Positions 1 through 64,000 of a stretch of 64,000 bases of DNA are shown here, in pieces. The position numbers and the translations under genes were made by a program. The notes under the pieces were generated by a model. That model ran no database searches. It was not told the origin of the DNA and saw only the letters and a program-made list of their open reading frames with translations. Numbering within the stretch: the stretch's first letter is position 1; every line of letters begins with the position of its first letter. Origin of the DNA: Maricaulis salignorans (GTDB lineage Bacteria; Pseudomonadota; Alphaproteobacteria; Caulobacterales; Aquidulcibacteraceae); the NCBI GenBank assembly GCA_945891505.1, contig CAMDDL010000009.1:1-64000 (forward strand), read 5' to 3'.

Positions 1-1109
1 GTGACGTACATGAGACGGCCGCCGGGCTTCACCAAGGGTGCGCCGAGTGCGAGCGCTAGTGCCTGCTCTTGTTGACGCTTTTCCAAAGCGCCGGGGCGTA
101 AGCGCCATTTGGAATCAGGCGCGCGTCGCCACGTGCCTGAACCTGTGCAGGGCGCATCGATGAACACAATATCCATCAGGTCATGAAGATCGCTCAGCAC
201 ATCCTGATCCCGCTTGGGCGTACGAACTTGGCAATTGCGCACCCCTGCCCGTTCAATCCGCTCATGGCAATTAGACAGCCGTCGGCTATCGACATCATAG
301 GCGTAGAGCTGGCCTTTATTCTCCATCAGCGCAGCGAGTGCCAAAGTCTTCCCGCCGCCGCCCGCGCACACATCGGCAATCTGCATACCGGGCTTTGCCC
401 CTGACAAACGCGCCGCAAGTTGGCTGCCTTCATCTTGGACTTCAAAGCCACCCTTCACAAAGGCCTCTTCCTTGGCCCAAGGAAAAGTACGCCCCTGCTG
501 CCAAGGGATGCGAATGCCATCGGGCGACCACGGGGTAATAAAAGCTGACGGGCTGCCGTCATCGCGAACTTTAAGCTGGGTGGACGACAATAAATCTTCC
601 AGCACGACTTCTGGTTTAGCCTTTAGGCGATTGACGCGCAGGTCTAGCGGCGCAGGTGCCGCTAAAGCGGCCCCTTCGGCTGCGCGCTCATCCCCCAACA
701 CGCGGGCAAAGCTTGCATCCAGCCAGTCGGGATAATCGCCGCGCACATGGTCAGGCGCACCGTCTAAGGTGGCCTCAGCAAGGGCTTTGCGTTCTGCCTC
801 GGTCAGTGGGCTATAGGCGTGGGTTTCTTCATAGGCATCTTTTTCAAGGCTCTCAGCCGTGCGTCCAAAGCCCCAGCGTAGCGCGCCCAGCACCCAAGCG
901 CGCGGATCATCCATGCCCATGCGAAAGCTACTGGATGCCTTCCAGCGAAGCGCACCAAATACGATATCGCCAATTTGCGCCCGGTCGCCAGAGCCAGCAA
1001 ACCGGTGGCTTAAGCCCCATTCTTTCAAAACGTCGGCGGGCGGGCGTTTGCGAGCCTCGACATCTGTCAAAACTTCAATGGCGGCTTGGGCACGGGCACC
1101 GGGGCGCAT
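1..1109 (-). CDS. RsmB/NOP-family rRNA (cytosine-5) methyltransferase, 3' end cut by window
   Basis: Class I SAM-dependent enzyme that would methylate a cytosine in 16S rRNA. About 369 codons are visible, starting at ATG 1109 (MRPGARAQAAIEVL) and running open off the left edge. The N-terminal third is the NusB-like RNA-binding region. The SAM-binding signature is CAGGGGKTLALAA, followed by YAYDVDSRRL (motif II) and the catalytic motif IDAPCTGSGTWRR, where the Cys is the nucleophile. The start lies 4 nt after the stop of the GNAT gene, so it is probably translated from the guaB-GNAT transcript. The CAGGGGKT variant, in place of CAAPGGKT, suggests an alphaproteobacterial RsmB-like subgroup rather than strict E. 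coli RsmB, so I give no symbol. The true C-terminus is unknown. Confidence 0.9.
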   Translation of the reverse strand, partial: MRPGARAQAAIEVLTDVEARKRPPADVLKEWGLSHRFAGSGDRAQIGDIVFGALRWKASSSFRMGMDDPRAWVLGALRWGFGRTAESLEKDAYEETHAYSPLTEAERKALAEATLDGAPDHVRGDYPDWLDASFARVLGDERAAEGAALAAPAPLDLRVNRLKAKPEVVLEDLLSSTQLKVRDDGSPSAFITPWSPDGIRIPWQQGRTFPWAKEEAFVKGGFEVQDEGSQLAARLSGAKPGMQIADVCAGGGGKTLALAALMENKGQLYAYDVDSRRLSNCHERIERAGVRNCQVRTPKRDQDVLSDLHDLMDIVFIDAPCTGSGTWRRAPDSKWRLRPGALEKRQQEQALALALGAPLVKPGGRLMYV

Positions 1110-1113
1110 AACT

Positions 1114-1593
1114 TCAATCTTTCAGGGTGCGCGACAGATAAGTCACGCTTTTGCCGTTGGACAAAGTTGCTTGCCCGACGGGGGTAAAGCCAAGAGCGGC
1201 ATGGAATTGATCAGAAACTGGGTTAGGCGGATCAGAATTGACCTCGCAGACCACCTGCTCATAGCCTTCAGCCCGCGCGGTTGCAAACAGGCCCTCATAA
1301 AAGCGTCGTGCAATCCCTTGCCCGCGCGCATGCGCGGCCACCACAATCCGGTCGACATAGACAAACTTGTCCATCCGCTCAACAAACCAGACAAAGTTCG
1401 GGCTGTCATAGGCAGAATTTGGGATAAAGCTGATTAGAAAGCCAAGATCGGGCCGCACAACTTGGCTGAGGTAAGAAGCCTCTACCAAATTGCTCAAGCG
1501 GCCTTCATCTAAAGGCCCGGTTTCCACTTGATTGGCATTGCCAAGGGCAATTACCCACGCAAAATCCGCCCGCGACAGGACTTCAATCGTCAC
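1114..1593 (-). CDS. GNAT-family N-acetyltransferase
   Basis: 159-residue single-domain GNAT protein that would transfer an acetyl group from acetyl-CoA to an unidentified amine. The pyrophosphate-binding motif A is visible as VAAHARGQGIARRFYEGL, followed by the usual beta-strand VVCEVN and an NPVSDQFHAALGF segment typical of the family C-terminus. Translation begins at GTG 1593. The Shine-Dalgarno GGAGG lies 10 nt upstream, inside the last codons of guaB (the Gly-Gly end), which decides the start and ties the gene to guaB expression. It sits between guaB and the RsmB-like gene with gaps of 5 and 4 nt. The family call is secure; the substrate cannot be read from sequence. Confidence 0.85.
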   Translation of the reverse strand: MTIEVLSRADFAWVIALGNANQVETGPLDEGRLSNLVEASYLSQVVRPDLGFLISFIPNSAYDSPNFVWFVERMDKFVYVDRIVVAAHARGQGIARRFYEGLFATARAEGYEQVVCEVNSDPPNPVSDQFHAALGFTPVGQATLSNGKSVTYLSRTLKD

Positions 1594-1598
1594 GAGGC

Positions 1599-3158
<1,560 letters not shown>

Positions 3159-3166
3159 TCATAAAT

Positions 3167-3204
3167 GAAAAAGGCCTGCTGCCCCAAGGGAGACAGCAGG
3201 CCTT
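3167..3204 (-). terminator. Rho-independent terminator after the acyl-CoA dehydrogenase pair
   Basis: An 11-bp perfect stem (AAGGCCTGCTG / CAGCAGGCCTT) with a 12-nt loop begins 27 nt beyond the stop codon at 3231. It is followed on the minus strand by a run of five T. It separates the dehydrogenase transcript from the guaB promoter. Confidence 0.85.
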
Positions 3205-3230
3205 CACCAAAGAATTTTGAGCGAGTGGTC

Positions 3231-4463
3231 TTAGCGGCCGCTAGGAAGATCCTTGAACGCGACATCCTTATCCACGCGGACATCGCCGGGTAGGCCCAAG
3301 ATGCGCTCCGCGATGATGTTCTTCAGGATTTCGTCTGTCCCGCCAGCGATACGCAAACCGGCAGCCCACATGTGGCTCTGCTGGAATACGCCTTCAGATG
3401 GAGCATAAGCCGCATCGGTGATGATGCCGAAATGGTCCATCGATTCCATGGCATTATGGGTGATGTCTTGGAGCTGGTTGGCGGTGATGATTTTGCCAAT
3501 CGAGCTTTCTGGGCCAGGCGTCTGGCCCTTAGACAAAGCCGTCATGGTGCGGAACTTGGCCAGTTTATAGCCTTCAGCGCGCACAAACCAATCAGCCACC
3601 TTTTGGCGGAAGCTTTGATCTTCGGCCAGAGTACCGCCGTCTTGACCCGGCATGGTTTTCGCCCACTCAAAGATTTCTTTGTAGTCCGGGCCGGGGCTAC
3701 CGCCGACGGCCAAGCGCTCGTTCATCAAGGTGACCAGAGCGACCGACCAGCCATTGCCTTCCCCGCCCAGCATCTGACTGTTTGGCACACGCACATCGGT
3801 GAAATAGACTTCGTTGAAGTTAGACCCGCCCGACATTTGGTGAATGGGGCGAACTTCGATGCCGGGGCTCTTCATATCGATAAAGAACATCGACAAGCCC
3901 TTGTGCTTGGCCTTGTCTGCATTGGTGCGCACCAAGACGATGCCCCAATCAGAATAGTGCGCGCCAGAGGTCCACACTTTCTGACCATTGATCACCCAAT
4001 CATCGCCATCGCGGACGGCTTTGGTTTTGAGGCCTGCAACGTCAGACCCGGCAGAGGGCTCTGAGAATAATTGGCACCAGATCTCTTCCCCGCGAAGCGC
4101 CGGGCCGACGTGGCGCTCTTTTTGGGCGTCGGTCGCAAAGGCAATCACGGTGGGCACGCACATGCCAAGGCCAATGGTGAAAGGCCCAGCTGGAGCGTCA
4201 AACTTGCCCTCTTCTTGACCAAAGATCACCGAGAAAATCGGCGCAAGACCTAGCCCGCCCTGCTCTTTCGGCCATGTGATCCCGGCGAAACCGTTTTCGG
4301 CCTTGGCCTTTTGATAGGCCTTGGCTGCCAACATATATTCCTTGTCGGACAAGCGCTTCTGCAAGCTCTCTGTCTGGCCAGCTCTAGGCTCGACTTGGGC
4401 CGCTAAGAAAGCCTGAGCACGTTGACGAAAGGCTGCTTCTTCTGGGGTATCATTGAAGTCCAT
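3231..4463 (-). CDS. Acyl-CoA dehydrogenase, large-type subunit
   Basis: 410-residue FAD-dependent acyl-CoA dehydrogenase, expected to introduce an alpha-beta double bond into an acyl-CoA. The ATG at 4463 (MDFNDTPEEAAF) has GGAG 6 nt upstream; an in-frame ATG four codons earlier overlaps that site and is less likely. Visible motifs are FSEPSAGSDVAGL (FAD/substrate), WVINGQKVWTSGA and the C-terminal GGTDEILKNIIAERIL. The Glu that usually sits before GGT in medium-chain enzymes is Gly here. A Glu at about residue 249 (LMNERLAVG), in the helix used by isovaleryl- and long-chain-type enzymes, is the likely base (inference). It follows the second dehydrogenase by 23 nt and is closed by a terminator, so the two form an operon and probably a heteromer like PimC/PimD or the mycobacterial FadE pairs. 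Confidence 0.93.
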   Translation of the reverse strand: MDFNDTPEEAAFRQRAQAFLAAQVEPRAGQTESLQKRLSDKEYMLAAKAYQKAKAENGFAGITWPKEQGGLGLAPIFSVIFGQEEGKFDAPAGPFTIGLGMCVPTVIAFATDAQKERHVGPALRGEEIWCQLFSEPSAGSDVAGLKTKAVRDGDDWVINGQKVWTSGAHYSDWGIVLVRTNADKAKHKGLSMFFIDMKSPGIEVRPIHQMSGGSNFNEVYFTDVRVPNSQMLGGEGNGWSVALVTLMNERLAVGGSPGPDYKEIFEWAKTMPGQDGGTLAEDQSFRQKVADWFVRAEGYKLAKFRTMTALSKGQTPGPESSIGKIITANQLQDITHNAMESMDHFGIITDAAYAPSEGVFQQSHMWAAGLRIAGGTDEILKNIIAERILGLPGDVRVDKDVAFKDLPSGR

Positions 4464-4486
4464 AAGTATCTCCATCCATCCAAGAG

Positions 4487-5602
4487 TTAGGCCGCGTTAC
4501 GCATTTCGAGGCGGCGAACAAGTTTTTCTTTCCACAAAGATGGCGCACCGGCCTGCACTGCCAAGAGCTTGGCGCGGCGATAATACAGGTGGCAATCGAC
4601 ATCCCATGTGAAGCCCATGCCGCCGTGGGTTTGGATGTTCTCCTTAGACGCCAGATAATAAGCGTCACAGGCGGCAATACGGGCGGCAGCGGCCGCTAGC
4701 GGCAGTTCCGGTGCATCGCTGCTGAGCGCCCACGCGCCATAAAACGCGTTAGAACGGGCAATTTCGAGCGCGACATACATGTCGGCCAATTTGTGTTTGA
4801 TCGCTTGGAAGCTACCAATTTGGCGCGAGAAGGCATAGCGGCCCTTGGCGTAATCGGTGGCCATATCGAGACAGGCTTGGCTGCCGCCAATTTGTTCAAA
4901 CGCCAGCAAAACTGCCGCGCGATCATAAACACGGTGCAAGAGCGCTTCACCATCTCCGGCTTCACCCAGAAGCTGGGCTGGGGCTTTGGTGAAAGTTAGC
5001 GTCGCGTGCGAGCGGGTTGGGTCGAAGGTCTTGATGGCTTTGGCTTCTACGCCCGCTCCGGAAAGGTCCACAATCACGAGAGACGTGCCGTCTTGATGCT
5101 TGGCAAGCACCAAAGCGTGCGTGGCACAATCACCGTCGGTCACTGGCACTTTCATGCCGGTCACGCTGGTGCCGTCAAAGACAGTTTTGAGATTGGTAGC
5201 ACGCGGCTCGCCAGGGCCTTCAGAAGCCGCTACACAACCTATCACGCCGCCTTCGGCCAGCTTGGGCAGAATCGCGGTTTTCTGGGCGTCTGTGCCAGCA
5301 ATCTTGATGGCTTCAGCAAAGAAGTAAACCGTAGACGCCCACGGAACAGGGGCCAAAGAACGACCCATTTCCTCAGCCAAAACGCAAAGCTCGAGTTCGC
5401 CAAGGCCCAAACCACCGAACTCTTCAGGAATAGCAGCACCCAGCCAGCCCATGTCAGCAATGGCTTTCCATAAACCGGCGTCGTGGGATTTTTGCTCATC
5501 ATTCAGCACCGTGCGAACGACCGCCATGCTGGACTGTTCGGACAAGAACTTACGTGCCTGTTCTTTCAGATATTTTTGATCGTCAGAAAAATCGAAATTC
5601 AT
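4487..5602 (-). CDS. Acyl-CoA dehydrogenase, small-type subunit
   Basis: 371-residue acyl-CoA dehydrogenase homologue, first gene of the pair. ATG 5602 (MNFDFSDDQ) has GGGAGG 10 nt upstream. The N-terminal helical domain includes IADMGWLGAAIPEEFGGLGLG. The middle strand region lacks the strongest FAD motifs of the partner. The C-terminus carries THGGMGFTWDVDCHLYYRRAK, the signature of the small subunits of two-gene dehydrogenases in alphaproteobacteria and actinobacteria. It lacks the catalytic-Glu EGT motif, so it is probably active only with the partner encoded downstream. The substrate is unknown: pimeloyl-, steroid side-chain- or branched acyl-CoA enzymes share this architecture. Confidence 0.9.
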   Translation of the reverse strand: MNFDFSDDQKYLKEQARKFLSEQSSMAVVRTVLNDEQKSHDAGLWKAIADMGWLGAAIPEEFGGLGLGELELCVLAEEMGRSLAPVPWASTVYFFAEAIKIAGTDAQKTAILPKLAEGGVIGCVAASEGPGEPRATNLKTVFDGTSVTGMKVPVTDGDCATHALVLAKHQDGTSLVIVDLSGAGVEAKAIKTFDPTRSHATLTFTKAPAQLLGEAGDGEALLHRVYDRAAVLLAFEQIGGSQACLDMATDYAKGRYAFSRQIGSFQAIKHKLADMYVALEIARSNAFYGAWALSSDAPELPLAAAAARIAACDAYYLASKENIQTHGGMGFTWDVDCHLYYRRAKLLAVQAGAPSLWKEKLVRRLEMRNAA

Positions 5603-5744
5603 GTGACGTGTGCCTCCCAAGGTCGCGGTAACGGCTTAGGCGCCGCCGCCTGTTTGTTTGGCAGCAGCATAAGCAAGTTTACGTGAACGGAAAGCCGTCA
5701 CCTTAGGGAAGATCGCGTATTTGTGCGCAGTAACTGCAGCCCGC

Positions 5745-7757
5745 TTAGGTGCTAAACCCATTTGTCGGGCGTGGCAGAGGCGAACCCGCCGTAGATGTCG
5801 GCTGTCGCAGGCCAGCGGAAGCACCGGCCGCCGCAGCTAGTTTCTGCTGAGACGAGGCTTCGGCCAGCATGGTTGGCTGTAATGGCTTCTCTAACTCACG
5901 CATGCCGCGCAAACGCGTCGCAATCAGGCGTGGATCAGCTTCGCCAGTCTTGCGCGCATTGGAATTCGGGTCGGTAATGTCTGTTCCCGCCGCGCGAGGC
6001 AGTTTTGAAGGCTCTTGGTAAGTGAACTTAAAGCGCATCGTCGTCGCCACCGCTTCGCCGAACACGATCGCTTCAGCATTATCCAACGCCGACAGAAAGG
6101 AAATGGTTGAGCCGCTGGAATCGGCGATGGCTGAGCGGATAATCTCTTGGTCGCGGTCATTGGCCAAACGCATCGCAAAAACGGTCGAACATTGCGACAG
6201 GATGGTCGGATCAAGCTCGCCGGGTCGCTGGGATACCACCGCGATGGAGCAACCGTACTTCCGGCCTTCTTTCGCAATCCGGGCAATCGCGCGTCGGGTT
6301 GGAATAAAGCCTGCATTTGGGTCTTGCGGTACATAGCGGTGGGCTTCTTCGCAAACCAACAAGACGTGCAATTGGCCTTCGCTGGCATAAGCCACATCAA
6401 AGCTTAGGCGCGCTAAAACCGACACCACAGCATTTGTCACATCCGACGGTAGCCCCGACAAGTTTATGATCGAAACTGGCTGGCCTTCAGCAGGCAGACG
6501 GAATAAGCGCGCCAGTATTGGCGCAAAATTGTCTTCTGCGCCCCCTTTAGTGAACATAAACCCATAGCGCGGATCATTGACCAAGGCGTCTAGTCGAACG
6601 CGCAAGGACTTCAAATGTTGGCGTTCATGGCGGGGGCTTAATTGACCAATGTTCTCATCGATGAGCTTGAACAGTTCCGAGATGCGGTAAGGCATCGGAC
6701 TGTCAGCATTCAAGCCGCCAACATCTAAAGCCTTGCGCACGAGCCCAGCAGCGGTTGCACCCGTCTTCTCATTCTGGAAATTGGTTTTAGCTTGGGCCAA
6801 AACTTCTCGCAGAATTTCTGCCTCTTCAGGGACGGTTTTGCCGCGGAAGATCACATCTTCTAACTCTTCAAACCGGAACAACCAGAAGGGCAATTCAAGT
6901 GTCGAGGAGTCCAACACTTGCGCAAGCGGTCCAAAGGCACCCGCGAATTCATTGTGCGGATCCAAAAGTAGCACGCGCAAGTCAGGCCTCACACTCAAAC
7001 ATTGGCGCACCAATAAAGTCAGAGAACATGACTTACCAACCCCCGTGGTCCCCACAACAGCGAAGTGACGTGTCAAAAGATCATTCACGCTGATGGTGGC
7101 AGGAATCTCAGCATTTTGAGACAAGCGGCCGACGTCGACCGATTTGCGGTCGCCGAGGTCATGCATGACTTCAAGGTCGCGAGAACGAATCTTGTGGGCG
7201 ACGGCACCAACTTGAGGATAGCGCGATACGCCACGCTGAAAGCGCGTCCGGCCATGGGCGTCCTCAGCAATCTCGCCCATCAACTCGACTTGTACGCTGA
7301 CTGCATTCTGGGCTTCCATGTCCCAGATGGAACTATCCGTGCGCATCTCATAAACAAGCGCAACGACGCGGACCTTGCCAACGGTGATCGAAATCAAACG
7401 CCCTACAGCCCAAAAGTCTGAGGATGCTTCACTCAGATTATCTGCCTTGGTTGAAATGGTCGCGCGGGCCCCGTTACAAAAGGTCACCCGACCAATCATG
7501 CGCTCAGTCGGCTGTTCCACAGCGCGACGTTCGAACACTTTGCGCTGGGCCTCCGTTTCGTCGCGGCCAACGCCAGCAGCGAACAACCCGCTGTGCACCT
7601 GCGCAATAAGTTCCGCGGCGCTGGTTGGATTGAGCGAGGCTGCGTTCAAACCCGTCGTCCTCTGATCGACCGACGGCGGAACAGTTTGGGGGCGCGGACC
7701 GTTCGGAGCAGAATTGGGTGATCCTGCTGATAGCCTAGGGTCGTGATCGAGCGCCAT
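5745..7757 (-). CDS. HerA-like hexameric DNA translocase/ATPase (DUF87)
   Basis: 670-residue FtsK/HerA-superfamily ATPase. The ATG at 7757 (MALDHDPRL) has GAGG 5 nt upstream, preferred over in-frame starts further out. A disordered Pro/Ser/Asn-rich N-terminus (about 45 residues) precedes a HAS-barrel-like region (about 85-175). The Walker A motif VVGTTGVGKS is at about 234-243. Walker B is LHVLLVCEEAHRY with the catalytic Glu, and IAVVSQRPGELD and FAMRLANDRDQE follow as sensor/arginine-finger segments. The C-terminal 80 residues are low complexity. HerA proteins usually pump DNA together with a nuclease such as NurA or with a defence effector; no such partner is beside this gene. It is transcribed divergently from pepN. 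The family call is firm, the role open. Confidence 0.88.
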   Translation of the reverse strand: MALDHDPRLSAGSPNSAPNGPRPQTVPPSVDQRTTGLNAASLNPTSAAELIAQVHSGLFAAGVGRDETEAQRKVFERRAVEQPTERMIGRVTFCNGARATISTKADNLSEASSDFWAVGRLISITVGKVRVVALVYEMRTDSSIWDMEAQNAVSVQVELMGEIAEDAHGRTRFQRGVSRYPQVGAVAHKIRSRDLEVMHDLGDRKSVDVGRLSQNAEIPATISVNDLLTRHFAVVGTTGVGKSCSLTLLVRQCLSVRPDLRVLLLDPHNEFAGAFGPLAQVLDSSTLELPFWLFRFEELEDVIFRGKTVPEEAEILREVLAQAKTNFQNEKTGATAAGLVRKALDVGGLNADSPMPYRISELFKLIDENIGQLSPRHERQHLKSLRVRLDALVNDPRYGFMFTKGGAEDNFAPILARLFRLPAEGQPVSIINLSGLPSDVTNAVVSVLARLSFDVAYASEGQLHVLLVCEEAHRYVPQDPNAGFIPTRRAIARIAKEGRKYGCSIAVVSQRPGELDPTILSQCSTVFAMRLANDRDQEIIRSAIADSSGSTISFLSALDNAEAIVFGEAVATTMRFKFTYQEPSKLPRAAGTDITDPNSNARKTGEADPRLIATRLRGMRELEKPLQPTMLAEASSQQKLAAAAGASAGLRQPTSTAGSPLPRPTNGFST

Positions 7758-7948
7758 AATAACCTCACTTGTGCATTTCATCCCGACAAGCAAGGCTTTT
7801 ACTGTTCCAAAGTTAATTTGGCGTATTTCTCGCTCTTCTAGTTTTATAGATTTGTTTGAAAGTCCTTGGATCTAATGGTTTGCTGGGTGGCCCGACGCTA
7901 ACAAAAAAGGTTTGGACAAGGTGACCCTTGGCGGGCTAAGCCCTTCGA

Positions 7949-10603
7949 ATGCGCACTCAAGAACACATCCCCGTACGTCTCGAGGACTATCGCCCCTACC
8001 CTTTTTCGATTTCTCACGTTTCGCTGGTGTTTGACCTCCACCCCGCGCGGACAATCGTGACATCGCGCTTTATCATAGAACGCAAACCCCACGAATGGGC
8101 CAAGGGCGAAGCGCTAAAATTAGATGGCGTGGGACTTGAACTCTTGTCGGTGGAACTCAATGGCCAGCCGCTATCGGCTCAGGAGTATAAGCTCGATGAA
8201 AATGGGCTGACCTTAAAAAGCGTGCCGGATTCGTTCAAACTCGAGACAAAAATTGCTATCAATCCAGCGGCTAATACAGCCTTGTCAGGACTCTACATGT
8301 CTGCGGGGCGTTTTTGCACACAGTGCGAAGCAGAGGGCTTCCGCCACATCATTTTTTGGCCCGACCGGCCCGATGTGATGAGCCGCTTCCATGTGCGGGT
8401 TGAAGCACTAGAGACTGAGTTTCCATCACTTTTGTCCAACGGCAATCGCGTCGCTATAGGCACGTATGACGACGGGCGGCATTGGGCGGCTTGGGATGAT
8501 CCACATCTAAAACCATCCTATTTGTTTGCCTTGGTTGCAGGTGGCTTTGATACGCTCGAAGATCAATTTGTGACCCGCTCTGGCAGAAATGTTGAGCTTT
8601 GCATCTATGTCGATAAAGGCGCGGCCTCACGGGCACTCTATGCTATGGACGCGCTGAAGAGATCGATGAAATGGGATGAAGAAGTTTTCGGTCGCGAATA
8701 TGATTTGGACGTATTCAACATTGTGGCCGTCTCGGACTTCAATTTCGGGGCGATGGAAAACAAGGGTCTGAATATCTTTAATTCTGCGCTTCTGTTGGCA
8801 GATGAAACCACCGCAACCGATGCCGATTATGAAGCCATTGAAGCCGTTGTCGCGCATGAATATTTCCACAATTGGTCTGGCAACCGTGTCACCTGCCGCG
8901 ACTGGTTTCAATTGTCCCTCAAAGAAGGCTTCACAGTATTCCGGGATCAAGAGTTCTCTGCCGATCAACGCTCCCGGGCCGTTAAGCGCATCAAAGATGT
9001 TAAGGCACTTCGGGCACGCCAGTTCCCGGAGGATTCAGGCCCCCTCGCCCATCCGGTGCGCCCTCAAAGCTATGTTAAGATCGATAATTTTTACACTGCG
9101 ACGATTTACGAAAAAGGCGCAGAGATCATTCGGGTGTTGCAGACATTGGTAGGCCGAGATGCCTTTCTGGATGGAGCAAACCTCTATTTCGCTGAAAATG
9201 ACGGTACCGCTGCAACCATTGAAGACTGGTTGCATGCCATGCGGACTGCGACTGGCAACCAGCTTGATGGGATAGAGCGTTGGTATGATCAAGCAGGTAC
9301 CCCCTGTTTGGAGGCGATCAGCGACTATGATGCAGCGAGCCAAAAGCTAACTGTGCGCTTTAAGCAATCGACACCGGACACCCCGGGGCAATCCTCGAAA
9401 TCTTGGGTGCCTTTGCCGATCTCCATGGCATTTTTTGGCCCAGATGGCGCACCGTTGCAACTGCACTTGGCCGACACCGACGTAGCAGCCGATGATTGGT
9501 TGATCCCGATGGCGAGCTCCGATTTAGAGCTCCAGTTTGAAGGAGCTAAAGATCGCCCAATCGTATCTTATATGCGCGGTTTTTCGGCTCCGGTTCGCTT
9601 AATCACCAACCATAGCAATGCGGATTTGGCACTCCTAGCGGCCTGCGATACTGACCCTTTTGTGCGCTGGGAGTCGACGCAAACCATTGCGCGCAACACC
9701 TTGCTTTCCGTCGCTCAAAGCCTTTTGACTGGTCAAGAGCCGGAGGTGGCGCAAGACCTCTCTCGCGCATTCCAAGGTGCTCTGGCAGATGCAGCAAATG
9801 ATCCAGCTTTCGCGGCTCTTTTGTTGCGATTACCGGATGTCAGCGAATTAATGCAACTAGAGCCGCTCTGTGACCCATCCAATCTATTGGCTGCCCGCAA
9901 CTTTGTGCGGCGACTGTTGGCAGAACAACTCGACGCCGAACTGAATGCTTGTTTTGCACTCTACGATCCGGCGCAGGCCTTTTCGGCGAGCGCGCAAGCG
10001 GCCGGCAAACGTGCTCTAATGGCCGCTTGTCTTGACCTTTTGTGTGCAAGCGGAACCGACCGGGCTGCCATGCGCGCCGAAAACACCTTCTTTTCTGCCC
10101 GCAATATGACGGACATGATGAGTGCGCTCGATGGTCTCTCGCAATTTGGCGGGCCGCGTTATCATGCTGCTTTGGCTGCCTTCAAAGAGCGGTTTTCAGA
10201 CAATGCATTGGTGATGGACAAGTGGTTCCGCGTGCAAGCGATGGCCCTGTCTGAAGACCCGCTGGCGACCTTTAAAACCTTGCGTGCGGACCCCGGTTTC
10301 ACCTTGCTGAACCCTAATCGGGTGCGTGCACTTGGTGGGGCGTTTGCGAGCGGGAATCCTGCCGCCTTTCACCGGGGGGATGGGGCGGGTTATCAGGTGA
10401 TTGCAGACCTGATTGCAGACGTTGATGGTACCAATGGTGCCCTCGCCGCTCGCTTGGGGACCGTGTTTGAATCCTGTTCGCGCGTGAACGAACCCCGGCA
10501 GGATTTGGCAAAGCGGACATTGCAAGCCTTGTTGGACCGCAATTCTCTATCTGCCAACACGCGTGAGATTTTGTCGAAAATCTACGATGGCTTGATCGCC
10601 TAA
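7949..10603 (+). CDS. pepN: Aminopeptidase N (M1 zinc metallopeptidase)
   Basis: 884-residue cytosolic aminopeptidase that removes N-terminal residues from peptides; the length fits bacterial PepN. The substrate-recognition motif GAMEN is at residues 267-271. The zinc site is HEYFH at 303-307 with the third ligand Glu326 in SLKEGFT. The catalytic Tyr region is FYTATIYEKGAEIIR. The C-terminal DUF3458-type helical domains fill the rest (SKSWVPLPISMAF onward). ATG 7949 (MRTQEHIPVRLEDYRP) has no convincing Shine-Dalgarno, so the mRNA may be leaderless. The AT-rich 7758-7948 gap holds divergent promoters for this gene and the HerA-like gene. It stands alone, followed by a kinase gene 188 nt away. 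Confidence 0.97.
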   Translation: MRTQEHIPVRLEDYRPYPFSISHVSLVFDLHPARTIVTSRFIIERKPHEWAKGEALKLDGVGLELLSVELNGQPLSAQEYKLDENGLTLKSVPDSFKLETKIAINPAANTALSGLYMSAGRFCTQCEAEGFRHIIFWPDRPDVMSRFHVRVEALETEFPSLLSNGNRVAIGTYDDGRHWAAWDDPHLKPSYLFALVAGGFDTLEDQFVTRSGRNVELCIYVDKGAASRALYAMDALKRSMKWDEEVFGREYDLDVFNIVAVSDFNFGAMENKGLNIFNSALLLADETTATDADYEAIEAVVAHEYFHNWSGNRVTCRDWFQLSLKEGFTVFRDQEFSADQRSRAVKRIKDVKALRARQFPEDSGPLAHPVRPQSYVKIDNFYTATIYEKGAEIIRVLQTLVGRDAFLDGANLYFAENDGTAATIEDWLHAMRTATGNQLDGIERWYDQAGTPCLEAISDYDAASQKLTVRFKQSTPDTPGQSSKSWVPLPISMAFFGPDGAPLQLHLADTDVAADDWLIPMASSDLELQFEGAKDRPIVSYMRGFSAPVRLITNHSNADLALLAACDTDPFVRWESTQTIARNTLLSVAQSLLTGQEPEVAQDLSRAFQGALADAANDPAFAALLLRLPDVSELMQLEPLCDPSNLLAARNFVRRLLAEQLDAELNACFALYDPAQAFSASAQAAGKRALMAACLDLLCASGTDRAAMRAENTFFSARNMTDMMSALDGLSQFGGPRYHAALAAFKERFSDNALVMDKWFRVQAMALSEDPLATFKTLRADPGFTLLNPNRVRALGGAFASGNPAAFHRGDGAGYQVIADLIADVDGTNGALAARLGTVFESCSRVNEPRQDLAKRTLQALLDRNSLSANTREILSKIYDGLIA

Positions 10604-10791
10604 ATTACAGCCCAATTTAGCCTCGAGGCGTTCGCTAATTTTATTGGCGGCGAACAGCCAAGTGAGCCCTGTGGCCTGTAAATTGTGTGAAAGGTTCACA
10701 GGAAGCTGAGCCCCCGCCCTAGACGTCGCGTTAAGAACTCCTTTACCCTTTGGTCTAATGAGGGTGAGATCCCTCTGATTCGGGTACGTAA

Positions 10792-13209
10792 ATGGCCAAA
10801 GCGGCACCTAAAGACGACGAGATGAACGGCCAATGGCCGGTTGCCATCACGCTTGTCCTATGTGCGCTTTTTGCTGCGGTTATCTTGCTTCTAGCTAAGC
10901 GCGACTATGATCGCTTTCACCGAGATGCCACCCATGAAGCTGCCGCCGAAGCCCGTCTGATTACAGCGCAAATGGATGCTGATATCCGCGAGGCCCGGGC
11001 CAGTCTTGTGGCGGCAAGTGCACTCGGCATGGCTAACGGCGCGACTGTGGCTGCTACGGCGCCCGGTCTACAAGCGGTTGCAAGCTTTGACAGCAAAGGC
11101 GTCTTGGTCTCGCAAGGCTCTGCGTCATCCAGCGATATCGGGGCCTTGGCCGCCGCCGCCCAACTGGCCAAGACCGATGGGTGGAGTGGCGCTGTTGCAC
11201 TTGGCGGTGGTCGCTATTCGCCAGCCATTTCCGTGCGCACTGTCGATGGGGGTGCGTTAGCGGCTTTCGTCACCTTCAAGGGCCTAGATGCCCTTGGCCC
11301 CGGCAGGCGGGTTGGCGTTGGTGAGCCCGGTGGCAACCTAATCTCTGTTCAGCCCGCCTTTAAGGCTGTTTCGGCACTGGGGGCACTTCCTGCATTCGGT
11401 CTTAAATCGCCACCGGCCGCTGGCTCCGCTTTGGGCTTCTATGCCAAAGATGTGGATGGCCAAAACATCGTTGTGGGAACGGCCGTGGCTGAAAACGGCC
11501 TGACCGCCTTTGTCTCGCGGGACCGTGAACCGATTGAAGCAGCTTGGCTGCGCAGTGCCATCATGTTTGGCCTGTTGTTCTTAGGGCCCGTATTGGCAGC
11601 CGCCGGGATCTGGTTCTTGGTCCAAGGACAGTCAGAGCGCTTTGCCACGGCGCGCGTCCAAATGCGCGATGCAGAGCGGCGTTTACGGGTCGCGATTGAA
11701 GGGGCCCGGTGCGGCGTCTGGGATTGGGACATCACCAATGACCGCGTTTATCTGACCCAAAGGCTAGCTCATAGCTTTGGGCTTTCTGGGGCCGGCCGAT
11801 TTGACACCCAAGACGTCTTGCAAGCGTTGAACGCCGAGGATCAAGCCCGGCTACGTGCGGCCTTGGCTTCAGCCGCTCAAATCGGCGTGTTGGATGTTGT
11901 GGTCAAAATCACCCGGGCCTCAGGAGTTACACACGTGCAATTGCGCGGTCGTGCGGCGGTTGATCGCCAACGTCCCGGTAGCATTCGCGCGATTGGCGTG
12001 TCGATCGACGTTTCAGAAGAACGTAACTCAGAAGCCCGTGTCGCCGCAGCCGAGCGCCGGCTTCGCGATGCGATCGATTCGATCTCTGGACCTTTTGCGC
12101 TCTGGTGCAAAAACCGGACTTTGATCTTGTGGAATGGCGGCTTTGCCAAGACGTTTGGACTAGACGGCACTATCCTGCAAAAAGGTGCTTCCTATACGGC
12201 GGTTTCCGCTGCAGCAGCCAAGCGCGTAAAGTCACAGCGGCCAGATCGTTATGATGAGTTGGCCCAAGAGATAGAACTAGATAATGGTGTTTGGATTCAG
12301 CTAGTTGAACGGGAAACTTCCGATGGCGGGTTAGTTTCCATCGGTATTGATATCTCGCCGTTGAAAGAAACCGAAGAAAGTATCATGCGCTCTGAACGGC
12401 AGATGCGCTCGGTCGTGGTTGAGCTGGAGCGCTCCGAGCACAAAGCGTCTGAACTGGCGGAGAAATATCGGACTGAGCGGCAACGCGCTGAAGAAGCTTC
12501 GAGTGCCAAGAGCGGCTTCTTGGCCAATATGAGCCATGAACTGCGCACGCCGCTTAACGCGATCAATGGCTTCTCAGAAATTATGGTCCAACAGCTCTAT
12601 GGGCCCTTGGGTGACCGCCGTTACCTCACCTATGCGACCGACATTCTCAACAGTGGAAAGCACTTGCTTGAGCTGATTAACGACGTGCTCGACATGGCCA
12701 AAGTTGAAGCAGGCAAGTTTAAGATTTATCCCAAGCCGATGGATTTGCAGGAAACGATTGAGCAAGCGATGCGCTTGGTACGCGGCCGGTCGGAAGAAAA
12801 AGGTATCGCCCTTGTTGGCGAGCTTGCAGAGGCCGGCGATGTAACGGGCGACGCACGTGCGATCAAGCAGATTATGATCAACTTGCTGTCCAACGCGATT
12901 AAGTTTACGCCGGACAATGGTCGGGTTCTGGTCCAAGTTAAGAACAATCTGGACTCGGTGATTATTCGCGTGATCGACAATGGGATCGGCATCAAAGCCG
13001 AGGATTTACCACGCTTGGCCCGACCGTTTGAGCAGGTCGAAAACGAACATGCCCGGTCCAATCAAGGAAGTGGCTTAGGCCTTTCCTTGTCGCGTTCGTT
13101 TGCTGAGATGCATGGCGGCACATTGACCATTGCTTCTGAAATCGGGGTCGGGACCATGGTGATTGTGTCCCTCCCCCGCTTGGCCGTCGCGCAGCAAGAA
13201 GCTGCCTAG
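10792..13209 (+). CDS. Membrane-bound PAS sensor histidine kinase, PleC-like
   Basis: 805-residue inner-membrane sensor kinase. One transmembrane helix lies at about 15-35 and a second at about 255-278, bracketing a periplasmic domain of about 215 residues. Two PAS-like modules follow at about 295-410 and 420-525, then a coiled-coil linker. HisKA has the phosphoacceptor His582 in SHELRTPLNAINGFSEIM. The HATPase domain shows NLLSNAIKF (N box), DNGIGI (G1) and GSGLGLSLS (G2). There is no receiver domain. The LNAINGFSEIM core, the GPLGD insert and the domain order resemble PleC/DivJ-type kinases that act on DivK/PleD in Caulobacter. That assignment is from family resemblance; pleC orthology would need a tree. 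Monocistronic, convergent with the ligase gene that follows. Confidence 0.9.
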   Translation: MAKAAPKDDEMNGQWPVAITLVLCALFAAVILLLAKRDYDRFHRDATHEAAAEARLITAQMDADIREARASLVAASALGMANGATVAATAPGLQAVASFDSKGVLVSQGSASSSDIGALAAAAQLAKTDGWSGAVALGGGRYSPAISVRTVDGGALAAFVTFKGLDALGPGRRVGVGEPGGNLISVQPAFKAVSALGALPAFGLKSPPAAGSALGFYAKDVDGQNIVVGTAVAENGLTAFVSRDREPIEAAWLRSAIMFGLLFLGPVLAAAGIWFLVQGQSERFATARVQMRDAERRLRVAIEGARCGVWDWDITNDRVYLTQRLAHSFGLSGAGRFDTQDVLQALNAEDQARLRAALASAAQIGVLDVVVKITRASGVTHVQLRGRAAVDRQRPGSIRAIGVSIDVSEERNSEARVAAAERRLRDAIDSISGPFALWCKNRTLILWNGGFAKTFGLDGTILQKGASYTAVSAAAAKRVKSQRPDRYDELAQEIELDNGVWIQLVERETSDGGLVSIGIDISPLKETEESIMRSERQMRSVVVELERSEHKASELAEKYRTERQRAEEASSAKSGFLANMSHELRTPLNAINGFSEIMVQQLYGPLGDRRYLTYATDILNSGKHLLELINDVLDMAKVEAGKFKIYPKPMDLQETIEQAMRLVRGRSEEKGIALVGELAEAGDVTGDARAIKQIMINLLSNAIKFTPDNGRVLVQVKNNLDSVIIRVIDNGIGIKAEDLPRLARPFEQVENEHARSNQGSGLGLSLSRSFAEMHGGTLTIASEIGVGTMVIVSLPRLAVAQQEAA

Positions 13210-13226
13210 CGCGTCACAGAACGCGC
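13209..13226. terminator. Short hairpin between convergent genes
   Basis: GCGCGT and ACGCGC form a 6-bp stem with a 6-nt loop in the 18-nt gap between the kinase stop (+) and the ligase stop (-). There is no T-run on either strand, so it is a weak candidate for a shared terminator. Confidence 0.3.
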
Positions 13227-13227
13227 C

Positions 13228-14796
13228 CTAAGCCACCCGCCGCGAATGGCCAACCCAATAGGGTTCCCGCAATTCACGCCGAAGAATTTTGCCTGAAGGA
13301 TTGCGTGGCAGTTCGGAAATGAAGTCCACACTTTTCGGGACTTTATAGCCTGCGATCCGCGCCTTTGTCCAAGCGATGATATCGGAAGGTTCTGCCGTTT
13401 CGCCGGGCTTCAACACGATAATGGCCTTGACTGCCTCGCCCCATTTTTCGTCTGGCACGCCGACAACAGCAACATCGGCAACGGCCGGATGGCCGAATAC
13501 CGCGTTTTCGACTTCAGCCGGATACACATTCTCACCCCCGGTCACGATCATGTCCTTCACGCGGTCGTGGATATACAGATAGCCCTCATCATCAAAGAAG
13601 CCGGCGTCACCAGTATAAAGCCAGCCATCTTTGACGGTCGCAGCGGTCGCCTCAGGTCGGTTGAAATAGCCCTTCATGATGGTGGTCGAGCGCATGGCAA
13701 TCTCACCCACTTCGCCCACCTCACAAGCACTGCCGTCATCACGACGGCATTCAATCTCAAACCCGGGCCAAGCAATGCCGCAAGAGCGCAGCTTGCCGCG
13801 CGCTGGATCGTGCGCCTCTGGTGGTAAATAGGTGCCAGCGCCCAAGCTTTCCGTCATGCCGTACAACTGGGTGAAAGAGCAGCCAAATGTCGCTTGGGCC
13901 TGCAACAATAAATCCTCCGCAATCGGGGAAGCCCCATAATACATCCGCTTCAGGGCCGAGAAATCGGTTGGAATCTTGGCATTGACCTGGATCAGAATAT
14001 TGATCACCGCAGGTACGACGAAGGCGTGGGCGATCTTTTCAACCGCAATCAGACGCAGGATTTCAACCGGGTCGACTTGCTCTAACACGACAGCCTTCGC
14101 GCCTTGGGCAATGCATAAGATGGCGCTGTTAATGCCAGCGACATGGAACATCGGCATCGCGATCAGAACCGCTTCACCCGCCTCATATTTCGCCCATTCC
14201 GCGCCAATGCCAAACTCAAAGAAAGACATATAATTTTGGTTGGTGATCTGCACGCCTTTGGGCAAGCCTGTGGTGCCAGAGGTATAAAGTTGAATGACAT
14301 CGTCATCTGGCAAGCATGGCAGGCTTGGATCCTCTGAGGAAGCAGCTTCATGCCAATCCTGATAGCTGGTCCAATTTGCATGGCCGCCATCAAGGGCCAA
14401 GGTCATCGGCTTGTTGGTGGCATGATCTAGGGCTGCTGCGGCAATCTCGTAAAAATGGCTGCCGACTAAAAAAACTTTGGCCTGACTATCGTCCAGCACG
14501 TAAGCCACTTCCGGCGGAGCCAAGCGCGCATTGACGCCAACTAGGGTCGCGCGAGCTTTCACGCTACCAAAGAACAAGGCGAGGTAATGATCGGAATTTG
14601 CGCCATAAACAGCCACCCGATCATCCGGCTTTACGCCAAGATTGATCAGTGCCTGCGCGATTTGGTTAGCGATTATGTCCAAGCGGGCAAATGTTGTCGC
14701 GCGATCCTTGAACAAGATGGCAATGCCGTCGGGGCGGGTCGCAGCCTGCACGCGGGTGATGTCCGCAACCGATTTTGTGGCTTCAAAGTCAAACAT
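13228..14796 (-). CDS. Fatty acid/carboxylate-CoA ligase (AMP-forming)
   Basis: 522-residue member of the ANL superfamily, converting a carboxylic acid, ATP and CoA to acyl-CoA through an acyl-adenylate. The P-loop YTSGTTGLPKG is at 171-181, the adenine motif QLYGMTES follows, then YTGDAGFFDDEGYLYIHDR, and the catalytic Lys503 sits in NPSGKILRREL. The ATG at 14796 follows a strong GAGGGGG site. The N-terminus (SVADITRVQAATRPDGIA) is typical of stand-alone FadD-like ligases. Its substrate could be medium/long-chain or aryl acids; motifs do not decide. It is divergent from the GST gene, with 168 nt between the two start codons, and is separate from the second ligase at 16471. Confidence 0.92.
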   Translation of the reverse strand: MFDFEATKSVADITRVQAATRPDGIAILFKDRATTFARLDIIANQIAQALINLGVKPDDRVAVYGANSDHYLALFFGSVKARATLVGVNARLAPPEVAYVLDDSQAKVFLVGSHFYEIAAAALDHATNKPMTLALDGGHANWTSYQDWHEAASSEDPSLPCLPDDDVIQLYTSGTTGLPKGVQITNQNYMSFFEFGIGAEWAKYEAGEAVLIAMPMFHVAGINSAILCIAQGAKAVVLEQVDPVEILRLIAVEKIAHAFVVPAVINILIQVNAKIPTDFSALKRMYYGASPIAEDLLLQAQATFGCSFTQLYGMTESLGAGTYLPPEAHDPARGKLRSCGIAWPGFEIECRRDDGSACEVGEVGEIAMRSTTIMKGYFNRPEATAATVKDGWLYTGDAGFFDDEGYLYIHDRVKDMIVTGGENVYPAEVENAVFGHPAVADVAVVGVPDEKWGEAVKAIIVLKPGETAEPSDIIAWTKARIAGYKVPKSVDFISELPRNPSGKILRRELREPYWVGHSRRVA

Positions 14797-14964
14797 ATTT
14801 CCCCCTCACACGGTTTGATACCGCGTCTATTTCTGGATATTGCCTGATGTAACGCGCCTGACTGCATTTGTCGCGTCGCATTTTGGTGAAGGACTGGTCG
14901 AATACATTTGGCTCGTTAAAAAGAAGCCATCTTATGTGCGAGTCGCTTGTCGAAGGATGTTCTC

Positions 14965-15900
14965 ATGGCCGATGCCGATAGTCTGATTTTACACCATTTC
15001 AACGCCTCGCCATTTTCTGAGAAGATTCGTTTGGTCATGGGCCTGAAGGGGTTGAGCTGGGTCTCGGTGAACATCCCGTCCATTATGCCTAAGCCAGACC
15101 TGACGCCGCTAACGGGTGGCTATCGTCGCACGCCGGTTCTGCAGATCGGGGCCGACATTTATTGCGACACGCAATTGATCCTGCGCGAGATTGAACGCCG
15201 CCATCCAACCCCAACGCTCTATCCCAATGGCGAAGCAGGACTATCATGGATGATCGCCATGTGGGCGGATCGGGCCTTCTTTCAGGCCAGCGTGCCTATT
15301 ATTTTTGGCGCCGAGGGTTTTAATGTGCCTGAAGCATTTAAGCGCGACCGCGAACAATTGTCTGGTAGACCGTTTGATACCGAGCAAATGCGCGCCGCCT
15401 CGCCCATGATGCGCGATCAATGGCGCGGCCACGTAGCTTGGGTGGAAGAAGCCCTTGAAGCCTCGAAGGGCGACTGGCTTTTTGGCGATAAGCCGGGCTT
15501 AGGCGACATTTCCGCCTATATGAATTTTTGGTTCCTGCGTAACGCTTATCGTCCGGGCTATGACAGCTTGATGGCCCCATTTGAAACGGCGCGCGACTGG
15601 GTTGAGCGAGTCGACGATATTGGTCATGGCACGATTGAGACGATGACGTCACAAGAAGCGGTGGCCCTTGCCGGACAAAGCACGCCCATCGCCCGCACCG
15701 GCGTAGATGAGCAAGAGCCACAAGGTTTGCGCGAAGGTAATTTTGTCTCTGTATCGCCAGATGATTACGGACGCGACCCCGTTACAGGCAAGCTCGTGTT
15801 TTCCGGTGCCAGCGAGATAGCGTTGGAGCGCGACGTGCCGGGTCTTGGGACTTTGGTGGTTCACTTCCCACGCGTTGGCTATACCGCCCGTCGCAGCTAG
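14965..15900 (+). CDS. Glutathione S-transferase family protein with C-terminal extension
   Basis: 311 residues from ATG 14965 (MADADSLILHHFNASPFSEKIR), which has GAAGGA 7 nt upstream; a TTG six codons earlier is rejected. The N-terminal thioredoxin fold has the Ser of SPFSEKIR in the GSH-activating position and the glutathione-binding DTQLILREIE. The helical C-domain includes WLFGDKPGLGDISAYMNFW. After about residue 220 there is an additional beta-rich tail with VSPDDYGRDPVTG and VHFPRVGY. I recognise this tail as a recurrent extension in a proteobacterial GST subgroup of unknown substrate. Single gene, convergent with the unknown gene at 15924. Conjugation or isomerase activity is inferred only from the fold. 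Confidence 0.88.
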   Translation: MADADSLILHHFNASPFSEKIRLVMGLKGLSWVSVNIPSIMPKPDLTPLTGGYRRTPVLQIGADIYCDTQLILREIERRHPTPTLYPNGEAGLSWMIAMWADRAFFQASVPIIFGAEGFNVPEAFKRDREQLSGRPFDTEQMRAASPMMRDQWRGHVAWVEEALEASKGDWLFGDKPGLGDISAYMNFWFLRNAYRPGYDSLMAPFETARDWVERVDDIGHGTIETMTSQEAVALAGQSTPIARTGVDEQEPQGLREGNFVSVSPDDYGRDPVTGKLVFSGASEIALERDVPGLGTLVVHFPRVGYTARRS

Positions 15901-15923
15901 GGTTAAGCAACCTCGGGAGCTGC

Positions 15924-16424
15924 TTAGTCGAACAAGGCGTCAATATCATCTTGGGCGCAGCCCGCAGCCCCGCCATGCACGAGGCCATCCAGCATCATGA
16001 TGGACGATTTCAACGCCATCGTGGTTTCAGCGATGAAGCCATCCAAAGGCGCACCTTGCTGGATCAGCCTTTCTGCCTGCGCGATGGCCTGCTGCAGCAA
16101 GTCGCACGTCTCAAGGGTGAGGGCGTCAAAAGGGGCTTTGATAGCGGGGTCTGCATTTTGATAAGCTAATATCGCTAAATCCTTGGCCTGAAAGCCAGAG
16201 CGCGCAAAATGCTGCTCATAGCTCAAAGGTTCCCATTTGCGCAGTTCTTCAATCATGTCAGGCATATCGCCCAACAGACCAAACAACATGACGGCCTCGT
16301 TAAAGACATTCAAATAGTCAGTCGCAAGGCCTGTCGCCGGCATGATATTGGCTTCGATTAGGACCTCAGGGTCCCACCAGGCAAGCTCTACTACTTCTTC
16401 ACCACGATCACGCACATCAGACAT
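15924..16424 (-). CDS. Conserved alphaproteobacterial protein of unknown function
   Basis: 166-residue soluble acidic protein with no signal peptide or membrane helix. It begins MSDVRDRGEEVVELAWWDPE and contains a central block (GLATDYLNVFNEAVMLFGLL, then EPLSYEQHF, FQAKDLAILAYQNA). I recognise this block from hypothetical proteins in Rhizobiales and Caulobacterales. The second half is an alpha-helical stretch (about 95-150) of the kind that packs as a helical bundle. Cys appears twice (TCDLL, GCAQDD). It sits 46 nt downstream of the FadD6-like gene's stop on the same strand and converges on the GST gene. No enzymatic motif is visible and I propose no function. Confidence 0.8.
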   Translation of the reverse strand: MSDVRDRGEEVVELAWWDPEVLIEANIMPATGLATDYLNVFNEAVMLFGLLGDMPDMIEELRKWEPLSYEQHFARSGFQAKDLAILAYQNADPAIKAPFDALTLETCDLLQQAIAQAERLIQQGAPLDGFIAETTMALKSSIMMLDGLVHGGAAGCAQDDIDALFD

Positions 16425-16470
16425 GCGCCCATGTTTACTCTACATTCGTCAATTTTTACTTTCGAAGCGA

Positions 16471-18264
16471 TCAATATCTGATTTGCCCGAGTTGAAAAGC
16501 TTCATAGACCTCAGCCGTCAAAGGCTCATAGAGGCGGGTTGCAGGATTCATCCAGACCATAGGGTCGGCAATCTGCGCCGGGTCGAAACCGGCCTTGACC
16601 AAATCGACCTTGCGGTATTTGAAGGTACCGGTAACCTCCATTTCCGTTTGGAAGCGTAAAAATAACGGAATGGCATAGCTGGGCAGTTCAGTCCGCACGT
16701 GGGCGGAAAGGGCTGCCAAATCAATCGGATTTGGCGAGACAATCACGGCCATGCCAGCGCGGCCATCGGCGTGGGGAACATCCACGCCATAGACATTGGC
16801 CTGCTCAACACCTGGATAGATACACAAGGCCTCGCCCACTTCATTGGTCGAGACATTTTCAGATTTCCAGCGATAGGTGTCACCAATTCGGTCCACGAAG
16901 TAAAAATAGCCGAGCTTGTCTTGCTTCAAGAGGTCGCCAGTGCGGAACCACAAATCGCCCTTTTCGAAGACGTCGCGCAGGAGCTTCTTCTCCGAAGCCA
17001 CCTTGTCGTTCGCATAGCCGTCGAAGCGAGCCCGCACATTGGTTATGTCGATCTTGCCGATGGCCTCACCCACCTCGTCAAAGGCACACTTCTCGCAAAG
17101 GCCTTCTTCGTTTCGGATCGGCTTTTCTTCTTCAATATCAAAGCGAACCAGCTCTACATTGAACCGCTTCTTCAGATAACCCGGGATGCGGCCGACCGCG
17201 CCCAGCTTACCTTCCACATTGATGAAGCTGACATTGCCTTCGGTGGAGCCGTAGAACTCACAGATGAGCGGGATTTTAAAGCGCTCTTCGGCACGCGCCC
17301 AGACGTCGGGCCGCAAGCCGTTCCCGAAGCAGGACTTAAGCTTGTGCGCTTGCTCTTTTGGATGCGGCGGTATGCTGACCAAATAGCGGAACAATTCGCC
17401 AATATAGGCAAAGACCGTGCATTCCTGATCGACAATATCATCCCAGAACTGGGTGGCGGAAAACTTACGGCGCAACACCAATGTTGCGCCCGTATTCAAG
17501 ACAAGACCAACGCCACAGATGCCGCCTGTGCCGTGATAGAGCGGTAGCGGGCAGTAGACACGGTCTCCCGGCCCGGTGTTGGTCGCCGCAATGAAGGAAC
17601 GGCTCATGCCTTGGGTCCGCAAATGAGACAGGGTTGCCGCTTTGGGATTACCGGTTGTGCCTGAGGTATAGACATAAAGGCAGGGGTCTTTGGCTGTCAG
17701 CATTTCACGAAAGGCGCGCGACGGCCGCTTATTGCTCTGCGCATTTAAGGAGCGATCCAAGTCATTGGCATTGGGGATTAAACCGCCCGCGGCCCAAACC
17801 GAAACGCCGGTCAGTTGACCATCAATTGTGGCCCACAACTCGGCCTGCTCAGCGCCAACAATCGCGGCCTTGGACTTAGCAATCGTGATGCAATGCAGGA
17901 GTGATGGACCTTGTAGATTGTGGTTGATCAAAGCCACGATCACGCCGACCTTGGTGAGGCCGTACCAAGCCGCTAAATAATCAGGTCGGTTCTGCATGAA
18001 GAGCGACACCACGTCGCCAGCTTTCAAACCAATCGAGACCGCCCAATGCGCATAAAGGTTCGCTCGACCGTCAAATTGCCCATAGGTCCAAGTTTTGCCC
18101 TCGAACACAATAGCAGGTTTGGAATTGAATTGGTCGCAAATCGCTTCCCAATTGTCCGGCAACAAGACTTGGCTGTCTGGGCTTAAGTCCTTCATCCAAT
18201 TATTGGTGCGACTTAAAGCCGAAAAGAATTTCACCTCGCGCTTGATGCTGTCGATTAGGCCCAT
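16471..18264 (-). CDS. Long-chain acyl-CoA synthetase, FadD6/FATP type
   Basis: 597-residue AMP-forming acyl-CoA synthetase of the fatty-acid-transport-protein (very-long-chain synthetase) branch. The start at ATG 18264 is preceded by AGAGGAAA about 10 nt away. The P-loop YTSGTTGNPKA is at about 199-209. Branch-specific signatures are INHNLQGPSLLHCI, CEFYGSTEGN, GDLWFRTGDLLKQDKLGYFYFVDR and DRIGDTYRWKSENVST. The C-terminus MEVTGTFKYRKVDLVKAGFDP carries the catalytic-lysine region. The N-terminal helix may bind membrane. It would activate imported or recycled long-chain fatty acids for beta-oxidation or lipid synthesis. It is distinct from the ligase at 13228 (different branch), so the window holds two separate activation enzymes. 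Confidence 0.93.
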   Translation of the reverse strand: MGLIDSIKREVKFFSALSRTNNWMKDLSPDSQVLLPDNWEAICDQFNSKPAIVFEGKTWTYGQFDGRANLYAHWAVSIGLKAGDVVSLFMQNRPDYLAAWYGLTKVGVIVALINHNLQGPSLLHCITIAKSKAAIVGAEQAELWATIDGQLTGVSVWAAGGLIPNANDLDRSLNAQSNKRPSRAFREMLTAKDPCLYVYTSGTTGNPKAATLSHLRTQGMSRSFIAATNTGPGDRVYCPLPLYHGTGGICGVGLVLNTGATLVLRRKFSATQFWDDIVDQECTVFAYIGELFRYLVSIPPHPKEQAHKLKSCFGNGLRPDVWARAEERFKIPLICEFYGSTEGNVSFINVEGKLGAVGRIPGYLKKRFNVELVRFDIEEEKPIRNEEGLCEKCAFDEVGEAIGKIDITNVRARFDGYANDKVASEKKLLRDVFEKGDLWFRTGDLLKQDKLGYFYFVDRIGDTYRWKSENVSTNEVGEALCIYPGVEQANVYGVDVPHADGRAGMAVIVSPNPIDLAALSAHVRTELPSYAIPLFLRFQTEMEVTGTFKYRKVDLVKAGFDPAQIADPMVWMNPATRLYEPLTAEVYEAFQLGQIRY

Positions 18265-18390
18265 GGAGTACGTTTCCTCTTTTCTCCTTTATGGACTGAC
18301 TTGAACTTGCTTCAAGCTGTTAAGCTGACAAGAGGAGAAGATTTCGCAATAAGTTGAACGCACTGATACACAAATGCATCAGGCTTTGCT

Positions 18391-19059
18391 TTATGGGCGA
18401 ACAGGCCAGCCCTTTTGATGATAAGCGCTATCCCAAAACAACCACTCATGCTGGGCACAGCGCAAGAAAGCTGCCTCCATGCGGGCGCGCTCCGCAGGCC
18501 CTGCGGCCTCGGCTGCTGCATTGACGATGGCCTTCATGCGCTCTGTCGCTGCCGCGAAACTTTCATCCGCATAAGTATCAATCCATGCCTGATAGAAATT
18601 ATTGGGTGCGCCTTGTTTGGCGATCTTGGTGCCGACGTCCTGATAGAGCCAGAAGCAGGGCAGAATTGCTGCGGCCAAAACCGCAAAACTATCGGTTACG
18701 GCTGTTGCCAGCATGAAATTGACATAGGCCTCGCATGCCGGTGTTGCGGCTGCAGTTTCGGCAGCGCGGGGATAAATACCAAATTGCTCAAGATAGCCCG
18801 CATGCAGCGCGCGCTCGACGATGATGGCAACTTCAGCAGCTTTGGAGAATTCCAAGATTTCATCCGCCGCTGGTGCTTTTGCCGCGCCCAAAGCCAAGAC
18901 CCGCGCGTAGCCCTGTAGGTAAAGGCTGTCTTGGATCATGTAATGGGCAAAGGCCTCACGGGATAAGGTGCCCGCCGACAGTTCGGTATTGAAGGGATGG
19001 GCGTGCACGGCTTCGCGCAGCTTGGAAGCTGCCACCCAGACATCATCGGTAAATGCCAT
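18391..19059 (-). CDS. tenA: TenA aminopyrimidine aminohydrolase (thiaminase II)
   Basis: 222-residue helical enzyme of thiamine salvage, hydrolysing aminopyrimidine breakdown products to HMP. All catalytic residues known from B. subtilis TenA are present at the same numbers: Asp44 and Tyr47 (MIQDSLYL), the nucleophile Cys135 (AILPCFWLYQ) and Glu205 (CAQHEWLFWD). The start at 19059 lies 3 nt after the TonB-receptor stop. Its Shine-Dalgarno GGGAG is inside the last codons of that gene, so the two are co-transcribed and share control by the TPP riboswitch upstream of the receptor. The receptor context suggests salvage of imported thiamine or its degradation products. Confidence 0.95.
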   Translation of the reverse strand: MAFTDDVWVAASKLREAVHAHPFNTELSAGTLSREAFAHYMIQDSLYLQGYARVLALGAAKAPAADEILEFSKAAEVAIIVERALHAGYLEQFGIYPRAAETAAATPACEAYVNFMLATAVTDSFAVLAAAILPCFWLYQDVGTKIAKQGAPNNFYQAWIDTYADESFAAATERMKAIVNAAAEAAGPAERARMEAAFLRCAQHEWLFWDSAYHQKGWPVRP

Positions 19060-19062
19060 GAC

Positions 19063-21189
19063 TTAAAACTCCCTGCGCAGGCTGAAGGTGATTTTGCGCC
19101 CCCGGTTGATGGTGAACGTGTCAAACGGGCCACCGGGGCCCAACCCTGCGAGCAAGCCCGTCATGCCTTGTCCGAAAGCGGAAATGGCCCACCGCTCATC
19201 GTTGAGGTTTTGCGCTTGTAAGGTGGCGGTCCAAGCTTCGCGCTCAGCGCTAAGGGTCAGGTCGGTCCACCAACGGGCTGGCGAATAGAGCACATTGTCG
19301 ATCTCATAAAAGGTCTTACCGGCATAATTGGTGTCTATCCGGCCTGTTAGATCGGTTTGTCCAAATGTTAGCTTGTATTGCGCGGAAACTCTGCCCGTAT
19401 CCTTCGGCGCATTGGGGATGGCCTTGCCGCTATAGTCGCGCGTGGCCGGGGAGCCCAACAGCGGATCGGTCGCAATAAAGCGCTCAATATTGGTATCCGC
19501 CAAGGCATAGCTGGCCGATAGGTCTAGGCTGTCTGTGGGTCGCAGCAAGATACTGGCTTCAAGACCCCTGACCGTCACTTCATCCACGTTCAGGGTCACG
19601 GACTGATTGTCGATAAACGTGTAGTTTTGATAGTCTTCGACCTTGTTGGAAAAGACATTCAGCTCCAGCCGACCAGAAGCGATGGGCAGGCGCTGTTTCC
19701 AGCCTAACTCTAAAGAGGTCGTAATCTCTGGCCGATAAGTGGCTTTCCAGATCGAGTTGGCGGTAGGCGTCGGGTTGAAACCACCGGGGCGATAGGCCTC
19801 GCCATAGGTGAGGAAAAGATTGGAGTCATTGTTCAGATATTGCCCCGTCACACGCGGCTGAAAGCGTTCAAATGTCCCATCGCGGCGGGAGATCACTGGA
19901 CCGCCAACTTGGCTCAGGATCGTTTGCGACCGCTCATCGCGGTCGAGCCGTCCTTGTGCTTCGACCTTAAACTCAGGCGTTACCTGATAACCAAGCCCGC
20001 CAAACACCGAAGTCTGGTGCGAGCGGGTCAGATAGCGTGGGGCCGGACCGCCGAACAGCAGGGGGCCAAAATCGTCGGTGCGGTCCTTATCGGTGTCCTG
20101 AAGAAACACGCCCCATTGCTGGGTCAGGGCCTGATTATCGCTAGATACCCAGCGCACTTCTGCCGTAGTGGCGCGCAGATCAATGGGCTGGCGAATAGGC
20201 TGAATACCATTTGGGAAAGCTGGAAAGCCAAAGAAGGTCAACGGCCCCGGGCGATAATCTAATTCCTCATCCCAGCGCTTGGCATAGGAATCGCGGGCGA
20301 TATAGGCAGACAAAGTGCCCCCCGCGATTGGGCGCGAAGCCTTCGCCACCCCATGCCCCCAACGCCGCTTGGATTGGCCCGGATAATCGCCGATTGGATT
20401 GATCAGGACTTTGCCAGAAAGACGGCCTGCATTCTTGCCGGTGACATTGTTGGAGCTCGCCCAAGCGGCCCCGCCCTCGTCTTCCAAATACTGGAGCTTG
20501 AAGTCGAAGTTCCAGCCTAAAGCGGGACCTGTTAGGCGCAAGCGACCACTGCGCGTCTCAACCGCATCAACCAAGAGATTAAGCGTCGTGTTCTTGATCC
20601 AGCCATCGGCAGACGACCACAGGCCAGCCGCCCGCAAGTTCCAGTCGGTTCCAAGTGCCAAAGTGTGGGCACCCTCAATCTCGCCCAAACCACCATTGCC
20701 CACAATCGCTTGAAGATAAGTGACACCTTGCCCGGTACGAATGCCAATCACACCGCCCGAAGCATTCTTGCCAAAAAGCGCCCCTTGTGGCCCTTTTAGA
20801 ACTTCGATCGCGCGAACATCGTAAAGGCGTGGCGTGAAAAGCTCTGTATCGGCCAAGGGCACACCGTCAAGCACCATGGCGACGGACGCTTGTTGCAGAC
20901 GATCCGTAGTTGCGCCCCGGATGGAGAGGATATTGGTGCCGGGGTCCTGGTCATTGACCATCCAGACACCCGGAACTGCGGTGGCCACATCGTCTACGGT
21001 CGTAATGCCTTCGCCAGAGAAAGACACCGCAGCCACTGGAGACTGAAACCGTGATTCCCAGCGTCCACGAACAGTGATTACCTCTGTGACCGAGGGCGCA
21101 TAATCGGCGATGATTATTTCCTGCTGCTCTGATTGAGGAACAGGTTGCGCGGCTTGCACCACAGCGAGAACGATGAGTGATAAAGTCAT
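19063..21189 (-). CDS. TonB-dependent outer-membrane receptor, TPP-regulated (probable thiamine/precursor uptake)
   Basis: 708 residues from ATG 21189 (MTLSLIVLAVVQAAQP); an in-frame ATG at 21213 falls inside the riboswitch and is rejected. A short signal peptide of about 16-20 residues precedes a TonB-box-like TEVITV. The plug domain contains SIRGATTDRLQQASVAMVLDG and VEVLKGPQGALFGKN-type sequence (here IEVLKGPQGALFGKN). A 22-strand barrel follows, including the FLTYGEAYRPGGFNP motif of siderophore-like receptors, ending in the C-terminal Phe of the outer-membrane signature (SLRREF). A TPP riboswitch ends next to its ribosome site and tenA follows in the same operon. The substrate is therefore most probably thiamine or a pyrimidine/thiazole precursor, an inference from regulation. 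Confidence 0.92.
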   Translation of the reverse strand: MTLSLIVLAVVQAAQPVPQSEQQEIIIADYAPSVTEVITVRGRWESRFQSPVAAVSFSGEGITTVDDVATAVPGVWMVNDQDPGTNILSIRGATTDRLQQASVAMVLDGVPLADTELFTPRLYDVRAIEVLKGPQGALFGKNASGGVIGIRTGQGVTYLQAIVGNGGLGEIEGAHTLALGTDWNLRAAGLWSSADGWIKNTTLNLLVDAVETRSGRLRLTGPALGWNFDFKLQYLEDEGGAAWASSNNVTGKNAGRLSGKVLINPIGDYPGQSKRRWGHGVAKASRPIAGGTLSAYIARDSYAKRWDEELDYRPGPLTFFGFPAFPNGIQPIRQPIDLRATTAEVRWVSSDNQALTQQWGVFLQDTDKDRTDDFGPLLFGGPAPRYLTRSHQTSVFGGLGYQVTPEFKVEAQGRLDRDERSQTILSQVGGPVISRRDGTFERFQPRVTGQYLNNDSNLFLTYGEAYRPGGFNPTPTANSIWKATYRPEITTSLELGWKQRLPIASGRLELNVFSNKVEDYQNYTFIDNQSVTLNVDEVTVRGLEASILLRPTDSLDLSASYALADTNIERFIATDPLLGSPATRDYSGKAIPNAPKDTGRVSAQYKLTFGQTDLTGRIDTNYAGKTFYEIDNVLYSPARWWTDLTLSAEREAWTATLQAQNLNDERWAISAFGQGMTGLLAGLGPGGPFDTFTINRGRKITFSLRREF

Positions 21190-21194
21190 ATAGG

Positions 21195-21303
21195 GCCCTC
21201 CCTTCGCCGGCATGATCCGGAGCAGGTTCTACGGGTCGCCAAACGACAATCCTCAAGGATCGTTTATGGCCTCTCAGCCCCTCATCGTAGGGCTCCCCGG
21301 TGT
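21195..21303 (-). ncRNA. TPP riboswitch (thi-box)
   Basis: The minus strand shows the conserved core: GGGGAGCCC, then GGGGCTGAGAGG (CTGAGA at 21277-21272). A variable P3 extension (ATCCTTGAGGAT) follows, then GACCCGTAGAACCTG, CTCCGGATCATGCCGGCG and GAAGGGAG. These match the pyrimidine- and pyrophosphate-sensing arms of THI elements. The 3' end (GGGAGGG) doubles as the Shine-Dalgarno about 8 nt before ATG 21189, so ligand binding most likely blocks translation. It controls the TonB receptor and tenA. It lies downstream of thiG, not upstream of thiS. Confidence 0.95.
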
Positions 21304-21305
21304 GT

Positions 21306-21324
21306 GGGCGGGGTAGGCCCGCCC
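21306..21324. repeat. GC-rich perfect hairpin between the thiG terminator and the riboswitch
   Basis: GGGCGGG and CCCGCCC form a 7-bp stem with a 5-nt loop immediately upstream of the riboswitch. It has no T-run. It may be an additional termination or processing structure; no function can be assigned from sequence. Confidence 0.45.
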
Positions 21325-21327
21325 TGG

Positions 21328-21349
21328 AAAAGCGTCAAGCACATGACGC
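21328..21349 (-). terminator. Candidate rho-independent terminator after thiG
   Basis: On the minus strand GCGTCA and TGACGC make a 6-bp stem with a 6-nt loop followed by TTTT, 12 nt past the thiG stop. If functional it would limit read-through from thiSG into the riboswitch-controlled genes. The stem is short. Confidence 0.5.
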
Positions 21350-21360
21350 AGATAATGCGG

Positions 21361-22158
21361 CTAGATCAGGCCCGCCAAGGGGCTGGATGGATCGGCATAA
21401 CGCTTGCGCCCCATGCGGCCTGCCAAATAGGCGTCGCGACCGGCTAGGACCGCATGCTTCATGGCGCGCGCCATGCGAATGGGGTCTTTGGCCTCGGCAA
21501 TGGCGGTATTCATCAAAACCCCATCGCAACCGAGCTCCATTGCAATGGCAGCTTCTGAAGCCGTGCCAACGCCTGCATCGACCAAAACGGGTACGCGGGC
21601 GGCTTCGACGATCAAGCGGATATTGACGGGGTTCTGGATGCCAAGGCCCGAGCCAATCGGCGCGCCTAACGGCATAATGGCGCACGCGCCTGCATCTTCC
21701 AGCCTGCGCGCAAAAACAGGGTCATCGGTGCAATAGACCATCACATCAAAGCCCTCTTTCACCAAAACCTTGGTGGCCTCTAGTGTTTCAATCATGTCTG
21801 GATAGAGCGTCTTTTGATCCGACAGCACTTCCAGCTTCACCAAGCTCCAGCCACCTGCTTCACGGGCAAGCCGCAGCGTGCGCAGCGCATCTTCGGCGGT
21901 GAAACAGCCCGCCGTATTGGGCAAAAAAGTATAGCGCTTAGGGTCAACAAAGTCTGTCAGGCGCGGCTGGGTGGGGTCAGACAAATTCACCCGTCGCACG
22001 GCCACCGTGACGATTTCGACGCCCGCAGCCTCTGCCGCCGCAGCATTTTGGGCATAGTCGCGGTACTTGCCCGTGCCGATGATCAAGCGCGAGGAGAAAG
22101 TGCGCCCGGCAACTGTCCAGCTATCATCTTGGTTGAGGTCTTTTGTTGTTTCGGTCAA
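21361..22158 (-). CDS. thiG: Thiazole synthase
   Basis: 265-residue TIM-barrel enzyme forming the thiazole phosphate of thiamine from deoxyxylulose 5-phosphate, an imine partner and ThiS-thiocarboxylate. Diagnostic stretches are [12 protein letters not shown] near the N-terminus, [20 protein letters not shown] and the Schiff-base Lys108 in [10 protein letters not shown]. The phosphate site is [24 protein letters not shown] with VLMNTAIA. It lies 4 nt downstream of thiS, forming a thiSG pair. No TPP riboswitch is visible upstream of thiS, so control of this pair appears separate from the receptor-tenA unit. Other thiamine genes (thiC, thiD, thiE, thiO) are not in the window. Confidence 0.97.
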
Positions 22159-22162
22159 ACCC

Positions 22163-22363
22163 TCATCCCCCGCCTACAAATTGCACAAATTCTAATTGGT
22201 CACCGTCAGCCAACATGGTTTGATCCCATTGCGACTTCATGACGATCACCCGATTGCGCTCAATCGCCACGCCGCGGGGATCAGCGACAAGGTTCGTGAC
22301 CAAAGCCGTTAAGCTTGTCCCCGGTTCAACCTGATGCTCTTCCCCATTGAGATAAATAATCAT
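22163..22363 (-). CDS. thiS: Sulfur carrier protein ThiS
   Basis: 66-residue ubiquitin-fold protein that carries sulfur as a C-terminal thiocarboxylate to thiazole synthase. It starts [18 protein letters not shown], as ThiS proteins do (short strand, then NGE), and ends in VGGG, the required Gly-Gly tail. It is the first gene of thiS-thiG and is divergent from aroQ, with 137 nt between them holding both promoters. No riboswitch motif (CTGAGA) is found in that gap. Confidence 0.95.
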
Positions 22364-22500
22364 CGCACCCTCATTGGCGGCAGATATGGGCGGGCTTGGT
22401 TGGTTTGATCAAGGCGGTTGTGCAGGAAAGCAGCCATAAGATGCAACCATTTCAGCATGGCCACCTTTCCCTTTAGGCAAAGCAAGGTTACACCTAGTTC

Positions 22501-22947
22501 ATGGAAAAAGCGATTTTTGTGCTCAATGGGCCAAACCTCAACCTGTTGGGCACGCGCGAACCTGAGATTTACGGGGCTGATACGCTGGCGGATGTGGAAG
22601 CCGCATGCTCAGCGCTGGCCGAACGCTTGGGGATGAAGCTTGTCTTTCGTCAGTCCAATAGCGAGGGCCAATTGGTGGATTGGCTGCAAGAAGCCCGTGA
22701 CCAAGGCGCAGGCGTTTTGCTGAATGCCGGGGCCCTAACCCACACCTCGCTTGCGATCTATGATGCGCTTAAGGCCATGAGCATTCCTGTCATCGAGATC
22801 CATCTGTCCAACCCGTTGCGGCGCGAAGCGTTTCGCCATCACTCCTATGTTGGGATGGCAGCAACTGGGACAATCGCGGGCTTTGGCCTACATTCTTACG
22901 TGTTGGGCCTAGAAGCCCTATCCAAGAAACTATCGGCCAAAAGCTGA
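22501..22947 (+). CDS. aroQ: 3-dehydroquinate dehydratase, type II
   Basis: 148-residue dodecameric enzyme of the shikimate pathway, dehydrating 3-dehydroquinate to 3-dehydroshikimate. The N-terminal signature [18 protein letters not shown] carries Arg19 and the catalytic Tyr24. [11 protein letters not shown] and [17 protein letters not shown] complete the site with His101. The start ATG 22501 lacks a clear Shine-Dalgarno, and a leaderless mRNA is possible. It is followed after 51 nt by accB, the order seen in many alphaproteobacteria (aroQ-accB-accC-aat). Confidence 0.96.
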
Positions 22948-22998
22948 CCCTTTTGCCCCAAAAATGAAGGTCCTAATACAGACCTATAGGAGAGACGA

Positions 22999-23484
22999 AT
23001 GAGCCAATCAGGATTCGACACAAAATTGGTCAAGGATCTGGCGCGTATCCTGCGCGATACGGACCTGAGCGAGATTGAAGTGGAAAACGAAGGGGTTCGC
23101 GTGCGTGTTGCGCGTCAAGCCAATATCGCGCCTCAAATGGTCCAAGCCCAGGTGCCAATGGCCCAAGCCCCTATTGCGATGGCACCGGCGGCGGCAAATT
23201 CTGCGTCAGCAGCACCTGCTACCGCTCCAGCGGCTGATCCTGCCAAGCACCCCGGCGCGGTTCCCTCGCCTATGGTCGGCACGGTCTATACCCAACCAGA
23301 ACCCGGCGCTTCGGCCTTTATCAAGGTCGGCGACACGGTGAAGGAAGGCCAGCAGCTGTTCATCATCGAAGCGATGAAGACCATGAACCCTGTGCCCTCG
23401 CCACGTTCTGGGACAGTAACGGCTATTCTTGTCCATGATGCTCAACCCGTTGAATATGGCGAAGCGCTCTGCGTGATCGAATAG
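22999..23484 (+). CDS. accB: Acetyl-CoA carboxylase biotin carboxyl carrier protein
   Basis: 161-residue carrier that holds biotin between the carboxylase and transferase halves of acetyl-CoA carboxylase. The N-terminal helix DTKLVKDLARILRDTDLSE is followed by an Ala/Pro-rich flexible linker (about 48-82). The biotinyl domain has Lys127 in EAMKTMNPV, a slight variant of EAMKMMN. A strong AGGAGA site precedes ATG 22999. It is followed after 15 nt by accC. It links the window's pyruvate dehydrogenase and fab genes as a malonyl-CoA supplier. Confidence 0.97.
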   Translation: MSQSGFDTKLVKDLARILRDTDLSEIEVENEGVRVRVARQANIAPQMVQAQVPMAQAPIAMAPAAANSASAAPATAPAADPAKHPGAVPSPMVGTVYTQPEPGASAFIKVGDTVKEGQQLFIIEAMKTMNPVPSPRSGTVTAILVHDAQPVEYGEALCVIE

Positions 23485-23499
23485 TCAGGAGACACACAG

Positions 23500-24867
23500 G
23501 TGTTTGATAAAGTTCTGATCGCCAACCGCGGCGAGATTGCCCTGCGGATTCACCGCGCCTGTAAAGAAATGGGCATAACCACCGTGGCGGTCCATTCTAC
23601 GGCGGACGCGGACGCGATGCATGTGCGCTTGGCCGATGAAAGTGTCTGCTTGGGTCCGCCAGCTGCTGCGAAGTCGTACTTGAATATCCCAGCCTTAATC
23701 GCGGCTTGCGAGATTACTGGTGCGCAAGCGATCCATCCAGGTTATGGCTTCTTGTCTGAAAATGCCCGCTTTGCAGAAATCATCGATGCGCATGGCTTAG
23801 TCTTTATCGGCCCGCGCGCCGAACATATCCGCATGATGGGTGACAAGATTGCTGCCAAAGCTGCGGTGAAGGCTGCCGGTATACCCGTCGTGCCTGGCTC
23901 TGACGGTGGCATTACAGATGACGAGACCGCTTTGGCGGTTGCCGAAGAAATTGGCTATCCCGTTTTGGTTAAGGCCTCAGCCGGTGGCGGTGGTCGCGGC
24001 ATGAAAGTCGCCCACTCAAAGGACGAGTTGTCGGTCGCTTTGTCGATGGCCCGCACGGAAGCGAAAAATGCCTTCGGCGATGACACGGTTTATCTCGAAA
24101 AATACCTCGGCAAGCCACGCCACATCGAAATCCAAGTGATCGCCGATGAGTTTGGCAATGTGGTTCATTTGGGCGAACGCGATTGCTCACTTCAACGTCG
24201 CCACCAAAAAGTCTGGGAAGAAGCGCCCTCGCCTGCCTTGAACGCTGAAGAACGCGCCGAGATCGGCGACATCGTTGTCAAGGCTATTAAGTCGTTGGGC
24301 TATCTTGGCGTCGGCACCATTGAATTCCTCTATGAAGAAGGCCGCTTCTATTTCATCGAAATGAACACCCGCCTTCAGGTCGAACATCCCGTCACTGAGA
24401 TGATCACAGGCGTGGATTTGGTGCGCGAGCAAATTCGGATCGCCGCTGGGATGCCGCTCTCTTTCACCCAAGAAGAAGTGGTTTTTGAAGGCGTGGCGAT
24501 TGAATGCAGGGTCAATGCCGAAGACCCTGTCAACTTCGCGCCATCGCCTGGTACCATCACAGACTTCCATGCGCCGGGTGGCTTGGGTGTTCGCTTGGAT
24601 TCAGCCATTTATACGGGCTATAAAATTCCACCCTATTACGACAGCTTGATTGGTAAGTTGATCGTGCATGGGCGCAACCGCAACGAATGCCTGATGCGTT
24701 TGCGACGCTCGCTTGCTGAAATGGTGGTTGGTGGCGTGAAGACTACGATCCCGCTGTTCCTGCGTTTGGTCCAAGAGCGCGACATCATTGATGGCGATTA
24801 CAACATCCACTGGCTGGAAAAGTGGTTGGCCGAACAAGCCGAACAAGCTGAGGAACCGCGTGCATGA
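23500..24867 (+). CDS. accC: Acetyl-CoA carboxylase, biotin carboxylase subunit
   Basis: 455-residue ATP-grasp enzyme carboxylating the biotin of AccB; the length is normal (E. coli 449). It uses a GTG start at 23500 ([20 protein letters not shown]) with CAGGAGA upstream. The N-domain contains [11 protein letters not shown], the ATP lid [13 protein letters not shown], the catalytic [19 protein letters not shown] and [18 protein letters not shown]. The stop TGA overlaps the aat start as ATGA, giving translational coupling. Confidence 0.97.
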
Positions 24868-25643
24868 GCAAGGGCTTTGGCCCGGACGAGCTTTTGGCAT
24901 GCTATGCGCGCGGGACTTTCCCGATGGCAGACGGGCGGGATGATCCCCGCCTGTTTCTGGTTGATCCAGACCAGCGGGGAGTTCTGCCGCTCGATCAATT
25001 CCACATCCCACGACGCCTCAAGCGCACAGTTCGCACTACTCCTTATGTGGTGACAATCAACCAAGCCTTTCGCGAGGTGGTGGAATTATGCGCGGCACCG
25101 ATTGGCGAGCGGACTGAGACTTGGATTAATCAGCCGATCTTGGAACTCTACGACGGATTACACCGCCGCGGTCACGCTTTTAGCGTTGAAACCTGGCACG
25201 AAGGCAATTTGGTCGGAGGGCTCTATGGGGTTCGCCTTGGCGCGGCTTTTTTTGGCGAAAGCATGTTTTCGCGCGCGCGGGATGCCAGCAAAGTTGCCCT
25301 CGTCCATCTGGTCGCGCACCTCATCGCAGGCGGATTTCGCCTGTTAGATACCCAGTTTCTAACCGATCATTTGACGCAGTTTGGCACCATTGAGGTCAAT
25401 CGCAAGACCTATCACGCGCTTTTGGCCGAAGCGATTACGTGCCCTTCAACTTTTCCTGTGCTGGATTTGTTGGCGCTGGACCCGTCCGAGGCTCTGACTC
25501 ACCTGGATCCGCATCCGGCGCAACTGGCACCGATGCCGCTGCATCTGGATTCGCCGCGCCAGCTTTGGCCTCAGAGCGTGGGCGCGCTTTGTTTGGAGAC
25601 GATGGAGCAGAACTTGGCAATGCAATTGCCCCCTCACAACTGA
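24864..25643 (+). CDS. aat: Leucyl/phenylalanyl-tRNA--protein transferase
   Basis: 259-residue enzyme that adds Leu or Phe to proteins with N-terminal Arg/Lys, creating N-degrons for ClpS/ClpAP. Family motifs are [56 protein letters not shown]-type sequence ([15 protein letters not shown]), [19 protein letters not shown] and [13 protein letters not shown]. The core ends near residue 200. The last 65 or so residues have no family match and are read antisense to the 3' end of the DUF2155 gene, with a 209-nt convergent overlap. It starts by ATGA overlap with accC. Confidence 0.95.
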
Positions 25644-26478
25644 CCAACCACATATCGTAAGTTGGATGGTCAATCGGGGTAACCGCCGGGCTTGAGGCAA
25701 TGATCCAGCCTTTGCGCAACACGCGTTCCTTATTGGCCTCATGCATGTCGCGACGGTTGCGCTGGGGTAAAACTGCCAGTTGATTGTTGTTCTGGCGGCC
25801 CATATCCAAAACTTCGACATAGGCCCAAGACTCAAGCGGGTCCTGCGGATTGGACGCATAGCAGGCCGACAGCTTCAGCCGCAACGATCCATAGGTAACT
25901 TGGCTGCCTACGGGAACGCGCACACGGACATTGGTTCCCTTTTCGCGGTCCAAGGCCCCAATCAGAACCCCGGTGCCGCGCGTTTCTCGCACAGGCTTCG
26001 GCCCAGTCTCGAGCGCTTCCGGCGGAAACAAAAGTTCAAGCGGGACAAGGGGAATATTTGGTCCAACCAAACGAGGCATGACTAAACCGCTGGTTGCCAA
26101 CGCTTGTTGCTCGGCCTCTGCTTGACTTAGGGCTTCCCGGCGGATGCGCGCGCGCATCTCATCCTCGGGGGTCATCCACGTGCCGGTGCCGTTCTGACGG
26201 AAAGCAGGCGCAACATCGCCTTCTTCAGGCTCTGCAATCGGCCCGAGCTCTGGATCAATCCCGCCGCTCGTTGCCGCTGGTGCCGTCGCCTTCGTGGCCT
26301 TAGCTGGATCACTGGATGCGCCGCTTGTTGAAGCCGGGCGCAAGCCTGTCGCATTGGCTTCTGGATTTGCTGTCTGTGCGATCACAGCACCACTGCCGAG
26401 CGCAATGAAAGCAGAACCCAGCACCAGCCAGCTTAGTTTCTTTACGTCAAACATGGCTGTGCCGTCGGCCCGTTTCAT
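25435..26478 (-). CDS. DUF2155-domain exported protein
   Basis: 347 residues. The ATG at 26478 shares an A with the NDUFA12 stop (TAATG), which favours this start over later Met codons. The N-terminus has a signal peptide-like helix ([20 protein letters not shown], then QT). A disordered Ala/Pro/Thr region (about 28-95) precedes a middle helix and the DUF2155 core at about 175-285: [29 protein letters not shown]-like [36 protein letters not shown]. The core Cys pair (SACY, VSCE) may be disulfide linked in the periplasm. The Pro/Ala-rich tail of about 60 residues overlaps aat. The function is unknown; linkage to NDUFA12 and aat is conserved in alphaproteobacteria. Confidence 0.9.
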
Positions 26479-26867
26479 TATTCGGGCGACCAAGACTCAT
26501 AGTCGCTGGAAGATTTCGCGCGCTCTCCTGCCCCGGCCAAGCTGCCCTTGGGCCGATAGGCAAATACAGTCCCAGTCAGATTAGGCAGATGCGGCTTTTC
26601 CCATGACTTCAGCACGAATGGCTCAATCGTTGGGGGTTGCTCAAACGTATGGTGCAGCCAGCCGTGCCAATCCACTGGCACGCGTGAAGGCTCAGCATAG
26701 CCTTTGTAAAGCACATACCGACGCTTACGCCCTTCAAGGGTGGCCTTACGCTCTTCAAAATAGCGATTGCCTTGGTCATCTTCGCCCACCAAGGTTGCAC
26801 GCTTTGCGATATCAAACAGCGCACCAAGTGTTGCACCATTCCACCACGTAAAGATTTTTGTGAGCAC
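26478..26867 (-). CDS. NADH:ubiquinone oxidoreductase NDUFA12-family accessory subunit
   Basis: 129-residue homologue of the mitochondrial complex I accessory subunit NDUFA12 (B17.2), which associates with the peripheral arm of complex I. The family pattern is clear: GDDQGNRYFEE-type sequence (here VGEDDQGNRYFEER), RRYVLYKGYAEPSRVPVDWH, WLHHTFEQPP, then the proline-rich LPNLTGTVFAYRPKGSL. It is upstream of, and translationally coupled to, the DUF2155 gene. The core nuo operon is not in this window. Confidence 0.94.
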   Translation of the reverse strand: MLTKIFTWWNGATLGALFDIAKRATLVGEDDQGNRYFEERKATLEGRKRRYVLYKGYAEPSRVPVDWHGWLHHTFEQPPTIEPFVLKSWEKPHLPNLTGTVFAYRPKGSLAGAGERAKSSSDYESWSPE

Positions 26868-27048
26868 GAGAATTTTCCTCTTCAGCCTGCATTATGCCCC
26901 GCACCGCTCTTGGCATCAAGTCGATGCGGCATGCCTCAACAGGGCGAAACACCGATGACCCGCGGCCACACGCATTCTTCAGCAGAAAGCAGGGCCACTG
27001 ATGCAGTTTTTCCCCAATCAGGACTAGGCGGGCGATGACTTCAGGCAG

Positions 27049-29799
27049 ATGATCACTCAAGTGATTCGCGATGGGGCTGCCGTGAGCTTTGATTCCGCCT
27101 TTTTTGGTCATGAGCGCCTCGTGGCGCAGCCCGATATGCTGCGCGAGATCGGCGCTGACTCTGGCCCATTCTATGCCCCGGCGAGTTGGAGTTTAGACAA
27201 CGTGCTGGCCTTCGGCGAAGCCGCAGACCTACCTGACGAGACCTCGATTTCCGATGCCATCCTTGATTTAGCCGGTCGTATTGGCAGCTTGGCTTGGACG
27301 GCAGGCATTTTGGCTGATGCGGAAGCGCGTGACCATTTTGAAGCGGTGTTGGCCAATAGCCTGTTGAACCGCCAAGTCATGCTTGACGCAGGCTATCTGC
27401 GCGCCTTGGGCCAAACAGGAGCGGCTACGCGCGGCTTTGTCTTGAACTTGAAAGATCGGTCGACAGAGATTGAAACGGGCCTACCAGCTGTTTGGCTGGA
27501 TGACGATTTCCAAAGCCGGATCGTGCCTTGGGCACAGGCAGAGACGGTCGTGCATCAGCGTCGGCAAAGTCAGTTTGACTCATCTGCACTGTCGATGGGA
27601 CGCATCCAACTGCGCGACGCGATGGCCCGCGTTAGCGAAGCCGTTGGCCGTGCCGAAGGCGTGGGCCATGATGACCCACGAGACAATCCCGTTCTAGCCC
27701 AAGCTGTGGCGGCAGCATTCCGCATTGGGGCCCCTGCGGGGGCAATCCTAGAAGCGATTGAGGATGCTAAACAAGGCATTTTTGATGCCACAGCCCATGG
27801 CGCCCTGCTCGACGCGCCTTTGCTGGAACCGACCACCCTTCTTATCCCTGCCGACCAAACCCTAGACGGTGACTTGCTTTTGCGGGCCGCGCGTACCGGT
27901 TGTAGCTTTGCTTTTGACGATGCGGCTTTTGCGGCGCTTGGCCCGGCTGCCGTGATCTCATTGTCTGCCTTTTATGAAGATATAGACTTCAATCAACTTG
28001 AACGCGTTGCTGCAACTTGGCGGATAGCCCTTGATTGCTTAGGCGCTGCCACAGCGTTTCCGACCAAATCGGCGGCCCAGAACTGGGCCAAACAGCGCGC
28101 AGCAACGATCCGATATTGTGACGGTGCAGGCCTTTTGATGGCGCTTGGGAAGTCCTATGCCGCGCCTGACGATCAAGACGTGGTTCGCCGTGCGCTTAGC
28201 GCGATCGCTACCGGGACTGCTGAGGCCAGCAGCATCTTGGCCAAGATTTCTGCTGCTACCGGCAACCCGCCGAGCTTTGAGACGGCGTTAAAGCCGCAAG
28301 AGCATGGATTGGTTCTGGTGGCACTTGGGGCTGATGCCCCAGGTCTTGCGCCTATCTCCAGCCCGGCGATTGAGACGGCCCTATCGGGAGAAGAAACCGG
28401 CTTTTCAGTGCGCCCTTGTGTGGTCCGTGGCCTAAAAGCGCTGGGGCTCGACGACCAAGATGCTACCCGACAATTACTGGGCACCCGCACTTTAATTGGC
28501 GCGCCCGGTGTTTCCTATGACGCGCTGGCCAGCCGTGGCGTTGATGAAGACGGCCTAGCCGCAATTGCAGACGCCTTGATCAGCGCGCGCTCGCTGCGCC
28601 AAACCATCACCCCTTGGCTTCTAGGGCCAGAGGAAACTGCACGCTGGTGCGGATGCAGCTTAGACAAGGTCTTGCAGCCGGGCTTTGATGTGCTGAAAGA
28701 GCTAGGCTTTACCTCCCAAGATATCGCTGCAGCCCAAAAGTGGGCTTTAGGCCAGCCTGACCAATGGGGCGTACTGCCCAATTCAGATGTGTTTGGCCCG
28801 GCGACACGCGAAAACGTCGTCCGATTTGCTGCGGCCCAAGATGAAGCGATCCGTCAATATGTGACGCTAAGCCTGCCTGTATCGCGCACCGAGAATGTGA
28901 GAGCGATGGCGACAGAACTTGCTAAGGTTCTTGGCCAAGCAGGCTTTGCAGGCTTTAAACTCAAATTGTCTGAGCCCGGCTTTGACGCGCCCAACTTTGA
29001 CCTAAGCCGCTATGAAAATGTGGCCGAAGAAGTCAAAGTCGAACGGGTCGAAGTGGTGGTTGAGCGCGTTGTAGAGCGCTTGATCCCTCAACCCGCCGCG
29101 CGACGCCGTCTGCCAGATCGGCGCAAGGGCTACATCCAAAAAGCTTCGGTTGGAGGCCATAAGGTCTATCTGCACACCGGCGAATTTGATGATGGCGAGA
29201 TCGGGGAAATCTTCATCGACATGCATAAGGAAGGCGCGGCCTTCCGGTCCTTGATGAACAATTTCGCCATCGCGACGTCCATTGGCCTGCAATATGGTGT
29301 GCCGCTGGAGGAGTTTGTCGATGCCTTTGTCGGCACGCGTTTTGAACCTGCGGGCGATGTTGAGGGCAATGATTCCATCGTGCGTGCGACGTCCATCCTC
29401 GACTATTTGTTCCGCGAACTGGCCGTTTCTTATTTAGGCCGCGATGATTTGGCGGAATTGTCTGAAGACCGATTTGATGAAGCGGTGACGGATGCTGGCG
29501 CACCTGAAGCTGCTGACCCCGTGCGTTTCATCTCCAAAGGTTTCTCGCGCGGCAGCTTCCCAGATAATCTGGTGCGCCTGCCCAGTGCTGCCGAACGAGC
29601 TAGCCGTGGGTCCAATCCACCCCAAGAGCGCACCATCCAAGCGACCTTGATTCAGCCTCAGCCTGCTGCCCCCAGTGCCCGCTATGAAGGCGACCCCTGC
29701 CCAGACTGTGGCCACTTCACGGTGAAGGCGGACGCCTTTGGCTATGCCTGCGATGCTTGCGGGTGGGCCGGGCCACGCCAAGCTGAAGGCAGCGCCTAA
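27049..29799 (+). CDS. Degenerate NrdJ (B12-dependent ribonucleotide reductase) paralogue with intact TSCPD and zinc-ribbon C-terminus
   Basis: 916 residues against about 1200 for alphaproteobacterial NrdJ. The C-terminus is clearly Nrd[79 protein letters not shown] (TSCPD, about 687-798), FISKGFSRG, and a zinc ribbon with Cys884, 887, 901 and 904. Upstream, recalled NrdJ order can be followed by eye: [13 protein letters not shown] (about 358) matches the IGGLLMTMG segment, [12 protein letters not shown] (about 482) matches LKGAPGINHESL, and [14 protein letters not shown] (about 546) matches FDLLAALGFSKAEI. The catalytic NPCSE loop, the PTGTIG loop and the thiol-pair regions are not recognisable; the best placement gives TGCSF near residue 285. 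I infer a catalytically inactive paralogue, perhaps structural or regulatory. A divergent homologue with its own chemistry is possible. Confidence 0.8.
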
Positions 29800-29874
29800 A
29801 ACCGTTTCAAATCACGGCACCATTCCTGCAAGGGTCTGTCTGAACTGATGTTTAGACCGCTGGAGCGTCCGAAA

Positions 29875-30363
29875 ATGAAACGTCTCGCCATTGCCATCCT
29901 CGTCGCAGCAGCTTGCGGCACCTCTGCTTTTGCGCAAAATGCGGGCCAGATTGCGTCTGTTAAAGCTGGTAAGTCCTGCGCTGATTGTAATCTGTTTCAA
30001 GCCGATTTGAGCTATTCAGACGTTTCGGGGAAGACTTTTACCGGTGCGCGCTTGCGCCAGTCCGAGATGTCACTGGCAACGGCAGATGGCACCAATTTTT
30101 CTCGAACCGATCTGTCGATCGCCAACCTTTACGGTGTGCGTGCAACTGGGGCAAATTTTGCACGTGCCAATCTTGAACGCGCCATTTTGGTAGGCGGCTA
30201 TTTCTCTAGTGCCAATTTTACTGGGGCCAATCTGGTCGATGCCAATCTGTCAGGTGCAGAACTTGCTGGCGCACGTGGCCTGACCCAAGCCCAATTGAAC
30301 AAGGCTTGCGGCGATGCAGAAACCACTTTGCCACGCGGCTTGACGGTCCCAGCCTGCAAGTAA
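29875..30363 (+). CDS. Exported pentapeptide-repeat protein A
   Basis: 162 residues from ATG 29875 (MKRLAIAILVAAACGTSAFA), with GGAG upstream; the Met nine codons earlier would bury the signal peptide. Cleavage is likely after SAFA. The mature part begins with a CADC motif and then A(D/N)LSX-type pentapeptides (FQADLSYSDVSGKTFTGARL to NLVDANLSGAELAGA), which fold as a right-handed quadrilateral beta-helix. It ends with a cap, LTQAQLNKACGDAETTLPRG, plus a final CK. The four Cys suggest periplasmic disulfides. It is followed by a paralogue with the same architecture. The function is unknown; the exported location argues against the cytosolic gyrase-mimic role of Qnr/MfpA. Confidence 0.88.
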   Translation: MKRLAIAILVAAACGTSAFAQNAGQIASVKAGKSCADCNLFQADLSYSDVSGKTFTGARLRQSEMSLATADGTNFSRTDLSIANLYGVRATGANFARANLERAILVGGYFSSANFTGANLVDANLSGAELAGARGLTQAQLNKACGDAETTLPRGLTVPACK

Positions 30364-30444
30364 GGACCAGTTTGCGGCTGCCTTGGGCCGAATTGTTACA
30401 ACCATTTAAGTGGAAGTTAAGCGCTAAAGCAGTATAAGGCATTC

Positions 30445-31248
30445 ATGATGTCAAAAGCTTTGCCCTTTCTGATTGCTTTCGCCCTCGTCCCCATTGCTCA
30501 GCCTGTTATGGCGTTCACGTGGGATCAGCGCGGCAAGCCGTCCACAGTAACCTTTACCGGTCGCTTTTCTGGATTGTGCGCGGGCTGTGACATGTCCAAT
30601 CGGCGGATGGACAATGCGCATATGTCCTCAGGCAATTTCGCAGGGTCGAACTTCTCAGGCTCCGTTCTACGAAGCGCCGAGATGACCGCTGGCAATTTTG
30701 CCGGCACGCGCTTTGACCGTGGCGACCTCAGCAACGCAGAAATGAATGGCTCAAACTTTCGCGGCGCCAGCTTTGTTGGAACGGGCCTGCGTTCCATTGA
30801 AGCTGCTGGCGCTAATTTCAGCGGCTCTGACTTCGCCGGATCAGACCTTTCCAATGCCGAATTAATTGGTGCCAACCTAACTGGCGCAAAATTTGGTGGC
30901 ACGCGCGGCACCAATCCAGACTTCAGTGGTGCCAATATGACCGGGGCCATGGTGATGGGCGCAGTCTTCGTCAATGCGGACTTTACCGGGGCCATCATGA
31001 CACGCGTCAATATTGAAGGCGCAGATTTATCTCGTGCGGATCTAACAGGCGTAGTCCTACGCGATGCACGTATCAGCCGCACGCGCTTGCAAGGCGCTGA
31101 TTTTACGGGTGCCAACCTCTCAGGCGCTGATTTATCGACCGCCACAGGCCTTACCACCCGCCAGCTTGAAGATGCCTGCGGCGATGAAACCACGGCCCTG
31201 CCTGCCGGCGTAACCATTCGCGCTTGTAAGACCCGCCGTCCGCGCTAA
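30445..31248 (+). CDS. Exported pentapeptide-repeat protein B
   Basis: 267 residues from ATG 30445, with AAGG about 5 nt upstream. The signal peptide is MMSKALPFLIAFALVPIA through VMA. The mature region has a CAGC motif (as CADC in the preceding gene), then about 30 pentapeptide units with the central Phe/Leu/Met pattern (ANFSG, SDFAG, SDLSN, AELIG, ANLTG). The cap is LTTRQLEDACGDETTALPAG and the end is RACKTRRPR. The shared N-terminal CxxC, the CGD...LP.G cap and adjacency show that the two arose by duplication; this copy has a longer beta-helix. A small TM2 gene follows after 30 nt on the same strand. Substrate or partner unknown. Confidence 0.9.
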   Translation: MMSKALPFLIAFALVPIAQPVMAFTWDQRGKPSTVTFTGRFSGLCAGCDMSNRRMDNAHMSSGNFAGSNFSGSVLRSAEMTAGNFAGTRFDRGDLSNAEMNGSNFRGASFVGTGLRSIEAAGANFSGSDFAGSDLSNAELIGANLTGAKFGGTRGTNPDFSGANMTGAMVMGAVFVNADFTGAIMTRVNIEGADLSRADLTGVVLRDARISRTRLQGADFTGANLSGADLSTATGLTTRQLEDACGDETTALPAGVTIRACKTRRPR

Positions 31249-31278
31249 GCGTTTGTTGTAATTCAGGGGCACGCGATC

Positions 31279-31584
31279 GTGGAAATAAGCCGAGAAGAAA
31301 TGATCGCCATTGAACTTCGTACCGACAGAGAGGCGAAAGATCCCTTTCCCGCTTATGTACTTTGGTTCTTCCTTGGCTGGTTCGGAGCCCATCGCTTTTT
31401 TGTCAGCGAGACGAGGACTGGCCTAGCCATGTTGATTTTGACCCTCAGCATGGTCGGCTTTCCTATCACCTTCGTCTGGTGGCTTACCGATGCCGTACGG
31501 CTCGGTGGTCTCCTACAAGAAAAGCGCGACCTGGTGCGCGACCGAATTGCGCGGGAGACATTAGAGCTGAAGGAATTGTATTAG
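31279..31584 (+). CDS. TM2-domain membrane protein
   Basis: Small inner-membrane protein of 101 residues if GTG 31279 is used, or 94 from ATG 31300 (preceded by GAGAAG); I cannot decide between them. The TM2 domain has two helices (about 27-45 and 48-70): FPAYVLWFFLGWFGAHRF, then TGLAMLILTLSMVGFPITF and the W-x-x-D motif WWLTDAVRL. The C-terminus is charged and helical (KRDLVRDRIARETLELKEL). TM2 proteins are widespread with no settled bacterial function. It may be co-transcribed with the pentapeptide-repeat gene 30 nt upstream. Confidence 0.82.
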   Translation: MEISREEMIAIELRTDREAKDPFPAYVLWFFLGWFGAHRFFVSETRTGLAMLILTLSMVGFPITFVWWLTDAVRLGGLLQEKRDLVRDRIARETLELKELY

Positions 31585-31630
31585 GAGTGGGGTGGGCCAG
31601 AATGGGCGCTTAAGTACCTCTAAGTACAAG

Positions 31631-31800
31631 GGCCTCTCCCCTCTCCTTTTGGGGTCGACCTATAGGTCGACGGGTCGGGGGTTAGGGCTTACGGGCACGG
31701 AAGTTATTTTCTCTCGCCAAAGAAGAGCTGGCCAACACTCCTTTGAGAACTGTGAGTTTAAGCCCTCACCCCAACCCCTCTCCCAAAGGGCGAGGGGCTT
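31631..31800. repeat. REP-like inverted repeat region in a 235-nt gap
   Basis: The gap 31585-31819 carries CCTCTCCCCTCTCC with a downstream GGGTCGGGGGTTAGGGC (31632-31687). About 75 nt later it carries CCCTCACCCCAACCCCTCTC with GGGCGAGGGGCTT (31763-31800). These pyrimidine-rich and purine-rich halves resemble the dispersed CCCTCACCCC/GGGTGAGGG palindromic elements found between genes in many proteobacterial genomes. The right copy folds with an AAA loop (TCTCCCAAAGGGCGA). Copy number elsewhere in the genome is unknown. Confidence 0.6.
31654..31671. repeat. Perfect 18-bp palindrome inside the repeat
   Basis: GTCGACCTATAGGTCGAC is fully self-complementary and sits at the tip of the left REP-like arm. 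It may be the loop-end of the repeat's hairpin or a dimeric protein site; nothing adjacent decides. Confidence 0.6.
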
Positions 31801-31819
31801 GAGTCGCTGCCCCCACTCC

Positions 31820-32467
31820 TCACGTATCCTCGCGCAACAGCCCTTGCACAAAGCCGCCCATCCAAGGCTGGCGGGCGCGGCGCATGCGTTCGGCTTCGAG
31901 GATGGTTTTTAGGCGCGCATAGCTTTGGTCGAGATCCTCATTGACCAGCACATAGTCAAAGTTTTCCCAGCGGCTGATCTCGCCATAGGCATTGGTCATG
32001 CGTTTTTTGATGACTTCGGGCGTGTCTTGCCCGCGCGAAATCAGGCGGCGCTTCAGCTCTGCCATGCTGGGCGGCAGGATAAAGACTTTCACCACTTCTT
32101 CCGGCGCCGAGGTGCGCAATTGCAGCGCGCCTTGCCAGTCGACATCAAACATCAAGTCGCGGCCCGATTGCAGGGTAGCGAACGCGCTGTCCCGCGGGCT
32201 GCCATAATAATGGTCATGGACTTCGGCCCATTCCAGAAACCCGTCCTGAGCACGATGGGCGCGGAATTGGTCTTTGTCGACAAAGTGGTAATGCACCCTA
32301 TCGCTCTCGCCCGGCCGGGGTGCGCGCGTGGTCCAAGAAACCGACAGCGCGATATCTGGGTCTTCGTCAACAAGGCGACGGGACAAAGTGGTTTTGCCTG
32401 CCCCAGACGGGCTGACCAAGGCCAACATCAGACCGCGACGTTTGTAGAGATGGGGCTCACTCGACAT
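31820..32467 (-). CDS. gmk: Guanylate kinase
   Basis: 215-residue cytosolic enzyme phosphorylating GMP to GDP. The P-loop SPSGAGKTTL is at about 19-28, the GMP-binding segment is SVSWTTRAPRPGESDRVHYH, followed by FLEWAEVHDHYYGSPRD and DVDWQGALQLR. The lid region is SRGQDTPEVIKKRM. The start ATG 32467 overlaps the end of the yicC gene by 11 nt, so it is the last gene of the mltG-yicC-gmk run. Purine metabolism is also represented here by guaB and purF. Confidence 0.97.
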   Translation of the reverse strand: MSSEPHLYKRRGLMLALVSPSGAGKTTLSRRLVDEDPDIALSVSWTTRAPRPGESDRVHYHFVDKDQFRAHRAQDGFLEWAEVHDHYYGSPRDSAFATLQSGRDLMFDVDWQGALQLRTSAPEEVVKVFILPPSMAELKRRLISRGQDTPEVIKKRMTNAYGEISRWENFDYVLVNEDLDQSYARLKTILEAERMRRARQPWMGGFVQGLLREDT

Positions 32468-33359
32468 TGGCTGCCTGTTCTTTCAATTGATCGACACTGG
32501 CCTTGAGGTCGAGGCCTGCGCGAGTGAGTTCCAAGGCCGCAGCTTTGGCCGTCAATGTATTGGATTCACGGTGAAATTCTTGCGCCAAGAAATCCAGCTT
32601 GCGGCCGATATCGCCACCTTGCTGAAGCAGGGCGCGCGCCTCACCACTATGGGCCCGCAGACGGTCCAATTCCTCGCGCACATCCGCCTTTAGGGCGAGC
32701 GCGGCAGCCTCTTGCAACAGGCGCTGCTGGTCATAGGGCACATCGCCCAAAAGCTCTGCCGCGCGCTTTTGCACGCGGTCACGAATGGCCAAGACTTGCG
32801 CTTCTGCAGCGGCTTCGGCTTGATGGGTGGTGGCCTCGATCCGCGACAGCAAGGTTTCAAACAGCGTGAACAGCCCCTCACCCTCACGGTGCCGAGCGGC
32901 CAGAAGGGCGTCGAGCGCGGTATCTAGGCCAATAATCAAAGCAGCTTCGCGTGCGGCCTTCACCTCGTCAGGCTCAACAAAATCTGCACTTTCCAGCACG
33001 CCGCGCAATTGCAGAAGGCCGTCCAGACTAGGTCGGCCTACCTTGCCCTGTTCGATCAACGCTTGCCCTTCTGCGAGATAAAACGCCATCATCTCGTGAT
33101 TGACCCGGATCATTGGGCCAATGCTGGTGCTGTCCCGTTTGGTCGCGAGCGAGATCTGGATCGACCCGCGCTTGAAGCGCTTGGCGCAGCCTTCGCGAAT
33201 CTTGGTCTCAAAGGCTTCATAGCCGGGCGGCAGTTTGAACTTCACATCGAGATTGCGGCCATTGACGCTGCGCGCTTCCCACGCCCAAGCGACATCGCCA
33301 GCTTGACCTTCGGCGCGGCCAAAGCCCGTCATGCCCAAGAGCGGTGTCACAGGTTTCAT
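32457..33359 (-). CDS. YicC/YloC-family endoribonuclease
   Basis: 300 residues from ATG 33359, whose ATGA overlaps the mltG stop; this coupling sets the start at MKPVTPLLGMTGFGRAEG, the canonical YicC N-terminus. The YicC_N domain includes ARSVNGRNLDVKFKLPPGYE and KRFKRGSIQISL. The C-terminal DUF1732 half ends in GGDIGRKLDFLAQEFHRESNTLTAKAA, with the HRE.NT signature. E. coli YicC is an RNA endonuclease linked to small-RNA turnover; I transfer only the family activity. The yicC-gmk neighbourhood is conserved across bacteria. Confidence 0.95.
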   Translation of the reverse strand: MKPVTPLLGMTGFGRAEGQAGDVAWAWEARSVNGRNLDVKFKLPPGYEAFETKIREGCAKRFKRGSIQISLATKRDSTSIGPMIRVNHEMMAFYLAEGQALIEQGKVGRPSLDGLLQLRGVLESADFVEPDEVKAAREAALIIGLDTALDALLAARHREGEGLFTLFETLLSRIEATTHQAEAAAEAQVLAIRDRVQKRAAELLGDVPYDQQRLLQEAAALALKADVREELDRLRAHSGEARALLQQGGDIGRKLDFLAQEFHRESNTLTAKAAALELTRAGLDLKASVDQLKEQAANVE

Positions 33360-34411
33360 TGGCCACCGCCCAACAGGCTTTGGCCCTTTTTCTCTTGTTC
33401 CGCTCGCCACGCACGCCAGCGCAGGACGTTGCGATTATGCTCGGCATAGGTCTCGGCAAAGACGTGCCCGCCTGTGCCGTCAGCCACAAAGAAGATTTCG
33501 CGGGTCCGGGGCGGGTTCAGAACAGCCGCCAAAGCATCCTTGCCCGGATTGGCAATCGGCGTCGGGGGCAAGCCTTGGATCACATAGGTGTTCCAAGGAT
33601 GGGGGTTTTCGAGGTCGCTACGGAAGATTTTCCGGCGTAAGGGTGCGCCCTTGGTGATGCCATAAATGATGGTTGGGTCCGATTGCAGCTTCATGCCAAG
33701 GCGAAGGCGATTGACAAAGACCGCCGCCACACGGGGCCGCTCTTCAGCAATACCGGTTTCTTTTTCCACGATGGAGGCCAAAATGATCGCCTCTTGCTTC
33801 GTGGCAATCGGCAGGTCTGGCGCGCGCTTTAGCCACAACTCATCAATGAGGGCTTGGTGGCTGTCCTGCATCCGCTTGACCACACTTGCGCGCGTATCGC
33901 CACGTTGGATCGGATAGGTGTCAGGGTTGAGCGTCCCTTCAGGCGGCGCTGGCGGCAACTCGCCTGCCAGAAAACGGCTTGCTTCCAGACGTGTGTAGAT
34001 TTGGCTGACACTCCAGCCCTCGGGCAACACAATCGCGCGCCTGACCCCCTCACCGCTGGCGAGGATTCTGGCAACGCTGATGGGGGTGGCAGCGGAAGGA
34101 ATTTCATATTCCGCAATCTTCAAGTCGGCCGCAGAGCCATTGATCGCGACCGCCAAGCGGAACCCCAGGGCGGATCGCACCAAGCCTTCCTTTTGCAGGC
34201 GCCGGCCAACAATGCTAGCAGAATCGCCGTCTTGCACAACAAAGAAGCTCGACTCGCCCTCTTTCGCTTTCGGGCCCGGCCCCAAAAGGAACAGGCCGGT
34301 GGCAAGCACCAGCAGAATAGACGCGAGGCCAAGCCCGATCCAAATGCGCTGCCACATGGCCTTTGCCTGTGCCGCCTTTTTGCCACGCACTTTGGCGACG
34401 GGATCGGTCAT
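33356..34411 (-). CDS. mltG: Endolytic murein transglycosylase MltG
   Basis: 351-residue inner-membrane lytic transglycosylase that cleaves nascent glycan strands and is thought to set their length. There is one N-terminal transmembrane helix at about 22-44 (IWIGLGLASILLVLATGLFL), a LysM-like subdomain at about 55-125, and the catalytic domain. The catalytic Glu218 lies in LASIVEKETGIAEERP, at the same number as E. coli MltG, followed by VFVNRLRLGMKLQSDPTIIYG and HPWNTYVIQGLPPTPI. The start overlaps the fabF stop (TAATG) and the stop overlaps yicC (ATGA), so fabF-mltG-yicC-gmk is one translationally coupled chain. Confidence 0.96.
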   Translation of the reverse strand: MTDPVAKVRGKKAAQAKAMWQRIWIGLGLASILLVLATGLFLLGPGPKAKEGESSFFVVQDGDSASIVGRRLQKEGLVRSALGFRLAVAINGSAADLKIAEYEIPSAATPISVARILASGEGVRRAIVLPEGWSVSQIYTRLEASRFLAGELPPAPPEGTLNPDTYPIQRGDTRASVVKRMQDSHQALIDELWLKRAPDLPIATKQEAIILASIVEKETGIAEERPRVAAVFVNRLRLGMKLQSDPTIIYGITKGAPLRRKIFRSDLENPHPWNTYVIQGLPPTPIANPGKDALAAVLNPPRTREIFFVADGTGGHVFAETYAEHNRNVLRWRAWRAEQEKKGQSLLGGGQ

Positions 34412-35691
34412 TAGACCGCTTTCAGGATCAGCGCCGCGTTGGTACCGCCAAAGCCAAAGGAATTGGACAACACAGCCTTGGCAACGACTTTCTTGGCCTC
34501 GAGCGGAACCAAATCAATCTGGGTCTCGACCGATGGATTGCGCAGATTGAGTGTCGGTGGGGCGATTTGGTCCCGTAACACCAGAAGCGAGAAAATCGCT
34601 TCAACCGAGCCTGCGGCGCCCAGAAGATGGCCGATTGCGGACTTGGTTGAAGACATAGTCAAGCCTTGAGTGTCCGCGCCAAACAAACGCTCCACCGCCC
34701 GCAACTCAATCTCATCACCCAAGGGGGTCGAGGTGCCGTGCGCGTTGACATAGCCGATGTCTGACGTGGCAAGACCTGCATCCTTCAACGCAGAGCGCAT
34801 GGCCCGGAAGCCACCATTGCCATCTTCAGAAGGCGCTGTGATGTGATACGCATCACCCGACATGCCATATCCTGCCACTTCGCCATAAATCTTGGCTCCG
34901 CGTGCCTTGGCATGCTCATATTCTTCCAAGACGACAACGCCTGCGCCTTCGCCCAAAACAAAGCCGTCGCGGTCCTTGTCATAGGGGCGAGAAGCCGAAG
35001 TTGGATCGTCGTTAAAGCCACTCGACAGCGCGCGCGCTGCGGCAAAGCCAGCAATTCCAAGTTTACAAACCGCAGCCTCACAGCCGCCTGCGACCATCAC
35101 ATCGGCATCGCCATATTTGATGATGCGGGCGGCGTCACCAATGGCATGGGCCCCGGTCGCACAAGCGGTCACCACCGAATGATTAGGGCCTTTAAAACCG
35201 TGCTTGATCGACACGTGGCCAGAAGTCAGATTGATTAGCGCCGAGGGCACGAAGAACGGGCTGATCTTGCGGGGCCCTTCTTTCTCAAGCAGCAGCGCAT
35301 TGTTTGCAATGGTGGATAGACCACCAATGCCAGAGCCAATCATGACGCCAGTGCGCTCTTGCTGTTCTTCGGTTTCGGCGACCCAACCAGAATCGGCAAT
35401 CGCCTCATTGGCGGCAGCTACCCCGAATAAAATAAACTCATCGACGCGCCGACGGTCCCGCGAGGACATCGCGGTTTCAGGATCGAAAGACCCGGCCACA
35501 TCAGCGCCGCCACCGCCGCGCCCGGTCGTCCAAGGGACTTCGCAGGCATAGTGGACGGGCAGGTCAGATGCATCAAACGCAGAGATGGTGCCTGCCCCGT
35601 TTGCACCGGACAACAGGCTTTTCCAAACGAAATCGGCCCCGACCCCGATTGGGGTGACGAGGCCGATTCCCGTCACGACAACGCGACGCAT
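34411..35691 (-). CDS. fabF: Beta-ketoacyl-ACP synthase II
   Basis: 426-residue condensing enzyme that elongates acyl-ACP with malonyl-ACP. The catalytic triad is visible: Cys177 in VTACATGAHA, His in NAHGTSTPLGD, and His in KSAIGHLLGAAGS. The start MRRVVVTGIGLVTPIG and the C-terminal NSFGFGGTNAALIL are canonical. A Gly-rich insertion (TTGRGGGGADVAGS, about 55-68) is an unusual addition near the N-terminus. It follows acpP by 7 nt, the standard acpP-fabF pair. Confidence 0.97.
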   Translation of the reverse strand: MRRVVVTGIGLVTPIGVGADFVWKSLLSGANGAGTISAFDASDLPVHYACEVPWTTGRGGGGADVAGSFDPETAMSSRDRRRVDEFILFGVAAANEAIADSGWVAETEEQQERTGVMIGSGIGGLSTIANNALLLEKEGPRKISPFFVPSALINLTSGHVSIKHGFKGPNHSVVTACATGAHAIGDAARIIKYGDADVMVAGGCEAAVCKLGIAGFAAARALSSGFNDDPTSASRPYDKDRDGFVLGEGAGVVVLEEYEHAKARGAKIYGEVAGYGMSGDAYHITAPSEDGNGGFRAMRSALKDAGLATSDIGYVNAHGTSTPLGDEIELRAVERLFGADTQGLTMSSTKSAIGHLLGAAGSVEAIFSLLVLRDQIAPPTLNLRNPSVETQIDLVPLEAKKVVAKAVLSNSFGFGGTNAALILKAV

Positions 35692-35698
35692 GTTCTGA

Positions 35699-35935
35699 TC
35701 AGCCAGCGTTGGCCGAAATGAACTTCACCGCGTCGCCGACGGTTTGGATCTTTTCAGCAGCATCATCTGGGATCTCAACGCCAAACTCTTCTTCAAAAGC
35801 CATGACAAGTTCCACTGTGTCGAGGCTGTCTGCGCCCAGATCATCAATGAAGCTCGCATTTTCAACGACTTTTTCCGCATCAGCGTCCAAGTGTTCAATT
35901 ACGATCTTTTTTACGCGGTCGAAAACGTCAGACAT
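35699..35935 (-). CDS. acpP: Acyl carrier protein
   Basis: 78-residue acidic helical carrier for growing acyl chains. The 4'-phosphopantetheine attachment Ser37 is in [20 protein letters not shown], the most conserved block of the family. The ribosome site GAGGA lies 6-7 nt upstream of ATG 35935, just after a 5' hairpin. It is separated from fabG by 126 nt, so it probably has its own promoter in addition to read-through from fabD-fabG. Confidence 0.98.
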
Positions 35936-35953
35936 TGTTGGTCCTCGAATCCT

Positions 35954-35979
35954 GCCGAAGTCCCTTCGGCGTTGTTATA
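35954..35979 (-). promoter_or_regulatory. acpP leader: TATAAC box and 5' hairpin
   Basis: On the minus strand TATAAC (35979-35974) is followed immediately by a perfect hairpin GCCGAAG-GGA-CTTCGGC (35970-35954), which ends about 10 nt before the acpP ribosome site. If the box is the -10 element, the transcript would start within the hairpin; if transcription begins upstream, the stem-loop would cap or punctuate the mRNA. No good -35 hexamer is visible. Confidence 0.4.
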
Positions 35980-36061
35980 GTTACCGTTTTGCCAACATAG
36001 CGCCACGGGAGTTGAACGAACTAGCACCTTTGGCCTGAAGCCGCTAGCGCCAAAACAGTAC

Positions 36062-36796
36062 CTAAATCATCGCCATTCCGCCATTTACGTGCAAAGTCTG
36101 CCCGGTAACATAGCTGGCTTGATCGGAAGCTAGATAGACAACTGCTGCAGCAATGTCATCAGGCTGACCAAGTCTAGCGGCAGGAATAGACTTAGTAATG
36201 GCCTCTTTTTGGGCCTCATTCAGAGCATCAGTCATCGGCGAGACGATAAATCCTGGCGCAATACAATTGGCTGTAATGCCGCGTGAAGCCAGTTCTTGTG
36301 CTATGGATTTCGTAAAGCCGATCATGCCTGCTTTTGACGCTGCATAATTGGCTTGGCCCGGATTGCCTGTAACACCCACAACCGATGTGATCGCAATGAT
36401 CCGGCCCAAGCGACGCTTCATCATGCCCTTCGAGGCTGCACGAGCAAGCCGGAAGTAAGACCCCAGATTAACGTCGAGCACGCGCTCAAAATCCTCGTCC
36501 TTCATCCGCAGGAGCAAACCGTCCTTGGTGATCCCGGCATTCGCGACCAAAATATCCAAGCCGCCAAGGGCTTCTTCAGCCCGACCAATCAGACCGTCAG
36601 TCTCTGCTGGGTCAGATAGATTGCAGGCCAGCGCCACGCTGCCCGGCAATTGTGCGCTTAACGCGTCTAACGCTTCTTGGCGGGTACCCGACAAGGCAAC
36701 TTGTGCGCCAGCAGCGTGCAAAGCACGTGCAATGGCCCCGCCAATGCCCCCAGTAGCGCCAGTTACGAGCGCTTTTTTGCCTGTTAGATCAAACAT
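36062..36796 (-). CDS. fabG: 3-oxoacyl-ACP reductase
   Basis: 244-residue SDR enzyme reducing beta-ketoacyl-ACP with NADPH. The cofactor motif VTGATGGIGGAIA, NAGITKDGLLLRM (with the NAG motif), the catalytic Ser in IAITSVVGVTGNPGQ and YAASKAG (Tyr/Lys) are all in place, and the FabG-type C-terminus SYVTGQTLHVNGGMAM is present. It lies 20 nt downstream of fabD. Together with acpP and fabF this is the conserved fabD-fabG-acpP-fabF order; fabH and plsX are not in the window. Confidence 0.97.
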   Translation of the reverse strand: MFDLTGKKALVTGATGGIGGAIARALHAAGAQVALSGTRQEALDALSAQLPGSVALACNLSDPAETDGLIGRAEEALGGLDILVANAGITKDGLLLRMKDEDFERVLDVNLGSYFRLARAASKGMMKRRLGRIIAITSVVGVTGNPGQANYAASKAGMIGFTKSIAQELASRGITANCIAPGFIVSPMTDALNEAQKEAITKSIPAARLGQPDDIAAAVVYLASDQASYVTGQTLHVNGGMAMI

Positions 36797-36816
36797 CTGC
36801 GTTTCTTCTTTCGTCT

Positions 36817-37758
36817 CTAGGTCAAGGAAGCGGCAAAGGCCGCAATTTCATCAGCACCGGTCAGGGCAATGGAGGTCGCGTCTGGCGCGATGCGCTTAGA
36901 CATACCCGTCAGAACGCTGCCAGCCCCCAATTCCACGAATTGAGTGGCACCTTGGGCGGCAAACCAGCCAATCGATTCCCGCCATCTAACGCGACCGGTG
37001 ACTTGCTCCACCAGCAGCTTGGCAATTGTTTCGGGATCTTGGGTTGGCGCCACCGTGACATTAGACAGCACGGGGACGATGGGCTTGTGGATCGTGGTCG
37101 CAGCAAGCGCTGCGGCCATTTCTTCAGCTGCCGGGGCCATCAAAGGGCAATGGAAGGGCGCGGAGACAGACAATGGGATCGCACGAGCACCCATCTCTTT
37201 CGCGGCTGCAATCGCTGCATCGACGCCCTCTTTCGTGCCAGAAATGACGATGTTGCCTGCATTATTGTCGTTGGCCACGACACAAACGCCGACTTTGGCG
37301 CCCGTAGCAGCGGCTGCTTCTGCCAAGGCCAAATCCACTTTCGGGCCGATCAAGCTCGCCATCGCCCCAAGGCCCGGTGCCACTGCGCGCTGCATGGCTT
37401 GCCCGCGCAGGCGCAACAGGCGGGCTGCATCGCCAATCGAAAACGCCCCTGCTGCGGTAAGCGCCGAATATTCGCCCAGCGAGTGACCAGCGACAAACGC
37501 CGCCCGGTCAACACCAATGCCAAAATCTGTTCGCAAGACGGTCACAACTGCCATGCTGACAGCCATCAAAGCGGGCTGGGCATTTTCAGTTAGCGTCAGC
37601 GTCTCTATCGGACCTTCTGCCATCAAGCTCGAGAGCTTTTGCCCAAGCGCGTCATCAATCTCTGCAAAGACTTGCTTTGCGGCGGGGAATGCTTCGACAA
37701 GGGCAACACCCATACCGACGCTCTGGCTACCTTGGCCGGGAAATTGGAAAATCAGCAT
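36817..37758 (-). CDS. fabD: Malonyl-CoA:ACP transacylase
   Basis: 313-residue enzyme loading malonyl groups onto AcpP. The N-terminus FQFPGQGSQSVGMG is the substrate-site motif, the nucleophile Ser93 is in GHSLGEYSAL, and the catalytic His is in VSAPFHCPLM. The oxyanion region and VELGAGSVLTGMSKRI end the protein as expected. It is the first gene of the fab run, 54 nt downstream of the LysE-type gene, and no strong terminator separates them. Confidence 0.97.
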   Translation of the reverse strand: MLIFQFPGQGSQSVGMGVALVEAFPAAKQVFAEIDDALGQKLSSLMAEGPIETLTLTENAQPALMAVSMAVVTVLRTDFGIGVDRAAFVAGHSLGEYSALTAAGAFSIGDAARLLRLRGQAMQRAVAPGLGAMASLIGPKVDLALAEAAAATGAKVGVCVVANDNNAGNIVISGTKEGVDAAIAAAKEMGARAIPLSVSAPFHCPLMAPAAEEMAAALAATTIHKPIVPVLSNVTVAPTQDPETIAKLLVEQVTGRVRWRESIGWFAAQGATQFVELGAGSVLTGMSKRIAPDATSIALTGADEIAAFAASLT

Positions 37759-37812
37759 GATTTGGCGTTAGCCTTGCAGACCCGATTAGGCAAGTGGGTG
37801 GCAAGATGGGGC

Positions 37813-38505
37813 TTAGACAGGATGGGCCAAGCCATCCCACGCCAGCCAAGCGGCAATGCCCAAAAGGGCAAAGGTAAAGAAGATATTCAAATAGGTGCGG
37901 CGCTTGCCAGCACTTAGCCAAGGGCGAAGCCCACCAGCGGCGAGAACAATCGCCAAATGTACGCCGGTTGCGACCCCAATATGGGTGAGTCCCAGCCACA
38001 AGCTTTGCACCCATACCTGTCCGCCACTTTCGTCGACAAAGCGAGGCAGCAGCGTCACATAAAAGAGTGCTGCTTTTGGGTTCAAGATATTGAGGGTTAG
38101 GCCGCGCATGAAATGCCGTCCGGCATGGCTTGACGCGTGTTCGGCATCAGCCAACGAGGTTTCTGCGCCGTGTCTGGCCCGCTCAATCCAGGGCTCAAAC
38201 GCCAGATAGACCAGATAAAGCACGCCCAACCAGCGCAGCCCTGCCAACAACTGGGGTTGGGCGGCCATCAGGGCACCTAGGCCCGCAATCGCTGCGATCA
38301 AATAAAGGCATAGGCCAAGGGCAATTCCCAAAACCGCCTGAAGTCCTGCTGCCCTGCCCTTATCCAGCGTCAAAGTCGCCAGCCAAGCCATATTCGGCCC
38401 GGGCGTCAGCTCTAAGAGAGCGACAACGAGCAAAAACTCTATCCAGCTAAGTGTCACGCGAACCGCTTCCCATTCTGATCGTCGAACAACCAGTTTCGCT
38501 GTCAT
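37813..38505 (-). CDS. LysE/RhtB-family amino-acid exporter
   Basis: Inner-membrane exporter, 230 residues from ATG 38505, which has AAAGGA close upstream. An in-frame start at 38538 is possible, as is a GTG nearer the first helix. The hallmark LLELTPGPNMAWL is in the first helix, and about six hydrophobic segments follow. LNILNPKAALFYVTLLPRFV is the second family signature. The export substrate (homoserine, threonine, lysine or other) cannot be told from sequence. It is upstream of fabD with no obvious functional link. Confidence 0.88.
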   Translation of the reverse strand: MTAKLVVRRSEWEAVRVTLSWIEFLLVVALLELTPGPNMAWLATLTLDKGRAAGLQAVLGIALGLCLYLIAAIAGLGALMAAQPQLLAGLRWLGVLYLVYLAFEPWIERARHGAETSLADAEHASSHAGRHFMRGLTLNILNPKAALFYVTLLPRFVDESGGQVWVQSLWLGLTHIGVATGVHLAIVLAAGGLRPWLSAGKRRTYLNIFFTFALLGIAAWLAWDGLAHPV

Positions 38506-38744
38506 AAATCCTTTGCGCAAGGCCGGTTTTAACGGCATTACTGCGCGCTACCCCTTCCCTTTTCCACAGATAAGTGCTTTACGCCCCGCTTCACTGATTG
38601 CGGTCCGCCCGCATGAGCGACTTTGTGTGCCTAATAAGCGGATTAGCACGAGGAAGCTGCGTCGCGGAACCATCAGGTGGTTTGGTCCCCGCTGAGCCAT
38701 TTGCCGCAATTCTCATGGGGCGCATCTAACGGAAATGGATTCTC

Positions 38745-39122
38745 ATGCCGTTCTACGAACATATCATTATTTCGCGGCCAGATATCTCGCCGCAGCAAGT
38801 TGACGAGCTGGTTGAAGGCATCTCCACTTTGATCGCCGAAAAGGGCGGTAAAGTTGGTAAAGTCGAATATTGGGGTCTGCGCAACTTGGCTTACCGGATC
38901 AACAAAACCCGCAAGGGCCACTATTCGTTGATCAACATCGATGCACCAGCTGCCGCAGTCCATGAAATGGAACGCCTGCAACGCATCAACGAAAATGTCA
39001 TGCGCTACATGACTATCGCCGTTGAAGAGCTTGAAGAAGGTCCTTCGCCTATTTTGGCCCGTCGTGAACGCGACGAAAAGAAACAGCGCGCGCGCACTGA
39101 AACCAATGGGATGGATTACTGA
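38745..39122 (+). CDS. rpsF: 30S ribosomal protein S6
   Basis: 125-residue 30S platform protein that binds 16S rRNA as a dimer with S18. It starts [20 protein letters not shown] and contains the conserved [27 protein letters not shown] block; the C-terminal tail is charged ([14 protein letters not shown]). It begins the three-gene ribosomal operon. The upstream gap 38506-38744 holds its promoter and nothing else that I recognise. It is followed after 2 nt by rpsR. Confidence 0.98.
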
Positions 39123-39124
39123 TC

Positions 39125-39382
39125 ATGACGACCAAATTCACCATCTCCAACCTGCCATCGCGTCGGCCGTTTGCACGCCGCCGTAAGGTTTGCCCGTTCT
39201 CTGGCGATCAAGCGCCAAAGATCGACTTCAAAGATGTGAAGCTATTGCAGCGTTACTTGTCCGAAAAGGGCAAGATCGTGCCATCGCGCATCACCGCCGT
39301 AAGCCAAAAGAAGCAACGCGAACTCGCTAAGGCGATCAAGCGTGCCCGCGTCTTGGCTCTTCTTCCCTATCACGTCGTTTAA
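39125..39382 (+). CDS. rpsR: 30S ribosomal protein S18
   Basis: 85-residue basic protein partnering S6. Signature: [20 protein letters not shown] (a CPFS motif with a single Cys) and [20 protein letters not shown], ending [14 protein letters not shown]. The middle gene of rpsF-rpsR-rplI, with a start 2 nt after rpsF and a stop 12 nt before rplI. Confidence 0.98.
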
Positions 39383-39394
39383 GGAGACGCCGAC

Positions 39395-39970
39395 ATGGAC
39401 ATCATCCTGCTCGAACGCGTCGGCCGCCTTGGCGGTATTGGCGACATCGTATCGGTAAAGCCTGGCTATGCGCGCAATTATTTGTTGCCGCAAAAGAAAG
39501 CCCTGCGCGCTACTGAATCCAACAAAAAGCTGTTTGAACTACAGCGCTCGGTTCTCGAGACCCGCAACGCCGACGCCCGTGCAGCAGCGGAAGCTGCTTC
39601 TGAAGGCTTGGCCGGTCAGGCTTTCTTGCTGATCCGTGCTGCTGGCGAAAGCGGTCAATTGTACGGTTCGGTTGCCGCTCGTGACATCGCAGAAGCAGCC
39701 AATGCCGCTGGCTTCCACGTTGCACGTAACCAAGTCCAGCTCGACACGCCAATCAAGGCGATCGGCTATCAGAGTGTGAAGATCCGTCTTCACCCTGAAG
39801 TCGAAGTTGAAGTCTTTATCAACGTGGCTCGCACGCCAGATGAAGCTGAACGTCAAGCCAAGGGCGAAAACGTCATCAATTCCCAATTTGACGAAGACCG
39901 CGTCGCAGCAGCCGAACAAGCCGCTGAGATCGCCGAGAACGCTGTGCAATTGGACGGCTACGAAGTCTAA
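39395..39970 (+). CDS. rplI: 50S ribosomal protein L9
   Basis: 191-residue 50S protein. The N-domain begins MDIILLERVGRLGGIGDIVS, with VKPGYARNYLLPQKKALRAT contacting 23S rRNA. A long connecting helix (about 42-75) leads to the C-domain (GQLYGSVAARDIAEAA). The C-terminus carries a 35-40 residue acidic extension (EDRVAAAEQAAEIAENAVQL) beyond the E. coli length of 149, as in other alphaproteobacteria. A strong AAGGAGA site precedes ATG 39395, and a strong terminator closes the operon. Confidence 0.98.
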   Translation: MDIILLERVGRLGGIGDIVSVKPGYARNYLLPQKKALRATESNKKLFELQRSVLETRNADARAAAEAASEGLAGQAFLLIRAAGESGQLYGSVAARDIAEAANAAGFHVARNQVQLDTPIKAIGYQSVKIRLHPEVEVEVFINVARTPDEAERQAKGENVINSQFDEDRVAAAEQAAEIAENAVQLDGYEV

Positions 39971-40001
39971 TAGATCGCCCCTTGGGCCTCTAATCTCATC
40001 T

Positions 40002-40037
40002 AAAAGCCCCGCAGGTTCGCCTGCGGGGCTTTTGTTT
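40002..40037 (+). terminator. Strong rho-independent terminator of the rpsF operon
   Basis: A 14-bp perfect stem (AAAAGCCCCGCAGG / CCTGCGGGGCTTTT) is closed by a TTCG tetraloop and followed by a T-rich tail, 31 nt after the rplI stop. The A and T runs at its base would allow function on both strands, but only the plus strand has genes here. Confidence 0.95.
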
Positions 40038-40106
40038 GGTCGAGGCATATCTCACTAGGACAACGATCATAAGGAGAATTTAAGACAATTCGCATATGAT
40101 TTGCGT

Positions 40107-41969
40107 ATGATTGATCCGCGCGCATCCGCCAAAAATATGGAATCTGCCGAACTGGTAGCGATCTACGCCCCGATGGCGCGTGCTTATGCATTGATTTTGG
40201 GTGTTTATTATATTCTACTAACAGCAGGTCACCTTTTGGTGCTGAAAGGGGATATCGCCATTGTTATGGCGTGCTTGGCAGCGACCTCTGGTATTTTAAT
40301 CCTGACAGTGCGCTTTACGCTGTTGCGGGCCATCAAGGACCTCAGCCTTTTAGGTCTGGGCGTTTTTCTCATAAATCTTCTCGCCAGCACCAATGTGGTC
40401 ACGCACACGAGTTATGCAGGCGACGAGGCACAATTTGTCTACCTATTGATGATTGCCTTTGCCAGCGCAATTTTAGGCCCTTCCCTTCGTGTGGTCGGTG
40501 CCAGTCTTTCGCTCGTAACTATATCGGTCGTTTTCCTGATCTTTACCGGCACAGAAGCTATGGTCCTGAACAAGGTTTTCACCGGGCTGACGGCGGTCGC
40601 AGGCAGTTTTGCAGCGTCCCTGTTTCTACATCGCATGGTAAGGTCGCAAGTCGATTTCCGTGTTCAATCTAGCGACTTGCTAGAGATTGTTGAGCGTGAG
40701 CGGATCCGGGCTCAGAACATGGCGGATGAAGCCGACTTCGCCAATCGCGCCAAAACAGATTTTCTGGCCAATATGAGCCATGAATTGAGGACCCCCTTGA
40801 ATGGGGTGGTCGGCATTGCCAACACGTTGGCAGCCACAAAGCTTGATGCACAGCAAACGGAAATGGTCGACCTGATCGACGCGTCCGGCAGGACCTTGGC
40901 GCGCCTCTTGTCAGATATTCTCGACTTCTCAAAAATTGAAGCCGGTAAAGTTGAGATAGAGCGGGCAGCCTTTGATTTACGCGCTGAACTCGATGCCTCG
41001 GCACTTCTCCTTCAAACCTATGCCGCCGACAAGAAGTTGCAATTTGGCGTGACTTATGGCGAGCATGCGCGCGGCTGGTTCTTTGGCGATGCGACGCGGA
41101 TCAAACAGATTGTTGCCAATTTAGTTTCCAATGCCGTCAAATTCACCGACCAGGGTGAAGTTCAAGTGTTCATTGATTGGTCTGTGGCTTCTGAGATTCT
41201 TGAGATTAAAGTCTGCGATACAGGCATTGGCTTTGACAAAGAAACCGGTCGACGGCTGTTCCAGCGCTTTATCCAAGCAGATACCTCGATCACCCGTCGC
41301 TTTGGTGGCACAGGCCTAGGCCTCGCCATTTGTCGCGGCCTAATTGAAGCCATGGGCGGGGGCATGAATTGGGAGTCAGAGCCCGGTGAAGGTTCGACCT
41401 TTATTGTTCGCATTCCACTGGAGCGCGAACTGGCCCCAAGCCTGACAGCCTCGCCCGACGCGTTACAAGTCCCCGTTGCGTCAGACCCTGATGCACCGCT
41501 ACGGATTTTGGCGGCCGAAGATCACCCCACGAACCAAAAAGTGCTGCGTCTTATCCTCGAGCCCTTGGGTATCGACCTGACCATGTGCGACGATGGGATG
41601 GCGGCGCTTACGGCTTATCAATCAAGCCGGTTCGACATTGTTTTGATGGATATGCAAATGCCTGTCATGGATGGCTTGTCGGCAACTCAAGCCATTCGCG
41701 AGCATGAAAGAGCGCATCATCTGCCGGCGACGCCTATCGTGATGGTTACAGCCAATGCGATGCGCCAACATCGCGATCAAGCGATTGAAGCGGGTGCCAA
41801 CAGCCATTTGGCCAAGCCTTTCACGCCAGCTTCCCTTATGGATGCGATCGAAGCAGCGCTTGCCGAAGCGGACGTGTCTAACGATACGGACGGCGGTACG
41901 TCAAAAGCGGTCAGAACAAATAGCCCGACACATCTATCCACAGATGAAAAAATGCTGGGGATGTTCTAG
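40107..41969 (+). CDS. Hybrid sensor histidine kinase/response regulator with multi-pass membrane sensor
   Basis: 620 residues from ATG 40107 (MIDPRASAKN). About six hydrophobic helices span residues 25-178 with very short loops, so sensing is probably within or at the membrane. HisKA follows with His226 in SHELRTPLNGVVGIA, then HATPase boxes NLVSNAVKF, DTGIGF and GGTGLGLAI. The receiver domain (about 465-585) has acidic ILAAEDHPTNQK, phospho-acceptor Asp515 in LMDMQMPVMDG, and Lys in HLAKPFTP. No HPt domain is seen, so an external phosphotransfer protein is expected. The layout resembles RpfC/LuxN-like membrane hybrids. The only AAGGAG (40071-40076) is far from the start. Confidence 0.9.
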   Translation: MIDPRASAKNMESAELVAIYAPMARAYALILGVYYILLTAGHLLVLKGDIAIVMACLAATSGILILTVRFTLLRAIKDLSLLGLGVFLINLLASTNVVTHTSYAGDEAQFVYLLMIAFASAILGPSLRVVGASLSLVTISVVFLIFTGTEAMVLNKVFTGLTAVAGSFAASLFLHRMVRSQVDFRVQSSDLLEIVERERIRAQNMADEADFANRAKTDFLANMSHELRTPLNGVVGIANTLAATKLDAQQTEMVDLIDASGRTLARLLSDILDFSKIEAGKVEIERAAFDLRAELDASALLLQTYAADKKLQFGVTYGEHARGWFFGDATRIKQIVANLVSNAVKFTDQGEVQVFIDWSVASEILEIKVCDTGIGFDKETGRRLFQRFIQADTSITRRFGGTGLGLAICRGLIEAMGGGMNWESEPGEGSTFIVRIPLERELAPSLTASPDALQVPVASDPDAPLRILAAEDHPTNQKVLRLILEPLGIDLTMCDDGMAALTAYQSSRFDIVLMDMQMPVMDGLSATQAIREHERAHHLPATPIVMVTANAMRQHRDQAIEAGANSHLAKPFTPASLMDAIEAALAEADVSNDTDGGTSKAVRTNSPTHLSTDEKMLGMF

Positions 41970-42023
41970 CCTCGTTCTGCGTCGCACAGGTGATTCGCTG
42001 CGCGACACCTGAAAGAGTGCGAC

Positions 42024-43514
42024 ATGGCTGATGGAAACCTTACCCCGCTCGATCCGGCACGTGTGTTGCGCACGGCCCCGCATAATTTGGACGCTGAACA
42101 AGCCCTGATCGGGGCTATTCTGGTCGACAACCAAGTCACCAGTCGTATCGGCGACATGCTGAAGCCATTGCACTTCTATGATCCCGTCCACGGCCGGATC
42201 TATGAGACCATTACCCGGATGATCCAAAAGGGCTCACTGGCCGATGGCATTACCCTCCACGCTAAGTTCAGCCAAGACGGTGCCTTAAAAGACATTGGTG
42301 GCGCAGCCTATCTTGCAACCTTGGTCGATGCCGCCGCCGATCCTGCTGCCGCTGCGGACTATGGCAAATTGATCTTCGACTTGGCCGTTCGTCGCGATTT
42401 GATCCGCATCGGCTCTGAGATGATGGCTGACGCCACAGATCATGAAGACGGGATGGAGGGTGGGGCCCGCCTGATCGAAACGGCGGAAAAGAAGCTCTAT
42501 TCTTTGGCCGAGACCGGCCAACTCAACCAAGGCTTCAAAAGCTTTGCTGCTTCGCTGGCTGCAACCATCGACATCACTGCAGCGGCCTTCAAGCGGGACG
42601 GTCAGCTGATCGGGGTGCCTACAGGCCTGAATGAAATTGACCGGATGTTGGGTGGCCTGCACAAGTCCGACTTGTTGATCCTCGCCGGACGGCCTTCGAT
42701 GGGTAAAACGGCGTTAGCCACCAATATCGCCTTTAATGCGGCCAAGCGCTTCAAGCGTGAGGCACGGCCCGATGGGTCGTTCCAGACAATTGATGGCGGC
42801 GTTGTGGCTTTCTATTCGCTCGAAATGTCCGCCGAGCAGCTGACCATGCGTCTTCTGGCGGATTACACCGCCATCGGCTCTGACCGCATGCGGCGCGGCG
42901 ACCTCGACAAGGACGAATATGCCAAGCTGCGCGAAGCGGCGATCGATCTGCAAAGCTTGCCGCTCTACATTGATGATACAGGCGGTCTGTCAATTTCGGC
43001 GCTTGCAGCGCGGGCTCGACGGCTACAGCGCCAGCATGGCCTCGACCTCATCGTGGTGGACTATTTGCAGCTTGTCACCACCAGCGGTTCCAAGCGCTCT
43101 GAGAACCGGGTGCAAGAAGTCAGTGAAATCACCCAGGGTCTGAAAGCGCTCGCCAAAGAGCTACAAGTGCCAGTTATTGCGCTCTCACAGCTGTCGCGTC
43201 AGGTGGAAAACCGCGAAGACAAGCGGCCGCAATTGGCCGACTTGCGGGAATCGGGCTCGATCGAACAAGACGCCGACGTGGTGATGTTCGTGTATCGCCA
43301 TGCCTATTATTTGGAGCGCCAAGAACCTAAGCCCGGCACGACGGAGCATTTCCAGTGGCAGGAAGAAGTCAGTGAGATGCGCAATATTGCAGAAGTCATT
43401 ATCGGCAAACAACGCCATGGCCCGATTGGTAAAGTCCGTGTCGGCTTCCAAGCCGAACTGACCAAATTCACCAACCTCGATTCCACCGGGCGTTACGAGA
43501 GCTTGGATGACTGA
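42024..43514 (+). CDS. dnaB: Replicative DNA helicase
   Basis: 496-residue hexameric 5'-3' helicase of the replisome. The N-domain (RTAPHNLDAEQALIGAILVD) and the linker precede a RecA fold with Walker A LAGRPSMGKTALATN, catalytic VAFYSLEMSAEQLTMR, Walker B LDLIVVDYLQLV, and SQLSRQVENREDKRP, DLRESGSIEQDADVVMF. It is followed by alr, overlapping by 8 nt. No intein is present. Placement after the ribosomal protein operon and before alr-radA is standard in alphaproteobacteria. Confidence 0.98.
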   Translation: MADGNLTPLDPARVLRTAPHNLDAEQALIGAILVDNQVTSRIGDMLKPLHFYDPVHGRIYETITRMIQKGSLADGITLHAKFSQDGALKDIGGAAYLATLVDAAADPAAAADYGKLIFDLAVRRDLIRIGSEMMADATDHEDGMEGGARLIETAEKKLYSLAETGQLNQGFKSFAASLAATIDITAAAFKRDGQLIGVPTGLNEIDRMLGGLHKSDLLILAGRPSMGKTALATNIAFNAAKRFKREARPDGSFQTIDGGVVAFYSLEMSAEQLTMRLLADYTAIGSDRMRRGDLDKDEYAKLREAAIDLQSLPLYIDDTGGLSISALAARARRLQRQHGLDLIVVDYLQLVTTSGSKRSENRVQEVSEITQGLKALAKELQVPVIALSQLSRQVENREDKRPQLADLRESGSIEQDADVVMFVYRHAYYLERQEPKPGTTEHFQWQEEVSEMRNIAEVIIGKQRHGPIGKVRVGFQAELTKFTNLDSTGRYESLDD

Positions 43515-44595
43515 TCCAGTCTCAGGCCTCCCACGCCGCAGTAAGCTGAAGATTGATTTGGGGGCTTTGGCCCGCAATTGGGCTTTCTTTGCCGAAAATG
43601 CCCAAGGGGCAGAATGTGCTGCTGTGGTCAAAGCCAATGGCTATGGCTTGGGGCTAGCTGAAGTGGCGCAAAGCCTTGCTGATGCAGGATGTAAAACCTT
43701 CTTTGTCGCCCATGCGTTCGAAGGGGATAGAGCCCGCCAAGCGTTGGGCCCTGATCCAGTTATCTATGTCCTCAATGGCGTGATGGCTGACGAGGTTTCG
43801 GCGTTCTTGGCTGGCAACTTGCGCCCTGTCCTAAACGATGTAGAGCAAGTCCACTTGTGGGCAGAGGCTGGCTCAGGACAGCCTGCGGCTTTGCATATCG
43901 ACACGGGCATGAACCGCTTGGGCCTTAGCGAAGAAGATATCGACCGCGCTGAAGAGACGATCTTCACCTTGAACCTTTCGCTGATCATTAGCCATTTGGC
44001 CTGTGCCTCCGATCCTCAGCACCCCAAGAATGGCATGCAACGTGATGCCTTCGTGTCGCTCGCAGCGCGCCTGCCCGCAGCCCCTTTATCCCTTGCCGCT
44101 TCGGCAGGGATTTTGTTGGAAGGCGATTTTTGCTTTGATTTGGTTCGGCCCGGCATTGGCCTATATGGCGGCGGCCCGTTTGACCAAGACCAGGTCCCCC
44201 TAGAACCAGTCGCAACGCTAGAAGCGCCCATCATTCAACTGCGCAGTGTCGGGCCGGGTGACACCATCGGCTATGGCGCGACTTGGCAGGCGGATCGTCG
44301 TCGCACCATCGCAACGGTGGCTTTGGGCTATGCAGACGGGTTTCTGCGGTCAGGGTCCAACCGTGGTTTTGCCATTTTGGGTGGGGCGGTCTGCCCAATT
44401 GTTGGACGCGTCTCGATGGACTTAATCACGCTGGATGTTACGGGTGCCGGCGCGGCCGCCAAAGTCGGGGCGATGGCGCAATTCCTCGGTCGTGCTGCCC
44501 CTCTCGACGCCCAAGCCAAAGCGCTCGACACCATTCCCTATGAAATACTGACCCGGTTGGGAGATCGCTTTGAGCGCTCCTATTTGGAAGATTGA
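43507..44595 (+). CDS. alr: Alanine racemase
   Basis: 362-residue PLP enzyme converting L- to D-alanine for peptidoglycan. The PLP Lys42 is in AAVVKANGYGLG. The second catalytic Tyr is in TIGYGATWQADR, and IDTGMNRLG and VCPIVGRVSMDLITLDV match family blocks. The start ATG 43507 lies inside the end of dnaB (8-nt overlap). It is followed after 6 nt by radA. A housekeeping gene in an expected location. Confidence 0.96.
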   Translation: MTDPVSGLPRRSKLKIDLGALARNWAFFAENAQGAECAAVVKANGYGLGLAEVAQSLADAGCKTFFVAHAFEGDRARQALGPDPVIYVLNGVMADEVSAFLAGNLRPVLNDVEQVHLWAEAGSGQPAALHIDTGMNRLGLSEEDIDRAEETIFTLNLSLIISHLACASDPQHPKNGMQRDAFVSLAARLPAAPLSLAASAGILLEGDFCFDLVRPGIGLYGGGPFDQDQVPLEPVATLEAPIIQLRSVGPGDTIGYGATWQADRRRTIATVALGYADGFLRSGSNRGFAILGGAVCPIVGRVSMDLITLDVTGAGAAAKVGAMAQFLGRAAPLDAQAKALDTIPYEILTRLGDRFERSYLED

Positions 44596-44601
44596 TTAGC
44601 G

Positions 44602-46029
44602 ATGGCAAAGTCGCAATCCGTTTTTGTCTGTCAGTCCTGCGGGGCCGCCCATGCGCGCTGGCAAGGCCGCTGCGAAGCCTGTGGGGCTTGGAATACCATC
44701 GTTGAAGAAGCCCAAGAAAGCCCACAAGCGGTTAGCCCCTCCGCTCGGGCACGCGGTAAAGGTCCGGGTCTTGCGTTTCAAGCCTTGGACGGCGTCGCGC
44801 AGGCCCCGCCCCGGCTTGCGACCGGTATTGGCGAATTCGACCGTGTGTGTGGTGGTGGCTTGGTAGAAGCCTCTGCCATTCTGGTCGGAGGTGATCCCGG
44901 CATCGGCAAATCGACCTTGCTATTACAAGCCGTGGCGGGTGCCGCCACACGCGGCATCAAGTCTGTCTATGTCTCGGGTGAAGAAGCGATTGCGCAAATC
45001 CAAGACCGCGCACGACGGATGGGGATTGAGAAGGCCCCGGTACAACTGGCTGCGGAAACCCGCCTTGAGACAATCCTCGAGGCGCTTAAGCACGAGAAGC
45101 CGCAACTCGCCATCATCGACTCGATCCAAACGGTTTGGACAGAGACGCTAACCGCTGCCCCCGGCACCGTAGCCCAAGTGCGTGCGTGCGCCCATGAATT
45201 GGTGCGATACGCCAAGAAAGCTGGCACGGCGATCATTCTGGTTGGCCATGTCACCAAGGATGGCCAGATTGCCGGACCGCGCGTGGTCGAACATCTCGTC
45301 GACGCCGTCCTGCAGTTTGAGGGTGAACGCGGCCATCATTTCCGGATCCTGCGCGGGCTCAAGAACCGTTTTGGACCTACCGACGAAATTGGTGTGTTTG
45401 AAATGGGTGACGCTGGCCTGCGCGAGGTCACCAATCCAAGTCAGCTATTTTTAGACAATCGTGGCCATGCCCGCCCGGGCAGCGTCGTTTTTGCGGGCAT
45501 TGAGGGCACGCGTCCGGTTCTGGTTGAAATCCAAGCCCTCGCTTCGCCCACCGCTTTTGGCGCGCCAAGGCGGGCTGTGGTTGGCTGGGACACCACGCGC
45601 CTTGCCATGATCCTCGCCGTGCTTGAGACCCGTTGTGGATTGGCCTTTGGTGGTCGCGATGTCTACTTGAACGTTGCGGGTGGCCTAAAGATCAGCGAAC
45701 CAGCCGCCGACCTAGCGGTCGCTGCCGCTTTGGTGTCGGCCTTGTTTGATCAAGCCTTGCCTGAAGATTGCGTCGTCTTTGGCGAGATTGCGCTATCGGG
45801 CGATGTACGCCCTGTCAGCCGCGCCGACGCCCGCCTTAAAGAAGCCGAGAAGTTAGGCTTTACTCAATCCTTCCTTCCGCGCGCTGCTTCGTCTAACACC
45901 ACCGCAACCACTTCGAGCCAAACCCGCCGACTCGTGGCAGGGCAATCAGGTGTGAAGCATCGTGTCATTGCCACGGCAGCTGACCTGGTGGCGACCATCA
46001 CCGGACAAGAATATCCCGAGACACCCTAG
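44602..46029 (+). CDS. radA: DNA repair protein RadA
   Basis: 475-residue RecA-like, DnaB-type branch-migration helicase. The zinc finger is Cys10-Cys13 / Cys24-Cys27 (CQSCGAAH...CEACGAW). Walker A GGDPGIGKSTLL starts at about 97. The RadA-specific KNRFG motif lies in LKNRFGPTDEIGVFEM. The C-terminal Lon-protease-like domain has VGWDTTRLAMILAVLETRCG and FGEIALSGDVRPV but no catalytic Ser-Lys dyad, as usual for RadA. The C-terminus (ASSNTTATTSSQTRR) is low complexity. It is followed by cvpA after 20 nt. Confidence 0.97.
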   Translation: MAKSQSVFVCQSCGAAHARWQGRCEACGAWNTIVEEAQESPQAVSPSARARGKGPGLAFQALDGVAQAPPRLATGIGEFDRVCGGGLVEASAILVGGDPGIGKSTLLLQAVAGAATRGIKSVYVSGEEAIAQIQDRARRMGIEKAPVQLAAETRLETILEALKHEKPQLAIIDSIQTVWTETLTAAPGTVAQVRACAHELVRYAKKAGTAIILVGHVTKDGQIAGPRVVEHLVDAVLQFEGERGHHFRILRGLKNRFGPTDEIGVFEMGDAGLREVTNPSQLFLDNRGHARPGSVVFAGIEGTRPVLVEIQALASPTAFGAPRRAVVGWDTTRLAMILAVLETRCGLAFGGRDVYLNVAGGLKISEPAADLAVAAALVSALFDQALPEDCVVFGEIALSGDVRPVSRADARLKEAEKLGFTQSFLPRAASSNTTATTSSQTRRLVAGQSGVKHRVIATAADLVATITGQEYPETP

Positions 46030-46049
46030 TCTCTTTTGGAGCAGTTTGT

Positions 46050-46715
46050 ATGAACGGATTTGATATCGTCATTCTTGGAATTGTGGCGATTTCAGCTCTT
46101 TTGGCGTTTGCTCGTGGTTTTGTGCGCGAAGCCTTATCAATGGCCGCCATGTTCATCGCTATTTTGGCTGTACTCTGGGGGTTCCCAGTGTTCCGTGAAC
46201 CCATGCGCGCCTTCATTGATACGGGTTGGCTGGCAGATGCGGCCACCGTCGGCGGTATCTTTATTCTCGTCTACATAGCCGTGCGCGTTGCGACCGGGCG
46301 TATTCATGAATGGATTCACGATTCTGAACCTTTGGGCATTTTAGACCGAACTGCGGGCCTGCTATTTGGCGTCGCTCGTGGATTTGCGCTGGTTGGGGTT
46401 GCTTGCTTGATCGTGACCTCGATTGCGCCGCCTAGTATGTTGCCAAAGTCGTTTCAGGAAGCGAAATTCTACCCAATGGTGATGCTGACTGCAGACGCCC
46501 TCAAACACTTAGCACCGCAGGCCGGACAAGCGGCCACCAATATGGCTCGTGGCGCCGCCTCAGCCGGTGAAGACCTAGCTCATTCGCGCAAAGGTGATAC
46601 AGCAAATGTGCTGGATTCATCCGTAGACGGCGAGCCCGTAAAGGCCCAAAAGGCCCCCACTTGGACGCTTAGTCCATCCAACTCGAAGACCCCTGACCCG
46701 GAGAGCGAAAAATGA
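46050..46715 (+). CDS. CvpA-family inner-membrane protein
   Basis: 221 residues. Four hydrophobic helices lie in the first 125: FDIVILGIVAISALLAFARG, SMAAMFIAILAVLWG, ATVGGIFILVYIAVRVATG and GLLFGVARGFALVGVACLIV. The family pattern GFVREALS and LDRTAGLLFGVARG is clear. The C-terminal 90 residues are hydrophilic and variable. CvpA was named for colicin V production, and it is encoded beside purF here as in E. coli; the stop overlaps the purF start as ATGA. Confidence 0.94.
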   Translation: MNGFDIVILGIVAISALLAFARGFVREALSMAAMFIAILAVLWGFPVFREPMRAFIDTGWLADAATVGGIFILVYIAVRVATGRIHEWIHDSEPLGILDRTAGLLFGVARGFALVGVACLIVTSIAPPSMLPKSFQEAKFYPMVMLTADALKHLAPQAGQAATNMARGAASAGEDLAHSRKGDTANVLDSSVDGEPVKAQKAPTWTLSPSNSKTPDPESEK

Positions 46716-48229
46716 ACCCTCAGTGCTATGGGCAAGACGCGCAAGCCGGTACGACCGGCGTCGACGGTGATATTGAAGTTTGGCTGGACCCACATGAAGA
46801 CCGGTTGCGTGAAGAGTGCGGTGTCTTTGGCATCGCCCATAATGCCGAAGCGGCCGTTCTAACTGCCCTTGGACTGCATGCTTTGCAACATCGGGGTCAA
46901 GAAGGCTGTGGCATCGTTACTTTTGACGGAGCCCTCTTCCACAACGAACGCCACATGGGACTGGTGGGCGACCACTTCACAGGCCCGGACCTGATGAAGC
47001 GCCTGCCCGGGCAAAATGCGATTGGGCACGTGCGCTATGCGACACAGGGCGGGACAATCCTGCGCAATATCCAGCCTTTGTTCGCAGACCTTTCGGGTGG
47101 CGGTATCGGGGTGGCGCACAATGGCAATTTGACCAATGCCCGTAAGCTGCGCGAGCAATTGGTTGAAAACGGCGCGATTTTTCAATCAACCTCCGATACC
47201 GAAGTCATCTTGCAATTGATCGCGCGGTCTCGTGCGCCCCGCATGATTGAGCGGTTTGTCGATGCGTTGCACCAAATCGAAGGCGCGTATGCACTGGTTG
47301 CTTTGACCAATAAAAAGCTGATTGGCGCGCGCGATCCTTTGGGTATCCGTCCGTTGGTGCTGGGCGACCTCAATGGTTCGCCTGTTTTGGCTTCCGAGAC
47401 TTGTGCGTTGGACATGATTGGTGCGACATTTGTGCGCGAAATCGAGAATGGCGAAGTGGTTGTCTGCTCTGAAAACGGCGTCGAAAGCATCAAGCCATTT
47501 GGCCAGCGCGCGCCCCGGCCTTGCGTGTTTGAATTTGTCTATTTCTCGCGTCCAGATTCGATGGTCGACGGTAAGTCTGTCTATGCGGTTCGAAAGCGTA
47601 TGGGCATGCGTTTGGCGCAAGAGACCAAGGTTGAAGCCGATGTTGTTGTGCCCGTGCCAGATTCGGGTGTTCCAGCGGCTTTAGGCTACTCAGAAGCCTC
47701 AGGCATCCCGTACGAGCTTGGGATCATCCGCAACCATTATGTCGGCCGAACCTTTATCGAGCCCACCCAACAAATCCGCACGCTTGGCGTGCGGCGCAAG
47801 CATTCTGCGAACCGGGGTGTTTTAGAAGGTAAGCGGGTTGTATTGGTCGATGATTCCATCGTGCGCGGCACCACATCGCGTAAGATCGTGCAAATGGTGC
47901 GCGATGCCGGGGCAAAAGAAGTGCATTTGCGCTCGGCCTCCCCTGCGATCCAATGGCCGGACTTCTATGGCATTGATATGCCCGACCGCGAGCAATTGAT
48001 CGCCGGCCACAAGAGTGTTGCTGAAATGGCTGAGATCTTGGGTGTGGATTCCTTGGGCTTCTTGTCGGTTGACGGGCTCTATTGGGCGCTTGGTGAAGCC
48101 ACACGTAACCCCCATGCACCCCGTTATTCTGATCATTGCTTCACCGGCGACTATCCAACGCGACTGGTGGATTTCGACCGCTCGCAATCGGATAAGGACC
48201 ATCAATTGTCCTTCTTGGTTGAAGCTTAA
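46712..48229 (+). CDS. purF: Amidophosphoribosyltransferase
   Basis: 505-residue first committed enzyme of purine synthesis (PRPP plus glutamine to phosphoribosylamine). The N-terminal Ntn-hydrolase domain has its nucleophile at Cys36 in REECGVFGI, so a 35-residue propeptide would be removed, as in the B. subtilis-type enzyme. Motifs HRGQEGCGIVT, HVRYATQGG and the PRPP loop VVLVDDSIVRGTTSRKI are intact. An ATGA overlap with cvpA gives the start; a much shorter product would start at Met codons lacking ribosome sites. Confidence 0.97.
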   Translation: MNPQCYGQDAQAGTTGVDGDIEVWLDPHEDRLREECGVFGIAHNAEAAVLTALGLHALQHRGQEGCGIVTFDGALFHNERHMGLVGDHFTGPDLMKRLPGQNAIGHVRYATQGGTILRNIQPLFADLSGGGIGVAHNGNLTNARKLREQLVENGAIFQSTSDTEVILQLIARSRAPRMIERFVDALHQIEGAYALVALTNKKLIGARDPLGIRPLVLGDLNGSPVLASETCALDMIGATFVREIENGEVVVCSENGVESIKPFGQRAPRPCVFEFVYFSRPDSMVDGKSVYAVRKRMGMRLAQETKVEADVVVPVPDSGVPAALGYSEASGIPYELGIIRNHYVGRTFIEPTQQIRTLGVRRKHSANRGVLEGKRVVLVDDSIVRGTTSRKIVQMVRDAGAKEVHLRSASPAIQWPDFYGIDMPDREQLIAGHKSVAEMAEILGVDSLGFLSVDGLYWALGEATRNPHAPRYSDHCFTGDYPTRLVDFDRSQSDKDHQLSFLVEA

Positions 48230-48250
48230 GCACCCATAGCGAGAACATCT

Positions 48251-49000
48251 ATGACCGATACGAAAGTCGTCCTTGTAACCGGGGCAAGCCGGGGCATCGG
48301 CCGTGCCGCAGCCTTGGCCTGTGCGCGGGCGGGCATGCAAGTCATTGCCACAGGCCGTGCACAAAAAGCACTGGAAGACTTGGATGACGAAATTCGGCGT
48401 GTGGGAGGCCTGCCTGCCACCATCGTGCCAATGGATTTGACCGACTTTGACGCGATCGACCGTCTAGGCGGGGCGTTGTTCCAGCGTTATGGCCGCTTAG
48501 ATGGTATGATCCACGCTGCGGCCCATTTGGGCGAGCTGACCCTTGTCGCCCATGCGACACCGCGCATGGGTGAGCAAATGATCGCAACCAATCTGACGGC
48601 GAGTTGGCGCTTGATCCGTTCGATGGAGCCCTTGTTGATCCAAGCGCCTGCGTCACGGGTGATTTTCTTTACCTCAGGCGTTGCCCATCACCCACGCGCC
48701 CATTGGGGCCTTTACGCGGCAACCAAAGCCGGTGTCGAAGCGATGGCCAAGTGTTGGGCGGATGAGATTGAGTTTAAGAAGGTGGTCGTCACCGTTCTCA
48801 ATCCAGGTGGCGTGGCGACCATGATGCGCAAGAATGCGTTCCCGGGCGAGGATCAAGCCACCCTCCCCCAGCCTGAACATCTCTCCAGCCTGATCCTTGA
48901 ATTGATGAGCGAGAGCCATACCCAAACCGGGACCACCGTGCATTTCCGTGAGACGGAGCACTTTAAGGCTTGGCAAGCGGCCCATCAGCCAAACGCTTAG
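48251..49000 (+). CDS. SDR-family oxidoreductase
   Basis: 249-residue NAD(P)-dependent short-chain dehydrogenase. The cofactor site is VTGASRGIGRAAALACARAG, followed by the NxxAS-like HAAAHLGELT, catalytic Ser in VIFFTSGVAHHPR and YAATKAG (Tyr, Lys). The substrate is unknown. It lies 21 nt after purF on the same strand, an arrangement I associate with several alphaproteobacterial genomes, so it may be co-transcribed. It lacks the C-terminal GQ.xxVDGG motif of FabG-like enzymes. Confidence 0.92.
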   Translation: MTDTKVVLVTGASRGIGRAAALACARAGMQVIATGRAQKALEDLDDEIRRVGGLPATIVPMDLTDFDAIDRLGGALFQRYGRLDGMIHAAAHLGELTLVAHATPRMGEQMIATNLTASWRLIRSMEPLLIQAPASRVIFFTSGVAHHPRAHWGLYAATKAGVEAMAKCWADEIEFKKVVVTVLNPGGVATMMRKNAFPGEDQATLPQPEHLSSLILELMSESHTQTGTTVHFRETEHFKAWQAAHQPNA

Positions 49001-49014
49001 AAGAGAAAACGTGC

Positions 49015-49042
49015 CGCGAAAATCTATTTCAGATTTTACGCG
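49015..49042. terminator. Bidirectional terminator between the SDR and der genes
   Basis: CGCG-AAAATCT-ATTTC-AGATTTT-A-CGCG forms a stem of 7 plus 4 bp with one bulged A and a 5-nt loop. It lies in the 49-nt gap between convergent stop codons at 49000 and 49050. Confidence 0.55.
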
Positions 49043-49049
49043 CGAGGCT

Positions 49050-50705
49050 CTAGCGCGTCTTCTTATTGGCCCGTGAGGCGTTCTTGCCTAGCTTCTTGCC
49101 GCCGGTCGGGATGCGGGCTTTGGGTGCAAAGGTAGCGCTTCTGGGCTTGGCTGGTTTTGGCTTTTCAGCCGCCTTGGGTGCGCGGTCAGACTGTTGGGCG
49201 TGCTTAGAAGCAGCCTCACGATTCTTGCGCGACAAATTAGGCCGCCCGCTCTCATCACCCGCATACGGGTTCTTCGGCGCGCGCACCATGAAGCGGATCG
49301 GTACCGCTGGCATATCAAACGCTTTGCGAATGCCATTGACCAGATAGCGCACATAGGTATCGGGCAGTTGTGCGGCGCGGCTTGCCAGCAAGACAAAAGT
49401 CGGTGGGCGGGCCTTGATCTGGGCAATATAGCGCGGCTTCACACGTCGACCGTCCACGGCTGGCGGCGGTTGTTTGGTCACCACTTCCTTCAGCCAGTCA
49501 TTGAGGTCGCGTGTCTTCACACGGGCATTCCAGTCTTCATGCACGTCGAGCACAGCGGGCATCAACTTCTCAAGCCCGCGCCCAGATAAGGACGAGATTG
49601 GCACCAGTGGCGCCCCCCGCGTCTGTGGTAGGACTTTATCAGCGCGCTCTTGCAAGACGGCCAAGCGGGCTTGTGTGTCTTCAACCCGATCCCATTTTGC
49701 CAACACATAGACAAGGCCACGGCCTTCGCGCGCGACCAGATCGGCAATCTGCAAGTCTTGCTTCTCGAACGCCTCGTCGGAATCCATTACCAAGAGGCAG
49801 ATCTCGGCAAAACGAATGGCGCGCAGCGTATCGGCGACCGAAAGGGTCTCAAGCTTTTCTTGTACTTTGGCCTTACGCCGCATCCCGGCGGTATCAACCA
49901 AACGCACAGGTCGTCCATCCCAAACCCAGTCCACACCAATGGAGTCGCGCGTGATCCCGGCCTCTGGGCCCGTCAACAGGCGCTCTTCGCCAATCAGCGC
50001 GTTGACCAAAGTAGACTTACCCGCATTGGGCCGACCAATGACTGCGATGCGCAGCGGCAGATTATTCTCGCTCGCTGCCACGTCGGTAAAGCCTAAGCCT
50101 TCCAGGTCTTCATCATCTTCGACAAATTCGCCCGTTTGCGGGATTTCGTCTTCAGCCTCTTCCTCATCCTCAAACTCATCAGGCACCACAGGCGCAGCGG
50201 CCCGATCCCCCATGAGGGCAAGAATTGCGGAATAAAGGTCGGACATCCCCTCGCCATGCTCGCCAGAGATGGGTATCGGCTCGCCAAGGCCCAGACCATA
50301 GGCTTCAATCACGCCCCCGTCCGCCAGTTTGCCCTCAGCCTTATTAGCCGCCAAAATGACTGGCTTGCCAGAGCGACGCAAAATGTCGGCAAAGACTTCA
50401 TCGATAGGTGTGATCCCTGCCCGAGCATCGACCAAGAACAAGCACAAATCAGACTCTTGAATACCGGCTTCTGTCTGAAGGCGCATGCGCGCTTCAAGGC
50501 TTTCATCCGCCGCTGTTTCAAAGCCAGCCGTATCAATCAAAGTCAGGTCGAGATCGCCTAGCCGTCCGCTCGCTTCGCGACGATCGCGGGTGACACCTGG
50601 CGTATCATCGACAATAGCTAGCTTGCGCCCTGCCAAGCGATTGAACAGGGTGGACTTGCCAACATTGGGCCGACCAACGACCGCTATTTTAAGGGGTGCT
50701 GCCAC
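49050..50705 (-). CDS. der: Ribosome-associated GTPase Der (EngA)
   Basis: 551-residue double-GTPase needed for 50S assembly. The first G domain has GRPNVGKSTLFN, DTPGVTRDRRE and DTAGFE; the second has GRPNAGKSTLVN, PEAGITRDSIG and DTAGMRRK; the C-terminal KH-like domain follows (LKEVVTKQPPP, KYIAQIK-like RYIAQIKARPP). The linker between the G domains is long and acidic (EFEDEEEAEDEIPQTGEF). The last 75 residues form a basic Lys/Ala/Pro tail (KAAEKPKPAKPRSATFAPKA), making it about 60 residues longer than E. coli Der. It is followed upstream by bamB with a 3-nt gap. Confidence 0.97.
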   Translation of the reverse strand: MAAPLKIAVVGRPNVGKSTLFNRLAGRKLAIVDDTPGVTRDRREASGRLGDLDLTLIDTAGFETAADESLEARMRLQTEAGIQESDLCLFLVDARAGITPIDEVFADILRRSGKPVILAANKAEGKLADGGVIEAYGLGLGEPIPISGEHGEGMSDLYSAILALMGDRAAAPVVPDEFEDEEEAEDEIPQTGEFVEDDEDLEGLGFTDVAASENNLPLRIAVIGRPNAGKSTLVNALIGEERLLTGPEAGITRDSIGVDWVWDGRPVRLVDTAGMRRKAKVQEKLETLSVADTLRAIRFAEICLLVMDSDEAFEKQDLQIADLVAREGRGLVYVLAKWDRVEDTQARLAVLQERADKVLPQTRGAPLVPISSLSGRGLEKLMPAVLDVHEDWNARVKTRDLNDWLKEVVTKQPPPAVDGRRVKPRYIAQIKARPPTFVLLASRAAQLPDTYVRYLVNGIRKAFDMPAVPIRFMVRAPKNPYAGDESGRPNLSRKNREAASKHAQQSDRAPKAAEKPKPAKPRSATFAPKARIPTGGKKLGKNASRANKKTR

Positions 50706-50708
50706 GAC

Positions 50709-52109
50709 TTATCGGACAGCCACGACAACGCCGTCTTGGGAATAGAAATACAAGGTCCCATTGGCGATGGCTGGTGGCACGAAGATCGGTGCTTTGGCAT
50801 CGCGCGTGAACAGGGTTGTCCCATCTTCTGGCTTCACCACTTCAATCTTGCCCAAAGAAGAGGCGAGAACCAAACGTCCACCGACCATGACAGGGCCAGT
50901 CCACGAGATTAGGTTCTTTTTCTTCTTTTCATTCCGGTAGCTGGGCAGTTGGCGGGTCCATTTGATCCCGCCCGTTTTGACATCCATCGCGACCAATTCA
51001 CCCGTCGTTGAGACAACGTAGACAAAATCTCCCGCAACCCAAGGCGTTTGGATGGAAGCAATCGGCTTTTCCCAGACCCGTGTGCCCGTGCGCAATTCGA
51101 TGGCCGCAAAGGTACCCGATTGGCTGGCAGCAAACACAAGGCCGCCTGCCACAACTGGACGCCCGGCAATGTCATTGATGGTTGAAAGCGAGTTGGATGA
51201 GCCCGCGCGGGTCAAGGCCTCAGACCACAGTCTGCGACCATTGGCTGCCAGATAAGCAATCACTTCGCCAGAAGCAAAAGGTGCAACAAGGGTTTCACCA
51301 ACCAAGGCTGGGCTTGGGCTTGAGAGCATGCGGGCAGGCTCTGTAATCGCTGACTGGGTCCACTGAACGCGACCTGTTGCTGCTTCAACCGCAAACAATT
51401 CACTGTCGTTGCTGGTCACGAAAACCCGGCCACCACCGGCCAAGGGGGAAGCGTGAATCGGCGAACCTGCATCAATGCGCCAAGTTTCTTGACCTGTATT
51501 CGCATCGAGGGCGACGAGATTGCCAAACCCGGTTGCCGCATAGACCTTGCCGTCGCCAAACGCGATGCCGCCGCCAATGGCGGTGCTTTCATCGCGATTG
51601 AAGAAGCGACCACGTGCCTTCGAAGCTGGAACCAGCGACTTGCGCCAAAGCTCGCGGCCATTGGCCTGATCCACCGCATGGACCGTGCTTTTGGAGTCGA
51701 ACACAAATAGCTTGCCATCGGCGACGATTGGCGTCGCAGTGATCGCACCACGGGCACCAGCACCTTGGCCAATCTTCTTGCGCCAAACAATCGTCAATGG
51801 CCCAGTGCCCGCTACATTTTGAGGCGCATTGCTGGCCACACCGCCTGCATTTGGCCACGATTGCAGGTCCTGCGCCTCTGGCACGGTTATAGCCACACTT
51901 TCGAGCGCGGGGTCCTTGGTGAGTTGTTCTTCAAGGCCTAGAACCGAGATACGCTCTTTATCTTCGGCAATGGCGGTTTTTTCCCGATCTCCGCCAAATG
52001 GCCACAGGCTTGATGCCCGGTCTTGTAGGGAGGCGCAGCCCGAAACCAACACCAAAGCGCTGGTGGTGGCGAGGCCGAGGCTGCGTAGACGGCGCGACAT
52101 AAAGGTCAT
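50709..52109 (-). CDS. bamB: Outer-membrane assembly lipoprotein BamB-like (PQQ beta-propeller)
   Basis: 466 residues. The ATG at 52109 overlaps the TPR gene's stop (ATGA) with GGAG 7 nt upstream. The signal peptide ends in the lipobox LVLVSGC, with lipidated Cys at about 26, so it is a lipoprotein. An eight-bladed propeller is built from PQQ-type repeats with A-x-x-x-x-G-x-x-x-W motifs (AVDQANGRELWRKSL, ALDANTGQETWRIDA, AVEAATGRVQWTQSA, AIELRTGTRVWEKPI, AMDVKTGGIKWTRQL). It helps BamA fold outer-membrane proteins. The order TPR protein-bamB-der matches many proteobacteria. Confidence 0.92.
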   Translation of the reverse strand: MTFMSRRLRSLGLATTSALVLVSGCASLQDRASSLWPFGGDREKTAIAEDKERISVLGLEEQLTKDPALESVAITVPEAQDLQSWPNAGGVASNAPQNVAGTGPLTIVWRKKIGQGAGARGAITATPIVADGKLFVFDSKSTVHAVDQANGRELWRKSLVPASKARGRFFNRDESTAIGGGIAFGDGKVYAATGFGNLVALDANTGQETWRIDAGSPIHASPLAGGGRVFVTSNDSELFAVEAATGRVQWTQSAITEPARMLSSPSPALVGETLVAPFASGEVIAYLAANGRRLWSEALTRAGSSNSLSTINDIAGRPVVAGGLVFAASQSGTFAAIELRTGTRVWEKPIASIQTPWVAGDFVYVVSTTGELVAMDVKTGGIKWTRQLPSYRNEKKKKNLISWTGPVMVGGRLVLASSLGKIEVVKPEDGTTLFTRDAKAPIFVPPAIANGTLYFYSQDGVVVAVR

Positions 52110-53203
52110 TGACCATCTCCAGATTTTGGCTGTTCGGTAGGTGCAGGTGTAGCAGGTTCGGCTGCTGGTGCCGCGCGGTTCTTTTCGATCTCTTTGATCT
52201 GGCGCTGCTGGGCTTCTGTGATTGCCTTTTGGCGCGCCATGCTGGCCTGCCGCTCACGCTCAATCTGCGCCAAAACTTCCGGGGAGACGGCCCCACCGGC
52301 CTGTTGGCCTGCTGGCAATGGCGTTTCGATGACGCGCACATTGGGCGGGATCTTTGTGCCAGGTGGCAGTTTTACGCCGGGAGGCAGGCGCACGATGCGC
52401 GGGTTTTCAGGGGTACCTTCGCCTTGCGCTTGACCTTGTGCCGCTTGAGCTTGCGCTTGAGCGGCCTGCATTTGCGCCATTTGCTCTTGCGTCATGCCAC
52501 CTTGGCCTTGCCCGGCTTCTTCAGGAATAACCATCGGGATCTTGGAAGACGTTGCCTTGGCATCAATCACAGCAAGCGCTTGCCCAGCGCGCGCGCGCAC
52601 GCCTTGGGGTGCTAGCGGGTCCATCTGCAACAACGCGTAGCTAGAGCGCGCACCTGCAGCATCACCAGCCGACCAAGCAATCGCGGCAGCCAATTCACGC
52701 GCCAAGGGTGCAAACGCGCCTTTGCGGTCAATGATGGGCTTTAGGCGCGCATTCATCTGATCCTTGGTCTCACTGTCGGCCGCAATGTAAGCTGCGCGCA
52801 GACGCGCCAGATCCGCCAGATCAGCATCGGCGATCTTTTTGGCAGCATCTTCGTAAGCAACCCGTGCTTCGGCGGATTTTGACTGTTCTTGCAACACGGC
52901 CGCGCGCTGCAACAAAGCTTGGGCAGCAAAGCCACTGGGGCCTGTTTTGCCAATCTCAGCGAGGCTTTGAGCGCCACCGTTCAAATCGCCTGCCTGCAAT
53001 TTCGCCATTGCGGCATCGTAGGCAATTCCTGCCTTATCAATTCCTTTGGCCTGCTCGCTCTGCCAGAATTGCCAACCAGCGCTGCCAGCCAGTCCCAAAA
53101 CAATGGCCCCAATCACAAACGGGGCTGCCCGCTTCGCGAGATTTTCTGCGGTCTCTTTGCGTAGCTCATCTTCGGCTTCGCGAAATAAATCAGACACGCT
53201 CAC
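52106..53203 (-). CDS. YfgM-like membrane-anchored TPR protein with long Gln/Pro-rich tail
   Basis: 365 residues. The N-terminus MSVSDLFREAEDELRKETAE is cytosolic, one transmembrane helix lies at about 28-48 (FVIGAIVLGLAGSAGWQFWQ), and about five helical TPR-like units fill 55-220. The last 130 residues are low complexity: QAQAQAAQGQAQG, RLPPGVKLPPGTKIPPNV (a Pro-rich repeat) and an Arg/Gln coiled coil (RERQASMARQKAITEAQQRQ). YfgM ancestors bind periplasmic chaperones near BamB; this context (bamB, der) supports that. The tail is far longer than in E. coli YfgM (206 residues). Confidence 0.85.
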   Translation of the reverse strand: MSVSDLFREAEDELRKETAENLAKRAAPFVIGAIVLGLAGSAGWQFWQSEQAKGIDKAGIAYDAAMAKLQAGDLNGGAQSLAEIGKTGPSGFAAQALLQRAAVLQEQSKSAEARVAYEDAAKKIADADLADLARLRAAYIAADSETKDQMNARLKPIIDRKGAFAPLARELAAAIAWSAGDAAGARSSYALLQMDPLAPQGVRARAGQALAVIDAKATSSKIPMVIPEEAGQGQGGMTQEQMAQMQAAQAQAQAAQGQAQGEGTPENPRIVRLPPGVKLPPGTKIPPNVRVIETPLPAGQQAGGAVSPEVLAQIERERQASMARQKAITEAQQRQIKEIEKNRAAPAAEPATPAPTEQPKSGDGQ

Positions 53204-53333
53204 TTCTCCATCGATTCTAAAGGCGTCTCAGACATGAGACTTAGTGGGATAACCTGTTGACGCTAAAGGTGGTGGTCACACAGGGCAAGGTTTGGGCTCG
53301 CGCGAAACTGCGACGATTTGAGGGCAAAAGCAC

Positions 53334-54161
53334 TCACGGTGCGCGTTTTAGCACATAAGTCTCCGCTTCGGCAGGAAATGTCCGCTCCCGCACGTCTTGC
53401 GCATAATGGGCGGCAGCCTGATCAATGACGGTTCCGAGATCCGCATAGCGGCGCACAAATTTGGGTGTCCAAGGGAACATGCCCAACATGTCATCGGTTA
53501 CAAGAATCTGACCGTCACATTGGGCAGAAGCGCCAATTCCAATTGTGGGTGCGCGGACCAGCGAGCTGACTTCGGCAGCAATATCTTCGGCAACGCCCTC
53601 TACGACTATGGCAAAAGCCCCTGCCCGGTCGGCAGCTAAAGCCTCGCGCAGCACGCGGTCACGCTCTGCCTTGGTGCGGCCCTTGGCGCGAAATCCGCCA
53701 TCGACATTCATCGCTTGGGGTCGCAAGCCCACATGGCCCATGACGGGGATGCCACGGTCGACCAGGAACGCAATCGTGTCAGCAATGCCTTCGCCGCTCT
53801 CAACTTTTACAGCTTGGCAGCCGGTTTCCATCATCACGCGGCTAGCCGAGCGCCACGCCACTTCATGGCTTTCTTCATAGGAGCCAAACGGCAAATCGAC
53901 GACGACCATCGCTTGATTGGAGCCCCGCATCACGGCGCGGCCATGCAGGATCATCATATCCAGCGTAACCCCAACCGTGGAACTTAAGCCGTGCACAACC
54001 ATACCCAGACTATCGCCCACCAACAGCACATCGGCATGTGGGTCCAGCAGGCGCGCCATCGGGGCCGTATAGGCCGTCAAACAGACGACGGGAGACTTGC
54101 CCTTGCTGCCCGCGATGTCGCGCACAGTTTTGCGTTTGGTGGTATCGGTTTGAGCACTCAT
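53334..54161 (-). CDS. panB: 3-methyl-2-oxobutanoate hydroxymethyltransferase
   Basis: 275 residues from ATG 54161 (MSAQTDTTKRKTVRDIAGSK); upstream in-frame codons encode sequence outside the family. A decameric Mg-dependent enzyme making ketopantoate for pantothenate and CoA. Family blocks are VCLTAYTAPMARLLD, VLLVGDSLGMVVHG, YEESHEVAWRSASRVMMETG and AVKVESGEG. The conserved VMGHVGLRPQ, EGVAEDIA and GIGASAQCDGQILVTDDMLG are also present. Single gene; panC is not in the window. Confidence 0.96.
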   Translation of the reverse strand: MSAQTDTTKRKTVRDIAGSKGKSPVVCLTAYTAPMARLLDPHADVLLVGDSLGMVVHGLSSTVGVTLDMMILHGRAVMRGSNQAMVVVDLPFGSYEESHEVAWRSASRVMMETGCQAVKVESGEGIADTIAFLVDRGIPVMGHVGLRPQAMNVDGGFRAKGRTKAERDRVLREALAADRAGAFAIVVEGVAEDIAAEVSSLVRAPTIGIGASAQCDGQILVTDDMLGMFPWTPKFVRRYADLGTVIDQAAAHYAQDVRERTFPAEAETYVLKRAP

Positions 54162-54258
54162 GGCCGTGTCTCTACACCGAGGCGCGCGCAGGCTAAAGGC
54201 CCCACGCCTAATCTGCTGCATTTGTCATGATTTATAGCCAAAGCTAGCCGCGCGCAAA

Positions 54259-55671
54259 TCAGATATGAATCACGCGCCCATAAGCATCCAACACCGCCTC
54301 ATGCATCATTTCTGACAAAGTCGGATGCGGGAATACGGTTTCCATCAATTGGGCTTCGGTGGTCTCCAAGGTCATGGCGATACCATAGCCTTGGATCAAC
54401 TCCGTCACTTCGGTGCCGACCATGTGGGCACCCAAAAGCTCGCCCGTTTTCTTATCAAAAATGGTCTTGACCATGCCTTCAGGCTCCCCCAGCGCAATGG
54501 CCTTACCATTGCCGCTGAACGGGAATTTGCCGATGCGGATGTCATAGCCCGCAGCTTTGGCCTTTTCCTCGGTCAAGCCGATGCTAGCCACTTGTGGGTT
54601 GGAATAGGTACAGCCAGGGATGCGCGCCACATTGAGCGCGTGGGGGTGCAGGCCTGCAATCGCCTCAACACAGGAAACGCCTTCATGGCTGGCTTTATGG
54701 GCAAGCCAAGGCGCACCGGTCAAATCGCCAATTGCGTAAAGGCCTTTAACGTTGGTGCGGCCCATTGCGTCTGTCACCACATGGGTGCGATCCACGGTGA
54801 CGCCGAGCTCTTCCAGACCTAAATTCTCAACATTGCCGACAATGCCAACGGCCAAAATGGCGCGATCGGCCTCGATGGTTTCAGTCTTGCCGCCACTTTC
54901 AATGGTCGCAGTGACGGTCGTAGCGCCGGGCCTCAAGCCCTTCACAGACGCACCTGTGATCAAGCGAATGCCGCGCTTTTGGAACGCTTTGGCGGCAAAG
55001 CCTGAAATCTCAGCATCTTCAACCGGCAAAATCCGATCAAGCGCCTCTACCACCGTGACTTCGGAGCCCAAGGAACGGAAGAAGCTGGCAAACTCAATCC
55101 CAATCGCGCCCGAGCCAATCACCAGCAAGCGCTTTGGCATAGTGTCGGGCACCAGTGCTTCGCGGTACGTCCAGATCAGCTTGCCATCGGGGACAAGGCC
55201 AGCCGCAGGAATGGTGCGGGCCCGCGCACCTGTTGCTAGGATAACATGCTTTGCCGTGATGGTTCGGGTGCCACCGGCGGCGAGATCGACTGTAACGCCG
55301 GGGGCTTCTGTGCCCTTGGTCAGACGAGCGGTTCCCGCGATCACTTCAATCTTATTCTTCTTCATCAGATAGGTGACGCCGCCCGACAATTGCTTAGCGA
55401 CTTTGCGCGAGCGATCCACAATCTTCGACAAATCAAAGCTCGCGCCCGTAACCGACAGGCCATAGGCTTCGGCGTGCTTGATGTTTTCATAGACATCGGC
55501 CGAGCGCAAAAGCGCTTTGGTGGGAATACAGCCCCAGTTGAGACAGATGCCGCCCAAGGACTCGCGTTCTACAATGGCGGTCTTAAAACCCAATTGGGTA
55601 GCCCGAATAGCGGCCACATAGCCCCCGGGGCCTGATCCAATTACGACGACATCCACGGTATCACTGGCCAT
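54259..55671 (-). CDS. lpd: Dihydrolipoyl dehydrogenase (E3)
   Basis: 470-residue FAD disulfide oxidoreductase that reoxidises lipoyl groups of the 2-oxoacid dehydrogenase complexes. The FAD motif is IGSGPGGYVAAIRATQLG, the redox pair Cys43/Cys48 lies in GGICLNWGCIPTK, the NAD motif is VIGSGAIGIEFASFFRSLG, and the active-site base is in FPHPTLSEMMHEAV. The ICLNWG variant is typical of the E3 paired with PDH in alphaproteobacteria. It lies 1.5 kb downstream of pdhC on the same strand, separated by marC, a small ORF and a DUF1508 gene, so it is probably the E3 of this complex but with its own promoter. Confidence 0.96.
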   Translation of the reverse strand: MASDTVDVVVIGSGPGGYVAAIRATQLGFKTAIVERESLGGICLNWGCIPTKALLRSADVYENIKHAEAYGLSVTGASFDLSKIVDRSRKVAKQLSGGVTYLMKKNKIEVIAGTARLTKGTEAPGVTVDLAAGGTRTITAKHVILATGARARTIPAAGLVPDGKLIWTYREALVPDTMPKRLLVIGSGAIGIEFASFFRSLGSEVTVVEALDRILPVEDAEISGFAAKAFQKRGIRLITGASVKGLRPGATTVTATIESGGKTETIEADRAILAVGIVGNVENLGLEELGVTVDRTHVVTDAMGRTNVKGLYAIGDLTGAPWLAHKASHEGVSCVEAIAGLHPHALNVARIPGCTYSNPQVASIGLTEEKAKAAGYDIRIGKFPFSGNGKAIALGEPEGMVKTIFDKKTGELLGAHMVGTEVTELIQGYGIAMTLETTEAQLMETVFPHPTLSEMMHEAVLDAYGRVIHI

Positions 55672-55734
55672 CCAAAACTCCTGATCTTAGATCACTCTTT
55701 AGCCTGCTTTCGGTCCTAGTTGGAAGGCCTTGAG

Positions 55735-56376
55735 CTACCCGATACCGAATGCCCCCTTTACGCCATCGACGATGAACTGTGCGGCTAAAGCTGCCAGAAT
55801 AATGCCGAAAATGCGGGTAATCATGGCGGCAACTGTTGCGCCCATGATTTTGGTCAGGGGGCCGGCTAACAGAAACCCGATGAGGCACAAGAGTAGGTTC
55901 ACGCCTGCACCAGCTAAAACCATGCCCTGCTCTGCAAAGTCTTTGGACTGAGCAAACAACAACATGATGGAAGCGATTGCACCCGGCCCTGAAATCAGCG
56001 GGATCGCAAGCGGGAATACCGACACATCCTCAAACCGCTCAGGATGTTTTTGGGCTTCGGCGAGAACTTTTTCGTTGCGCTCTTCGCGCCGTTCGGTCCG
56101 CTTTTCAAACAGCATGTCGACGGCGATCAGGAACAAGAGCACGCCGCCTGCTAAGCGAAATGCGTCGAGCGAGACGTGTAATTTGCCCAACAGCCATTGC
56201 CCGCCAAAGGCAAAACCGACGAGCACAATCGTCGCTACGCCCACCGACTTAAACGCCATCTTATTCTGCCACGCCCGCGAGGTGTGCTGGGTCAAAGTGG
56301 CAAACATGGGTGCGACACCTGGCGGGTCGATCACCACAAAGAAGGTAACAAAGGCGGCGAGAAAGAGTTCGAGCAT
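55735..56376 (-). CDS. MarC-family integral membrane protein
   Basis: 213 residues with six predicted transmembrane helices: LELFLAAFVTFFVVIDPPGV, VATIVLVGFAFGGQWLL, LAGGVLLFLIAVDMLF, IPLISGPGAIASIMLLFA, LAGAGVNLLLCLIGFLLAG and MGATVAAMITRIFGIILAAL. The family fingerprint VIDPPGVAPMFATLT and FPLAIPLISGPGAI is intact. Despite the name, no antibiotic-resistance role has been established for MarC. Transcribed in the direction of lpd with a 63-nt gap. Confidence 0.93.
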   Translation of the reverse strand: MLELFLAAFVTFFVVIDPPGVAPMFATLTQHTSRAWQNKMAFKSVGVATIVLVGFAFGGQWLLGKLHVSLDAFRLAGGVLLFLIAVDMLFEKRTERREERNEKVLAEAQKHPERFEDVSVFPLAIPLISGPGAIASIMLLFAQSKDFAEQGMVLAGAGVNLLLCLIGFLLAGPLTKIMGATVAAMITRIFGIILAALAAQFIVDGVKGAFGIG

Positions 56377-56441
56377 GAGCGACCCCTAACCCACTTTGGG
56401 CTTTGGGTCATCCTCTAGCGAACAGTTACTGCATCGGTGTT

Positions 56442-56621
56442 TTAGCGCCGTGGGTCGTCAAAATCGCGACGCCGCGGGCGCACGTCTGGAAGGCGGGAAA
56501 TTGGCCCACGCCGATCCACCAAAATGGCGCGTTCATCGCTTTCGCGCTCTTGGCCCAGCACGCGGACCGCAGGCTTTTTCTGCCCGCGGCCGCGCGGCCC
56601 CCCAAACCCAAACCAACCCAT
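56442..56621 (-). CDS. Small Arg/Gly-rich protein, uncertain
   Basis: A 59-codon frame with ATG at 56621 and GGAG 9 nt upstream. The protein starts MGWFGFGGPRGRGQKKPAVR, continues with an acidic/basic middle (QERESDERAILVDRRG) and ends RPRRRDFDDPRR. It is highly charged, with no signal peptide or helix. Codon choice resembles neighbouring genes. It lies 65 nt upstream of marC. I recognise no family. The rest of the gap 56377-56808 holds an AT-rich stretch (56640-56720) with several GGTTAA/TTAACC words, probably the promoter of the DUF1508 gene. Confidence 0.45.
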   Translation of the reverse strand: MGWFGFGGPRGRGQKKPAVRVLGQERESDERAILVDRRGPISRLPDVRPRRRDFDDPRR

Positions 56622-56808
56622 ATCCGGAATCTCCGCTCCGATTTTTGTGAGTTAACCTTAGCTGAGATTGGTTAATTCGGTCCGAGAGATCTTGGTTAAA
56701 TAAATGTTGCAAAACAACACTTGACCCCACTCGCGATCTCAGTGTCATATCCGCCAAGAATACAGCGAAGCAACCCAAGTATTCGTGCCCTAGGGAGGAG
56801 TTTGTACC

Positions 56809-57126
56809 ATGTCAAAATTCGAGACTTATGAAGCCAAGGATGGTTTTCGTTGGCGCTTTAAAGCTACCAACGGTAATATCCTAGCCGATTCAAGCGAAGG
56901 CTATTCCTCAAAGGCGTCTCGTGACAACGGCATTGAACTCTGCCGCAAGGGTGAACTGAAGTATGAGGTCTTTGAATCCAAGGGCCAATATTACTGGCGT
57001 GCCAAGTCAAAGAACGGCAACATCATCGCCGATGGCAATGAAGGCTATAAGGCCAAAGCGAGCTGCGAGAACGGCATGGAATCCTTCCAGCGCCAAGCGC
57101 CAGACGCTCCAGTCGTCGAGGTCTAA
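56809..57126 (+). CDS. YegP-like protein with two DUF1508 repeats
   Basis: 105-residue small soluble protein made of two tandem copies of the DUF1508 motif: FETYEAKDGFRWRFKATNGN with ILADSSEGYSSKASRDNGIE, and YEVFESKGQYYWRAKSKNGN with IIADGNEGYKAKASCENGME. The repeats pair to form the intertwined beta-sheet fold of E. coli YegP. A strong AGGGAGGAG site precedes ATG 56809 by 8 nt, suggesting high expression. The only plus-strand gene in the 49-64 kb stretch. Function unknown; often stress- or growth-phase-linked in other bacteria. Confidence 0.9.
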   Translation: MSKFETYEAKDGFRWRFKATNGNILADSSEGYSSKASRDNGIELCRKGELKYEVFESKGQYYWRAKSKNGNIIADGNEGYKAKASCENGMESFQRQAPDAPVVEV

Positions 57127-57142
57127 ATTAAAGCTGAAATGA

Positions 57143-57167
57143 GTAAGGCAGGCCCGGCCTGCCTTAC
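57143..57167. terminator. Bidirectional hairpin terminator overlapping the pdhC stop
   Basis: GTAAGGCAGGCC and GGCCTGCCTTAC form 12-bp arms around one central base in the gap between the convergent DUF1508 and pdhC genes. The pdhC stop codon (57164-57166) lies inside the stem. No long T-run is present. Confidence 0.6.
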
Positions 57168-58438
57168 AGCATCAGGCCGATGGGCTCTTCAATCAGGCTC
57201 TTGAACGCGGCTAGCCAAGCAGAGCCAATCGCCCCGTCAACCACCCGGTGATCGCAAGTCAGCGTGACGCTCATCACGGTCGCAATAGCCAGCGCGCCAT
57301 TTTTGACGACAGGACGCTGTTCCCCGGCCCCGACGGACAAGATGCAGCCTTGAGGCTCATTGATAATGCTCATGAAGCTCTTGATCCCCATCATCCCCAA
57401 ATTGGAGATGGAGAAGGTGCCGCCGGCATAATCTTCGGGCATGAGTTTCCGGTTACGCGCCTTATCGGCCAAGCTCTTCATTTCGTCCGAGATTGCGGCA
57501 AGGCCCTTGGTCTCGGCTTTGCGGATCACTGGCGTGATTAAGCCACCATCAATCGCGACGGCCACAGCAATATCTGCATGATGATGGATCAAAATCCCAT
57601 CGGGTGTATAGGAAGCGTTCGCCGCTGGCACGCGCTTACACGCAAGTGCAGCCGCCTTAATCACCAAATCATTGACCGACACTTTGGCATTTTGCGCGGC
57701 CCCAACTTGATTGAGCTGCTTGCGCAATTCCAACAATTTGTCGATTTCCAGATCAATGTTGAGCGGGAAATGCGGCACATCGCGGAAGCTTTCGGTCATG
57801 CGGCGCGCAATCGTCCGACGCATGCCGTCCAAGAGCACAATGTCATAGGTACCGTCGGCGTATGGCAAGGGGCTGGGCGCACGCGGTGCCGGCGCCGCTG
57901 TCGGTGCAGCGGTTGGCGATGCAAGCGCTGCAACGGCTGTTGGCTGAGGCGCTTGACCTCGCGCAGCTTCGACATCGGCCTTAACGATCCGGCCATGCGG
58001 GCCTGTGCCGGTAACTTGGGCAAGGTTGATCCCGGCGGCTTCGGCGATGCGCTTGGCCAACGGTGACGCCATGATACGGCTACCATCTGTTGCGGCGGCC
58101 GGGGCGGTAGCCACTGGAGCCGCTGCTAGAGCAGGCGCAGCCGCAGGGGCTACAGAGGCGGGTGTTGGTGCGGTAGGTGCCTTTGAAGGGGCATCGCCCT
58201 CGCCTTCAATGCGCGCAATCACAGCATTGACCTTCACGCCTTGGGTACCTTCGGCGACCAAAATCTCAAGGACCTTGCCCTCATCGACCGCTTCGACTTC
58301 CATTGTGGCTTTATCGGTTTCGATTTCGCACATGATGTCGCCAGACTTCAGCACGTCGCCAACTTTGATATGCCACTTCGCCAGCACGCCCTCTTCCATC
58401 GTCGGGGACAAAGCGGGCATCAAAATGTCGATAGCCAT
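57164..58438 (-). CDS. pdhC: Pyruvate dehydrogenase E2, dihydrolipoamide acetyltransferase
   Basis: 424 residues from ATG 58438 ([17 protein letters not shown]), with GAGGA 9 nt upstream inside and after the pdhB stop. One lipoyl domain with Lys in [12 protein letters not shown]; an Ala/Pro linker (about 80-125); the peripheral-subunit-binding domain [17 protein letters not shown]; and the catalytic trimer domain with [20 protein letters not shown] and the active-site His in [12 protein letters not shown]. It transfers acetyl from lipoamide to CoA and forms the complex core. Last gene of the pdh run, 11 nt from pdhB. Confidence 0.96.
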
Positions 58439-58449
58439 GGGCAAATTCC

Positions 58450-59802
58450 TCAGCGATTGGTGACGGCGCGGGCGGCCGCGACGATATCTGCCGCATTCGG
58501 CAAGGATAGTTTTTCAAGATTGGCCGCATAAGGCAGCGGCGTATCTTTTTGGTGGACCCGCATCGGTGGCGCATCAAGCCAATCAAAAGCCCCGTCGATG
58601 ACGCAGGCGATGACTTCAGCACCAACGCCCATCGGGCCCCAACCTTCTTCCGCCGTCACAAGGCGATTGGTCTTCTTGACCGAGGCGATGATGGTTTCGG
58701 TATCCAGCGGGCGCAAGGTACGCAGGTCGATCACTTCGGCGGAAATGCCCAAAGTGGCCAATTCTTCTGCCGCTTGCAGGGCAAAGCCTACCATGCGCGA
58801 ATGCGCTGTAATGGTGAGGTCTGTACCTTCCCGACGCACTTTGGCTTTGCCAATTGGCACAACCCAGTCATCACCCTCTGGCACCTCATATTCAATGCCA
58901 TACAGAAGCTCATGTTCAAGAAAGACCACGGGATTGGGGTCGCGAATGGCAGCCTTAAGAAGCCCTTTGGCGTCGGCGGCATCATAGGGCGCGATCACTT
59001 TCAGGCCGGGTACGTTGCTATACCAGCTGGAATAATCATGGCTGTGCTGCGCACCCACGCGCGAGGCCGCGCCATTTGGGCCCCGGAAGACGATGGGGGC
59101 ACTAATTTGCCCGCCCGACATATAATGCACTTTAGCGGCGGAATTGATAATGTGGTCAATGGCTTGCATCGCAAAGTTCATGGTCATGAACTCCACAATT
59201 GGCTTCAAACCTGCCATTGCTGCGCCCACACCCATGCCGGCAAAACCATGCTCAGTAATCGGCGTATCGATCACACGACGGTCACCAAATTCTTCCAGAA
59301 GCCCACGACTAACTTTATAGGCGCCTTGGTATTGACCGACTTCTTCCCCCATAAGGAAAACGTCTGGGTCGCGGCGCATTTCTTCGGCCATTGCGTCACG
59401 AAGCGCATCGCGCAAAGTCACTTTGACCATTGGCGTGCCAGGTGGAATTTCAGGATCGGCCAAGGCAACAGGTGCGCTCGCTGCAACCGGCGCTAGTGCA
59501 GCCGCAGGCGCAGGCGCTGCTGCCACCGGCGCAGGTGCATGAGGCGGCGTTACCGCTTCTTCATCGCCAGAGATGCGCGCGATAGGTGTGTTGACTTTTA
59601 CACCCTGACTGCCAGCGGCCACCAAAAGGGCTTCAACGACGCCCTCGTCGATGGTTTCAACTTCCATCGTTGCCTTATCGGTTTCAATCTCGGCAATAAC
59701 GTCACCTGCTTTGACCGTGTCACCGACCTGCACCAGCCATTTGGCCAAAGTGCCTTCCTCCATGGTTGGAGAGAGTGCGGGCATGAGGATTTCAATCGAC
59801 AA
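58450..59802 (-). CDS. pdhB: Pyruvate dehydrogenase E1 beta with N-terminal lipoyl domain
   Basis: 450 residues from TTG 59802 ([17 protein letters not shown]). GGAG lies 6 nt before this TTG, while the ATG at 59841 sits in a hairpin loop and has a poorly placed site; I prefer TTG. The lipoyl domain occupies about 1-78 with Lys in [13 protein letters not shown] linker follows, then E1-beta: [53 protein letters not shown] and [16 protein letters not shown]. The fused lipoyl domain is known from alphaproteobacterial and Zymomonas enzymes. The TPP-dependent heterotetramer forms with PdhA. Confidence 0.95.
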
Positions 59803-59831
59803 GGCAGGCTCCGTATTGGTTAGATTAGGTT

Positions 59832-59852
59832 GGGCCTGCATAAAGCAGGCCC
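59832..59852. repeat. Perfect hairpin upstream of pdhB
   Basis: GGGCCTGC and GCAGGCCC form an 8-bp stem with a 5-nt loop, 30 nt upstream of the pdhB TTG start. The only in-frame ATG for a longer pdhB lies in the loop. There is no T-run on the minus strand, so it may be an mRNA processing or weak termination structure between the preceding gene and pdhB. Confidence 0.5.
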
Positions 59853-59922
59853 GTCCTCTTCATCGTGCGTAGCAACGGCGACCGAGCACCGCTGAACTTA
59901 AAAACCCAAAGCGGGTCGCGTT

Positions 59923-60909
59923 CTATTTTTTCTTTTTGGCAGCAGGCGCCTTTACAGGCGGTGCTTTCTTGGCTGGCGCACGACCCATTTCTGGCGGTGC
60001 CAACAAGCCACCTGGCTTTTGGTGCTCGTTCAATTGGAAGCGAACAGCCGCATATTCTTTTTCGAAAGCTGTTTTGCCGGGCTGGAACACAGCATTGACG
60101 CCATCTTGGACAATTTTCTGGATGACTTCATAATCTTCTTGGCCATTTTCCTGACGGCAGCTGCGTACTTGATTGATGCGGTCTGGCATCGCACGCAATT
60201 CATCCAACAGCGCATTAAAGCCATTGCGGGTGTTCTCATTGACAAAAGATTCGGCTGTAACGGTACCCAGCGCAGCAGGACATGCGGACGTGTATTGAGG
60301 CTGAGCCGCAGAACCGCTCAGACTGCCAACAAACCGACCTTTTGGTTCGGTCCAAGCAGACAAGGCTGCTTGTGGGGCTTCCACAACCGCCGCCTCACCC
60401 TTTTTCTTCGGGGCTTTCGGCGCAGGCAATTTGCTAATCCGCTCAATGTTACCCGTTGCAGCAGCGTTCATGCCGTTAAAGGCTTTGGCTTCTTCATTGG
60501 CTGCGGCGGACAAATAGTCGCCGAGATTGATGCGGACGACGTCGATATCGCGCCGCGCATTTTCAACCAAGCAGTCTTCATAAGCGTCCCACTTTTCGCG
60601 AACAGCTTCAAAGCGACGCTTTTCACCTTCGACATAGGTCCGGCTGGTGCTTTCTTGAATGGCGGCCGCATCCATATCAAACTTAAAGGCTGGGCAGCTT
60701 GGGGTATAGGTTAGGCTATCAACCTTGCCACCGCTGAAGTTACCAGCATGCACTGGAATGTTGCTGGCGGCAGGTGCAGGTGCAGGTACAGGTGCTGCAG
60801 CTGGCGTTGCTGATTGTGCAAACGCAGGTACGCCGCCAAATTGGGCACCAATTGCAGCCACAAGGCCGATTGCAGCGGTTGCGATGAGAGTAGTCTTCAT
60901 GGCTTTCAT
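59923..60909 (-). CDS. Secreted protein with two tandem Cys-paired modules, unknown function
   Basis: 328 residues from ATG 60909, which has GGGAG 8 nt upstream. The signal peptide is MKAMKTTLIATAAIGLVAAI through AFAQ, with cleavage near residue 31. An Ala/Pro linker precedes module 1 (about 66-135), which has Cys72 (YTPSCPAF) and Cys113 (YEDCLVEN). Module 2 (about 204-273) has Cys210 (YTSACPAA) and Cys251 (VRSCRQEN). Both pairs are exactly 41 residues apart, pointing to an internal duplication with one disulfide each. The C-terminus is Lys/Ala/Pro-rich and ends in KKKK. It lies between pdhA (stop 60944) and pdhB on the same strand, an unusual place for an exported protein. I recognise no family. 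Confidence 0.82.
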   Translation of the reverse strand: MKAMKTTLIATAAIGLVAAIGAQFGGVPAFAQSATPAAAPVPAPAPAASNIPVHAGNFSGGKVDSLTYTPSCPAFKFDMDAAAIQESTSRTYVEGEKRRFEAVREKWDAYEDCLVENARRDIDVVRINLGDYLSAAANEEAKAFNGMNAAATGNIERISKLPAPKAPKKKGEAAVVEAPQAALSAWTEPKGRFVGSLSGSAAQPQYTSACPAALGTVTAESFVNENTRNGFNALLDELRAMPDRINQVRSCRQENGQEDYEVIQKIVQDGVNAVFQPGKTAFEKEYAAVRFQLNEHQKPGGLLAPPEMGRAPAKKAPPVKAPAAKKKK

Positions 60910-60943
60910 CTCGTTTTCTCCCACAGGTGGCCCGCCTTTTGGC

Positions 60944-61957
60944 TCAGGCCTCAACATAAATGTGACGCATCAACTCTGAAGGGTCGGGCTCCGGGCTTGT
61001 TTGAGCGAAATCGGCAGCATCGGCTACTATTTCTTTCACGTCCCGGTCGATTGTCTTCAGGTCTTCTTCAGTAAACAGCCCATTCTCCAGACCATAATGG
61101 CGCATGTGCTCAATGGGGTCGCGGGTATCGCGCACTTGCTTTGGCTCATCTTTGGGGCGATATTTAGCCGGGTCGGACATGGAATGGCCACGATAGCGAT
61201 AGGTCTTCATTTCCAGAAGGAACGGACCTTTCCCAGACCGGGCATGCTCTAACGCGCGTTCAGCCGCCTTGCGCACGGCTATAACGTCCATGCCGTCCAC
61301 TTCTTCGCCGACGATTTCGAAGCTGATGCCGCGCTTGAACAATTCGGTCTCTGCCGAGGCCCGCGCAACGCTGGTGCCCATGGCATATTGGTTGTTCTCG
61401 ATCACATAGACAACTGGCAAACGCCATAGGCTTGCCATGTTGAAGCTTTCATAGACTTGGCCTTGGTTGGCAGCTCCATCACCAAAATAAGCGACCGAAA
61501 CTTGCTCATTGCCGCGATATCGATTGGCGAGCGCCAGACCGGTACCCAAAGCAACCTGTGCACCCACGATCCCATGGCCGCCATAGAAATTGGCCTCTTT
61601 CGAGAACATATGCATCGAGCCGCCCTTGCCGCGCGATGAACCGCCAATACGCCCGGTCAGTTCTGCCATAATCTCGCGCGGACTCATGCCGCAGGCCAAC
61701 ATGTGACCATGGTCGCGATAGCCGGTGATCACTTGATCGCCCGCCTTTTGCGCAGCTTGCATGCCCACCACGACAGCTTCTTGGCCAATATAGAGATGGC
61801 AGAAACCAGCAATCAAACCCATGCCATAAAGCTGGCCAGCACGCTCTTCAAAGCGGCGGATCAAGAGCATATCGCGATAATAGGCGAGTGCCTCGTCACG
61901 ATTGTCTAAGTTTGATGGAGAAACAGCAGCGGACCCGGATGATTTCTTAGCAGCCAT
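60944..61957 (-). CDS. pdhA: Pyruvate dehydrogenase E1 alpha
   Basis: 337 residues from ATG 61957 (MAAKKSSGSAAVSPSNL); a TTG four codons upstream is in frame but less likely. TPP-dependent decarboxylating subunit. The TPP/Mg motif is GDGAANQGQVYESFNMASLW, with YGMGLIAGFCHLYIGQEAVV, GGSMHMFSKEANFYGGHGIVGAQ and the phosphorylation-loop equivalent KTYRYRGHSMSDPAKYRPKD. First gene of the pdhA...pdhB-pdhC run. E1-alpha and E1-beta are separated by the secreted-protein gene instead of being adjacent. Confidence 0.97.
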   Translation of the reverse strand: MAAKKSSGSAAVSPSNLDNRDEALAYYRDMLLIRRFEERAGQLYGMGLIAGFCHLYIGQEAVVVGMQAAQKAGDQVITGYRDHGHMLACGMSPREIMAELTGRIGGSSRGKGGSMHMFSKEANFYGGHGIVGAQVALGTGLALANRYRGNEQVSVAYFGDGAANQGQVYESFNMASLWRLPVVYVIENNQYAMGTSVARASAETELFKRGISFEIVGEEVDGMDVIAVRKAAERALEHARSGKGPFLLEMKTYRYRGHSMSDPAKYRPKDEPKQVRDTRDPIEHMRHYGLENGLFTEEDLKTIDRDVKEIVADAADFAQTSPEPDPSELMRHIYVEA

Positions 61958-62024
61958 CGATGCGTACAACCCTTCTCAGAAGACATTATCCATAGGCAGA
62001 AGCGGGCCAGACGTCCAGTTGCGT

Positions 62025-62369
62025 TCACGGATTGGGGGTCTGCGAAGATGCAGAAGATCCCGCAACGGCTGCTGTTTTTGGCAATGGCATCGCAATATCG
62101 TTCGGCCCTGCCAGCCCCAATTGGGACATGGCACGTTCTTCCACATAGTCCGAATCAACTTCGCCAGCCTTGTAACGGGCCAGCTTGCGCTCCAACTCTA
62201 TCCGCTGCTTTACCAAGCCGTCGCGCTCAGCCATCAGTCTGTCGGCGGCCTGCACATAGGAGTGCCACGACAATACGCCTTGTTGGCCGACAAAAAAGTG
62301 CACAGCAAAATACACCAACACCCCTGAGAACAGGAAGGTTGAGATACGTATGCCCTTTAAGAATGCCAT
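62025..62369 (-). CDS. ftsB: FtsB/DivIC-like septum formation protein
   Basis: 114-residue bitopic membrane protein. Transmembrane helix at about 9-28 (ISTFLFSGVLVYFAVHFFVG), then a coiled coil (DRLMAERDGLVKQRIELERK) and the family YVEERAMSQLGLAGPNDI stretch. It is expected to bind FtsL/FtsQ in the divisome. Location between eno and pdhA on the same strand is the usual alphaproteobacterial position, as in Caulobacter. The Ala/Ser-rich C-terminal tail is variable. Confidence 0.88.
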   Translation of the reverse strand: MAFLKGIRISTFLFSGVLVYFAVHFFVGQQGVLSWHSYVQAADRLMAERDGLVKQRIELERKLARYKAGEVDSDYVEERAMSQLGLAGPNDIAMPLPKTAAVAGSSASSQTPNP

Positions 62370-62456
62370 ACCGACAATGCCTTTTGGTGGCGTGGCCGCT
62401 GTTTGCTAAGCCCACGCCATCTTGTGCCCAAACTTGGTAAACCAAGTGTTAGCAAA

Positions 62457-63806
<1,350 letters not shown>

Positions 63807-63856
63807 TTAGCGCGACCGCGCGCGCAAAGCTAGGCTAAAGACGCAAATGCCCTGTG

Positions 63857-64000
63857 CTAGACTGCAAGCTTGAGGGGTTGGACCCTTGGTTTCAAGCTCG
63901 CGCGCATCAACATCATCGCGCTAGCGAACAAAATTGCCCCTAAGCCTTGATGGGCAATCCCGAGCAAAACGCCTTCAATCTGCGGCGGTGCCCAAAGACC
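63857..64000 (-). CDS. C-terminal end of a membrane protein, probably heme A synthase (CtaA/COX15)
   Basis: 47 codons ending at TAG 63857-63859 and open at the right edge. The sequence PPQIEGVLLGIAHQGLGAIL then FASAMMLMRAS is one transmembrane helix preceded by an AHQG motif. It resembles the last heme-ligand His and final helix of COX15/CtaA (alphaproteobacterial members have LAHQxxAxxLFAxAL here). The basic tail KPRVQPLKLAV is short. The call rests on this short match only; another multi-helix protein with a terminal AHQ helix cannot be excluded. Confidence 0.5.
   Translation of the reverse strand, partial: GLWAPPQIEGVLLGIAHQGLGAILFASAMMLMRASLKPRVQPLKLAV

Follow-up and report, generated by a model that had tools for sequence, protein, structure and literature searches.

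The window analysed here, 64,000 nucleotides of a Maricaulis salignorans contig, carries on its minus strand a cluster of pdh genes in which a gene for a 328-residue protein is placed between pdhA and pdhB. A preliminary description made from the sequence had put this gene on the same strand as its neighbours and tightly packed with them, and open reading frames (ORFs) together with Pfam domains confirm the arrangement: 34 nt separate it from the upstream pdhA. The genes of the locus and the parts of the protein are as follows.

57164-58444, minus strand: E2 dihydrolipoamide acetyltransferase, downstream of pdhB (ORF; Pfam)
58450-59841, minus strand: pdhB, E1 beta with lipoyl and transketolase domains (ORF; Pfam)
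59923-60909, minus strand: coding sequence of the 328-residue two-module Cys-pair protein, predicted to be exported (ORF and translation; ATG at 60909)
60944-61969, minus strand: pdhA, E1 alpha (ORF; Pfam E1_dh, E 8.9e-105)
62025-62369, minus strand: DivIC/FtsB-type septum formation initiator, upstream of pdhA
60817-60909, minus strand: predicted N-terminal signal peptide, residues 1-31, Sec-like, ending in AFA (judged by eye)
60757-60816, minus strand: Ala/Pro-rich spacer, residues 32-51 (sequence)
60430-60756, minus strand: module 1, residues 52-160, predicted beta-hairpin, short helix and long helix (sequence, profiles, AlphaFold)
60694-60696 and 60571-60573, minus strand: C72 and C113 of module 1 (translation)
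60352-60429, minus strand: linker, residues 161-186, predicted to be partly disordered (pLDDT<50 at model residues 118-132)
59995-60351, minus strand: module 2, residues 187-305, with a layout like that of module 1 (sequence, profiles, AlphaFold)
60280-60282 and 60157-60159, minus strand: C210 and C251 of module 2 (translation)
59926-59994, minus strand: Lys-rich C-terminal tail, residues 306-328, net charge +7 (sequence)

An enolase gene is also present further upstream of pdhA in the window. A small protein of two DUF1508 repeats (56809-57126, plus strand) adjoins the E2 gene.

The protein contains exactly four Cys residues (72, 113, 210 and 251). The YTxxCPA motif said to be shared by its two modules is present in the translation, as YTPSCPA from residue 68 and as YTSACPA from residue 206, and the spacing is 41 both in C72/C113 and in C210/C251. 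Export, which had also been proposed, is predicted from the Sec-like signal, and A31 at the signal end is invariant in 15 orthologues. The C-terminal tail is Lys- or Arg-rich in all 15 of them.

The 328-residue reading frame is a real gene under strong selection, because dN/dS against genus relatives amounts to 0.07-0.10 (0.069-0.100 in seven of eight pairs, Nei-Gojobori method, eight genus relatives; in the eighth pair dS is saturated). Its two halves are homologous. When module profiles built from the 15 orthologues were compared by hhalign, module 1 and module 2 matched over 87 columns with a probability of 98.4% and E 5.2e-15, against at most 8.6% for 50 column-shuffled profiles and 0.6% for a reversed profile, so that the proposed duplication of a Cys-pair module has withstood the comparison of its halves. 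All four Cys, as well as Y68, Y206, N117, D121 and D259, are invariant in the 15 orthologues, down to 30% identity. C113, N117 and D121 of module 1 thus recur in 15/15 sequences; in module 2 this is true of C251 and D259, and N255 is present in 13/15, with Gln in the other two.

The window protein has no match in Pfam (no family at E<=10), NCBIfam, PHROGs, PADLOC or PDB sequences, the module profile has none among PDB sequences, and tblastn against plasmid and phage records gave none either; there is therefore no sign of a mobile element or of a known defence gene. Literature searches, covering titles and abstract openings, returned no title about this protein. The LprI/DUF1311 family, considered as a lead, is unsupported by the Pfam scan. 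A second match in the own genome (E 0.057), limited to residues 8-70 (the signal, the Ala/Pro stretch and the first part of module 1), was discarded.

Of 61 genomes, the window's own among them, 15 encode the two-module protein: nine belong to genus g1, five to g13 and one to g6. None of these carriers has the gene elsewhere, since all 15 copies stand between pdhA and pdhB (in some, pdhB is truncated by the contig or locus end). A profile of these 15 rows detected no further two-module protein across 299 genomes of the order and gave one weak match (E 0.0012), an exported protein of 116 residues that has a single Cys pair. Two more single-module exported proteins (L035 and L063) came to light when the sequence between pdhA and pdhB was read in 40 other genomes. 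Profile A2, composed of modules from 9 of the 15 two-module proteins and of three singles, has matches in 35 of the 398 genomes searched in the order; three of the 35 supplied the singles and two-module genomes the other rows, and genomes absent from the profile reach E 2.6e-12. The gene lies beside pdhB in 29 of the 35 carriers, across families f1, f4 and f5. This number comprises 23 genomes with a copy between pdhA and pdhB (15 two-module and 8 single-module copies) and six of family f5 with a single-module copy about 0.15-1.3 kb upstream of pdhB and on its strand. The other six carriers, all of genus g24 in family f4, have the gene away from pdh, five of them near gyrB. On the opposite strand are the g24 relatives near gyrB in 5/6 carriers (L124, L130, L131, L132 and L032), and in some g17 genomes a further gene stands beside the pdhA-pdhB copy.

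With the broader profile A3, matches were obtained in 16 of the 385 genomes searched in the class, 15 of these outside the window's own, with E down to 1.5e-13; at none of those 15 loci do pdhA or pdhB occur within about 1.5 kb. Within the family of the window, A3 matches 17/60 genomes. Two distant relatives (L115 and L117) have a dihydroorotase-like gene on one side and, on the other, a TPR/PQQ-repeat (BamB-like) gene pair, as named by eye.

The single-module exported relatives share the landmarks G, [YW]..C, Y..C and D, and a putative N-terminal signal peptide is plain by eye in them, as it is in the window protein. Further likeness is seen in L035, L063, L032, L104 and L107: the signal ends in AG or similar, Y or W stands a few residues before the first Cys, the helix bearing the second Cys is Y-x2-C-like and has D eight residues further along, and the C-terminus is long and helical. 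Unlike the window protein, these relatives have one module and about 100-180 residues, usually with Pro soon after the first Cys, and the Lys tail is often absent. Their Cys spacing within the order is 30, 32, 36, 37, 40 or 43, so the exact distance of 41 residues emphasized before applies to both window modules but not to the single-module relatives. None of 13 single-module relatives exceeds the Pfam cut-off and none of 10 the NCBIfam cut-off. These profile matches place the module in a larger, uncatalogued family of alphaproteobacterial proteins that are small, exported and marked by a clear signature; the window protein, which matches the module profile of the family and carries two modules instead of one, is its duplicated variant. 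The initial remark that no family was recognised holds for the catalogues listed above and has to be amended in view of this wider family.

We suggest that the two-module form represents a clean case of the transition from a single module to a two-module protein. A tree built from 30 modules and 10 singles gathers the module 1s into one group and the module 2s into another in 90% of bootstraps, with the singles apart from both in 100%; the tree program warns of long branches, so the exact root is unsure. The PdhA tree (51 rows, without 7 loci that lacked a usable PdhA) unites the 15 carriers of the two-module protein in one clade with support 100/99. The simplest reading of the two trees would be a single tandem duplication in the common ancestor of the three-genus clade.

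The fold was predicted by AlphaFold for residues 52-307 from a shallow alignment of 9 sequences, in which the relatives are 69-93% identical to the window protein. The best model has pLDDT 88.6 and pTM 0.77 (pLDDT of the other models 87.3, 86.4, 77.5 and 41.9), and each module is laid out in it as a pair of short strands followed by one short helix and one of about 65 residues. Module 1 alone, with an equally shallow alignment, reaches pLDDT 76.8 and pTM 0.40. Because the two-module model is more confident than that of module 1 alone, we infer a pseudo-dimer in which each module stabilises the other. A search of PDB with the full model by Foldseek gave nothing at E<=0.001. Long paired helices as in the model also occur in PDB entries for V-ATPase stalk subunits and for further proteins of long antiparallel helices, with no significant match: the best Foldseek E is 0.22, and VIA Z stays at or below 7.6, which common helical arrangements also reach. 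The model of module 1 has zero Foldseek matches at E<=10, which says little because its pTM is 0.40. Chains of tripartite alpha-pore-forming toxins are among the weak Foldseek rows, and the protein could accordingly be imagined as a long-helix pore former of the kind of their subunits. We find this hardly credible: the toxin rows all have E >0.5 and probability <=0.12 and are mixed with V-ATPase stalks and flagellins, the VIA scores do not rise above common helical arrangements, and no library searched contains a sequence match.

The model of the protein that we propose is the following. In each module, a short beta-hairpin, directly followed by the first Cys, would precede the helix of about 65 residues, which bears the second Cys in the context C-x3-N/Q-x3-D. 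A disulfide between the two Cys would most likely fasten the hairpin region onto the helix like a staple. Such disulfides are feasible, since DsbB and three DsbA-like genes over the cut-off are present in the host genome. The same four invariant Cys might also be read as a metal site or a thiol redox centre. We consider this very improbable, as there is no CxxC, the modules exist singly with just one pair in their core, and the host has the DsbA/DsbB-type genes for oxidation. In the disulfide-stapled protein, the two modules would probably pack as a built-in pseudo-dimer, and single-module relatives would probably self-associate. The Lys-rich tail could tether the protein near an anionic polymer or component of the envelope. 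Its function would then be that of a periplasmic helical scaffold or adaptor, a role read from the shape because the searches found no characterised member, and its position in the pdh operon that of a co-expressed passenger, not of a part of the enzyme complex. To this whole picture, a stapled, tail-held, pseudo-dimeric scaffold or adaptor travelling with the pdh operon, we give an even chance.

The passenger status is suggested by the content of the pdhA-pdhB slot in the order. It had been assumed that pdhA and pdhB are normally adjacent, which fails here: in 40 pdhB loci from other genomes, the gap between them is below 100 bp in 8, 174-180 bp in 2 and 294-1164 bp in 24 (24 of the 34 loci with both genes in view), and in the other 6, all of f5, pdhA was not found in the approximately 3.5 kb fetched upstream of pdhB. 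The f5 loci concerned are L056, L060, L064, L068, L070 and L072. The large gaps are often filled by unrelated genes. MAPEG (PF01124) is present in 15 of the 24, DUF3291 (PF11695) in 3, DUF5076 (PF16826) in 3, two of these alongside MAPEG, and VOC/glyoxalase in 1; single-module proteins occupy 2, and 2 contain none of these genes. The MAPEG, DUF3291, DUF5076 and VOC occupants take the same position in relatives but have unrelated sequences and are not signal-peptide Cys-pair proteins. Diverged copies in other pdh slots were searched for with two profiles, both already including L035 and L063, in 1401 ORFs of the 40 loci; only these two genes matched well, the next E being 0.36. As the slot is so often occupied, occupancy alone implies no role in pyruvate metabolism, and the 15 class-level carriers without a pdh neighbour likewise speak for a passenger. 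The position beside pdh would probably reflect co-expression inherited from a common ancestor.

Against a pure passenger, linkage to pdh in 29 of 35 carriers and three families exceeds what a passenger needs. A functional tie to PDH has to be weighed here, in which pdh transcription sets the dose of the protein in the envelope and envelope growth or division tracks pyruvate flux; such a link, if functional, would tie the cell envelope to central carbon metabolism. Besides the placement of those 29 carriers, it is favoured by the six f5 genomes, which keep the gene near pdhB though pdhA is absent from the fetched stretch, and by the DivIC gene preceding pdhA in the window. We nevertheless regard this tie as unlikely. 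Profile A2 detects no copy in 363 of the 398 genomes searched in the order, the slot is also taken by MAPEG, DUF3291 and other genes, the six f4 genomes have the gene away from pdh, 0/15 class-level carriers have pdh genes in the fetched flanks, and a common inherited position would produce the same pattern of placement. Quite improbable, in our opinion, is the boldest form of the idea, a new periplasmic family that became a covalent pseudo-dimer by doubling in one lineage, with its supply fixed to pdh expression so as to match an envelope process to acetyl-CoA production.

Finally, the N-terminus could remain uncleaved and the protein could be a cytosolic or inner-membrane factor of PDH assembly or regulation, as might be expected from neighbours that are the same in 15/15 copies and from the short distance to pdhA. 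We give this very little credence in view of the typical Sec-like signal with its invariant A31, the Cys pairs conserved in every orthologue and the exported single-module relatives that occur away from pdh. Moreover, Pfam reveals none of the domains of the PDH complex (lipoyl, E3-binding, acyltransferase, TPP) in the window protein at E<=10.

Returning to the co-expressed passenger, its co-transcription with the pdh genes is likely. In four g13 genomes the stop of the gene is 0-15 nt before pdhB, which suggests co-transcription there. In the genus of the window, about 80-110 nt lie between the gene and pdhB and fold into three predicted hairpins (59815-59922, minus strand):

59903-59917, minus strand: terminator-like hairpin, CCC/GGG stem followed by a T run, right after the stop codon
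59873-59894, minus strand: second predicted RNA hairpin, which holds the sole 2 pairs changed on both sides
59832-59852, minus strand: third predicted RNA hairpin, overlapping the called pdhB start at 59841

The three hairpins are conserved in 7 genus sequences, but their structure is suggestive only, because no more than 2 of the 28 predicted pairs have both partners changed and covariation contributes little (term -0.42). Rfam has no match over 57000-62500, and a terminator scan of the region found 9 candidates, no richer than shuffled sequences (mean 7.0, sd 3.4). The terminator-like hairpin is conserved in 7/7 genus sequences aligned, an alignment that left out two more distant genus members. 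As the third hairpin overlaps the called start of pdhB, the true start may be slightly downstream.
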